From NCBI GenBank assembly GCA_025359915.1, contig JANYDE010000059.1:1-40282 (forward strand): a stretch of DNA of 40,282 bases. Direction: 5' to 3'. A model generated the notes under the pieces. That model did not search any database. It worked only from the letters and a program-made list of their open reading frames with translations, and was not told where the DNA came from. Positions 1-40,282 of this stretch are shown here, one piece after another (the first letter of the stretch is position 1; the number at the start of each line of letters is the position of its first letter). A program made the translations under genes and the position numbers. This DNA comes from Chamaesiphon sp. 336R_metabinner_41. GTDB lineage: Bacteria > Cyanobacteriota > Cyanobacteriia > Cyanobacteriales > Chamaesiphonaceae.

Positions 1-21
1 AACTACTTCCCAAAACCGCTG

Positions 22-792
22 TCAACTTATTGCTAGTAGAAATAGAGAGTAAACGAGATCTGCTGGCTTCTCAGGGGCTGGCGTTAGAATTAGTTTCGAT
101 TCAATTCTAGTATCTATGCATTGGTGCAAGATGTGAGCATAGTCAAGATAGTTGGCGTAGTGAGGACTATTGCGAAAACCATCTAAAATTCTCTTAACTT
201 CATCTGTGGAGAATGCGGGGACGGGTTGGACGGGAACGGACTTAAACCTCTCTGCTACGCCTTCCCACGGGTTTAAATCGGGTAATTGAAACTTATCCCG
301 CCCCCAATCCCAAGCGGCTTTAAGTAGCCAAATTCGTTGTTTGGCGGTATCAGGCTTGATTTTTCGGCATACCAGTAAGAATCCATCGATCGCACCTTGA
401 TCGACATCAGCCGCCCGAATATTCAGATGCTTCTCTAGCATCACCTTCAGATACTTGTAGCGAGTTTCGATCGAAGCTTTACTGAGTCCTTCATGTTTGG
501 ATTGGTACTGAGTGAACCGATTGAATAACTCAACCGTGGTTATCCCAGTTACTTGCTGGCGTTTCTTTGGGGGCAAGTAGTTAGTCAGGGTCGGGTCATA
601 GTAGCCGTGTTGAGCATCAGTCTCGATCCACGCCTTAACCCTCGCAGCTTCACCTCGTCCGCTGATGCCGTCATTCAGCCCTAATGCTAAATTCTTTCGC
701 TTGCCTGTCTCTGGACAAGTCCATCGCAGTCTGAGCCTACCTTCAAGATTCTCGACCGCCGAAGACGGCGCGCAAGCTTCGTAACTTTCATA
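22..792 (-). pseudogene. Decayed tyrosine-type integrase (arm and core-binding regions only)
   Basis: The reading frame is open from 792 to 22, but the first ATG-like options are either far inside it (about 576, in-frame TTG) or upstream behind a TGA at 793-795. The N-terminal part (VENLEGRLRLRW, then ARVKAWIETD and YYDPTLTNYLP) resembles the arm-binding domain of cyanobacterial phage-type integrases. The next about 110 residues (VELFNRFTQYQ, LSKASIETRYKYL, LLKAAWDWGRD, NPWEGVAERFK) resemble the SAM-like core-binding domain. The catalytic domain with its R-H-R-Y residues is absent: the sequence loses similarity after DYAHILHQ and stops at 22. With a stop near the 5' end and no catalytic domain, I call it a pseudogene. 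Its position just 3' of tRNA-Pro fits site-specific integration at a tRNA. The rest may lie to the left of the window. Confidence 0.7.
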
Positions 793-931
793 TCAGGGTA
801 AAAAACAGGGTAAAAGTGTCATGTCTAAACACCCCTAACCACCCTTCATTGTCAATAAGACAACGAAAAAAGTTCCGCCAAAGTCATATAGACCTTGCCG
901 AAACCGTTTTCTAGTATTGTTTTCCCCTTAG

Positions 932-1005
932 TCGGGATGAGAGGATTTGAACCTCCGACCCCTGCTTCCCGAAAGCAGTGCGCTACCAAGCTGCGCTACA
1001 TCCCG
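932..1005 (-). tRNA. trnP: tRNA-Pro (anticodon CGG)
   Basis: On the minus strand the 74 nt fold as a full cloverleaf: acceptor CGGGATG/CATCCCG, D-stem GCGC/GCGC, anticodon stem CTGCT/AGCAG with loop TTCGGGA (anticodon CGG), T-arm GGAGG-TTCAAAT-CCTCT, and A as discriminator base. CCA is not encoded. The 3' end faces the decayed integrase, so this gene is a plausible former attachment site. Confidence 0.96.
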
Positions 1006-1127
1006 AAGATGAAAAAGTGGTTAGAAGTCTAGAGCGCAAAACCATGATAACTCGATCGCCAACAGCTTAGATCGAGGTTTACAAATCTAGTGATTGAGGG
1101 TACCCGCAAGGAGCACCCAATCGGATG

Positions 1128-2708
1128 TTAATTGATGATTTTTGGTGCTTGAATCGACTCTCCCAGGGCAACTGGAGTAGACTGTCGATGAGCAACAATT
1201 GCTGGCACGGAATCCCGCAGATGCGCTGTCAGCGAGGTTGTTGTCGTATCATAAATCTGGGTCAGCAATTTGGGATAGAAACCCACTCCGATAATCGGTA
1301 CTAGTAAACAGGCGATAATAAATACTTCTCTGGGTTCAGCATCGATTAATTCTTCTTTCTCAATTAACTTTTTATTTTCCACACCGTAGAAGATTTCCCG
1401 CAGCATCGACAGCAGATAAATCGGAGTCAGGACAACGCCAATCGCGGCAATCAAGACCATGATCACTTTAAACTGAAGATTGTAGGCATCGCTAGTCGCA
1501 AAGCCGACGAATACCATCAATTCGGCGACAAAGCCGCTCATACCTGGTAATGCGAGGGAAGCCATCGAGCAGGCGATGAACATCGCAAAGATTTTCTTCA
1601 TCTTTTGACCGACACCGCCCATCTCATCTAGCATCAGAGTATGGGTTCGATCGTATGTAGCCCCAACTAGGAAGAATAAACTCGCCCCAATTAAGCCGTG
1701 GGAAACCATTTGTAAGACTGCGCCACTCATCCCTAAATCGGTAAATGAAGCAATCCCAATCAGCACGAATCCCATGTGTGAGATTGACGAATAAGCGATT
1801 TTCCGTTTGAGATTGCGCTGGGCAAAAGAGGTTAATGCCGCGTAGACAATATTTACAACTCCTAATACGATTAGCAATGGTGCAAATGTCGCGTGCGCAT
1901 CAGGCAACATCCCCGCATTCATCCGAATCAGGGCATAACCACCCATCTTCAACAATACCCCTGCCAGCAACATGTGGACGGGCGCGGTGGCTTCTCCATG
2001 TGCGTCGGGGAGCCAAGTATGGAGTGGGATAATTGGTAATTTCACACCATAGGCAATTAGTAAGCCCGCATACATGAATAATTGGAAATTGTGAGTATAT
2101 TCCTTAGCGGCTAATGCTCGCATGTCGAAGGTGATCGTATCCCCATAAAATCCCATCGCTAAGGCAGCTACCAGGATGAATAAGGAGCCGCCAGCGGTGT
2201 AAAGGATAAATTTAGTCGAAGCATATAATCGCTTCTTCCCGCCCCAAATGGACAGGAATAAGTAGACAGGTAATAGTTCTAATTCCCAGACGAGGAAAAA
2301 TAGCAACATATCCTGAACGGTAAAGACGGCAATCTGTCCACCGTACATGACCAACATTAGGAAGTAAAATAGTTTGGGTTTGAAGGTGACGGGCCAAGCT
2401 GCTAGGATTGCGAGAGTACTTACAAAGCCTGTGAGCAATACCAGCGGCATCGAAATTCCATCTACTCCAACCGACCATTTTAGATCTAGTTGTGAGATCC
2501 AACTATAACTCTCGACCAATTGTAATTGGTCGGTGTGCATATCATAGTGATTTGCAAAAGTATAGACAATTAGGACAAAATCAATTAACCCGACAATCAG
2601 CGCATACCAGCGTACTGTTCGTCCGTTTTTGTCTGGGATAATCGGAATCGCCAAGGAAGCGAGAATGGGAAATAAGATAATCGTAGTCAGCCAGGGAAAG
2701 TTAGACAT
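1128..2708 (-). CDS. ndhD1: NAD(P)H-quinone oxidoreductase chain 4 (NdhD1)
   Basis: This is a membrane subunit of the cyanobacterial NDH-1 complex, homologous to bacterial NuoM. It takes part in proton pumping and plastoquinone reduction during respiration and cyclic electron flow in the thylakoid membrane. The 526 residues are almost entirely hydrophobic helices. Family signatures include [18 protein letters not shown] with the conserved Glu in a membrane helix, the Lys-containing [39 protein letters not shown], and [14 protein letters not shown]. Length and sequence fit the NdhD1 branch of the NDH-1L complex better than the CO2-uptake branches NdhD3/4, though that subclass call rests on memory of the family. 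It starts at ATG 2708. No other ndh gene is in the window. Confidence 0.95.
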
Positions 2709-3120
2709 AGGCAGTAAAATCGGGGTATGCCCAAAAAATAAGTTAATTAATATAATTTAGTTGCGATCTCGTTCGCGTAGCGTCTTGGAGAGAAGCGCGC
2801 CACCAAGTCGATCGAAAGTTGGGCTGTTATTTAGATCTAGAATCAGAGGGGCAATCGCGGGCAAGAGTCGATTGTTAACCCGTAAATTTATGATGGCGAT
2901 GTTCCTCTGGTAGCTAGCGTGAAGCTTTGCCAATAGTTTCTGTACATTAGCAACCACACCTCCTAGACACTATATGCGATCCCCAGATGGTGAGAGTAGG
3001 ATCGAATAATTCCTTAACAAACCGACTGTCACTAAAGAAAACCGACTTCTTATTAGAAGTCGGTTTTCTGGAACAAACAAATTTGGTAAGATTTGAATAT
3101 TTCTTTGGTAATCAATGCTA
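2709..3120. other. Intergenic region, 412 bases, with repeats
   Basis: No convincing gene. The stretch holds a piece resembling a common cyanobacterial repeat (around 2769-2800, TTCGCGTAGCGTCTTGGAGAG) and the palindrome at 3036-3069. A 66-codon minus-strand frame (2757-2957) starts with GTG directly fused to an AGGAGGT, and its last residues (GGALLSKTLRERD) come from the repeat, so I do not annotate it as a gene. The ndhD1 promoter should lie here, but I see no clear -35/-10 pair. Confidence 0.5.
3036..3069. repeat. Perfect 15-bp palindrome, GACTTCT family
   Basis: Arms AGAAAACCGACTTCT and AGAAGTCGGTTTTCT with a 4-nt loop TATT. It shares the core CCGACTTCT/AGAAGTCGG with the palindromes at 4076, 23488 and 31196. 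It could fold in RNA on either strand and lies downstream of tRNA-Leu on the minus strand. Confidence 0.85.
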
Positions 3121-3200
3121 TGGGCAACGTCGGACTCGAACCGACACGCTTGCGCGGATGATTTTGAGTCAACTGCGTCTACCAATTCCGCCAGTCGCCC
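3121..3200 (-). tRNA. trnL: tRNA-Leu (anticodon CAA)
   Basis: The 80-nt minus-strand gene has acceptor GGGCGAC/GTTGCCC, a class II variable arm (CGC-GCAA-GCG), T-arm GTCGG-TTCGAGT-CCGAC and anticodon loop CTCAAAA, giving CAA. The anticodon stem GTTGA/TCATC contains one T-T mismatch (positions 28-42). CCA is not encoded. The first 22 nt overlap the end of the upstream M48 protease frame. Confidence 0.93.
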
Positions 3201-4057
3201 TTATTTATAGCTTGCTTATCATAACCCATAGTTGGGTGATTTAGCAAGCCTTGATAATTAGCAGTTTTCGCCCAGAGATCGATCTCCTTTGCCCGCAAGA
3301 CGGGAACAGGGTGACTGAGTTGTTCAGTTTGGCTAGCTGTGAGCATTTTGCCAAAATCGGTACTGCCAATCTCCTCGTAGGCGCGAGCTTGGGCGAGAAA
3401 GGCATCGACATTGAGCAATGGTGCCAGCAGGGGGGAACCGCCGGAGAGTTTCATCAAGACAGAGATTACTGTTTTGGGATCTTGACTGACGAGGAGCGCG
3501 GCTCGATCGCAACTAAATTCGGCACAGCGAAACCATTGCAGCATTTGAGACTGGAGGTTTTGAGCGATCGAGTTCCCAATCCCAGGCACTAATCCACCTG
3601 TCGCCATCACAATCAAATTTGCGAGGGTGAGATAGACTCCATGTTCACATTTGAGATGTCCCAATTCGTGAGCGATGACGGCTTGGAGTTCTGCGGGGGT
3701 GAGTAAATCGACGAGGGATGTATGAACGACGATAAATGGTTTTTTCCCCCGTACTGCCATCGTATAAGCATTGGGGGCGGGATTTTGTTTGAGGTAAAGC
3801 TGGGGGACTTCTACATCGAGGATCTGACAGGCTTCGATTAATAGTTGATGGATGTGGGGAAGTTGCTGTTCGCCGATGAGGACGCTGGAGGCAATATTAT
3901 TTAGGTATAAGAAGTCTTCGGTGATGCCACCTAATAGGTTTCGTACCAATAGATCTAAGCCTGGAAGTCTTTTTAGATTAGTTGTTGCTGCTAGATCTAA
4001 TGGATGTCGAAATTTGTCGGCTTTTAAACCGATTAATTGAGTTTTGATGTTTAACAT
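3179..4057 (-). CDS. M48 family zinc metalloprotease (first of two)
   Basis: A 292-residue peptidase M48 (HtpX/Oma1-like) protein. The zinc site is clear: HELGH at residues 130-134 inside AVIAHELGHLKCEHG, and a downstream Glu at about 180 in AEFSCDRAALL. Only one or two weak hydrophobic stretches (about 142-160) are present, so it may be soluble or peripherally membrane-bound. It starts with FRHPLDL, a motif shared with the second M48 protein at 9314-10264, so the two are paralogs. It is the last gene of a leftward group after the TPR gene (59-bp gap). Its stop codon (TAG at 3179-3181) lies inside the tRNA-Leu gene, so the last residues (GDWRNW) are encoded by tRNA sequence. Substrates are unknown. 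Confidence 0.88.
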   Translation of the reverse strand: MLNIKTQLIGLKADKFRHPLDLAATTNLKRLPGLDLLVRNLLGGITEDFLYLNNIASSVLIGEQQLPHIHQLLIEACQILDVEVPQLYLKQNPAPNAYTMAVRGKKPFIVVHTSLVDLLTPAELQAVIAHELGHLKCEHGVYLTLANLIVMATGGLVPGIGNSIAQNLQSQMLQWFRCAEFSCDRAALLVSQDPKTVISVLMKLSGGSPLLAPLLNVDAFLAQARAYEEIGSTDFGKMLTASQTEQLSHPVPVLRAKEIDLWAKTANYQGLLNHPTMGYDKQAINKGDWRNW

Positions 4058-4075
4058 TTTTCATAACCTACGACA

Positions 4076-4106
4076 TATCCCCGACTTTTTCAAAAAGTCG
4101 GGGATA
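4076..4106. repeat. Perfect 15-bp palindrome, CCCCGACTT family
   Basis: Arms TATCCCCGACTTTTT and AAAAAGTCGGGGATA around a single C. It lies in the gap between the TPR gene and the M48 gene, which are on the same strand. It could act as an RNA processing or attenuation hairpin. There is no U-tract after the stem beyond the stem's own A/T ends. Confidence 0.85.
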
Positions 4107-4116
4107 CAAGAAAATT

Positions 4117-4551
4117 CTAGTCTTCAAATATTAATTTTTCGATCCGTTTGAGGCTTGCCCAGTCAGGCTTACGCTCAAATCCATCTTTAAAATTGGCGAC
4201 TACTTGCTCGTGAACTTCAGGTGCAGCCTCGACGAGACTTTTCGCCATTTCAATATGTTGACGAACACCAGATGTTTTGGTTTCTAACATTCCGGCGGCA
4301 AGATTGATCCGCGTTTGGGCATCAAAAGGATCGATCTTCATCGATTTTTCAGCGGCTTTAATTGCTAGTTGTGGTTTATTATCTAGTAAATATAACCAGG
4401 ATAAACATGTCCATGCACTATCGAGTTTTGGCGATCGATTACACACATCGATGAAAATAGGAATTAGTTTCGACGGACTCTCACCGTCTTGATATGCTTT
4501 GATGGCATTGTCGAATAATTCGGCGGGAGAGAGGGTTGTTGTTTCAGTCAT
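4117..4551 (-). CDS. Small TPR-repeat protein
   Basis: A 144-residue soluble protein made largely of tetratricopeptide-like helical pairs. LDSAWTCLSWLYLLDNKPQLAIKAAEKSMKIDP matches the TPR consensus (W-LG-Y-A-F-A-P pattern), followed by a weaker repeat to about residue 110. No catalytic motif is seen, so a protein-binding role is likely, with an unknown partner. It sits between the A-type Fe-S carrier gene (52-bp gap) and an M48 protease gene on the same strand. Another TPR gene sits beside the second M48 gene of the window, which suggests a functional link. Its ATG at 4551 is preceded within 3 bp by three heptamer repeats (4555-4575) instead of a recognisable Shine-Dalgarno sequence. Confidence 0.8.
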   Translation of the reverse strand: MTETTTLSPAELFDNAIKAYQDGESPSKLIPIFIDVCNRSPKLDSAWTCLSWLYLLDNKPQLAIKAAEKSMKIDPFDAQTRINLAAGMLETKTSGVRQHIEMAKSLVEAAPEVHEQVVANFKDGFERKPDWASLKRIEKLIFED

Positions 4552-4554
4552 AGA

Positions 4555-4575
4555 ATGGGAGATGGGAGATGGGAG
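4555..4575. repeat. Tandem heptamer (ATGGGAG)x3
   Basis: Three perfect copies of a 7-bp unit, reading CTCCCAT on the minus strand, end three bases before the start codon of the TPR gene. The same unit recurs upstream of the genes at 29892 and 35589. Confidence 0.9.
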
Positions 4576-4603
4576 AGAAACTTACCTAAAGCCTAAAGCC
4601 TTC

Positions 4604-4960
4604 CTAAACTGCAAAAGATTTACCACAGCCGCAACTTTGAGCGGCGTTGGGGTTGGTGAATTGAAATCCACCGCCAATCATGGCATCGCTGTAGTCGAGG
4701 ACAAGACCGTACACATATAACATACTCTTGCGATCGCAGACTAGTTTAAAGCCGCCATAGTCACAAACTTCATCATCGGCGCGAATTTCACTGGGATCTT
4801 CAAAATCCATGACATAGGACATTCCCGAACAACCACCTTGACGCACACCAACGCGCAAGCAGAGATCTTTGCCTTGTTTTTCTCTCAATGCCAGCACATG
4901 TGCTTGGGCACTATCAGTCATTTGAATGCTGGGTTTGGCGGGGGTAATTACTTCAGTCAT
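4604..4960 (-). CDS. A-type iron-sulfur cluster carrier (IscA/SufA family)
   Basis: A 118-residue HesB/IscA-type protein that carries and delivers Fe-S clusters (or iron) during cluster assembly in the cytoplasm. The three invariant cysteines are present: C44 in GGCSGMSY and C110/C112 in the C-terminal SCGCGKSF. The core LRVGVRQGGCSGMSY and GGFQFTNPNA are typical of the cyanobacterial/plastid subgroup. I cannot decide between the SufA and IscA names from sequence alone. Family length is about 105-120, so it is complete. It is the first gene of a leftward group with the TPR and M48 genes, and it diverges from the DUF6930 gene across a 252-bp gap. Confidence 0.92.
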   Translation of the reverse strand: MTEVITPAKPSIQMTDSAQAHVLALREKQGKDLCLRVGVRQGGCSGMSYVMDFEDPSEIRADDEVCDYGGFKLVCDRKSMLYVYGLVLDYSDAMIGGGFQFTNPNAAQSCGCGKSFAV

Positions 4961-5188
4961 AGCTGGGATAAACTCCTAAGAACGATCGATCGCAGATTTT
5001 TAAGATCCAAACAAATTCAAACCTATTATTTCTATTTTAACCGCTCTGACCCGATCGGCACATATCCAAAATTATCGATCGACATTCCCCATCCTCACCA
5101 GAAGCCTTCCTACCGCTTTTCCGATCGAAGACACTCTCTCGTTCGTCTAAGATAGATATATATTTCATATTCTAGTATTACTAATTTT

Positions 5189-5212
5189 CCCCCCTCCCCC
5201 CTCCCCCCTCCC
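5189..5212. repeat. Tandem heptamer (CCCCCCT)x3 abutting a start codon
   Basis: Three copies of CCCCCCT plus CCC run directly into the ATG at 5213. The 24-base pyrimidine-only stretch leaves no place for a Shine-Dalgarno sequence next to the start. Confidence 0.9.
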
Positions 5213-6817
5213 ATGACGGCGATTAGTCCTTCCACTCGACGACGGCTCCAACAACTCCCTCAGATTCCGACTGTGTGGGAGGGGGATCGGCGCAATATGG
5301 CGCAATTAGCGGAAGAATCGGAATTAGAGGACAATGACAGTCGAGAATTAATTGTCTGGGTAGATGGGGTTGAATGTATTGTGAGATCGATGGAAGTTGT
5401 CAATGCGGCAATGGGATCGGAAGCAATTGTCAGAGCACTAATCAAGGCGATGGAAGCACCCCAAGCTCCATCACACCCGGCGCGTCCTCAAAAAATTATC
5501 GTTCGAGATCGACAGTTACAATTTTACCTGCGGGGAGTGCTCCAAGATTTAGAAATTGTCGTTGAGTATGTCCCCGAATTGCCGATTGTCGATGAATTAT
5601 TCAGTCGCTTTGCGGATATGGCTGGAGTTGGTACGCCTAAATTGCCACGCAAATATTTGGATCTGCTCAAAGCGACAGCTAGAGAAATTTGGGAATTGGC
5701 TCCTTGGGAGATGTTAGCTGATTATGAAGCAATCTCGATCGAACTAAATCATTGGGATATCGAAAAATTCTATGTCTCGGTGATGGGCATGTTGGGCATG
5801 GAGTATGGAGTATTGCTCTATCGATCGATCGAATCCCTGCAACGGTTTCGGGCGATGACATTAAATGATGATGAATCAATCGAGATGGAATCAGCCTTCC
5901 TCTCCCAAGACTGTATTTTCGTGACTTTTGAAGCCATTACGCCAGATCTCCAACGAGATCTCGCTAGCTTACCGGCGAAATCGATTGATCCTAATTTTGG
6001 AAACATTCACCCCATGGAGGGTATGCGCCCCTTCTTGTACGAAGAAGAGGCGATCTCGACTCAAGTAGCCTTAGCCGCACTGAAGGGGTTTCTAACGGCA
6101 TTTAAGCAGCAATTAGAAGTAGACGATCTCCCGCGTCTAACTAAGCAGATCGAGGTGAAATTTCCTGATAGTTCGCGCATCGAGCAGGTGACAGTGGAGA
6201 CGCTCCCAGAACTGTCAGAAGAATTGCTGAAAATGCACTTGGAAATGGATAGTGAAGAGGATGACTTCGATCCGCTAGAGCTACAAATCCAGGAAGACTT
6301 AATTCCTGATGACTCATTTATCAGCTTGGGGATAATGCCGTGGGATCGAGTCGAAATAATTCGGCGATCGGTAGGCTATTATCAAGCTAGTGAAGTCAAA
6401 GCAGCGGGAGAAGGATTACCAATTATTCTCATTCAAACTACCCGCCCCAAAGCACGGGAGATTGTCAGTCGCATCCAAGAAGCTGGTGGCTTACTGGGCA
6501 TTTGCTTCAATCCTGGTGAAGATCCGCTCGATGGTTCTAGTTTTGATTTGGGTATCTTACAATTAGCTGATGGTGAAATGCAGCTATTTGGCGAATTTTA
6601 TAATGAAAGTGCTGTACATATCGAAGCTCGGAAAAAGTGGAACCAACGCAGCAAAAAAACCAAGGGTTATTGTGGTTTGATCGTGGCTCACGGCTTAACA
6701 GGCAAAGCGCGGGGAAATCCAGGAGTAAAAGAAACGATCGCTTTTTTGGAAACGAAGTCTTTATCCAACGACGATTTGGGCTTAGGCACGCTCCAATTGA
6801 CTCGCGATTTGGATTAG
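5213..6817 (+). CDS. Conserved cyanobacterial protein with DUF6930-like region
   Basis: A 534-residue soluble protein of unknown function, recognised as the cyanobacteria-restricted family I associate with DUF6930. Residues about 50-130 (ELIVWVDGVECIVRSMEVVN to PQKIIVRDRQLQFYLRGVL) form one alpha/beta unit. A long middle part (FSRFADMAGV, LLKATAREIWELAPWEML) follows, then an acidic stretch near 345 (EMDSEEDDFDPLEL). A C-terminal module holds ILIQTTRPKAREIV and GLCGLI-like segments. No signal peptide, membrane helix or clear catalytic motif was found. The ATG is preceded by a C/T heptamer array and no ribosome-binding site; the next in-frame ATG is well inside the conserved part, so this start is kept. 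It stands alone, divergent from the Fe-S carrier gene. Confidence 0.8.
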   Translation: MTAISPSTRRRLQQLPQIPTVWEGDRRNMAQLAEESELEDNDSRELIVWVDGVECIVRSMEVVNAAMGSEAIVRALIKAMEAPQAPSHPARPQKIIVRDRQLQFYLRGVLQDLEIVVEYVPELPIVDELFSRFADMAGVGTPKLPRKYLDLLKATAREIWELAPWEMLADYEAISIELNHWDIEKFYVSVMGMLGMEYGVLLYRSIESLQRFRAMTLNDDESIEMESAFLSQDCIFVTFEAITPDLQRDLASLPAKSIDPNFGNIHPMEGMRPFLYEEEAISTQVALAALKGFLTAFKQQLEVDDLPRLTKQIEVKFPDSSRIEQVTVETLPELSEELLKMHLEMDSEEDDFDPLELQIQEDLIPDDSFISLGIMPWDRVEIIRRSVGYYQASEVKAAGEGLPIILIQTTRPKAREIVSRIQEAGGLLGICFNPGEDPLDGSSFDLGILQLADGEMQLFGEFYNESAVHIEARKKWNQRSKKTKGYCGLIVAHGLTGKARGNPGVKETIAFLETKSLSNDDLGLGTLQLTRDLD

Positions 6818-7119
6818 ATGTGTGATATTGGATGTTTAGATATACACTTGTGTCGTAAAGCCTAAAATCTAAATGTTGCTTTAAGTCGATCGAATGGGAA
6901 TTATATAAGTAGAAGATTTATTTTTGTAGATTACATCGATCAGAGATTGACGTATGGCAAACTAGATTAAATCTCACGTAAATTTAACTTTGCAGCAATT
7001 CTCCAGTCTAGAGGCTACTCGGATTTCGATTAGCTCAGTCGGCGCAACCGCAAGTTAAAAAGCATGTTTTCTCGTCTCCTTTCTCTATTCCTTGTGAGGT
7101 TGCTCATCATATCTTTAGT
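6818..7119. other. Intergenic region, 302 bases
   Basis: AT-rich spacer between the DUF6930 gene and the PP2C gene on the same strand. I see no RNA gene, repeat family member or strong promoter here. A weak 7-bp inverted repeat (TTTAGAT near 6836 with ATCTAAA about 25 bases later) could be the end of the upstream transcript. Confidence 0.4.
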
Positions 7120-9168
7120 ATGCTTACCTGTTCCTACTGTCAATTGGTAAATCCACAACACCACAACTTTTGTCAAGGTTGTGGTAGATCGATCGAGCAC
7201 TATGTCTGTGCTAATTGCGGTGACATCGCAGCTCCAATGGAGAATGACGTAGCATCGACAATACCGAATCTAGAGATCGCAGTCGATCCCCCAGATTGTT
7301 CGCCATCTCCATCGATTTGCCCAGAAAACAGCTTTGTCAATGGCAAGACTTATTTATGGGCAATCATTGAACCGACAGTAGGTAAGCCAGCTAAAAATAT
7401 TGATAACTGCCAAGAACAATTACCGATCTTAGCGGCAGTCAATTCGAGTGAGAGCGATCTTCAAAAGGATAACTCTATTCTTAGGCGGCAAACAAACGAT
7501 GACATTATAGCTATTAGTTCATCAACCTTAACTACCACCTATCTCGATGCTCAATGCCGCTATAAATTAATCGATCCTGTAGTCATTCAACTACTGACAC
7601 CAAGTGACTCCAGTCAAGTACGGGTAATCGATTGTCAACCTTTATGCAATTCCCTGTTGGAGATATTAATGGAGAAACAACCCGTGACAGCAGACAAAAT
7701 TAGTACGATTAGCTTTGCTCCCGAACAGGAGAATCTTTCGCCAGCAACCGCATATCCCCAATGGCAATTTTGGAATAGTCACGGCATTCCCAAAGTAGCC
7801 CAAGCATATATCGCACTTCAGATAAGTTTACCAGGGACAATTCCAACTATTCGCGATATCTGGGACAATGAGGGGAAAACTGTAACGATCGTCGAAGATC
7901 GTCATGAGTGGGTATTATTATTAGATCGTTGGAACGATCCTGAAATTCCCTCCTCACAAGTTATTTACTGGCTAGATTATACACTTAGGTTATGGATCGC
8001 ACTCGAACCATGGCAAATGCGGCAGAGCTTATTGGAAATTGCCAATTTAATCCTCGATGAAGATGCGAGAATCTGTTTTCAACGGTTGTATCCAGAAACG
8101 GCAGATTGCCAACTCCAGCTTGGCGATTTGGCTCAGATGTGGAAAAATCTATTTGATCGATCGAATCATCCCCCATCACCATCTTTAGCTACCCTGTTAG
8201 AATCAATTCGTAAAGGTGAACTAGTCGAAGTCGAAGAAGTAAAATTGCGACTTCAGCAAATTGCTTATGAACTGGAACCCAAACAACTGAGTTCGCCGAT
8301 ACAATCCTCCGCCTCATCTGATTTAAGCAGTTCTCAAGATGCCCCAACTGTCGTTTTAGCGCAGAAGTTGCTCAATTTAGAAAATGCTGCGGCTACCCAT
8401 GTCGGTAGAAAACGCGAACACAACGAAGATTGCTTTGGGATTGTCAGTCGGATTGTCTCTCAACATAGTCCCAAAGGCAAAAATACCTCAGCGCAAGGTT
8501 TATATATCCTCTGCGATGGGATGGGTGGACATGCCGGGGGTGAAATAGCCAGCGCAATGACAGTGGATTTCCTCAGAGACTATTTTGCGACCCGCTGGGA
8601 TGATAATCTTCCAGATGAACAAACAATCCGCGAGGGAATTGTGGCTGCTAATGAGGCTGTATTTGAAGTCAATCAAAAGAATTCAGCACAGGGTAGTGGT
8701 AGGATGGGTACCACTCTAGTATTAGTGCTAGTTCAAGATCGGGATATTGCGATCGCTCATGTTGGCGACTCCCGTTGTTATGGGATTACCCCGACGCAGG
8801 GTTTGATCCAGCTTACGCTCGATCATGAGGTGGGACAACAACAAATTTTACGTGGAGTCGATCCTGATATTGCTTATGGTCGTCCTGATTCTTATCAATT
8901 GACTCAAGCAATTGGGCCACGCGATCGCAATTATATCGCACCTGAGATTAGATTCTTTGAATTGCAGGAAGATACGTTAATTGTATTAGCTTCTGATGGT
9001 TTGACTGACAATCAATTGTTAGAAAATTATTGGTTGACAAATGTCGCACCATTATTGTCTACTGACGCTAATCTCCAAGATGGTGTCGATCGACTAATTG
9101 ATTTTGCCAACGAATACAACGGTCATGATAATATTACCGCACTAGTTGTTCGAGCTAAATTGGGTTAA
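7120..9168 (+). CDS. Zinc ribbon-pseudokinase-PP2C protein phosphatase (first of two)
   Basis: A 682-residue PPM-type Ser/Thr phosphatase. The N-terminus carries three CxxC pairs (C4/C7, C18/C21, C30/C33), a double zinc ribbon. Residues about 140-390 resemble a degenerate protein-kinase fold seen in cyanobacterial phosphatases (IRDIWDNEGKTVTIVEDR, then LDYTLRLWIALEPW), with no ATP-binding glycine loop or HRD/DFG. From about residue 425 the PP2C domain is complete: RKREHNEDCFG, CDGMGGHAGGE, GRMGTTLV, AHVGDSRCY, LASDGLTDN and GHDNITALVV, with the metal-binding Asp residues present. It would remove phosphate from Ser/Thr proteins in the cytosol. No membrane segment is seen, unlike its paralog at 26731-28659. 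It precedes a repeat-rich gap and the convergent second M48 gene. Confidence 0.88.
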   Translation: MLTCSYCQLVNPQHHNFCQGCGRSIEHYVCANCGDIAAPMENDVASTIPNLEIAVDPPDCSPSPSICPENSFVNGKTYLWAIIEPTVGKPAKNIDNCQEQLPILAAVNSSESDLQKDNSILRRQTNDDIIAISSSTLTTTYLDAQCRYKLIDPVVIQLLTPSDSSQVRVIDCQPLCNSLLEILMEKQPVTADKISTISFAPEQENLSPATAYPQWQFWNSHGIPKVAQAYIALQISLPGTIPTIRDIWDNEGKTVTIVEDRHEWVLLLDRWNDPEIPSSQVIYWLDYTLRLWIALEPWQMRQSLLEIANLILDEDARICFQRLYPETADCQLQLGDLAQMWKNLFDRSNHPPSPSLATLLESIRKGELVEVEEVKLRLQQIAYELEPKQLSSPIQSSASSDLSSSQDAPTVVLAQKLLNLENAAATHVGRKREHNEDCFGIVSRIVSQHSPKGKNTSAQGLYILCDGMGGHAGGEIASAMTVDFLRDYFATRWDDNLPDEQTIREGIVAANEAVFEVNQKNSAQGSGRMGTTLVLVLVQDRDIAIAHVGDSRCYGITPTQGLIQLTLDHEVGQQQILRGVDPDIAYGRPDSYQLTQAIGPRDRNYIAPEIRFFELQEDTLIVLASDGLTDNQLLENYWLTNVAPLLSTDANLQDGVDRLIDFANEYNGHDNITALVVRAKLG

Positions 9169-9173
9169 TTAAT

Positions 9174-9194
9174 TGATAATTGATAATTGAGAAT
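9174..9194. repeat. Degenerate tandem heptamer (TGATAAT/TGAGAAT)
   Basis: Units TGATAAT, TGATAAT and TGAGAAT follow the PP2C stop codon by about five bases. A related array (TGATAAT, TGACAAT, TGATAGC) lies at 24212-24232. Confidence 0.75.
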
Positions 9195-9309
9195 TAATAA
9201 ACTGTAAGATATCTCGTCGGGGATGTTATTCTGCTGTCGCAGAGGCTTCTGCGCAGTCAGAGGCTACGCCAACGCCAACGCGCCAGCGTAACGCACCATT
9301 CTCAATTAT
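9183..9309. mobile_element. Possible MITE-like repeat with 12-bp inverted ends
   Basis: The ends ATAATTGAGAAT (9183-9194) and ATTCTCAATTAT (9298-9309) are perfect inverted copies. The interior carries a GC-rich segment (GCAGAGGCTTCTGC and GCTACGCCAACGCCAACGC) of the kind dispersed in many cyanobacterial genomes. It fills the gap between the convergent PP2C and M48 genes. No coding capacity. The mobile-element interpretation is an inference. Confidence 0.45.
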
Positions 9310-9313
9310 AAAT

Positions 9314-10264
9314 TTACTGCTGCGATTTGCGTTTCTCGATCTCCTGTTGAAGTTCGTCAATCTCTTTGCGTAACCGTTCCGACTCACTTTCAGTCGGATT
9401 GGTATTAGTTGTTTCTACAGTCACTCGCGCATAATTACCCCGCCGAATATCTTGATATTCACTCGAACTCGTCCATTCTTGGAGATAATGAATTCGTTCA
9501 ACGGGAAAAGGATGACTGAGCATTCCATTTACGCCAGCATACATCAAAGCCTTATAAACTTGATTCAATCCATCTTCATCTAAACTGCGATAATTTTCGG
9601 ATTGCTTAATAAATTCTTCGAGACTGCACTCATCGATAAATTTACTACTTCCACCCGAAATCTTCATCATCGTCGTCATCACAGTGCGGGGATTTTCCAT
9701 TACTAGCAGTGCCGCTCTGTCTGCCGACAATTCAGCTTTGCGTCGCCATTCATAGAACGCCACTATCAATCCATTACTAACAATATTGCCTAATCCAAAA
9801 GTCATTTCACCGATGACTGAAGCCGCATTCACTACCCACATCGCCATTTGAATCAGAATAGTATGACCACATTTAAGATGTCCTAATTCGTGGGCTAAAA
9901 CAGTTTTAATTTCATCCTCATTTAGCAGATCCAATAATCCAGTATTGACTACAATATATGGATGTTCTTGTCCCATCGCATAACTATTGACTTGAGGATT
10001 TTGACTGATAAATAACGACGGTTCGGGATAAATATCTAGATCTCGCACACATTCTCGAAACATGCCATAAATAGTGGCATATTGTCTAGGGCCTGCTTGA
10101 ATACTATTACCCATTAGGTATACTAGTTGGGGACGCTCATAAATAAATTCTACAAATTTACTCGCCACTAGATTGAAACCTGGAACACTACGCAAAGCTT
10201 GTTCGGATTGAAAATCGAGTGGATGTCTAAAAGCTTCGCTGGAAATACCTGGGTAAGTAGCCAT
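9314..10264 (-). CDS. M48 family zinc metalloprotease (second of two)
   Basis: A 316-residue M48 peptidase, paralogous to the protein at 3179-4057 (shared FRHPLDF start, IVVNTGLLDLL, HELGHLKCGH, ADRAALLV, MKISGGSS). Zinc-binding residues are H125, H129 (HELGH at 125-129) and a Glu at about 178 (KAELSADRAAL). A hydrophobic stretch at about 137-170 may contact the membrane. Unlike the first copy it has a C-terminal extension ending in a charged coiled coil (SERLRKEIDELQQEIEKRK). Its ATG lies 7 bp from the ATG of the divergent TPR gene, so promoter elements for each gene must lie within the other's coding region, or the pair shares a compact bidirectional control region. The substrate is unknown. 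Confidence 0.88.
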   Translation of the reverse strand: MATYPGISSEAFRHPLDFQSEQALRSVPGFNLVASKFVEFIYERPQLVYLMGNSIQAGPRQYATIYGMFRECVRDLDIYPEPSLFISQNPQVNSYAMGQEHPYIVVNTGLLDLLNEDEIKTVLAHELGHLKCGHTILIQMAMWVVNAASVIGEMTFGLGNIVSNGLIVAFYEWRRKAELSADRAALLVMENPRTVMTTMMKISGGSSKFIDECSLEEFIKQSENYRSLDEDGLNQVYKALMYAGVNGMLSHPFPVERIHYLQEWTSSSEYQDIRRGNYARVTVETTNTNPTESESERLRKEIDELQQEIEKRKSQQ

Positions 10265-10271
10265 ATGAATT

Positions 10272-10739
10272 ATGAATCAGAATTTAATTGATAAATTACT
10301 CTTGGATTTGAAAAGTAGCGATGTGAATATTCGGGAACGGGCTACTAGTCAGCTTTGGCGGATCTGGTTTTGGCAAAAAGGAAAAATCCCGCTCGAACAG
10401 ATTGAAGAGAGTGAAAGATTGCTGTCTGAAGGTAATGTTGCTGCGGCTAATTTGATTTTAGACGATTTGGTTGATGCTTTGCCAGATTTTGCCGAAGCCT
10501 GGAATCGTCGCGCCGTTTTATGGTTTACGACTAAAAATTACGATCGAGCGATCACCGATTGTGAGATGGTACTTAAAATCAATCCCGTTCATTTTGGCGC
10601 GCTCCACGGTTTAGGACTATGTCACGCCGCTCTGGGCAACTATTCCGCCGCCATTCGCGCATTCAGATCCGCTCTAGACATCCAACCCCACGCCATCGAA
10701 AATCAACGCCTGATTTTAGAATGTACCGCTAGGCTTTGA
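10272..10739 (+). CDS. TPR-repeat protein next to M48 protease
   Basis: A 155-residue soluble protein. Residues 1-55 are a helical N-terminal part (LLLDLKSSDVNIRERATSQLWRIWF), followed by about three TPR units: AAANLILDDLVDALPDFAEAWNRRAV, YDRAITDCEMVLKINP and YSAAIRAFRSALDIQP. This is the usual scaffold for protein contacts; no enzyme motif is seen. It diverges from the second M48 gene with 7 bp between start codons. The partner is not determinable from sequence, but the same M48-TPR neighbourhood occurs at 3179-4551. The start is the second of two nearby ATGs: ATG 10265 is out of frame and ATG 10272 opens the TPR frame. Confidence 0.85.
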   Translation: MNQNLIDKLLLDLKSSDVNIRERATSQLWRIWFWQKGKIPLEQIEESERLLSEGNVAAANLILDDLVDALPDFAEAWNRRAVLWFTTKNYDRAITDCEMVLKINPVHFGALHGLGLCHAALGNYSAAIRAFRSALDIQPHAIENQRLILECTARL

Positions 10740-10786
10740 TTTTAGGTAAATGGACAGATAGTGAATTCTCTCCTATCTCCCATCTC

Positions 10787-10815
10787 TTGACAAAGATCGA
10801 TCGGTCAACTATTAT
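10787..10815 (+). promoter_or_regulatory. Strong sigma70-type promoter (TTGACA-17-TATTAT)
   Basis: Perfect -35 TTGACA (10787-10792), 17-bp spacer, -10 TATTAT (10810-10815). It is the best consensus promoter I found in the window. Predicted transcription start is about 10821-10823, feeding the small RNA below rather than any annotated gene on this strand. Confidence 0.7.
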
Positions 10816-10820
10816 ATTAG

Positions 10821-10890
10821 GAGTGTGAGGAGCGAATCAAGAAGAAGACCGAGACGAAACACGGCCAGTCGTCGATCTTCTTTTTGGTTT
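10821..10890 (+). ncRNA. Predicted small RNA with intrinsic terminator
   Basis: A short transcript is predicted from the promoter at 10787-10815 to the T-rich tail at 10881-10890, about 65-70 nt. The 5' part is GAGTGTGAGGAGCGAATC, predicted to be unpaired. The 3' part forms a hairpin: AAGAAGA (10842-10848) pairs with TCTTCTT (10876-10882) and GACGA (10853-10857) with TCGTC (10869-10873), followed by TTTTTGGTTTT. The 10 bases GTGTGAGGAG are exactly complementary to the core CUCCUCACAC of the conserved cyanobacterial sRNA Yfr1, as I remember that motif. A 29-codon GTG frame overlaps it but has a poor initiation context. Expression is inferred only. Confidence 0.55.
10842..10890 (+). terminator. 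Rho-independent terminator of the small RNA
   Basis: Two-part stem (7 bp plus 5 bp separated by a small internal loop) followed by TTTTTGGTTTT. A second short hairpin (ATATCCC-CTTAGTA-GGGATAT, 10892-10912) follows and lies just before the 3' end of the HAD gene on the other strand. Confidence 0.65.
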
Positions 10891-10923
10891 TATATCCCCT
10901 TAGTAGGGATATGAAATATTTAG

Positions 10924-11772
10924 TTAGGTATTGAGAATAAACTTTTCGATCGCAGCGGCTACGCCATCAGCTTCAATATCTGGCGCAACCCAATCGGCGA
11001 GAGACTGGACATCAGCAGGGGCGTTTCCCATCGCAACACCAATGCCCGCATAAGCGATCATTTCGACATCATTATAATTATCCCCGATCGCGAGGACATT
11101 CCCTGAGGTAATTCCCAGTAGCTCTGTAGCGACATAATCGATCGCACTGGCTTTATTTACCCCAGATTGAGTAGTTTCCAGAAAGATCGGCACAGAAGTA
11201 GTAACGTGCAACTGTTCAGGAGTATAGCGTTGGCGCAGATCTAGACGCAATTCCTCAATTAACTCAACATCTTCAGACATTGCTAAGATCTTAGTCGGTC
11301 GATCGGTTAAATTGGCTAAAACCTTTCGGAGATCGTCCACTGGCGAAACTCCAATCCCACTGCGACCGATATACAACTCCGTATCAGTGTTTATACCACG
11401 AACGTACAAACAATCATCGCGATAAACATGAATCGATAACTTATCCAGCAAATGGGATTGCTCGAAATAATCGATTAATTCCCGCGCAATCTCCACCGGA
11501 ACTGGAAGATGTCGATGAGTCACGCCCGTCGCGGGATCTTGAATCCAAGCACCCTGATACGCCATGATCGGGACATCTGCACCGATTTCATGGTGAAACC
11601 GTAATGCAGACTTATACATTCTACCTGTGGCAATCCCCACCCGAATACCTTGAGCTTGAGCGGCTGTAATCGCTTGCTTGACTCTCGGATTTACCTGATT
11701 GGATTTTCCCGCAATCGTGCCATCAATGTCTACGACGAGAAGCTTGATTTCGGCAGTGTTGGATGATGACAT
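10924..11772 (-). CDS. HAD superfamily hydrolase, Cof type (class IIB)
   Basis: A 282-residue phosphatase of the HAD-IIB/Cof group. Motif I VVDIDGTIAG (nucleophile Asp) is near the N-terminus, motif II is IATGRM, a Lys sits in the SGVNKASAI segment, and motif III/IV is LAIGDNYNDVEMIAYAGIGVAMGNA. The cap domain between motifs II and III is of the alpha/beta C2 type. Members dephosphorylate sugar phosphates, flavin or pyridoxal phosphates; the substrate cannot be read from sequence. It is the downstream-most gene of a leftward run with the GAF/kinase-like and radC genes, 62 bp after the kinase-like gene. It starts at ATG 11772 (MSSSNTAEIKLLVVDIDGT), giving the normal short N-terminus. Confidence 0.9.
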   Translation of the reverse strand: MSSSNTAEIKLLVVDIDGTIAGKSNQVNPRVKQAITAAQAQGIRVGIATGRMYKSALRFHHEIGADVPIMAYQGAWIQDPATGVTHRHLPVPVEIARELIDYFEQSHLLDKLSIHVYRDDCLYVRGINTDTELYIGRSGIGVSPVDDLRKVLANLTDRPTKILAMSEDVELIEELRLDLRQRYTPEQLHVTTSVPIFLETTQSGVNKASAIDYVATELLGITSGNVLAIGDNYNDVEMIAYAGIGVAMGNAPADVQSLADWVAPDIEADGVAAAIEKFILNT

Positions 11773-11834
11773 GATTGTATTGAAGTAGATCTAGAGCCAG
11801 ATATCAGCGTATCATATTGCCCCACCATCGATTA

Positions 11835-13463
11835 TTAACCATCCACCAATGGCACAACTAGTCGATAGCCGCGATGATTGGCAATAATTTCAATTCTACC
11901 GCCATGTACGGCGGCTAAAGTATAACTGAGCGATAATCCCAAATTAATCCGCAGATCCTGCACGAGATGAGGTTGCTTCCGATCGCGATCTTGGTAAGTT
12001 GAGGAAGTAGCCTCTTCCGTGGAAAATGGTAAAATGATCGATTCAATATCTCCATCTAGATCTGCGAGCATTACCGCAGGATCGTTGGTGACAATCTGAA
12101 GCTGTAATCGCTCTGTGAGATTGCAAAGCTGAACCGAGATTTGACAATCTACAGCACTAGCGTGAATTAAGCTTAAGCACAGATAATAAACGATCTGCCG
12201 GACATGATCTTTATCGATCGACAAAATCTTGTCTGATATCGTCTCCGGCAACGAACCGCCATGCGTAAAATCTAAACTAAGTTGTTGATTTTTCTTCTGA
12301 GCTAGCGGCTCTAAACTTTGTAAGGCTAACTGACAGAGCATTTCCAAATCCACAGATCTCAGCGTTGGTTGCTGACGCTGGGGAAGCTTATCGCTCGTGG
12401 CATCAAAATCACTTAATTGCGAAATCTCATCGACAATCGTCACTAATTGTTGACCACTCTGATAGATAATACCTAAATAATCTTTCTGTCTACCGCTCAG
12501 TGCGCCATAAATTTCCTGCTGTAAAACACTTGCCATTCCCAGGATCGAAGTCAGTGGGGTCCGAAGTTCTTGAGCTAGATGAGTCAGTAGTTTGAACTGA
12601 ATTTCACCTTGCACTTGAGGATAAATTGAACTGGGATATTCGCGATTTGAGGGGTGGGTATATTCATCACAAACTGGCTTTGGAGCGATGGAATCTAGCG
12701 AAATTGTAGATCTATCGATTCGATCGATTTGCATCGCTCTGTCGCCATATTCAGCGGCAGCTACAGCATCATCGAATCCCTGGACAGGTCGATATTGGAG
12801 ATTACTGAGGGATTGTTCTAATTGTGATTGGCTTAATAATTTTCGTTCAAATTCACTCGCGACTAGGCGGCTAACGACTTGAAGTACACCGAGATCTCGA
12901 TCGCTAAATTGGCGAGATTTAAAGTCTAAAATGGCAATGGTGCCCAATCTGTCTTTGGCGGCGGTGACAATGGGTAAACCTAAATACGCCCGAATCCCAT
13001 GTATCCGCACAAGTGGAGACTGAGCTAATTGAGAATGCTGCTGACAATCAGTAACGCTAAATCGGTGTTCACTGCTCATTACTTGGGCATAACAGTATTC
13101 TAGCCCAGCTAATTCCAAGAGTAAATTCGGCTTGGCAGGTAAAAGTCCAAATTTCTCTAATCCTGAGATCGAGCCAATTTGACAACCGGATCTACCTGTC
13201 GCCATCAAAATAGCGACAGGTGCTTTCGTGAGCCGAATCGCCATTGCGGTAGCTTCCGTAAATATCGGCATAACTTTCGATTGCTCGATACTCAATTCAG
13301 TAACGATCGTCGGATATTGTAGTGAAGGAGACGTAATTACTTGGTGATTGGAGCTAGCATCTAGGTATTGGGCTGAAGTGAGCATGGGACAATTGCCCGC
13401 AACGGGACATATAAATTTTTGAATATCTAATCGAGAAGAGATGCATAAATCTAAAATTCCCAC
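11835..13463 (-). CDS. GAF-domain histidine-kinase-like protein lacking the phospho-acceptor His
   Basis: A 542-residue signalling protein. A GAF domain spans about residues 65-210 (IFTEATAMAIRLTKAPVAILM, IRAYLGLPIVTAAKDRLGTIAILD). A HisKA-like helical hairpin spans about 290-350, but its H-box reads AQELRTPLTSILG, so Gln298 stands where the phosphorylated His of the HELRTPL motif should be. His295 is three residues earlier. The C-terminal ATPase region (about 385-540) is also degenerate: the N-box is not recognisable, and only a GLGLSLSY-like segment (LGLSLSYTLAAVHGG) remains. It is probably a non-catalytic sensor or scaffold rather than a working kinase. The N-terminus has several Cys (C7, C19, C25). 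Start ATG 13463 is used; ATG at residue 27 is an alternative. It lies between radC and the HAD gene on the same strand. Confidence 0.8.
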   Translation of the reverse strand: MGILDLCISSRLDIQKFICPVAGNCPMLTSAQYLDASSNHQVITSPSLQYPTIVTELSIEQSKVMPIFTEATAMAIRLTKAPVAILMATGRSGCQIGSISGLEKFGLLPAKPNLLLELAGLEYCYAQVMSSEHRFSVTDCQQHSQLAQSPLVRIHGIRAYLGLPIVTAAKDRLGTIAILDFKSRQFSDRDLGVLQVVSRLVASEFERKLLSQSQLEQSLSNLQYRPVQGFDDAVAAAEYGDRAMQIDRIDRSTISLDSIAPKPVCDEYTHPSNREYPSSIYPQVQGEIQFKLLTHLAQELRTPLTSILGMASVLQQEIYGALSGRQKDYLGIIYQSGQQLVTIVDEISQLSDFDATSDKLPQRQQPTLRSVDLEMLCQLALQSLEPLAQKKNQQLSLDFTHGGSLPETISDKILSIDKDHVRQIVYYLCLSLIHASAVDCQISVQLCNLTERLQLQIVTNDPAVMLADLDGDIESIILPFSTEEATSSTYQDRDRKQPHLVQDLRINLGLSLSYTLAAVHGGRIEIIANHRGYRLVVPLVDG

Positions 13464-13544
13464 GAAAGTAGGCTAGAGCAACATTTTTAGGCGAAGCTAT
13501 CGTTAATTCAGTAATTACCCCTAGCTGAATTTTCCAGGAGAGGA

Positions 13545-14276
13545 TTAATCGCCCTGCGGACATTCATCCCAAAGACTAGTATTTTGGCGCAAACTACTCC
13601 AATTACCGCCACCTAAAATCAGATGATCTAGCAAGGGAACTTGGAGTAACTTTGCTCCTGCTAACAATTGGCGGGTGAGATCGAGATCGGCTTGACTGGG
13701 TTCGGTGCTACCCGATGGATGATTGTGAGCGACGATGGTTTTTGTCGCACCTTGCTTGAGAATGGCGGTGAAAATTTCTTTAGGTGGAGCAAGTGTTTCT
13801 GTCGCTGTGCCGATCGTAATTAATTGCGTACCGAGCAATCTATTCTTAACGTCTAATAATAATATCGCGAATCGCTCTTGGGGCGACCACATCAATTCTT
13901 GACTCAGCGCGGCGACGGCTGTCTCTGGACTCTCAATGATAGCTCGATCGGGTGGACGGATAACACAAGCTCTCTGTCCCAATTCTACCGCAGCTAAAAT
14001 CGCCGTCGCTTTGGCTGGCCCAACTCCAGGAATATCCATCAATTCCTGTGGATGGAGATCCCGCAATCTCTCGAGTGGATCTCGCTGATGTTGACCCAAA
14101 TGACTGAGAATATACTCACCTAACCCGATCGCTGATAGTTTACCAGGCCCTTGTCCCGTCCCCAACAAAATCGCGATCAATTCCGCATTCTTGAGATGTT
14201 TGACTCCATGAGCTAGCAAGCGTTCGCGGGGACGTTCGGTACTGGGGATGTCGATAATGCGTAAGCTGTAAGTCAT
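13545..14276 (-). CDS. radC: RadC family protein (JAB/MPN domain)
   Basis: A 243-residue RadC/DUF2466 protein. The N-terminal helix-hairpin-helix part is visible ([22 protein letters not shown]). The C-terminal JAB/MPN metalloprotease-like domain has the zinc motif [14 protein letters not shown] (HxHx7-10D) and the [20 protein letters not shown] strand pattern. RadC was named as a DNA-repair protein, but that role is disputed and the true activity is uncertain. Length is normal and all motifs are intact. It starts at ATG 14276, the first gene of a leftward run that continues with the GAF/kinase-like protein 81 bp downstream. Confidence 0.93.
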
Positions 14277-14398
14277 GCTAGTAACAAGAGATCGACGTGT
14301 AGTTAAAATTACTTGTTACTTTACGATGATTTGATATGCGATCGAATCCACACAATGGCTGATTTATAATTCGATCTATCCTAAAAGTACTACGCGCT

Positions 14399-14725
14399 TT
14401 AGCCGCCACTCAATTTAGCTTTATAGCCCAATTTAGTCACCAGCTCCAATAATTTCTGGCGATGATCGCCCTGAATCTCGATCAAATTGTCCTTCATGGA
14501 TCCACCAGCACCACACTGATTTTTGAGTACCTTGGTGAGGCTAATAAGTGTCTCTGCGGAAACTTGAAAGCCACTGACGATGGTGACGGTTTTCCCGCCT
14601 TTGCCTTTTCTGGAAACTTCGATTTTGAGTTTATGCTGGTTCGGTGGCAATTCGGCGGTGTCGTCGATATCTGGTTCTTCGTCGCCAAATTCTCGGTAAG
14701 CGATTTTATTACTGTCTTTTGCCAT
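14399..14725 (-). CDS. SUI1/eIF1-like translation factor (YciH family)
   Basis: A 108-residue protein with a SUI1 domain: KLKIEVSRKGKGGKTVTIVSGF, then TLISLTKVLKNQCGAGGSMKDNLIEIQGDHRQKLLELVTKLGY, including the family hallmark CGAGGS and the IQGDH segment. YciH/SUI1 proteins bind the small ribosomal subunit and affect start-codon selection. I choose ATG 14725 (MAKDSNKIAYREFGD), which matches family N-termini, over a TTG nine bases further upstream. The N-terminal 40 residues are acidic and probably disordered (DEEPDIDDTAEL). It is upstream of radC with a 122-bp gap. Confidence 0.92.
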   Translation of the reverse strand: MAKDSNKIAYREFGDEEPDIDDTAELPPNQHKLKIEVSRKGKGGKTVTIVSGFQVSAETLISLTKVLKNQCGAGGSMKDNLIEIQGDHRQKLLELVTKLGYKAKLSGG

Positions 14726-14910
14726 ATATTTCAATAGTTTCTGTCATGATTAACTTTGACAAAATATGATACTGTCTAGTGTAATTGAAAGTACGCGTCG
14801 ATTCATCGACTTTTTATCCACATTCTGACCTAAGATTGCACGCAAGAATCATTCACAATCTTACAGATCGATCGAATCGCCATTTTTATGCTATCCCCGT
14901 CGTTATTTGA

Positions 14911-14930
14911 TACAATGAGAATGATTCCCA
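14911..14930 (+). promoter_or_regulatory. -10 box and Fur/Zur-like operator upstream of the ABC ATPase
   Basis: TGAGAATGATTCCCA (14916-14930) is a 7-1-7 inverted repeat with one mismatch, the form of Fur-family (Fur/Zur) boxes. It overlaps the end of a possible -10 TACAAT (14911-14916) and ends 13 bp before the ATG of the metal-type ABC ATPase. A metal-dependent repressor bound here would block transcription start. Zur rather than Fur is an inference from the gene it controls. Confidence 0.6.
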
Positions 14931-14943
14931 TCTTCAATCGTGC

Positions 14944-15690
14944 ATGTTAGAGGTTCAGCAATTAGCGGTTAATTACCGAGGGGTGTCGGGATTAGATCGA
15001 GTCAGCTTTAAGATCGAGCCAGGACAGCTTGTGGGGCTAATTGGACCGAATGGAGCGGGTAAAAGTACTCTGCTCAAGGCAATGCTGGGATTGGTGCCGA
15101 CGGCACACGGCACTGTGAAATATTGTACTTGTCCGCTCTGTCAGCATTTGGAGCGGGTAGCTTATGTGCCACAGAGATCGCAGATTGATTGGGATTATCC
15201 GATTACGGTGTGGAACGTGGTGATGATGGCTCGCACCCGTCAATTGGGATGGTTTCGTCGTCCTGGTGCGGCGGCAAATGCGCTGGTAAGTGCGGCACTC
15301 GATCGAGTCGGCATGTTGGATCTCAAGGATCGTAAAATTGGGGAATTGTCTGGTGGACAACAACAGCGGGTATTTTTGGCACGAGCATTGGCTCAACAAG
15401 CGGATTTATTTCTATTTGACGAACCGTTTACAGGTGTGGATAAGAAGACTGAAGCGGTATTAATCGATGTGTTTGGAGAATTGAAAGCTGCGGGTAAGAT
15501 TTTATTAGTCAGCACCCATGAATGGGGCAAATCATTGGATCAGCTCGATCGAATTTTACTGCTCAATCAACGTTTGATTGCCGATGGTTCACCACAGCAG
15601 GTGATGACATCGGAGAATTTTCAACAAGCTTACGGTACGCCATTGCATCAACATACTCGTCATGATGCCAGTGCAGATTTATTTTGTTAG
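14944..15690 (+). CDS. Zn/Mn-type ABC transporter ATP-binding protein
   Basis: A 248-residue ABC ATPase of the ZnuC/MntB group. Motifs: Walker A GPNGAGKST (34-42), Q-loop YVPQRSQIDWDYPITVWNVV, signature LSGGQQQRVFLARALAQ, Walker B LFLFDEPFTG and H-loop STHE. It would power import of zinc or manganese through an inner-membrane permease. No permease or metal-binding protein gene is adjacent, so it must work with subunits encoded elsewhere. It carries an unusual CTCPLC (C61, C63, C66) just after the first strands, where I remember relatives having no such cysteine cluster. A Fur/Zur-like box lies directly upstream, favouring zinc. It overlaps the convergent nuiA stop codon by 4 bp. Confidence 0.88.
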   Translation: MLEVQQLAVNYRGVSGLDRVSFKIEPGQLVGLIGPNGAGKSTLLKAMLGLVPTAHGTVKYCTCPLCQHLERVAYVPQRSQIDWDYPITVWNVVMMARTRQLGWFRRPGAAANALVSAALDRVGMLDLKDRKIGELSGGQQQRVFLARALAQQADLFLFDEPFTGVDKKTEAVLIDVFGELKAAGKILLVSTHEWGKSLDQLDRILLLNQRLIADGSPQQVMTSENFQQAYGTPLHQHTRHDASADLFC

Positions 15691-16121
15691 GTTTCAACAG
15701 ATAGAGTTTTCAACCCAAGAATATCACCAGTGGGAGTTTTGCCGATGATATAAATAGCAATTTCAATTTCGCCAACGCGGAACACTTGAACTTCTGATAA
15801 ATTAGATTCAATCGTCTGGAGTAAGGCTTTATATCGATCGACTATAGCCAATTCTGCATCTTCATACCAGTCTTCAACGGCAATTACAGGTGCGAAAAGC
15901 TCGGTGATGGTTGTAGACTCGATCGATAGTTTAGCATCATCTAAATCGCTAAATAGAGCAGTAGGAGTCAGCTCCGTGCCTTGTTCCCAAGTAACTATTT
16001 CAAATGGGTAATCTGATTCACTCGACCAGAGCAGATCTGTGGTAGCTTGGGTTAATCGATCGATAATTGCTGGTGTTGTGACGATCGAGGGCATAGAGAT
16101 TGGGTCAGTATTTTCTGGCAT
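15687..16121 (-). CDS. nuiA: Nuclease A inhibitor-like protein (NuiA)
   Basis: A 144-residue protein that closely recalls NuiA of Anabaena, the small acidic inhibitor of the sugar-nonspecific nuclease NucA. Matching stretches are DLLWSSESDYPFEIVTWE (NuiA: LLFMSESEYPFEV), EDWYEDAELAIVDRYKALLQTIESNL, VQVFRVGEIEIAIYIIGKTPTGDILGL and the C-terminal VET. The protein is strongly acidic and cytosolic. No nuclease gene is adjacent. It starts at ATG 16121, with an upstream ORF border formed by a MITE-like element. Its 3' end overlaps the ABC ATPase stop codon. Confidence 0.85.
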   Translation of the reverse strand: MPENTDPISMPSIVTTPAIIDRLTQATTDLLWSSESDYPFEIVTWEQGTELTPTALFSDLDDAKLSIESTTITELFAPVIAVEDWYEDAELAIVDRYKALLQTIESNLSEVQVFRVGEIEIAIYIIGKTPTGDILGLKTLSVET

Positions 16122-16132
16122 GATAACTATAA

Positions 16133-16236
16133 TAGACTTCTTGCGAAAGTCAGGGGATAGGGAATAGGAAATAGGGGGAACTATAGATGAAAACGGTACT
16201 GAAAAAGATTCTATTTTTACTTTCGCAGGAGGTCTA
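16133..16236. mobile_element. MITE-like element with 18-bp inverted ends and TA duplication
   Basis: The ends TAGACTTCTTGCGAAAGT (16133-16150) and ACTTTCGCAGGAGGTCTA (16219-16236) match at 16 of 18 positions as inverted repeats. Each end begins with TA, fitting TA target duplication by an IS630/Tc1-type transposase. The 68-bp interior has no coding capacity and holds a degenerate heptamer array (GGGGATA, GGGAATA, GGAAATA). It lies upstream of nuiA and may carry or disturb its promoter. Confidence 0.65.
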
Positions 16237-16259
16237 ATGGTCGATCGTCTAGATTGAAT

Positions 16260-16280
16260 ATTACTTATTACTTATTTTAT
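16260..16280. repeat. Tandem heptamer (ATTACTT) overlapping a stop codon
   Basis: Two copies of ATTACTT plus a degenerate third run over the stop codon (16272-16274, minus strand) of the exported protein gene. The same unit occurs tenfold at 24264-24333. Confidence 0.7.
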
Positions 16281-17012
16281 CTTGGGAGTCAATTTAGACG
16301 GAGTTGTGGGAAAAAAGACACTCAATCCAGAAACGTGCATTTTCAAATTTTGCCAGCGAGGATCGTTCGCCGCTGGAGTCACACCGTCTCCCGACACAGC
16401 GCGTAAATCGTTGGGAAATTTTCGAGCTGCTGCTCGATCTGCATCGACAGAAATACTCAATCCACTATACTGAGATTGGATTGCAGGTGCAAGATTAATC
16501 ACCTTATTGCCATAATCCCAACCTAATCCAGTAATATTAAATTTACCTAAAACCTGCCGTAATTTAGCCAAATTCGTCCCGATGCCGATACCCGATGCTG
16601 TTTTCCAGTCCGGATCTTCGATAATTACTTGAAGTACTTGCAGTTTTTTCGGATCTTTCCAGGCTACGGACAATGACTTATTTTTGCCCAGTGTAATTAG
16701 AGTACCAGAAAATACCACTAGTCCTTCTGCGCCATAGACTTTGGTTGGTGTGAGCCGTTGTTTTCCAAAGATGTTGACTAGCTCGGCATAGGTAGTGTTT
16801 GCGGTGATTGCACCGACCCTTTTTCCTGGTACGATAATGTTATTTAGTACCGGAACTTTAGGCGCAGTCGGTTTTTGAGGCTGAGAGTGGATCGGAGCTG
16901 GAGTATTCGCAGATCCAGTCTCAATGCTAGTTAAATGCCAACAGAGACTAACCGCAATGATAGCAGCCTTGGTTAGTCGATGTGCAAGTCTCGATCGATT
17001 TAGAAAAATCAT
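16272..17012 (-). CDS. Exported protein of unknown function
   Basis: A 246-residue protein with an N-terminal signal sequence: basic start, hydrophobic stretch AAIIAVSLCWHL (about 17-28), and a likely cleavage near SANTPAP. A Pro-rich linker (about 38-55) is followed by two similar-looking segments that may be an internal repeat: GKRVGAITANTTYAELVNIFGKQRLTP and GIGIGTNLAKLRQVLGKFNITGL. The pattern of a start segment followed by LxxxLGK recalls periplasmic beta-lactamase-inhibitor-like or SH3-like folds, but I do not recognise the family. It is divergent from hfq (125-bp gap) and its stop codon lies inside a heptamer repeat. No catalytic motif seen. Confidence 0.7.
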   Translation of the reverse strand: MIFLNRSRLAHRLTKAAIIAVSLCWHLTSIETGSANTPAPIHSQPQKPTAPKVPVLNNIIVPGKRVGAITANTTYAELVNIFGKQRLTPTKVYGAEGLVVFSGTLITLGKNKSLSVAWKDPKKLQVLQVIIEDPDWKTASGIGIGTNLAKLRQVLGKFNITGLGWDYGNKVINLAPAIQSQYSGLSISVDADRAAARKFPNDLRAVSGDGVTPAANDPRWQNLKMHVSGLSVFFPTTPSKLTPKIK

Positions 17013-17137
17013 CAGCTATTTTCACTCCACTGCGAAATATTGCCTGAAACTACCGTCATAACTTGGGCATAATACTCATAGACGTAAAAAGTTTTGATTC
17101 GTGCCCCTGTAAACAATCCGTTCCTTACGATTAGAAT

Positions 17138-17347
17138 ATGTCCGAACTAGATGTTAATTTGCCCAGTACCCGACAAATTCAAGGATCTATCAAAGATAAG
17201 ATTGAAGTATCCATTAAATTGCTAACTGGCGATGTCTTTGTTGGTAGAATTGTCTGGCAAGATCCAAATTGCTTATTTTTTGTCGATGCGAATGAACGAA
17301 AAACATTGATTTACCGTCAGTCGATCGCTTATCTTCAATATCAGTAA
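17138..17347 (+). CDS. hfq: RNA-binding protein Hfq (cyanobacterial type)
   Basis: A 69-residue Sm-like protein matching the short, divergent cyanobacterial Hfq: LPSTRQIQGSIKDKIEVSIKLLTGDVFVGRIVWQDPNCLFF, then NERKTLIYRQSIAYLQ. The Sm1 region is recognisable, while the Sm2 region lacks the YKHA motif of enterobacterial Hfq, as is normal in cyanobacteria. There it affects motility and pilus function rather than acting as a classic sRNA chaperone. It starts at ATG 17138 and is followed by a 14-bp palindrome that separates it from the convergent antiporter gene. Confidence 0.92.
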   Translation: MSELDVNLPSTRQIQGSIKDKIEVSIKLLTGDVFVGRIVWQDPNCLFFVDANERKTLIYRQSIAYLQYQ

Positions 17348-17351
17348 GGGA

Positions 17352-17393
17352 CTGGGAGACTGGGAGCGATGAAATCAGATCCCAGTCTCCCAG
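17352..17393. terminator. Bidirectional terminator hairpin between hfq and antiporter
   Basis: Perfect 14-bp stem CTGGGAGACTGGGA / TCCCAGTCTCCCAG with a 14-nt loop, between two convergent genes that end at 17347 and 17398. No U-tract follows, so termination efficiency is uncertain. Confidence 0.6.
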
Positions 17394-17397
17394 ACTC

Positions 17398-19449
17398 TTA
17401 TCCTTCGATGACTGATTTCTCTACAGGTATCGATATCGCTGGAATCGGAAGCTCTCCATTAGTCAGTTGCTCGAAGACGGATTGTTCGTCAACGGAGCCG
17501 ATGACTAGACAACTATCACCAAGTTGGAAGGTTGTACCACCATTTGGATAGTTAATTTGGGTACCATTTTCCCGTTGAATAGCAACGATAGTGGCTCCAG
17601 TTAAAGGGCGAATGCTGGCACTGGCGATCGAGTTGCCTAATAATGGTGATGTTAATGATAGCCGATACCAGCGGCGATTCATCCCTAAGGTAGCGGCTTG
17701 AATATTTTGAGACATTTCGCCGATAGAACTTTCGGGACGTAATTTCAGATACTGAGAATTTCGTACTGTTTTAACTTGGCGTTGAATTTGCGCTGTGGGT
17801 AAACCGATTTTGACTAGTAAATGGGATGCCATTTCTAGACTAGCTTCAAATTCGGGTTGGACGACTTCACTCCCGCCGAGCTGGTAGAGTAGTTCGATAT
17901 CCTTGTATTGATTCGCCCGCACGACGATATCGAGTTTGGGGGAAATTTCGAGGGCGTGTTTGAGACATAGGCGCGTACTCATCGCATCCGGGAGCGCAAT
18001 TACCATCGCTCTAGCTCGATCGAGTCCAGCTCTAGTCAGCACAGGAATACTCACTGCATTACCATAGATGTAAGGGATACCCGCGTCTCGTAATTTTTGA
18101 ATCGCCGCTTCAGATTGATCTACCACGACGACTGGGATATTTTGCTCGGCGAGTAATGTGGCTAAATTCTGCCCTGTACGCCCATAACCGCAGATGACGA
18201 TCGGGGGTTCGAGCGGTACATGTTCGGTGACTTCCTGGGGCGGTTCGCCTGGTTGGAACCACTGATTAATCGAGGGTACAGTCTCAATCCAATTAAATAA
18301 ACTGGGAATCAATCTGAGAATAAACGGCGTGACAACTAATGTCACCGCAGTTGTACCCAACAGCAGTAAATACACCCGCTTCGATACCAAGCCCAAATTT
18401 CGCCCCTCACTGGCGAGTACGAATGAAAATTCCCCAATTTGAGCCAATCCTAATCCCGCAATCAGCGCGGTTTGGAGCGGATAACCAAATAACCGTACTA
18501 ACGGCGTAATAATCAAAAACTTACCAACAAAAACGATCGAAACTAGCCCCAGAATCAGATCCAGATTGTCCCATAAAAATAACGGATCGATCAACATCCC
18601 GATCGCCGCAAAAAACAACGCCGCAAATACGTCTCTAATCGGCTCTACATAGGCTAAAGTCTGATCTGCATACTCTACCTCCGAAATCATCAAACCAGCG
18701 ACGAATGCCCCCATTTCGATGGACAGTCCCAATTTTTCAGTAACTAGGGCAATTCCCAAACAGAGCGTCACAATTCCCAGCAGAAATAATTCCCGACTTT
18801 CCGTACTCGCTAACAACCGTAATAACCGAGGAATCACCCAAATTCCCGTCACCGTCGCAGCTAGAGCAAATAAACCAATTTTAATCGCTGCTTGAGCTAC
18901 GGCGATACCGATTTCTGCGGGCGGTCGATCGAGTGCTGGTAATACTGCTAACATAAATCCCAATGCCAAATCCTGCACCACCAAAATCCCCAGCATCACT
19001 TGCCCGTGGGCGGTTGCAGTTTGATTTGACTCCATCAATGATTTCAATACCACCGCCGTCGAAGATAGCGACAGAATCGCGCCTAAAAATACGCCCTGTT
19101 GGGGAGTTGTTACCCAACCAACACTGACAGAAATTAGGGTTGTGACTAAAATAGTCAGCAAAATTTGTAAACCCCCACCGCCGAGACTGATTTTCTGTAC
19201 CTTCTTCAGCTCGGAGAATGAGAATTCTACTCCTAAGGCAAATAACAGGAAAGCTGCACCAAACTGTGCTAGGGTTTCAACTTGGATTAATTCTTTAATC
19301 AATCCTAATCCAGCCGGACCAACAATCATCCCACCGACGATATAACCCAGTAGTGCAGGCTGTCTGGCTAATCCTGCAATAATTCCCCCAACAGCCGCCG
19401 CTGCGAGGATGGATACCAAATCTACAATCAGACGAAAATCTTCTAACAC
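17398..19449 (-). CDS. CPA2 cation:proton antiporter with TrkA-N/TrkA-C domains
   Basis: A 683-residue membrane transporter of the KefB/CPA2 type. Residues 1-about 385 hold 12-13 hydrophobic segments, including the family region VMLGILVVQDLALGFML with the conserved Asp (QD, about 160) and GAFVAGLMISE. An RCK/TrkA-N domain begins with ICGYGRTGQNLATLLAE (about 419-435), a nucleotide-binding GxGxxG, and continues through DAGIPYIYGNA. A TrkA-C ligand domain is at about 590-665 (ATIVAIQRENG, LGDSCLVIGS). It would exchange K+ or Na+ for protons, gated by a ligand on the cytosolic domains. It starts at ATG 19449; the gap upstream carries a repeated GC-rich palindrome. Confidence 0.92.
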   Translation of the reverse strand: MLEDFRLIVDLVSILAAAAVGGIIAGLARQPALLGYIVGGMIVGPAGLGLIKELIQVETLAQFGAAFLLFALGVEFSFSELKKVQKISLGGGGLQILLTILVTTLISVSVGWVTTPQQGVFLGAILSLSSTAVVLKSLMESNQTATAHGQVMLGILVVQDLALGFMLAVLPALDRPPAEIGIAVAQAAIKIGLFALAATVTGIWVIPRLLRLLASTESRELFLLGIVTLCLGIALVTEKLGLSIEMGAFVAGLMISEVEYADQTLAYVEPIRDVFAALFFAAIGMLIDPLFLWDNLDLILGLVSIVFVGKFLIITPLVRLFGYPLQTALIAGLGLAQIGEFSFVLASEGRNLGLVSKRVYLLLLGTTAVTLVVTPFILRLIPSLFNWIETVPSINQWFQPGEPPQEVTEHVPLEPPIVICGYGRTGQNLATLLAEQNIPVVVVDQSEAAIQKLRDAGIPYIYGNAVSIPVLTRAGLDRARAMVIALPDAMSTRLCLKHALEISPKLDIVVRANQYKDIELLYQLGGSEVVQPEFEASLEMASHLLVKIGLPTAQIQRQVKTVRNSQYLKLRPESSIGEMSQNIQAATLGMNRRWYRLSLTSPLLGNSIASASIRPLTGATIVAIQRENGTQINYPNGGTTFQLGDSCLVIGSVDEQSVFEQLTNGELPIPAISIPVEKSVIEG

Positions 19450-19593
19450 TAGATTTTTATAATTATGAGAGTTTTTAAAAATTAAATTAACGTAACTTAA
19501 CCTATCAGGATACCGAGTTTTTGGGGTCGGTGGGAACAGTGCGGCGGTTAGACAGGACTTAATACTTGAGTTGTGGCGGAGATCTTTACCCCA

Positions 19594-19622
19594 CCCTAGC
19601 CCTCCCCTTGTGAAGGGGAGGG
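19594..19622. repeat. Dispersed palindromic repeat (CCCTCCCC-TTGTGAA-GGGGAGGG)
   Basis: CCCTCCCCTT/AAGGGGAGGG inverted repeat preceded by CCACCCTAG. I recognise this from memory as a very common intergenic repeat in cyanobacterial genomes. It lies upstream of the M23 peptidase start. Confidence 0.7.
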
Positions 19623-19684
19623 AGTCGGAAAGTCCTTATTCCCTATTCCCATACCCCGAATTTCTCCGTTCGAGTCTCAATTTT

Positions 19685-20575
19685 ATGAAAATATCAAAAC
19701 TAGTTTTATTCCGCAATTGGCAATATGCCTTAATCGGTGCTATTGCCCTCACCGTTGTGATCTGGTCTGCTGTCAAAGTGCCTGGGCTAGCATTGAGTGC
19801 CAAATTTACGCCTGCGAGTCCACGATTAGGTGAGACATTGGTGGTAAATATTACCGCTACCGCAGGTAAAACGACTCCCCCGACGGTGAAAATGGGTAAT
19901 AAAACTTATCCCGCATTTGCTGTGGGTGGTGGGTTTCGGGTGATGATTCCGACAACACCGCTGGAAAAACCAGGAGATCGAGAGATAACTATCACTGATA
20001 ATAGTGATACTACTAAGCTCAAAATTTCTGTAGCCGATCGCAAATTTCAGACACAGCGGATTAATTTCTCTGGCGGGAAGTCTGGAAATGATGCGACAGA
20101 AATGGAACTCAAGCAGGTAGCTGCTTTTAAAGCTACTGTTAGCCCCGAAAAGTTGTGGAATGGCAAATTCATCGCACCGAATCAGGGGCGAACTATCTCC
20201 CCGTTTGGTGTTCGTCGTTATTACAATGGTGAATTAGCGATGGATTATTACCATCGCGGGTTAGACTATGCAGGTGGTTATGGTTCGGCGGTTGTGGCTC
20301 CGGCGGCGGGGCGAGTGGTATTAGTCGGCTATGAAAAAAATGGTTTCCGCGTTCATGGTAATGTGGTGGGACTCGATCATGGTCAAGGTCTAGTTAGTAT
20401 TTTTATGCACATGAGCAAAATTGCCGTAGAAGAGGGCGAAATGCTCGATCCAGGCGATCGAATTGGCGCGATTGGGACGACTGGAGCTTCGACAGGACCT
20501 CACCTGCACTGGGGTTTATACGTTAATGGTGTCTCCGTCGATCCCGTGCAATGGAGATCGAATTCGATCGATTAG
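19685..20575 (+). CDS. M23 family metallopeptidase, membrane-anchored or exported
   Basis: A 296-residue LytM/peptidase M23 protein acting on peptidoglycan cross-links in the periplasm. The N-terminal hydrophobic segment YALIGAIALTVVIWSAV is a signal or anchor. A beta-rich region follows (residues about 40-150, FTPASPRLGETLVVNITAT). The C-terminal M23 domain holds the zinc ligands HRGLDYAG (H and D), a conserved HM in IFMHMSK and the final HLHWGLYVNG. I choose ATG 19685 (MKISKLVLFRN), which places a normal signal sequence at the N-terminus. The frame is open to TTG at 19571, but that extension is encoded by a palindromic repeat and is unlikely to be translated. A hairpin follows the gene at 20605. 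Confidence 0.9.
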   Translation: MKISKLVLFRNWQYALIGAIALTVVIWSAVKVPGLALSAKFTPASPRLGETLVVNITATAGKTTPPTVKMGNKTYPAFAVGGGFRVMIPTTPLEKPGDREITITDNSDTTKLKISVADRKFQTQRINFSGGKSGNDATEMELKQVAAFKATVSPEKLWNGKFIAPNQGRTISPFGVRRYYNGELAMDYYHRGLDYAGGYGSAVVAPAAGRVVLVGYEKNGFRVHGNVVGLDHGQGLVSIFMHMSKIAVEEGEMLDPGDRIGAIGTTGASTGPHLHWGLYVNGVSVDPVQWRSNSID

Positions 20576-20604
20576 ATTTTAGCTATAAACATCTCAGAAA
20601 ACAG

Positions 20605-20631
20605 CCCAACGTCTTGAGGATGTTGGGTTTT
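20605..20631 (+). terminator. Terminator after the M23 peptidase gene
   Basis: Hairpin CCCAAC...GTTGGG with an interrupted inner stem, followed by TTTTAATTTG, 30 bases after the stop codon. Confidence 0.65.
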
Positions 20632-20800
20632 AATTTGATTTGCCTAACCTCCGATTCCAGCTAATTTATCATTCTCGATCGAAAATTTGTAATCGACTGT
20701 TTCTCTTGCTCTATCGCTAGGGAATAATATATCTAACTAGTGGTTTAACGTAAGAGTTAGTACTTTTGGTGTGGAGTGTCACTTCTCACCCCAGAAATCA

Positions 20801-20835
20801 CTTACGACCTACTACTTACGACTTACGACTTATTA
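20801..20835. repeat. Tandem heptamer (CTTACGA)n abutting a start codon
   Basis: Five 7-bp units CTTACGA, CCTACTA, CTTACGA, CTTACGA and CTTATTA end exactly at the base before the ATG at 20836. The reading frame runs through the array back to a GTG at 20776, but the encoded sequence is repeat-derived. Confidence 0.85.
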
Positions 20836-21399
20836 ATGATGAATATACAAGAAATCGTCGAACATGCTTTAGAAGAAGGCTATCTTACCCCTGCAATGGA
20901 ATCAGAGGTAGGGCGAATTTGTGACAGTGCGGCAGAGCTGTCAGTAGAAGAATATATGGCACTCGATCGTTTGATGGGGGCATTATTAGCTGGAGAAATA
21001 GTAACAGTTCCACGCAAACAATTTATCAATGTGATGGAAGAATTAGTAATTACTGAAACCATCAGTCGGATTACAGCAATCGAAGTTGATAGTGATATTC
21101 AATTAGATGTTGGCGATATTGCTGCTTATGCACTCAATCGTCTCCCACCTCTATATGCTACAACGGAAGAAGGTGCTAGCTACCAACGCGAACGCGCTCA
21201 AACAGAACTCCAAAGTTTGATTAACCAACAAGTTGAATCGGCAATTGCCCAAAATCTCAACCGTCCCGAATTCTTCCCAGAACGCCAAGCAATTGCCAAA
21301 CCCACTGGAGACGAAGTTGTCAAACAAGTTAGCACCTTATTGCAAGCCTATGCACCACAGTTTGAATCGAAACATCATCCTGTTGGTGCGGTAGATTAA
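20836..21399 (+). CDS. ComFB-domain protein
   Basis: A 187-residue soluble protein. Residues about 45-115 match the late-competence ComFB family: QFINVMEELVITETISRITAIEVDSDIQLDVGDIAAYALNRLPPLYATTEEGASYQ, with the conserved NVMEELV and AYALNRLPPLYxxxxxG. ComFB domains in cyanobacteria are now linked to c-di-nucleotide binding and motility or pilus control, although direct evidence here is absent. The N-terminal 40 residues are acidic and helical. I take ATG 20836 (followed at once by a second ATG) as the start instead of the GTG at 20776, because the extra 20 residues come from a heptamer array. It is 17 bp upstream of the zinc ribbon-methyltransferase fusion gene and probably cotranscribed. 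Confidence 0.85.
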   Translation: MMNIQEIVEHALEEGYLTPAMESEVGRICDSAAELSVEEYMALDRLMGALLAGEIVTVPRKQFINVMEELVITETISRITAIEVDSDIQLDVGDIAAYALNRLPPLYATTEEGASYQRERAQTELQSLINQQVESAIAQNLNRPEFFPERQAIAKPTGDEVVKQVSTLLQAYAPQFESKHHPVGAVD

Positions 21400-21416
21400 C
21401 GCCGATTATAGCTGGA

Positions 21417-22208
21417 ATGAAATGTCCTAATTGTCAATCAACTAAGCTGCGAAAGCATGGTTTTTATCGTGACAAGCAACGGTACCAATGTAAAGATTGC
21501 GCCCGTCAATTTGTCGAAGATCACAATCAAAATTCGCATCAGCAAACTAGTACTGGAGTAGAAGATCGAATCGATAAATATATCACATCTATCTCTACTC
21601 CAGCTAGCGATTTACTGCTAAACTTACAACAAGCTACGGCAAAATACCCGCTCGCTCAAATGCAGCCCACGTTACCACAGGCGCAACTGATTGCCTTACT
21701 GATGAGATCGATGGGAGCTATTCGAGTATTAGAGTTGGGGATTTTTAGTGGCTATTCTACCTTGGCAATGGCTCTCGCATTACCGCCACAGGGACAAATC
21801 ATTAGTTGTGGCGTAGCCGGAAAACATTTAGACATCGCTCGTGACTATTGGCATCAAGCCGGAGTCGCCGATCTCATCGATCTTCAAGTTGGCAGTGGCT
21901 TAGAATTACTCGATCGATTATTAGCTGTCCATCCTCCGAGTTTTTTTGACCTAATTACGATCTCTGGACTCAAACATCAATATCCACTTTACTATCATCG
22001 GGCGATCGAGTTATTGCGTCCGCAAGGATTATTAATCTCGACTGATGTGCTCTGGCAAGGAAAAGTTTTAAATCCAGATACTTATCATGATGATTTCACC
22101 AAGGGAATCGATCTTTTCAATCGCGAGTTAGTTGCAGATCCACGAGTTGATGTATCAGTGTTACCGATTGGTGATGGGATTTCGATTGCGATTAAAACTG
22201 GTGAATAG
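21417..22208 (+). CDS. IS1-type zinc ribbon fused to a degenerate O-methyltransferase domain
   Basis: A 263-residue fusion. Residues 1-36 are a zinc ribbon of the kind found in IS1 InsA-type transposases: C3/C6 and C25/C28 with KLRKHGFYRDKQRYQCKDC. After a polar linker (37-55) comes a domain homologous along its whole length to the intact O-methyltransferase at 23534-24199 (LELGIFSGYSTLAMAL against LEVGVFTGYSSLTVAL; VLPIGDG against LIPIGDG). Catalytic positions are lost: the ribose-binding Asp92 of the intact protein is Gly132 here, metal ligands Asp143, Asp169 and Asn170 are Ser183, Thr209 and Asp210, and the DADK motif reads SGLK. It is probably a non-catalytic DNA- or nucleic-acid-binding protein that may still bind a nucleotide-like ligand. 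It lies 17 bp after the ComFB gene and 78 bp before the OppC permease gene. Confidence 0.85.
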   Translation: MKCPNCQSTKLRKHGFYRDKQRYQCKDCARQFVEDHNQNSHQQTSTGVEDRIDKYITSISTPASDLLLNLQQATAKYPLAQMQPTLPQAQLIALLMRSMGAIRVLELGIFSGYSTLAMALALPPQGQIISCGVAGKHLDIARDYWHQAGVADLIDLQVGSGLELLDRLLAVHPPSFFDLITISGLKHQYPLYYHRAIELLRPQGLLISTDVLWQGKVLNPDTYHDDFTKGIDLFNRELVADPRVDVSVLPIGDGISIAIKTGE

Positions 22209-22286
22209 TCAATTTCGGACGATTGCGCGAGATCTATATTAATCTGGGGGTAGTGCGTTGAGCCTATCCTTTACCCCCGAACCTAG

Positions 22287-23480
22287 ATGAATTGGTGGCA
22301 ACAGTTAAAACGAAATGGATTAGCGCGAGTGGGCGCGATCGCGTTAGTCTTGATGTACCTGACAGTGATCGCAGCAGAGTTCATGGCTCCATACGATCCT
22401 TATGTATCACAGGATGATGGCTCACTATTGCCACCGACAGCGATTCATTGGATCGATAAGCAGGGTAAATTTATTGGCCCACATGTTTACCCAACTACTC
22501 AGGGTCAAACAGATATTAACACAGGCGATCGACTGCTCAAAGTAGACGAAACAAAACCATCCTCGATTAACCTATTCGTGCGCGGTGATAGCTACAAGTT
22601 ATTCCCGATTAGTATCCCACTCCTGCCGAAATTTGACGCGACGATGAGCAAGAAAGGTAAAGACAAAGCTCTCGCTGTCAAAACTAAAGCTGACGCGGCG
22701 GAATTCACCATCTTTCCAGGGATTCCCTGTAATTGGCATTTATTCGGTACGACAGGTAAGGGGAAACTCAATCTCCTGGGCACCGACGAACAGGGGCGAG
22801 ATCAATTCAGTCGGATCGTCTATGGGGGTAGAATCAGCCTGTTCATCGGTCTAATTGGCGTTTTGATATCTTTCCCGATTGGGATAATTTTAGGTGGGAT
22901 ATCGGGCTATTTTGGCGGGTGGATTGATGCCACGATTATGCGGGTAGCGGAGGTATTGATGACTTTACCCAGTCTATACCTATTAATCGCCCTAGCTTCA
23001 GTATTACCCGATCGAGTCAGCAGTTCTCAACGATTTTTACTGATTATTGTGATTACCTCATTTATCAGTTGGGCGGGACTGGCGCGAGTGATTCGCGGTC
23101 AAGTACTATCGATTAAGGAACGAGAATTTGTCCAAGCCGCACGCGCGATGGGTGCGAAACCGTTTTACATTATCATCCGTCACATAATTCCCCAAACGGC
23201 GACTTATTTGATTATTTCAGCAACCCTATCGATTCCAAGTTTTATCGTTTTAGAGTCAGTATTAAGTCTGATTGGACTCGGAATTCAAGCACCAGATCCA
23301 TCTTGGGGCAATTTACTTTCGATCGCGACTAATACATCAATTCTCATCTTCCAACCCTGGTTGATTTGGCCGCCAGCGTTATTAATCATTCTCACAGTGC
23401 TATCCTTTAATCTTCTCGGCGACGGTTTGAGAGACGCACTCGATCCTCGAAATCTTCAGAGATCTTCAACTAATATTTAA
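22287..23480 (+). CDS. OppC/DppC-type ABC transporter permease (solo)
   Basis: A 397-residue inner-membrane permease of the peptide/nickel (OppBC) family. The first helix is VGAIALVLMYLTVIAAEFMAPYDPY; a periplasmic insert of about 130 residues follows, longer than the usual OppC loop. Then GTDEQGRDQFSRIVYGGRISLFIG starts the transport domain. The cytosolic EAA loop is visible in REFVQAARAMGAKPFYIIIRHIIPQ. The C-terminus has the typical PDPSWGNLL and GDGLRDALDPR. The partner permease, substrate-binding protein and ATPases are not encoded nearby, which is common in cyanobacteria where these genes are scattered. The substrate is not predictable. It ends at a palindrome shared with the convergent methyltransferase gene. 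Confidence 0.9.
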   Translation: MNWWQQLKRNGLARVGAIALVLMYLTVIAAEFMAPYDPYVSQDDGSLLPPTAIHWIDKQGKFIGPHVYPTTQGQTDINTGDRLLKVDETKPSSINLFVRGDSYKLFPISIPLLPKFDATMSKKGKDKALAVKTKADAAEFTIFPGIPCNWHLFGTTGKGKLNLLGTDEQGRDQFSRIVYGGRISLFIGLIGVLISFPIGIILGGISGYFGGWIDATIMRVAEVLMTLPSLYLLIALASVLPDRVSSSQRFLLIIVITSFISWAGLARVIRGQVLSIKEREFVQAARAMGAKPFYIIIRHIIPQTATYLIISATLSIPSFIVLESVLSLIGLGIQAPDPSWGNLLSIATNTSILIFQPWLIWPPALLIILTVLSFNLLGDGLRDALDPRNLQRSSTNI

Positions 23481-23487
23481 AACCACG

Positions 23488-23520
23488 AGATCCCCGACTT
23501 CTTCAAGAAGTCGGGGATCT
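23488..23520. repeat. Perfect 16-bp palindrome between convergent genes
   Basis: Arms AGATCCCCGACTTCTT and AAGAAGTCGGGGATCT around a central C. It lies between the stops of the OppC permease and O-methyltransferase genes and may terminate both. It is the same core as the palindromes at 4076 and 31196. Confidence 0.88.
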
Positions 23521-23533
23521 TGCAAGCAAGCAT

Positions 23534-24199
23534 TTATCTCTTTCGAGCGATCGTCAATCCGTCGCCAATTGGGATTAAACTAATCTGGACTCGAGCGTCA
23601 TGATAGATCTGCTGATTGATTTGTTTGATTGCTTGAGTACGTTTATCATTGTCCATCGACGGATCTGCAACTCTGCCATACCATAGGACATTATCAACGA
23701 GGATTAATCCACCCTGTCGCACTAACTGGAAACATCGATCGTAATAAGCCGCATAGTTATTTTTGTCTGCATCAATAAAAGCAAAATCAAATGTACTTGA
23801 TTCACTATTAGCTATTAATCGATCGAGTGTTTCCAATGCTGGCGCAATGTGCAAACTAATTTTATCACTCACGCCTGCTTCCTGCCAATATTTACGGGCG
23901 ATCGAGGTAAATTCATCGCTCACATCGCAAGCGATAATTTGACCATCATCTGGTAGATTTAATGCTACGGTCAGAGAACTATAGCCCGTAAATACGCCCA
24001 CTTCCAAGCATTTTCTAGCACCAATTAATTGAACCAGTAAGCCCATCAATTGTCCCTGCTCTGGTGAGATTTGCATATTCACCAATGGATGTTTCGCTGT
24101 TTCTGCTCGAAGTTTTGCTAAGATCTCCGGCTCTCTCACAGAGTTATCAAGTAGATATTGATAGAGAGGATCGCTTAAACCAATAGATTGATTCGACAT
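23534..24199 (-). CDS. Class I SAM-dependent O-methyltransferase
   Basis: A 221-residue member of the metal-dependent COMT/CCoAOMT-like family, methylating a catechol-type or related hydroxyl using S-adenosylmethionine. Motifs: SAM loop LEVGVFTGYSSLTVAL (65-80), acidic ribose contact Asp92 in IIACDVSDE, metal ligands in FIDADKNNY (Asp143) and LVDNVLWYG (Asp169, Asn170), and the C-terminal PIGDGLTIARK. Family length is about 220, so it is complete. Substrate unknown. It is the catalytically intact paralog of the zinc ribbon fusion protein 1.3 kb away on the other strand. Its ATG at 24199 is closely preceded by a degenerate heptamer array. Confidence 0.92.
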   Translation of the reverse strand: MSNQSIGLSDPLYQYLLDNSVREPEILAKLRAETAKHPLVNMQISPEQGQLMGLLVQLIGARKCLEVGVFTGYSSLTVALNLPDDGQIIACDVSDEFTSIARKYWQEAGVSDKISLHIAPALETLDRLIANSESSTFDFAFIDADKNNYAAYYDRCFQLVRQGGLILVDNVLWYGRVADPSMDNDKRTQAIKQINQQIYHDARVQISLIPIGDGLTIARKR

Positions 24200-24211
24200 G
24201 AATTAAATAAT

Positions 24212-24232
24212 TGATAATTGACAATTGATAGC
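24212..24232. repeat. Degenerate tandem heptamer upstream of the O-methyltransferase
   Basis: Units TGATAAT, TGACAAT and TGATAGC, 12 bases before the start codon on the minus strand. Similar units lie at 9174-9194. Confidence 0.65.
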
Positions 24233-24263
24233 TAGGCTCTTAGAATGAGAAATTTTAATAATT

Positions 24264-24333
24264 ATTACTTATTACTTATTACTTATTACTTATTACTTAT
24301 TACTTATTACTTATTACTTATTACTTATTACTT
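24264..24333. repeat. Ten perfect tandem copies of ATTACTT
   Basis: A 70-bp array of exactly ten identical 7-bp units, the longest perfect array together with that at 35514. Its right end overlaps the stop codon (24332-24334) of the pentapeptide-repeat gene on the minus strand. Confidence 0.95.
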
Positions 24334-25468
24334 AATTATTAGTAGGTGGCTCTGATTTTAATAGTTTATCGACTTCAGGATCGTAAATTGCTAACATCCA
24401 ATTTTGAGCCAGTTTGACTTGAATGATATCCAAATTCCTAGTCTTCCGTAAATCCGCCTTATTAAGATTAGCACCACAGAGATTTACTTGATATAGATCG
24501 GATCCACTGAGATCGGCTTTAGTCAGATTTGCTTTACTCAAAGTTGCGCCACGGAGATTTGCACCGATTAAGATGGCACCAGTGAGATTAGTATTACCCA
24601 AACTAGCATTAGTCAAGATGGCTCCATCAAGAATGGCATTACTTAAATTTGCCTTATTGAGATTAGCTTCATGTAAACTTGCCGAACTCAGATTCGTATT
24701 ACTCAAGTCAGCCTGAATTAGATTTGCTCGATCGAGTTGAACTTTGGTAAGATTAGCACTATTGAGATTAGCATGACTGAGATTAGTCAAGTTGAGACTA
24801 GCTCCACGTAAGTCGGCTTTGATTAAAGCGGAATTATTGAGTTTTGCTCGATCAAGATTTGCCCCGACGAGATTAGCCTCACACAAATTTGACAAACTCA
24901 GATCCAGATATTGACTATCACTTTCCAGATCTGTCTGGCGGCGATTAATTACTGTTAATGCCGCTTGAGAGTCAGTCCGAATTGTTGGTAATTGCGAGAT
25001 ATCTTGTCCTTTGATACTCTGCTTCCCGCGCACAAAAGAAGACAATACTTCCATAATCGTCCAGCCATCTCGCGGCGAATCATTGGCAATCCTTTCGAGA
25101 GCATAAATCCCGCCAATTCTAATTGTCTCTTCCTTATTACCCAATTGCTCGATCGATCTGGTAAATCGTTCAGTAATCAGTCGATTTTCGCCTTGGGAAA
25201 AATTGAGGAATAAAATCGAGCCACCAAAAATCGTAGCACTGGTACTCAGACTTGCAATAACCAGTCGAATTAACTCTAAAATAAAGTTGCGCCGACTGAG
25301 TTTTTCGGCTAACTTTAACTGATCGATCGCTGCTTGCCAATTAGCATCAGCATTAATATTACCACCGCCCTGTGCTTTCCACATCTCGTAGGCTTTCGCC
25401 CGAATAACTTCCGGTGCAATCGGATCTGGGATAATTAATGATTGCAAAAATTGAACGATCGTGATCAT
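24332..25468 (-). CDS. Pentapeptide-repeat membrane protein (first of two)
   Basis: A 378-residue protein. A hydrophobic helix pair lies at about 62-90 (ILELIRLVIASLSTSATIFGGSILFL). A conserved module follows that I know from many cyanobacterial pentapeptide proteins: RFTRSIEQLGN, RIGGIYALERIANDSPRDGWTIMEVLSSFVRG. From about residue 185 to 355 there are some 30 pentapeptides of the A(D/N)Lxx type (ANLVG-ANLDR-AKLNN and so on), forming a right-handed beta-helix. Function is unknown; some relatives contact membranes or DNA gyrase, but nothing here shows that. The stop codon lies in a heptamer array. It is related to the protein at 39436-40176. Confidence 0.88.
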   Translation of the reverse strand: MITIVQFLQSLIIPDPIAPEVIRAKAYEMWKAQGGGNINADANWQAAIDQLKLAEKLSRRNFILELIRLVIASLSTSATIFGGSILFLNFSQGENRLITERFTRSIEQLGNKEETIRIGGIYALERIANDSPRDGWTIMEVLSSFVRGKQSIKGQDISQLPTIRTDSQAALTVINRRQTDLESDSQYLDLSLSNLCEANLVGANLDRAKLNNSALIKADLRGASLNLTNLSHANLNSANLTKVQLDRANLIQADLSNTNLSSASLHEANLNKANLSNAILDGAILTNASLGNTNLTGAILIGANLRGATLSKANLTKADLSGSDLYQVNLCGANLNKADLRKTRNLDIIQVKLAQNWMLAIYDPEVDKLLKSEPPTNN

Positions 25469-25546
25469 TATTGTGCTGATGCAGGATGTTGACGGGGGCG
25501 GTGATGTGGCAAGATAAGAGCAGGATTATATCAATATTTTTTACAG

Positions 25547-26689
25547 ATGCAAACGGGTAAAAACTCTATACTTAGTCGCTGTCTTGTCGCAGTTGTATGG
25601 GCGGGGAACCCGCCCACACTGCGCCGCTGGCGACAATTGTTCCAGACAGGGGTAGTCGCAGTGTTGCTACTGACTCTATCGGCGGGGATTAGTGCCGCAA
25701 CGCTATTACCATCGGGTAATGCAATTACTGACGGACAGGCGATCTTGCGATATGCATTACCGATCGACAATAAACCAGTTCGGGATCTTCAGAATAGTCT
25801 AGAGGATATTTCTAATCATCTGCGCGGGAAACAGTGGAGTACGATTAGTGGCGATATCAAAAAAGCTGCTGCGGTATTGAAAACCAAGCAAGCTGACATT
25901 CTCAAAGGTGTCCCCGCAGCGAAGCAAGCGCAAGCACAGACTTTGCTCAACGATATTCAAGCTAACGTCGATGCACTGGTTCTTTCCGCCGATGCCAAGG
26001 ATAAGCCACAAGTTCAATCCGAACGCGCTCTAGCTTTAGCAAAAATTGGTACGCTTGAAGCTGCAATGGTGACAGGTTTTCCTTTTAAAGTGCCAGCAGA
26101 ATATAGCAATATACCACAGCTTCAAGGTCGGGCAACGATCGCGCTCAAGACTACCAAAGGTGATATCAATCTGATTGTGGATGGATATACCGCCCCAGTT
26201 ACGGCTGGTAACTTCGTCGATCTCGTTCAACGGGGATTTTACAATAATCTCGCTTTCACCCGCGCCGAGAATGATTATGTGCTCCAAATTGGCGATCCTC
26301 CAGGTGATGAAATCGGTTTCATCGATCCCAAAACCAAGAAATATCGCGCGATTCCCTTAGAAGTAATGGTCAAAGGCGACAAAGAACCGATGTATGGAAT
26401 TACGATGGAAGATGCTGGACGATTCCGCGAGGAGCCAGTACTACCTTTCTCCTCCTATGGCGCAGTTGCGATGGCACGTTCTGACGCGGATCCCAATGGT
26501 GGTTCGTCTCAATTTTTCTTCTTCCTGTTCGAGCCAGAACTAACTCCCGCTGGACGAAATCTGCTCGACGGACGTTATACCGTATTCGGTTATGTGACAT
26601 CGGGACAAGAAGTCCTCGGACAACTCAAAGCTGACGACAAAATCACATCTGCAAAAGTGATTGAAGGCGCGGATTTGTTGAAAGTTTAG
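25547..26689 (+). CDS. Lumenal cyclophilin-type peptidyl-prolyl isomerase (PsbQ-like N-domain)
   Basis: A 380-residue protein of the cyanobacterial/plastid CYP38/TLP40 type. After an N-terminal segment with the hydrophobic signal VVAVLLLTLSAGISAATLLPSG (about 36-57), residues about 60-170 form a helical PsbQ-like bundle. The cyclophilin fold then starts at GRATIALKTTKGDINLIVDGYTAPVTAGNFVDLVQRGFYNNLAFTR and continues to the C-terminus (GSSQFFFFLFEP, GRYTVFGYVTSG). It is expected to help photosystem II assembly in the thylakoid lumen. The N-terminal part (WAGNPPTLRRW) is encoded by a palindromic GC-rich repeat at 25598-25616, so an extended or displaced signal region is possible. It is separated by 78 bp from the divergent pentapeptide gene. 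Confidence 0.9.
   Translation: MQTGKNSILSRCLVAVVWAGNPPTLRRWRQLFQTGVVAVLLLTLSAGISAATLLPSGNAITDGQAILRYALPIDNKPVRDLQNSLEDISNHLRGKQWSTISGDIKKAAAVLKTKQADILKGVPAAKQAQAQTLLNDIQANVDALVLSADAKDKPQVQSERALALAKIGTLEAAMVTGFPFKVPAEYSNIPQLQGRATIALKTTKGDINLIVDGYTAPVTAGNFVDLVQRGFYNNLAFTRAENDYVLQIGDPPGDEIGFIDPKTKKYRAIPLEVMVKGDKEPMYGITMEDAGRFREEPVLPFSSYGAVAMARSDADPNGGSSQFFFFLFEPELTPAGRNLLDGRYTVFGYVTSGQEVLGQLKADDKITSAKVIEGADLLKV
25598..25616. repeat. GC-rich palindrome inside the PPIase signal region
   Basis: TGGGCGGG-GAA-CCCGCCCA, perfect 8-bp arms. It resembles a palindromic repeat that is usually intergenic in cyanobacteria, and here lies within the first 25 codons of the PPIase gene. Confidence 0.7.
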
Positions 26690-26730
26690 GCGAGGGGGCT
26701 GGGGGACTGGGGGACTGCGGCTGAATGCTT

Positions 26731-28659
26731 CTACGGCGAAGGCTCGCCAGGACTCACTGCCGAACTCGGAGTAACCGCTGGAGTTGCGGATGGTGGTGTG
26801 GATGTAGACTTGCTTTGAGTGAGTACCCACCCTCCAGCACCGATCGATCCTAATAATACTAAACCGATCGCCCCTAACAGTAGGGGTTTTTTGTGATTAG
26901 GAGCGGAAACTCTCGCAGGTGTTGCAGCACGAAGCCGTTGACGTTCGATGTCGATATTCCCACTGTGGCTTTCGGGACTAGTCAGCAGCAGAGTATCTGA
27001 GTGCGTAGAAACAAGCACATCTGTTGGCAAATCCTGGAGTACAGTACTGTTTTGTCCCGCTTCAACTGGTTGTTTTACTTGACAGTGGATCAGCGCGACA
27101 GTGGAATTATCATGTCCGTTGTGAGTATTTGCCATATTGATCGTGCGCTGACAAGCAGTAGTCAGATCCACCTTACCTTCCAGGACAGGGAGAATCTCAG
27201 TTTGCCAGTACTGATCTACTCGATCTCGATCGCTAACTCCGTCAGAACACAGCATAAAGATACACTCCTCATCAATAATCAGCCTGCGAATATTCGGATG
27301 AAGAGCTGTCGAAGAATTCATCCCCAAAGCTTGAAATAATGAACCAGAACTAGTCATACCCAAAGCTTCTCGATATAAGATGCCACCGAGTCGGACTTCT
27401 CTAGTTGCCATATCGTCATCCAATGTCATTTGATGACAACCAGTGCGAGTAATCCGATAGACACGACTATCGCCAATATGGGCGAGATAGGCCTCATGAC
27501 CGTAAACTAGCGTCATCACCATTGTTGTTCCCATTCGCTCGCGTTCCTGACGATTCTCGCTGTCATTGCGGAGACTTATTTGGTCATTGGCAACACAGGT
27601 AGAGTTCTCGATTTGAATTGCGATACTATCGGGATAGCGATTTTCGGGTTTATCCAGGACATTTTCGATCCGACGGCGAATAGTTTCGATTGCTAAGTTA
27701 GACGCTACTTCTCCGCCTTGATGTCCGCCAACTCCATCACAAACGATCGCTAGACTGAGGTCGTAGCCAGTATTCTGGTATAGAGGTTCGCCACTGGCTG
27801 GGTAGCAAGCATCTTCATTTTGCTCTCTAGTCGGGCCTGTATGACTGAGTGTCAGATAATTACAATTGAGAAATTGTTTTTGACCGACAGTCCGCAGAGC
27901 TTCGTCAAGTACAGCGATTAACTGTGTAGCGGTGACAATCTCTTCTTTTACCAATCCATCGCAGATTTTCTCTAGAGTTTGGGCAATCCCAATCCGGGCA
28001 TGTTTTTGGAAGTGCTTCCACAATTTGCCTAGCTCGGCTAATTTTGGGCGCGATTCCCCATTCGGCATAAATTCAATGATCCGCAATAGACCGCCTTCAA
28101 CCCGTAATAATTCTGGGTGTAGCAACGTTCTGCTGACCTCCTCAACATGCATCGAATCCCACAAATTCGCTATTTGCCAGAGCCAATTGAGTTGGCGCAT
28201 CGATCCAGCATTTTTCCAACTTTCATTCAGTTCTGGCATCAATTTACCAGCAAATGCAGCTCCTAAACCCTCACTGTAAATTGGTGCTTTTTCGAGGAAC
28301 CAGAGCGTACTAGTCCGTCGTCCAGATCGATTGAAAGGGATTGCACCGTAAACTTGAGGTACGTGGGGACGATGCCCGATTAAGCGGAGATAAGGAAGAA
28401 TATATTCGGGTGCTTTCTCTGTAGCTTCAGGTTGCCAGCCCGGTTTCATATCCAATACTACCCGACTATTCACGACGATATAACGGTTATTTGCCAATGT
28501 CTGACCGACTTTCAAGTTGGAGACATCTTCGCCCACAGCCCATAAATAAACCTTCGGAATGGCGGTACGGCAATGAGCGCAAAAATTTTGACTCGCTGGA
28601 TTCGGAGCCTGACATTCAGGATTTTGGCAGACGATTTTTGCAGCTAGTTGATTGGTCAT
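26731..28659 (-). CDS. Zinc ribbon-pseudokinase-PP2C phosphatase with C-terminal membrane anchor (second of two)
   Basis: A 642-residue PPM phosphatase. A zinc ribbon sits at C11/C16 and C27/C30 (CQNPEC, FCAHC). Residues about 50-260 look like a degenerate kinase (LANNRYIVVNSRVVLD, LNWLWQIANLWDSMHVEEV) without catalytic HRD or DFG. The PP2C domain runs from about 270 to 535: THTGPTREQNEDACYP, VCDGVGGHQGGE, RMGTTMVMTL, AHIGDSRVYRI, LCSDGVSDRDR, GHDNSTVALI, with the metal ligands intact. A single C-terminal helix (LLLGAIGLVLLGSIGAGGWVL, about 593-613) is followed by a Ser/Pro/Thr tail, so the phosphatase should be membrane-tethered with the catalytic part in the cytosol. It is a paralog in architecture of 7120-9168. 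It converges on the PPIase gene. Confidence 0.9.
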   Translation of the reverse strand: MTNQLAAKIVCQNPECQAPNPASQNFCAHCRTAIPKVYLWAVGEDVSNLKVGQTLANNRYIVVNSRVVLDMKPGWQPEATEKAPEYILPYLRLIGHRPHVPQVYGAIPFNRSGRRTSTLWFLEKAPIYSEGLGAAFAGKLMPELNESWKNAGSMRQLNWLWQIANLWDSMHVEEVSRTLLHPELLRVEGGLLRIIEFMPNGESRPKLAELGKLWKHFQKHARIGIAQTLEKICDGLVKEEIVTATQLIAVLDEALRTVGQKQFLNCNYLTLSHTGPTREQNEDACYPASGEPLYQNTGYDLSLAIVCDGVGGHQGGEVASNLAIETIRRRIENVLDKPENRYPDSIAIQIENSTCVANDQISLRNDSENRQERERMGTTMVMTLVYGHEAYLAHIGDSRVYRITRTGCHQMTLDDDMATREVRLGGILYREALGMTSSGSLFQALGMNSSTALHPNIRRLIIDEECIFMLCSDGVSDRDRVDQYWQTEILPVLEGKVDLTTACQRTINMANTHNGHDNSTVALIHCQVKQPVEAGQNSTVLQDLPTDVLVSTHSDTLLLTSPESHSGNIDIERQRLRAATPARVSAPNHKKPLLLGAIGLVLLGSIGAGGWVLTQSKSTSTPPSATPAVTPSSAVSPGEPSP

Positions 28660-28907
28660 GGGGTTGAGGTTGCTCCAGTCAGCCGATAGTTTACGCTATC
28701 ATGGCAAGTCAGGTGTATTGCTTGATACGATCAAGATCGCACGATCTAAAATAATCAAGATTATTCAATATGACAGATCGGTGCGTATTCTCCTAGAATA
28801 GATCGAAATTTTGGAGAGAAAGTGTCAATCCAAATTTTAACCTGCGATCGCTGGCTAATTTCTGTATCTATATAAAAATAAATCCGCCCACTCTTCTAAA
28901 AATACCC

Positions 28908-29807
28908 ATGATTTCTCCTTATCAAACACCTTTACCTCTAAAAAGTGGGGATTTGCTGCGAGTAATTGCTCCTAGTGGTAGATTACGCGAACGAGCCGCC
29001 CTAGAGCGAGGAATTGAAATTTGGCGACAGCAAGGCTATCGGGTGGAAGTCTCCGCGCAAGTCACTGAGGGATGGGGCTACCTAGCAGGTACAGATGCCG
29101 CTAGACGTGCCCAATTAGCTGCGGCGTGGGACTCAGATGATTGTAGAGCGATTCTCTGCGTCAGAGGCGGTTATGGCGGGATGCGGTTATTGGAAGATTG
29201 GGCATGGAGTCCAACGGCGACACCGAAATGGTTGATTGGTTTTTCAGATATTACGGCGTTATTGTGGAGTCTCGCACAGCAGGGCATTGTCGGCGTACAT
29301 GGGCCATTATTGACCACTTTAGCAGATGAGCCGGATTGGTCGATCGATCGATTATTTGGACTAGTTACTGGAAAACCACTCGCCCCACTTCAGGGCGATA
29401 GCTGGGTGGGAGGAGTAGCCACTGGAAAATTATTTCCTTGCAATCTCACCGTGGCGACTCATCTACTCGGTACTCCATTTCAGCCCGATTTAACTGGTAC
29501 AATTTTAGCGATCGAAGATATCACCGAAGCTCCCTATCGAATCGATCGATTACTCACTCACTGGCGATTAACGGGCACACTATCAAAGCTTGCGGGAATT
29601 GCCATCGGTAGATTTAGCCAATGCGATGCACCTGAAGGTATTCCCAGTTTCACTGTAGCAGAAGTTTTGCGCGATCGACTCACCGATCTAAACATTCCCA
29701 TCGTCGCCAATCTTCCTTTCGGACACGACGGCTGTAATGCTGCTTTACCAGTCGGCGCAATTGCTGTTTTGGATGGAAATACGGGTGAATTGAGAATTAG
29801 TGAATAG
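28908..29807 (+). CDS. Muramoyltetrapeptide LD-carboxypeptidase (peptidase S66)
   Basis: A 299-residue S66 family protein (LdcA/MccF type). It cleaves the terminal D-Ala from the tetrapeptide of recycled cell-wall muropeptides in the cytosol. Motifs: APSGR at the start, CVRGGYGGMRLLE, the nucleophile Ser113 in GFSDITALLW, the catalytic Glu region AIEDITEAPYRIDRLLTHW, and the catalytic His in LPFGHDGCNAALPVG. No signal peptide is present, consistent with cytosolic recycling. It starts at ATG 28908 and is followed after 84 bp, across a heptamer array, by the DUF3067 gene on the same strand. Confidence 0.9.
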   Translation: MISPYQTPLPLKSGDLLRVIAPSGRLRERAALERGIEIWRQQGYRVEVSAQVTEGWGYLAGTDAARRAQLAAAWDSDDCRAILCVRGGYGGMRLLEDWAWSPTATPKWLIGFSDITALLWSLAQQGIVGVHGPLLTTLADEPDWSIDRLFGLVTGKPLAPLQGDSWVGGVATGKLFPCNLTVATHLLGTPFQPDLTGTILAIEDITEAPYRIDRLLTHWRLTGTLSKLAGIAIGRFSQCDAPEGIPSFTVAEVLRDRLTDLNIPIVANLPFGHDGCNAALPVGAIAVLDGNTGELRISE

Positions 29808-29841
29808 TGAATAAAATTATGGACATTCACCAGCATCCAAT

Positions 29842-29883
29842 CTCCCATCTCCCATCTCCCATCTCCCATCTCCCATCTCCCAT
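29842..29883. repeat. Tandem heptamer (CTCCCAT)x6 next to a start codon
   Basis: Six perfect copies followed by CTCCTAAA and the ATG at 29892. The same unit occurs at 35514-35583 and, as its complement, at 4555-4575. Confidence 0.93.
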
Positions 29884-29891
29884 CTCCTAAA

Positions 29892-30200
29892 ATGACTGGA
29901 CAAAAACTTCGCGAAATTATTACGACAAAATGGGACTATTCCTATGATGTACAGATCAAAAAGACTCCAGGTAAAATATTTTTACAGGTAATGTGGAAAT
30001 ATCAAGAACAGGCTTCTTTTCCACTTTCAGAAGTAGATTATTTAGCTCATCTAGATACAGTCGGATCTTATCTAGCGGCGATGGGTGCTGTTGAGCAAGT
30101 CCAAAATTTTATCGATAAAACTACCGAAAGACCAAGATTAGGAAAAGCGGTGAGTATCTTACTGAAATTGGGAGATCGATCGTCTGAATGGATCTTATAA
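29892..30200 (+). CDS. DUF3067 family protein
   Basis: A 102-residue protein of a family conserved in cyanobacteria and plastid-bearing eukaryotes. Recognised by the pattern WDYSYDVQIKKTPGKIFLQVMWKYQEQASFPLSEVDYLAHLD and the C-terminal RPRLGKAVSILLKLGDRSSEWIL. A small soluble alpha/beta protein with no known function. The start lies eight bases after a (CTCCCAT)6 array with no obvious Shine-Dalgarno. It ends 4 bp before the stop of the convergent CobW gene. Confidence 0.9.
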   Translation: MTGQKLREIITTKWDYSYDVQIKKTPGKIFLQVMWKYQEQASFPLSEVDYLAHLDTVGSYLAAMGAVEQVQNFIDKTTERPRLGKAVSILLKLGDRSSEWIL

Positions 30201-30203
30201 AAA

Positions 30204-31172
30204 TTAGCTCAGACAAGCGATAAATGCGCTGCGAAGAGCGGTTTGATCTAAATTGCGTCCGATGAACACTAATTGATTATTACGCGCTTCTGAAGGCTTC
30301 CAGGGTCGATCAATTCGACCATCGAAAATCATGTGAACGCCTTGAAAAACAAAGCGACAATTGTTACCCGTAATATTCAAAATCCCCTTCATCCGAAAGA
30401 TATCTTGTCCTTGGGTTTTGAGTAGTTCGCTAATCCAGATGTTTAGTTTTTCGACATCGATCGAACCCTCAGCTACCAAGGAAATCGAACCGACTGTTTC
30501 ATCATGAACATGAGCTTCTTCGCCGAGAAAACCTGGGTCAATTTCTAAGGCTCGATCGAGATCGAAAGCATTTACACCTAAGATAGAATCTAGATCTACC
30601 TCTGAATTTTGAGTCCGATATATTTTCGCCATCGCATTCATCTGACGAATCCGTTTTTCGAGGATATCTAATTCTGCGGGGCTAATTAAGTCGATCTTAT
30701 TTAACAAGATTCGATCGGCAAAAGCAATCTGTTCTACCGCCTCATCTGCATCCCAATGTTGACTAATATGTTTGGCATCAACAACCGTAACGACTGCATC
30801 TAAATAAGTCTGATTCTGGACATCCTCATCCACAAAGAAAGTTTGAATAATCGGTGCTGGATCTGCCAAGCCTGTAGTTTCAATTACCAATCGATCGAAC
30901 TCATCTCGTCGTCTGACTAATTTAGAAATAATCCGAATTAAATCTCCCCGCACCGTGCAACAAATGCACCCATTGTTCATCTCAAATATTTCTTCGTCAG
31001 TATCGACAATCAACTGATTATCGATACCAATCTCACCAAACTCATTGACAATTACTGCTACCTTTTTACCATGATCCTCGCTCAGAATTCGGTTTAGGAG
31101 CGTCGTTTTACCTGCACCTAAATAGCCAGTTAGAACTGTCACGGGAATGTTAGAAGATGCTGAATTAGTCAT
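30204..31172 (-). CDS. CobW/COG0523 family GTPase
   Basis: A 322-residue G3E GTPase. Walker A is GYLGAGKTTLLNRIL (16-30); the COG0523 metal motif GCICC (C69, C71, C72) lies in MNNGCICCTVRGDL. Further motifs are ETTGLADPAPI, a base-recognition LLNKIDL and a C-terminal CobW domain (about 220-315, ISLVAEGSIDVEKLN, RPWKPSEARNNQLVFIGR). Such proteins act as zinc metallochaperones or help insert cobalt or other metals; a His-rich stretch typical of some zinc members is missing. I see no Zur box directly upstream, where a palindrome lies instead. It starts at ATG 31172. Confidence 0.9.
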   Translation of the reverse strand: MTNSASSNIPVTVLTGYLGAGKTTLLNRILSEDHGKKVAVIVNEFGEIGIDNQLIVDTDEEIFEMNNGCICCTVRGDLIRIISKLVRRRDEFDRLVIETTGLADPAPIIQTFFVDEDVQNQTYLDAVVTVVDAKHISQHWDADEAVEQIAFADRILLNKIDLISPAELDILEKRIRQMNAMAKIYRTQNSEVDLDSILGVNAFDLDRALEIDPGFLGEEAHVHDETVGSISLVAEGSIDVEKLNIWISELLKTQGQDIFRMKGILNITGNNCRFVFQGVHMIFDGRIDRPWKPSEARNNQLVFIGRNLDQTALRSAFIACLS

Positions 31173-31195
31173 AAAGATAAAAATAAGTGGGGTTT

Positions 31196-31228
31196 ATATC
31201 CCCGACTTCTTAAAGAAGTCGGGGATAT
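31196..31228. repeat. Perfect 16-bp palindrome upstream of the CobW gene
   Basis: Arms ATATCCCCGACTTCTT and AAGAAGTCGGGGATAT around a central A. It lies between hicB and cobW, both on the minus strand, and is near-identical to the palindrome at 23488. Confidence 0.88.
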
Positions 31229-31246
31229 GCTTGGTTACTAATCTTG

Positions 31247-31414
31247 TCAATTCGATTGTCTCGCAGTAGCAACTTCTAACCAACCTTGAATCGCCTCCGT
31301 GAGCATTTCCAAAAGAATCTCGTAACTTTCCGCCCATGTATGACATCCTGGTAATGCAGGTACAGAGGCACACCAGACATCATCTTCTTGCCAAATTACT
31401 GCTTTAATTTTCAT
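31247..31414 (-). CDS. Small HicB-like protein (orphan antitoxin type)
   Basis: A 55-residue frame, MKIKAVIWQEDDVWCASVPALPGCHTWAESYEIL and onward, ending ATARQSN. It matches the N-terminal half of HicB antitoxins (ExDxxWxASVPxLPGCxTxGxTxxEAlxMlxEAIxGWLE). The typical C-terminal DNA-binding part is missing, and no hicA-like toxin gene lies on either side (83 bases upstream and the palindrome downstream). So it is probably an orphan HicB-fold protein, as is common in cyanobacteria. The start ATG 31414 is the only good one. It lies downstream of the Uma2 gene on the same strand, possibly in one transcript. Confidence 0.75.
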   Translation of the reverse strand: MKIKAVIWQEDDVWCASVPALPGCHTWAESYEILLEMLTEAIQGWLEVATARQSN

Positions 31415-31496
31415 GAAACTTAAATGGGAATTTAAGGAAATCTATTTGCTCAGATATTCGTTTATTGTATCATCAATACAACAGAGCCTAGATCGT

Positions 31497-32033
31497 CTAA
31501 AATAATCGATCGATCTCAACTGACAACTCAGGAAATAGATCGTCTACAATTACTTCACCATTGAAATAAGTTTTCGGTGCTCGATCGACATACAATACAG
31601 TAACGCTTTTTTCAGTTGGATCTACCACCCAGACTTGCAATACACCCCCAGCTAAATAACTACTAGATTTTTGAATCATCTGTCCGAAAGTTTGTCCAGG
31701 TGAGATAATTTCAATCGCTAGTTCTGGTGCTACAGGACAAGCCGCATTTTCATTCCAACTTGCTGGCAATCTGTCGAATGAAACGTAAATTAAATCTGGT
31801 ACGGGTGTATAACCATCGCTTAGATCGAATGCCCATTCCATTTCAGTCCGACCGCGATCTTTCGCCCATTCTTGGAGAATATACAGGATCCGACGAGCAG
31901 ATCTGGCGTGAAAATATTTAGGAGACATTTTAGCTACTGCGATGCCGTCGATTAATTCGTAAGTGAGATCGCTAGCATCTGCTAACGCCCAGAATTCTGC
32001 TAAGGTAAGTTTTTTCGTGATGGTGGCGATCAT
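31497..32033 (-). CDS. Uma2 family protein (DUF820, PD-(D/E)XK-like fold)
   Basis: A 178-residue Uma2 protein. Cyanobacteria carry many copies of this family, which has a restriction-endonuclease-like fold, but its activity is not established. Family signatures: LTLAEFWALADASDLTYELIDGIAVAKMSP at the start, VPDLIYVSFDRLP with the Asp of the putative active site, PELAIEIISPGQ with a Glu, and YLAGGVLQVWVVDPTEKSVTVL towards the end. Length is normal. It starts at ATG 32033. It is 107 bp from the prk gene end and upstream of the small HicB-like gene. Confidence 0.88.
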   Translation of the reverse strand: MIATITKKLTLAEFWALADASDLTYELIDGIAVAKMSPKYFHARSARRILYILQEWAKDRGRTEMEWAFDLSDGYTPVPDLIYVSFDRLPASWNENAACPVAPELAIEIISPGQTFGQMIQKSSSYLAGGVLQVWVVDPTEKSVTVLYVDRAPKTYFNGEVIVDDLFPELSVEIDRLF

Positions 32034-32083
32034 GGTAATAGCGATCGAATTAGACCGATTCTATTCTAACAATATCTAAACAT

Positions 32084-32112
32084 AAAAAGAGAGGGTCGTA
32101 TTTAACGCCCTC
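32084..32112 (-). terminator. Terminator of prk
   Basis: On the minus strand GAGGGCGT...ACGACCCTC followed by TCTTTTTATG forms a hairpin with U-tract, about 30 bases after the prk stop. Confidence 0.7.
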
Positions 32113-32140
32113 CCATCTTCATCACGAAACTAGCTTATAA

Positions 32141-33139
32141 TTAAACCTTAGCCACGACTTTAGCTTGAGCAGTTAAACGCTCATAGGTATCTCGCATTTT
32201 TAGACCAACCATAACTTGGAATAAACCAGTACCATTGTTAGAACCTGGGTATTCTTTGTGTTGGAGCAAGAGACTAGTCATTTCGCCTTTATGCTTAGTA
32301 GAAATATTGCTGAGGTGGCTCTCAATATAGCTTACTTCTTCTAGTTGTTCCAATTGACCATCGAGTTCGAGGACAGATACAGGGTGTCCGTAGTAAGTAT
32401 CTGGTCCATAGAACATCTTGATACCTGGGAAGCTACAAGTAAGTTTGCGTCCGCAAGGTCTCCAATCGATGGTAGAACCTTCATCAAAGAGATAGACAGG
32501 CTCGAAGTCAGGGATACCTTCGCGTTGCATCAAGCGCACGCGCAGGAGCTTGCTTTCTTTGTCGTCAAGCAATTTGGTTGGTAGAACTTGGATTACGATG
32601 TCAGCATGACCGCGTTGAGGCTCGATGTAGGCTTCAAAGTCAGGACGACGAGAATTGATCGCCGCAAGGACATCATCGTAGCTGTGACCGCGTTCTGCCA
32701 TGTCACGTTGGATTTTCCAAGCGATTTTCACATCATCAGTGATGTCTAGATATACGCTAAAGTCAATCAATCCGCGTACTCTCTCATCGTAGAGTGGATG
32801 CAAGCCTTCGATCACCACCACATGGTTGGGGGAGATTTTCTCAGGCGGATCGATCATTCCAGTCTCATGATTGTAGATTGGTTTGTTGATTGTTTCGCCA
32901 GATTTGAGAGCTTTAATTTGCTCATACATCAGATCGAAGTTATTCGCACGCGGATCTAGTGCGGTGACTTTTTGGTCTTTACGTTGGTATCGATCGAGAC
33001 TATGGTAGTCATCTAAGCAGATTACCGTGACAAAATCCTCCCCAAACAAGTCGATAATCCGTTGCAAAAACGTTGACTTACCGCAACCGGAATCTCCAGC
33101 AACGCCAATTACTACCACACGATCTACCTTACTCGCCAT
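32141..33139 (-). CDS. prk: Phosphoribulokinase
   Basis: A 332-residue enzyme that phosphorylates ribulose-5-phosphate with ATP to give ribulose-1,5-bisphosphate, the CO2 acceptor of the Calvin-Benson cycle. Walker A is GDSGCGKST, with regulatory Cys19, and Cys41 is in VICLDDYHSLDR; these form the thioredoxin-controlled disulfide. A second C-terminal Cys pair is in CGRKLTC. Catalytic and substrate motifs: HPLYDERVRGLIDFSVYLDI and RRPDFEAYIEPQR. Length is the usual cyanobacterial one. It diverges from petH across a 583-bp region, with trxA just beyond petH, forming a redox-linked cluster. It starts at ATG 33139. Confidence 0.97.
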   Translation of the reverse strand: MASKVDRVVVIGVAGDSGCGKSTFLQRIIDLFGEDFVTVICLDDYHSLDRYQRKDQKVTALDPRANNFDLMYEQIKALKSGETINKPIYNHETGMIDPPEKISPNHVVVIEGLHPLYDERVRGLIDFSVYLDITDDVKIAWKIQRDMAERGHSYDDVLAAINSRRPDFEAYIEPQRGHADIVIQVLPTKLLDDKESKLLRVRLMQREGIPDFEPVYLFDEGSTIDWRPCGRKLTCSFPGIKMFYGPDTYYGHPVSVLELDGQLEQLEEVSYIESHLSNISTKHKGEMTSLLLQHKEYPGSNNGTGLFQVMVGLKMRDTYERLTAQAKVVAKV

Positions 33140-34934
<1,795 letters not shown>

Positions 34935-34937
34935 AGA

Positions 34938-34958
34938 ATAGGGGATAGGGGATAGGGG
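34938..34958. repeat. Tandem heptamer (ATAGGGG)x3 after petH
   Basis: Three perfect copies of ATAGGGG just after the petH stop codon. Confidence 0.85.
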
Positions 34959-35054
34959 TAATTACGAATTATTTTCCTAATCCCTAGACCTTAACTCCTG
35001 GTGGTAAAATTGCATATAAACTGAGCAAACCTACTATTAAAAAGGATTTGAGCC

Positions 35055-35378
35055 ATGTCGTCAGCAGTAGAAGTTACAGACGGTTCTTTTAAAGAAGATG
35101 TCCTGGATAGTGAAATTCCAGTGTTAGTGGATTTTTGGGCACCTTGGTGTGGTCCTTGTAGAATGGTTGGGCCTGTAGTTGACGAAATCGCCGCTCAGTA
35201 TGAAGGCAAAATCAAAGTATACAAACTCAACACTGATAACAATCCTAACGTTGCCAGTCAATACGGCATTCGCAGTATTCCCACGTTGATGATTTTCAAA
35301 GGTGGTCAAAAAGTTGATACTGTCGTCGGCGCAGTTCCCAAAGCCACTCTTTCCAATACTGTCGAAAAATATCTGTAA
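35055..35378 (+). CDS. trxA: Thioredoxin (m-type TrxA)
   Basis: A 107-residue cytosolic disulfide reductase. The active site [10 protein letters not shown] and the cis-Pro motif [11 protein letters not shown] are intact. Length and sequence match bacterial/m-type TrxA, which in cyanobacteria reduces regulatory disulfides of enzymes such as phosphoribulokinase. It lies downstream of petH on the same strand with a 120-bp gap carrying a heptamer array, and is followed by its own terminator. Preceded by AAAGGA at a normal distance from ATG 35055. Confidence 0.96.
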
Positions 35379-35421
35379 ATTTCCTCAAGCAGTAGGAAAG
35401 ATACCTCGGTTACAAGTGTTT

Positions 35422-35457
35422 ACGTCTCCGCCTAGAATAGGCTAGGGGACGTTTTTT
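35422..35457 (+). terminator. Rho-independent terminator of trxA
   Basis: Stem ACGTC-TCC-GCCTA with TAGGC-...-GGGGACGT followed by TTTTTT, about 45 bases after the stop codon. Confidence 0.8.
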
Positions 35458-35513
35458 ATCAGGATTTAGAGGATTTAAGGATGGACAGGATTTAGTTGTT
35501 GGTGCTATCTCAA

Positions 35514-35583
35514 CTCCCATCTCCCATCTCCCATCTCCCATCTCCCATCTCCCATCTCCCATCTCCCATCTCCCATCTCCCAT
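35514..35583. repeat. Tandem heptamer (CTCCCAT)x10 abutting a start codon
   Basis: Ten perfect copies (70 bp) followed by CCCTC and the ATG at 35589. The downstream gene's frame is open through the array, reading as a repeated SHLPSPI heptapeptide, but translation of it is unlikely. Confidence 0.95.
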
Positions 35584-35588
35584 CCCTC

Positions 35589-36638
35589 ATGGACGATCTA
35601 GATACCCTCAAGAATGACCTAATTGCCACGATCGACAGAATACCCACGCATCCTGACGGTAAATGGATTCAACGGGCATTAGAATCGATTTTACGGCTAG
35701 CTGAGACGGAGATCGATCGGTTGGACTGGAAGATTCTTAGTGCGTCTGTCAGCGATATGGAACGAGCATTCCAGATCTTTTATCCTTATCGACATATTCG
35801 CAAGGTGGCTGTATTCGGCTCGGCGCGGACTCCCGATCTCGCACCAGAGTATCAACTCGCCTATGATTTTGCGCGTCTAATTACCGAGCAGGGATTTATG
35901 ACGATTACGGGTGCAGGGGGCGGAATTATGGCGGCGGCGAATGCTGGAGCTGGAGCAGAAAATTCTTTTGGTTTAAATATTCAGCTTCCATTCGAGCAGG
36001 GTGCTAATCAATATATCGCTGGCGACCCCAAATCGATCGCGTTTAAATATTTCTTTACCCGTAAATTGTTCTTCTTGCGCGAGAGCGATGCGGTAGCCTT
36101 ATTCCCTGGTGGATTTGGCACTCAGGATGAGGCTCTAGAGACGCTGACGCTGTGTCAAACTGGTCGATATGGCCCCGTACCGATGGTGCTGATCGATCGA
36201 CCTGGCGGCACATATTGGTGCGATTGGGATGCTTATTTACGCAAGAATCTAGCTGAGACAGGCTGGATTAGTGCCGAGGATCTGAAGCTGTATACGATTA
36301 CTGATGATATCGAGGTGGCGGCTGAGATTATTCGGACTTTTTATCAGGTATATCACTCCAGCCGTTATGTCGGTGATGAATTTGTGATGCGGTTGAAAGT
36401 AGCAATTTGCGATCGAGATTTGGATTTTCTCAATCAAGAGTTTGGCGATTTAGTTGCTAGTGGTAAGATCGTTCAAACTACTGCTCTAGCTGAAGAATTA
36501 GACGATCCGACAGCCGATTTACCACGATTGGTATTCAAGTTCGACAGACGCGATTTTGGGCGACTTTATCAAATGATTGGCAAGATCAATCAGATGAGTG
36601 GAGATACTTGTCTCAATACCCATCCTGAAGAAAAGTAA
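35589..36638 (+). CDS. LOG family (lysine decarboxylase-like) protein
   Basis: A 349-residue protein. An N-terminal helical extension (about 1-80) precedes a Rossmann-like LOG domain: [35 protein letters not shown] and the hallmark [20 protein letters not shown], which binds nucleoside monophosphates. LOG proteins release cytokinin-type bases from nucleoside 5'-monophosphates; this larger cyanobacterial branch may be a nucleotide glycosidase with another substrate. A C-terminal part of about 100 residues is specific to the branch. ATG 35589 ([10 protein letters not shown]) is chosen over upstream in-frame starts, which lie in the heptamer array. It stands between trxA and the agmatine deiminase-like gene on one strand. 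Confidence 0.88.
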
Positions 36639-36730
36639 TATATTGATTTCGCTGACTCGATCGAATAGAGATAATATCTGAAGTAAAATTATTTTTGATC
36701 GTAAAAAATAGTTTTAATTAGAGGTAAATT

Positions 36731-37858
36731 GTGAACAGAAAATCATTTATTCAACTTACAGCGATGTGTGGCGGATCTATCTTAGCCAGCAATTTTGTGG
36801 CTAGGGATAATAATTCTCAAGCGACCGATAATTTCCAAGCTACAGCAAAATCTAACTGGGTGATGCCGGATGAATCAGCTCCACATAAATGTACCTGGAT
36901 GTCCTTTGGTGCCAGTCGTGAAATTTGGGGACAAAAGTTACTTGCTGGGGTGCAAGATAATTTAGCAACGATTGCTAAAACTATCGCTAGATATGAACCA
37001 GTAAATATGCTATTTCGTCAATCAGACTATGAAATTGCTGCGCGTAAGTGTGGCAAATCAGTTAATTTAATTGTCTCTCCGCTAGATGATTTATGGATGC
37101 GCGATATCGGCCCTGTTTTTGTCAAAAATAGTCTAGGGAAAGTCGGCGGTGTAGACTTTAATTTTAATGGTTGGGGTAAAAAGCAAAAATATAGCTATGA
37201 TGCTAAGGTAGCAAATTTTGTGGTCAAAAAAGCTGGTGTTCAGCAGATCGCAACTAAGTTAGTATTAGAAGGTGGTGGAATTGAAGTAGATGGAAGTGGC
37301 ACAGCAATTATTACTGAAAGCTGTGTATTGAATCAAAATCGTAATCCAGGTGTTAGTAAATCTGAGTGCGAAATCCAGCTCAAAGCACTATTAGGTTTAC
37401 GCAAAATTATTTGGCTTCCGGGTATTAAAGGTAAAGATATTACCGATGGACATACTGATTTCTATGCTCGCTTTGCTACTCCAGGTATCGTTGTTGCTGG
37501 CTACGATACCGATCCATCATCGTTTGACTATGCTGTCACCAAAAAACATTTGGCAATACTTAAAGCTGCTACTGACGCTAATGGGCGCAAATTAGAAGTG
37601 ATTACAATGGAAGGTCCCAGCAGCGTTAGACCTAAGTTTGAAAGCAAGGATTTTGCAGCCGGATATATCAATTTCTATGTGGTTAATAATGCGGTGATTG
37701 CACCAGAATTTGGTGACAAGAATATGGATGCTAATGCAAAATCTATTCTCAAAGAACTATTTCCCGATCGAGAGATTGTCCAACTGAATATCGATGCAAT
37801 TGCCGCTGGTGGTGGGGGAATTCATTGCACCACTCAACAGCAGCCACAGTTCACCTAA
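36731..37858 (+). CDS. Exported agmatine deiminase / peptidylarginine deiminase-like protein
   Basis: A 375-residue PPAD-family (PF04371-type) guanidino-group-modifying enzyme. The N-terminus (NRKSFIQLTAMCGGSILASNF) looks like an export signal with a weak twin-arginine-like RK. The catalytic set is visible: DDLWMRDIGPVF (Asp), LEGGGIEVDG (Glu), DGHTDFYARF (His, Asp) and the nucleophile Cys in GGGGIHCTTQQQP. Agmatine deiminases hydrolyse agmatine to N-carbamoylputrescine; cytosolic forms lack a signal, so an exported version may act on agmatine or peptidyl-arginine outside the membrane. It starts at GTG 36731 after GAGGTAAATT, a reasonable ribosome-binding site. A 20-bp terminator follows immediately. 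Confidence 0.88.
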   Translation: MNRKSFIQLTAMCGGSILASNFVARDNNSQATDNFQATAKSNWVMPDESAPHKCTWMSFGASREIWGQKLLAGVQDNLATIAKTIARYEPVNMLFRQSDYEIAARKCGKSVNLIVSPLDDLWMRDIGPVFVKNSLGKVGGVDFNFNGWGKKQKYSYDAKVANFVVKKAGVQQIATKLVLEGGGIEVDGSGTAIITESCVLNQNRNPGVSKSECEIQLKALLGLRKIIWLPGIKGKDITDGHTDFYARFATPGIVVAGYDTDPSSFDYAVTKKHLAILKAATDANGRKLEVITMEGPSSVRPKFESKDFAAGYINFYVVNNAVIAPEFGDKNMDANAKSILKELFPDREIVQLNIDAIAAGGGGIHCTTQQQPQFT

Positions 37859-37900
37859 AAAAGTATCTCCTGCAATGTTTATTGCAGGAGATACTTTTTT
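37857..37900. terminator. Perfect 20-bp bidirectional terminator
   Basis: Arms AAAAAAGTATCTCCTGCAAT and ATTGCAGGAGATACTTTTTT with loop GTTT. The stem begins on the last base of the agmatine deiminase-like gene's stop codon and ends in T-tracts on both strands. On the minus strand it lies just downstream of tRNA-Arg, so it can serve both genes. Confidence 0.93.
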
Positions 37901-37912
37901 TAGTTAATTTAG

Positions 37913-37985
37913 TGAGCAAGGAGGGATTCGAACCCCCGACCTTCTGATCCGTAGTCAGAAGCTCTATCCACTGAGCTACTTGCCC
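37913..37985 (-). tRNA. trnR: tRNA-Arg (anticodon ACG)
   Basis: The 73 nt on the minus strand fold fully: acceptor GGGCAAG/CTTGCTC (one G-U), D-stem GCTC/GAGC, anticodon stem TCTGA/TCAGA with loop CTACGGA (anticodon ACG, read as ICG), T-arm GGGGG-TTCGAAT-CCCTC, discriminator A. No encoded CCA. Confidence 0.96.
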
Positions 37986-38020
37986 TCGTCCGTATTCAAA
38001 TATAACATATCTTTCTCAAA

Positions 38021-38533
38021 ATGCAAAACTTTTCTGATATTGTCGAATCTAACGCCTCACTCACTCATTTGAACGATCGCGGCGAAGCGATGATGGTAGA
38101 TGTATCCGACAAGGCGGTAACAAAGCGTACCGCCGTCGCTGGGTGTCAAGTTCGCATGTCTGTAGCAACTCTAGAAGCGATTCTTGCAGGCAATGCACCG
38201 AAAGGCGATGCTTTGGGTACCGCGCGGATTGCTGGCATCATGGCGGCAAAGCAAACAGCGAATCTGATTCCGCTCTGTCATCCGCTCCCCTTGAGCAAGG
38301 TGGCGGTAGAATTAACGCCAGATTTTGAGTTACCAGGTTTCCAGATTCGATCGACTATCACTATTAAAGCGGAGACTGGGGTAGAAATGGAAGCTCTGAC
38401 TGCGGTATCGATCGCGGCTTTGACGCTGTACGATATGGCAAAGGCTCTAGAGAAGTCGATGCAAATTGAGAATATTCGGTTGATTAGTAAGACTGGTGGA
38501 AAATCGGATTTTAAGTTGGTGGATGGTAAATAG
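38021..38533 (+). CDS. moaC: Cyclic pyranopterin monophosphate synthase MoaC
   Basis: A 170-residue enzyme of molybdenum-cofactor synthesis that, together with MoaA, turns GTP-derived intermediate into cyclic pyranopterin monophosphate in the cytosol. Family motifs: [79 protein letters not shown] and the C-terminal KTGGKSDF. Complete at normal length. It is a single moa gene with no pathway neighbours in the window. It starts at ATG 38021, 35 bp from the divergent tRNA-Arg gene. Confidence 0.96.
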
Positions 38534-38579
38534 TTGATGGGGAATTTGTTAGCATCGGTGATTTTTTCGGCGTTGCTAG

Positions 38580-38635
38580 CTCTAGAAACTTGGGTAGGGG
38601 TAATTCATGAATTACCCCTACCCAAATTTCTAGAG
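38580..38635. repeat. Near-perfect 56-nt palindrome
   Basis: 27 of 28 bases of each arm pair (one C-A mismatch at 38589/38626); the centre is TTCATGAA and the arms include TTGGGTAGGGGTAATTC. It lies between moaC and the ferredoxin gene. The GTAGGGGTAATTCATGAATTACCCC core resembles a palindromic repeat dispersed in cyanobacteria. It may form a stable hairpin in the moaC transcript 3' end. Confidence 0.92.
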
Positions 38636-38721
38636 AGTTTCGTCTCTTGATTTTTATAGCTTTGAGAAACGATCGACTAACTCAGGTTAAAATAGAATTG
38701 ACCGCGAATCCCCTGCTCATT

Positions 38722-39126
38722 GTGAAAAAACGGGTTACTCTTACTTTCCCCAAACGTGCCATTCAGATGCCAGTAGCGTATCGATTGGCAAAAGATTTTA
38801 ACGTCGCTGCAAATATTATTCGCGCACAGGTAGCACCCAACCAGATTGGGAAGTTAGTGGTAGAGCTATCTGGAGATATTGACGAACTCGATGCGTCAAT
38901 CGATTGGATGCGCTCTCAAGGCATCCAAGTCTCGACGGCGAATAAAGAAATCTTCGTTGATGAGGATGTCTGTGTGGATTGTGGATTATGTACTGGTGTC
39001 TGTCCGACGGAAGCACTGAATCTCGATCCTGAAACGTTTAGACTTAATTTTACTCGATCGCGCTGTATTGTCTGTGAGCAGTGTATTCCCACCTGTCCAG
39101 TTGGGGCAATTTCCACCAATTTATAG
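38722..39126 (+). CDS. NIL domain-4Fe4S ferredoxin protein
   Basis: A 134-residue protein. Residues 1-about 72 are a NIL domain (RVTLTFPKRAIQMPVAYRLAKDFNVAANIIRAQVAPNQIGKLVVELSGD), a ligand-binding fold seen in methionine-import ABC proteins. A 2x[4Fe-4S] ferredoxin domain follows, with CVDCGLCTGVCPTEA and CIVCEQCIPTCPVGAI. The family is conserved in cyanobacteria; its electron-transfer partner and sensed ligand are not known to me. I take GTG 38722 (VKKRVTLTFPKRAIQMPV) as start, because it fits family N-termini; the frame is open 75 bases further upstream to a TTG-type start in a less likely leader. Confidence 0.9.
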   Translation: MKKRVTLTFPKRAIQMPVAYRLAKDFNVAANIIRAQVAPNQIGKLVVELSGDIDELDASIDWMRSQGIQVSTANKEIFVDEDVCVDCGLCTGVCPTEALNLDPETFRLNFTRSRCIVCEQCIPTCPVGAISTNL

Positions 39127-39435
39127 GTGAAGCAAATTCCAATTTCGATTCAGCAAATTTTCTGTGTACTAATATTAATCGCAATACGCAGTCGATCGTT
39201 ATTATTAATACACGTTAATTAGTTAGTATTACAGAATATTTCAATTATCAAGAGTCTAAAGCTATCCAGCCTTAGGCTCTTTTTGTAATGATTGATACTC
39301 TTAGGTATTTTTTGTATTTTTGTTTGTGAAATGCGATCGTTTTATAAGTTGATATGGGTATTCTATGAACAGAAGACTCACTGACAGCTAAAAAGTAGAA
39401 AAAACAAGCCTAAAGTAAACTATTCTTGGAAGACC
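39127..39435. other. Intergenic region, 309 bases
   Basis: AT-rich spacer. It contains the terminator at 39250-39284 and otherwise no recognisable gene, repeat-family member or RNA. Composition stays AT-rich into the following pentapeptide gene. Confidence 0.5.
39250..39284 (+). terminator. Terminator downstream of the ferredoxin gene
   Basis: Stem AGAG-CTAA-GCT with AGC-TTAG-CTCT, with small bulges, followed by TTTTT. It lies about 125 bases after the ferredoxin stop codon and could instead end an unseen small RNA. Confidence 0.65.
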
Positions 39436-40176
39436 ATGACACAAAAAATATTAATCGGTTGTCTTGCTGCTATCATTGCACTTATCGGTACTATTATAAA
39501 AGCTAGTAGTGATGCCAACATCGCAGCGATAAAAGCGGCTACTGATGATGCCATAGCAAAAGAAAAGATAGCTATGCAACATAAGATTTTATTGGAAAGT
39601 AAATTTAAAGATTCCAAGAGACAAATTCAAAAGAAAGATTCTACAGCTAGAATCAATGGAATCATCACAATGGGAGAGCTACTTGCTGAATCAGCAGGTA
39701 AACAGTGGAGTATTGTTGAGATATTATCAGAATTTATTCATGTAAAATCTGTGGCTCGAAAGAATCTAAATATTAAATTAGAAAATAGGAAAGAGGCAAA
39801 AGAAGAAATCATAGCGGCTATAAATATTCTAAAAAGAAGAGATCCAAACAAAGATAATGAGAATCAGAAGGATGTAAGCAATCGTATTGTTAAGTTAGCA
39901 AAATCTAATTTGTACGAGACTGATTTTGGAGATGCACATTTTCCAAATGCTGATTTTAGTGATAGTGATCTGACGAATATAAGCTTTGAAAAAGCAGATT
40001 TAACTGGATCATTTTTTAGAAGATCTTATTTAACAGGCGCAGGTTTTGATCAGGCTGATTTGACAGGGGCAGATTTAGGAGGGGCAGATTTGAGAGGTGC
40101 AGATCTTAGTAGAAGTAAAAGTTTACTCAATGCAAACTTAAAACCCACATTCCGCACTTCAATTTTACGACACTAA
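39436..40176 (+). CDS. Pentapeptide-repeat membrane protein (second of two)
   Basis: A 246-residue protein. An N-terminal hydrophobic helix (ILIGCLAAIIALIGTIIKA, about 5-23) leads into a charged, Lys-rich helical region (30-70) and then the module MGELLAESAGKQWSIVEILSEFIHVKS. That module matches the ALERIANDSPRDGWTIMEVLSSFVRGK part of the pentapeptide protein at 24332-25468. The C-terminal part (about 150-240) has about 15 pentapeptides (AHFPN-ADFSD-SDLTN, ADLGG-ADLRG-ADLSR), a short beta-helix. Composition is more AT-rich than the surrounding genes, which may reflect transfer or relaxed selection. It starts at ATG 39436. Function unknown. Confidence 0.85.
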   Translation: MTQKILIGCLAAIIALIGTIIKASSDANIAAIKAATDDAIAKEKIAMQHKILLESKFKDSKRQIQKKDSTARINGIITMGELLAESAGKQWSIVEILSEFIHVKSVARKNLNIKLENRKEAKEEIIAAINILKRRDPNKDNENQKDVSNRIVKLAKSNLYETDFGDAHFPNADFSDSDLTNISFEKADLTGSFFRRSYLTGAGFDQADLTGADLGGADLRGADLSRSKSLLNANLKPTFRTSILRH

Positions 40177-40282
40177 ATCAATAGCTAAAATTGACCGAGA
40201 ATTATATTTGTGATATTTACAATCATAAAAGTTTCATGAAACTCGCAAGACAATTTGATAGTCTTTATTTATTGTGAAAAAC

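Follow-up and report, generated by a model that had tools for sequence, protein, structure and literature searches.

An IS1-type zinc ribbon joined to a putatively non-catalytic O-methyltransferase fold beside comFB/cdgR in the cyanobacterial genus Chamaesiphon

In Chamaesiphon, the gene immediately behind comFB/cdgR encodes a fusion of an N-terminal IS1-type zinc ribbon with a cation-dependent O-methyltransferase (OMT) domain whose metal and S-adenosylmethionine (SAM) positions have been replaced. Judged by its sequence, the product is neither a normal OMT, with the metal and SAM positions gone, nor a transposase, with neither a helix-turn-helix (HTH) nor a DDE domain. It is nevertheless no relic and is kept under purifying selection on both of its domains. 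The fusion was found in a stretch of 40,282 nucleotides from Chamaesiphon sp. 336R_metabinner_41 (contig JANYDE010000059.1), referred to here as the window, where an open reading frame of 263 codons runs on the forward strand from an ATG at 21417 to a stop codon ending at 22208, with start, end and length as given by a first-pass annotation made from the letters alone. The features discussed below are collected in Table 1.

Table 1. Domains of the fusion and neighbouring features, with positions counted from the first letter of the window
Feature	Residues	Position	Strand	Evidence
IS1/InsA-type zinc ribbon	1-36; C3, C6, C25, C28	21417..21524	+	NF050000, conservation, pN/pS, model
Flexible linker without helix-turn-helix	37-46	21525..21554	+	low pLDDT, no HTH family match
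O-methyltransferase fold, metal and SAM positions replaced (G132, S183, L185, T209, D210)	47-263	21555..22205	+	PF01596, model, residue table
comFB/cdgR cyclic-dinucleotide receptor gene, immediately 5' of the fusion, probably same operon		20836..21399	+	PF10719 4.5e-20, PDB 8HJA
TAACG-N4-CGTTA dyad in the comFB leader, weak candidate autoregulatory site		20746..20759	not assigned	leader alignment, mismatch counts
Intact cation-dependent O-methyltransferase (comparison)		23534..24199	-	PF01596 4.9e-77

The methyltransferase part is recognised by PF01596 over residues 59-260 (6.3e-52), and no gap is needed to align residues 45-260 with the intact OMT of the same window (92 of 216 positions identical, 43%), which bears out the end-to-end match described at first pass. 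A model of the whole protein (me2c3c97478b6) has 149 residues with a pLDDT of at least 90, covering most of the OMT fold, while ribbon and linker are modelled with low confidence (below 50 for residues 34-46). Among the nearest solved folds are two members of PF01596, SafC (5LOG; Z 30.2, 217 residues, 2.0 A) and SynOMT (3CBG; Z 28.6). SynOMT and SafC share the fold over fusion residues 45-263, with 44% and 41% identity in the structural alignments, as well as the catalytic lysine; the fusion differs from them by the ribbon added in front and by the replacement of D143, D169 and N170, assigned to the metal, and of D92 and D145, assigned to SAM.

The first-pass description of the N-terminus as an InsA-like zinc ribbon holds: its four cysteines are present and it passes the NCBIfam model NF050000, "IS1/IS1595 family N-terminal zinc-binding" (49.3 bits, 5.2e-13, cut-off 28), whereas the Pfam transposase ribbon models all stay under their cut-offs (InsA at 17.5 bits against 26.1). 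Cys3, Cys6, Cys25 and Cys28 are invariant in all seven full-length orthologues, as are 29 of the first 36 residues altogether. When this piece is modelled alone with its relatives, residues 1-30 take the form of a beta ribbon (pLDDT 88-93), and the linker behind it is poorly predicted (below 50 over residues 39-50). A structure search with the ribbon alone returned nothing below E 0.001, the best hits being a chain of an RNA polymerase III complex (E 0.08) and a decarboxylase subunit (0.24); its sequence matches classical zinc fingers in the PDB from 5.5e-5, with no single stretch passing on its own. The four-cysteine ribbon stands at the N-terminus as it does in IS1 InsA and the IS1 transposase (NF050000, PF03811), but unlike these the fusion carries no HTH and no DDE domain and occurs once per genome. 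No HTH or transposase catalytic family was matched in any of the seven orthologues at E 0.01, and the transpos_IS1 model reaches 41 bits (cut-off 100) over its first 43 positions only.

The loss of the active site is common to all orthologues. Eight fusions were aligned with 59 intact relatives, the latter being the best-scoring loci after removal of identical rows (94 to 74 segments). D143, D145, D169 and N170 are present in all 59 intact rows and D92 in 58, with a single Glu; in all eight fusions these five positions read S183 (six, with one Ala and one Tyr), L185, T209, D210 and G132, respectively. The roles of these residues in metal and SAM binding are those given in accounts of relatives (PMC6153501; PMC6543040), and equivalence to D143/D169/N170, D145 and K146 was inferred from the shared motif and constant spacing. 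In the crystal structure of one relative, as reported, two Asp and one Asn hold the metal and a Glu the ribose, and a further Asp contacts the adenine in some chains (PMC6543040). The SAM-loop glycine G72 is moreover a serine in five of the eight fusions. The catalytic lysine K146 is retained as K186 in all eight, and all seven full-length proteins have the motif-I residue Glu106. The first-pass annotation had called all catalytic acids changed, and the four replacements it listed (D92 to G132, D143 to S183, D169 to T209, N170 to D210) are correct, but it went too far in that K186 and Glu106 are kept, and the replacement of D145 by L185 was absent from its list. Homologues of the fusion with intact residues at these sites, which would have spoken against a shared loss, were not among the eight orthologues. 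From this residue pattern, the fusion is very unlikely to catalyse a metal-dependent reaction and unlikely to bind SAM in the normal way, and SAM is an unlikely ligand because the metal and SAM contacts are gone; since Lys186 and Glu106 remain, the protein may still carry out some chemistry or bind a ligand. In one of the copies (L005:1501-2310, on the same contig as L060) eight residues are inserted in the loop after LLD without a frameshift.

Selection was gauged on the seven full-length genes. Constraint is strongest in the ribbon, with a pN/pS of 0.086 (bootstrap 0.025-0.165). It is weaker in the methyltransferase domain, whose value of 0.262 (0.219-0.309) is about double that of the intact paralogue in the same genomes (0.131; ComFB 0.110). 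Purifying selection hence acts on both domains, although conservation is not uniform over the two, as it had been proposed to check. Median dS is 1.35, and because synonymous divergence is this high the dN/dS values are rough. None of the seven copies holds a stop or a frameshift, whereas a neutral simulation that assumes 0.675 changes per site per lineage gave a mean of 10.8 stops per copy and at least one in each of 2000 runs. The frameshifts or neutral ratios that would mark a dying gene were therefore not found, and there is good support for the earlier proposal that the gene has been kept to serve a new role: its genus-wide presence, its uninterrupted frames in seven copies, purifying selection and losses common to all eight orthologues. 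With its catalytic residues lost and its sequence under purifying selection, the fusion qualifies as a pseudo-enzyme as far as sequence can tell. Of 22 columns that are conserved in the enzyme but not kept in the fusion, 12 have become fixed for a new residue, as compared with 38 of the 130 columns that vary canonically (Fisher p 0.027); with seven close relatives, this does no more than hint at a remodelled site.

The full-length fusion is present in seven of nine Chamaesiphon genomes. The eighth (G150) has fusion residues 66-261 at a contig end; the ninth (G107) shows no fusion, and the locus is there unassembled, as its contig stops 151 bases after the M23 peptidase gene, which in the other genomes stands before comFB. 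Both genomes of the sister genus are without the fusion and have a different, convergent gene behind comFB. In the order sample, eight of 388 genomes match at 1e-65, all of them Chamaesiphon, one of 149 genera, and no fusion was found outside the genus in the phylum sample (386 genomes, E 1e-40) or the order samples (148 and 388 genomes). Two matches in the phylum sample (G300, G258) reach residues 7-8 only by way of stop codons, N-terminal extensions of comparable size (L091, L094, L012, L015, L030) are not ribbons, and none of 66 non-fusion OMT-type frames has a CxxC...CxxC pattern ahead of the domain. A ribbon scan of 84,980 species, queried with two ribbon peptides only so that versions with another ribbon would be missed, returned 12 loci; five are full-length fusions, whose source is Chamaesiphon or an uncultured cyanobacterium (L057), and at least part of these five lie on the same contigs as in the genus genomes. 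The search of the architecture across cyanobacteria suggested at first pass shows a fusion conserved in the genus and not confined to one genome.

As to its origin, the fusions form one group in trees (100/100; 99/97 in another tree), and the stem leading to them is long (1.64) in the 99/97 tree, which is disturbed by a long Bacillaceae row. A sister relation between the fusion and the Chamaesiphon OMT is neither supported nor rejected by the tree (AU p 0.48). Each of the 11 family genomes has a single intact OMT at 1e-60, and genera that lack the fusion have the intact OMT too. Linkage of the two (1.3 kb apart) is seen only in the source genome; in G090, assembled in three contigs, 3.95 Mb separates the intact gene (4.72 Mb) from the fusion (0.77 Mb), and six draft genomes have them on different contigs, which is compatible with any distance. 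Tandem duplication was considered as the origin and rejected on the distance in G090 and the separate contigs in the six drafts. Probably, the fusion originated a single time, in a common ancestor of the Chamaesiphon sampled, and came to adjoin comFB/cdgR. A run of TTATTAC-type repeats (about 24261-24335) lies between the intact OMT and a pentapeptide-repeat gene.

The ribbon resembles IS1-like proteins of other cyanobacteria, with 61% identity over 36 residues to a protein of Myxosarcina (L064) assigned as IS1-like by eye. Within the genus, the nearest ribbons compared are those of TetR-like fusions (at most 19 of 36 positions identical), followed by a 72-residue frame (L121; 18), another frame (L133; 17) and IS1-like copies (15), and none of the ribbons compared there can be named as donor. 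The TetR-like proteins, of about 300 residues with a C-terminal IS1-type ribbon and an HTH-like tail (L003 at G000:C98, L124, L125, L126, L128, L131, L132, L134), are found in several Chamaesiphon genomes and constitute a second recruitment of an IS1-type part, here with its HTH, TetR and HTH being named by eye. They place an IS1-type piece on a non-transposase protein in the same genomes as the fusion, but whereas theirs is C-terminal with an HTH-like tail, the ribbon of the fusion is N-terminal and without HTH. The sister-genus genome G054 also has a match of similar length. In G090, six equal matches to the IS1 ribbon model (49.5 bits; for example L139, L141, L144, L146) were recorded, of which the four compared are alike, and the six are probably copies of a mobile IS1-like element.

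The neighbour immediately upstream of the fusion is comFB. Its product matches the c-di-GMP receptor CdgR (PDB 8HJA) over residues 2-181 (1.2e-55), and the gene gives one match in each of nine of the 11 family genomes and none in G107 and G150, whose contigs are broken at this place. The gene had been described at first pass as sitting directly behind comFB, and its ATG does follow the comFB stop by 17 nt in the source genome and by 17-18 nt in six of the seven genomes, with 50 nt in the seventh (G138). In G138 (L007/L059), ComFB ends at an early stop, at 175 instead of 185-186 residues and so about 11 residues shorter, which widens the gap to 50 nt. Downstream, by contrast, at least four kinds of gene occur among the seven genomes covered on that side, to which G090 does not belong: an ABC permease in the source genome, one protein of 479-514 residues on the same strand (L056, L058, L059), one of 202-204 residues on the opposite strand (L057, L035) and one of 416 residues, also on the opposite strand (L060). 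Within a single genus, such adjacency may be nothing more than synteny, and one downstream gene is likewise common to three of these seven and another to two.

CdgR/ComFB is described as a widespread cyclic-dinucleotide receptor, and the Synechocystis ComFB as a dimer that binds both c-di-AMP and c-di-GMP and without which piliation and competence are not normal (PMC12313861). In Anabaena, CdgR is reported to control cell size partly through the CRP-family transcription factor DevH, with other downstream factors being likely (PMC13075795). The source genome has only two GGDEF domains at 1e-10 (G000:C127:2316-2801 and C60:4399-4893), with which c-di-GMP can probably be made.

The first-pass annotation named the ComFB gene but did not recognise its product as a cyclic-dinucleotide receptor; a CdgR/ComFB-type neighbour allows a more specific hypothesis than that of a general regulator. 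The reading we favour, tentatively and at somewhat less than an even chance, is that the fusion is a genus-specific, non-catalytic OMT-fold partner of the CdgR/ComFB pathway whose ribbon touches nucleic acid or transcription proteins. The proposed protein would be a pseudo-enzyme of the OMT fold with an IS1-type zinc ribbon at its N-terminus, produced from one transcript with comFB and dimerising through the OMT fold as its relatives do; the target of the ribbon would be nucleic acid or a protein of transcription, and the former active site, now remodelled, may serve as a docking face or as a pocket for a ligand. Binding of c-di-GMP or c-di-AMP to CdgR/ComFB would control the fusion, much as CdgR acts on the unrelated DevH in Anabaena, and by analogy with the work on ComFB/CdgR the likely outputs would be pili, DNA uptake and cell size. 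The parallel to CdgR and DevH lies in a CdgR-type receptor with a putative regulatory partner, while the difference is that DevH is of the CRP family and the partner proposed here a presumably dead OMT with a ribbon. Direct DNA binding is doubtful, since InsA is reported to require both zinc finger and helix-turn-helix for site-specific binding (PMC12428005) and the fusion is without the latter; the bare ribbon may make a protein contact instead. The DNA-binding regulator suggested at first pass is plausible in its general sense, but the ribbon stands alone in seven of seven orthologues where InsA needs both parts.

Among other explanations, the one that survives best would still need no CdgR contact: an unlikely alternative is a self-contained DNA-binding regulator, in which the OMT dimer senses a small molecule in the remodelled pocket and its two ribbons bind a dyad such as that of the comFB leader. 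It would account for the ribbon being the most constrained part and for several fusion-specific fixed residues at or beside the replaced cofactor positions. The comFB leader contains a conserved block (20725-20770) with an imperfect TAACG-N4-CGTTA dyad, which among seven Chamaesiphon leaders has no mismatch in three, one in two, including the one here, and 3-4 in two, whereas the best match in the two sister-genus leaders, which precede no fusion, has at least four. Against such a regulator stand the missing HTH, the lost SAM contacts and the broken dyad in two of the seven leaders; moreover, a search for a regulon by the dyad pattern gave 13 matches in five genomes, four of which are the comFB leaders themselves, against 38 for the reversed control (3 against 1 in G138 taken alone). 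For an RNA hairpin in the leader, z values of -0.24 to -0.55 in three leaders were not significant. The dyad is thus a weak candidate for an operator, as seen from the leader sequences.

Less probable again is a regulatory pseudo-subunit, where the dead OMT would pair in the manner of a prozyme with the intact OMT, or with another enzyme, and tune it, the ribbon being a protein-protein contact. The common fold with 43% identity, the presence of the intact OMT in all 11 family genomes and the dimerisation helix reported for a plant relative (PMC6153501) are in keeping with it, but G090 carries the two genes at distant places and six drafts have them on separate contigs, the intact OMT is found in genera without the fusion, and it is comFB to which the fusion is tightly linked. 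An enzyme with altered, metal-independent chemistry, acting for instance on RNA and guided by the ribbon, is improbable: the kept catalytic Lys and motif-I Gly/Glu would allow for it, as would the tRNA methyltransferase TrmR in the same fold family (5ZW4; Z 24.1), yet D92 and D145, the equivalents of the ribose and adenine contacts as reported for relatives (PMC6543040; PMC6153501), are replaced in all eight fusions, position 183 varies between Ser, Ala and Tyr, and five of eight have Ser in place of the SAM-loop Gly72. That a decaying, functionless gene was captured by a transposon fragment is hardly credible, since despite a pN/pS in the methyltransferase domain twice that of the intact paralogue and a long stem branch, the ratios of 0.26 and 0.09 and seven copies free of stops and frameshifts, against about 11 stops per copy under neutrality, speak for a maintained protein.

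Pseudo-enzymes that act as regulators and transposase pieces recruited to other proteins are known kinds. A fusion of a ribbon with a dead OMT, or its link to a cyclic-dinucleotide receptor, is not described in the literature searched, that is, in titles and abstract openings among the matches listed, with subscription journals and preprints mostly outside. Returning to a partner of the CdgR/ComFB pathway, the bolder form of this reading is rather unlikely in our estimate: the fusion would represent a new kind of second-messenger output, a regulator of transcription or RNA built from a transposase ribbon and a dead OMT dimer, controlled by CdgR/ComFB, in which the emptied cofactor site is reused as a face for binding the receptor or a ligand.

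DevH accounts for only part of the way in which CdgR/ComFB passes on its signal (PMC13075795), most of which is still to be explained, and the fusion, tightly linked to the receptor gene across the genus, offers a tangible candidate for a partner acting downstream. If this were true, it would be a clear example of how a fragment of a transposon and a disused enzyme can be assembled into a bacterial regulator, and the intact enzyme encoded by the same genome would serve as a control.
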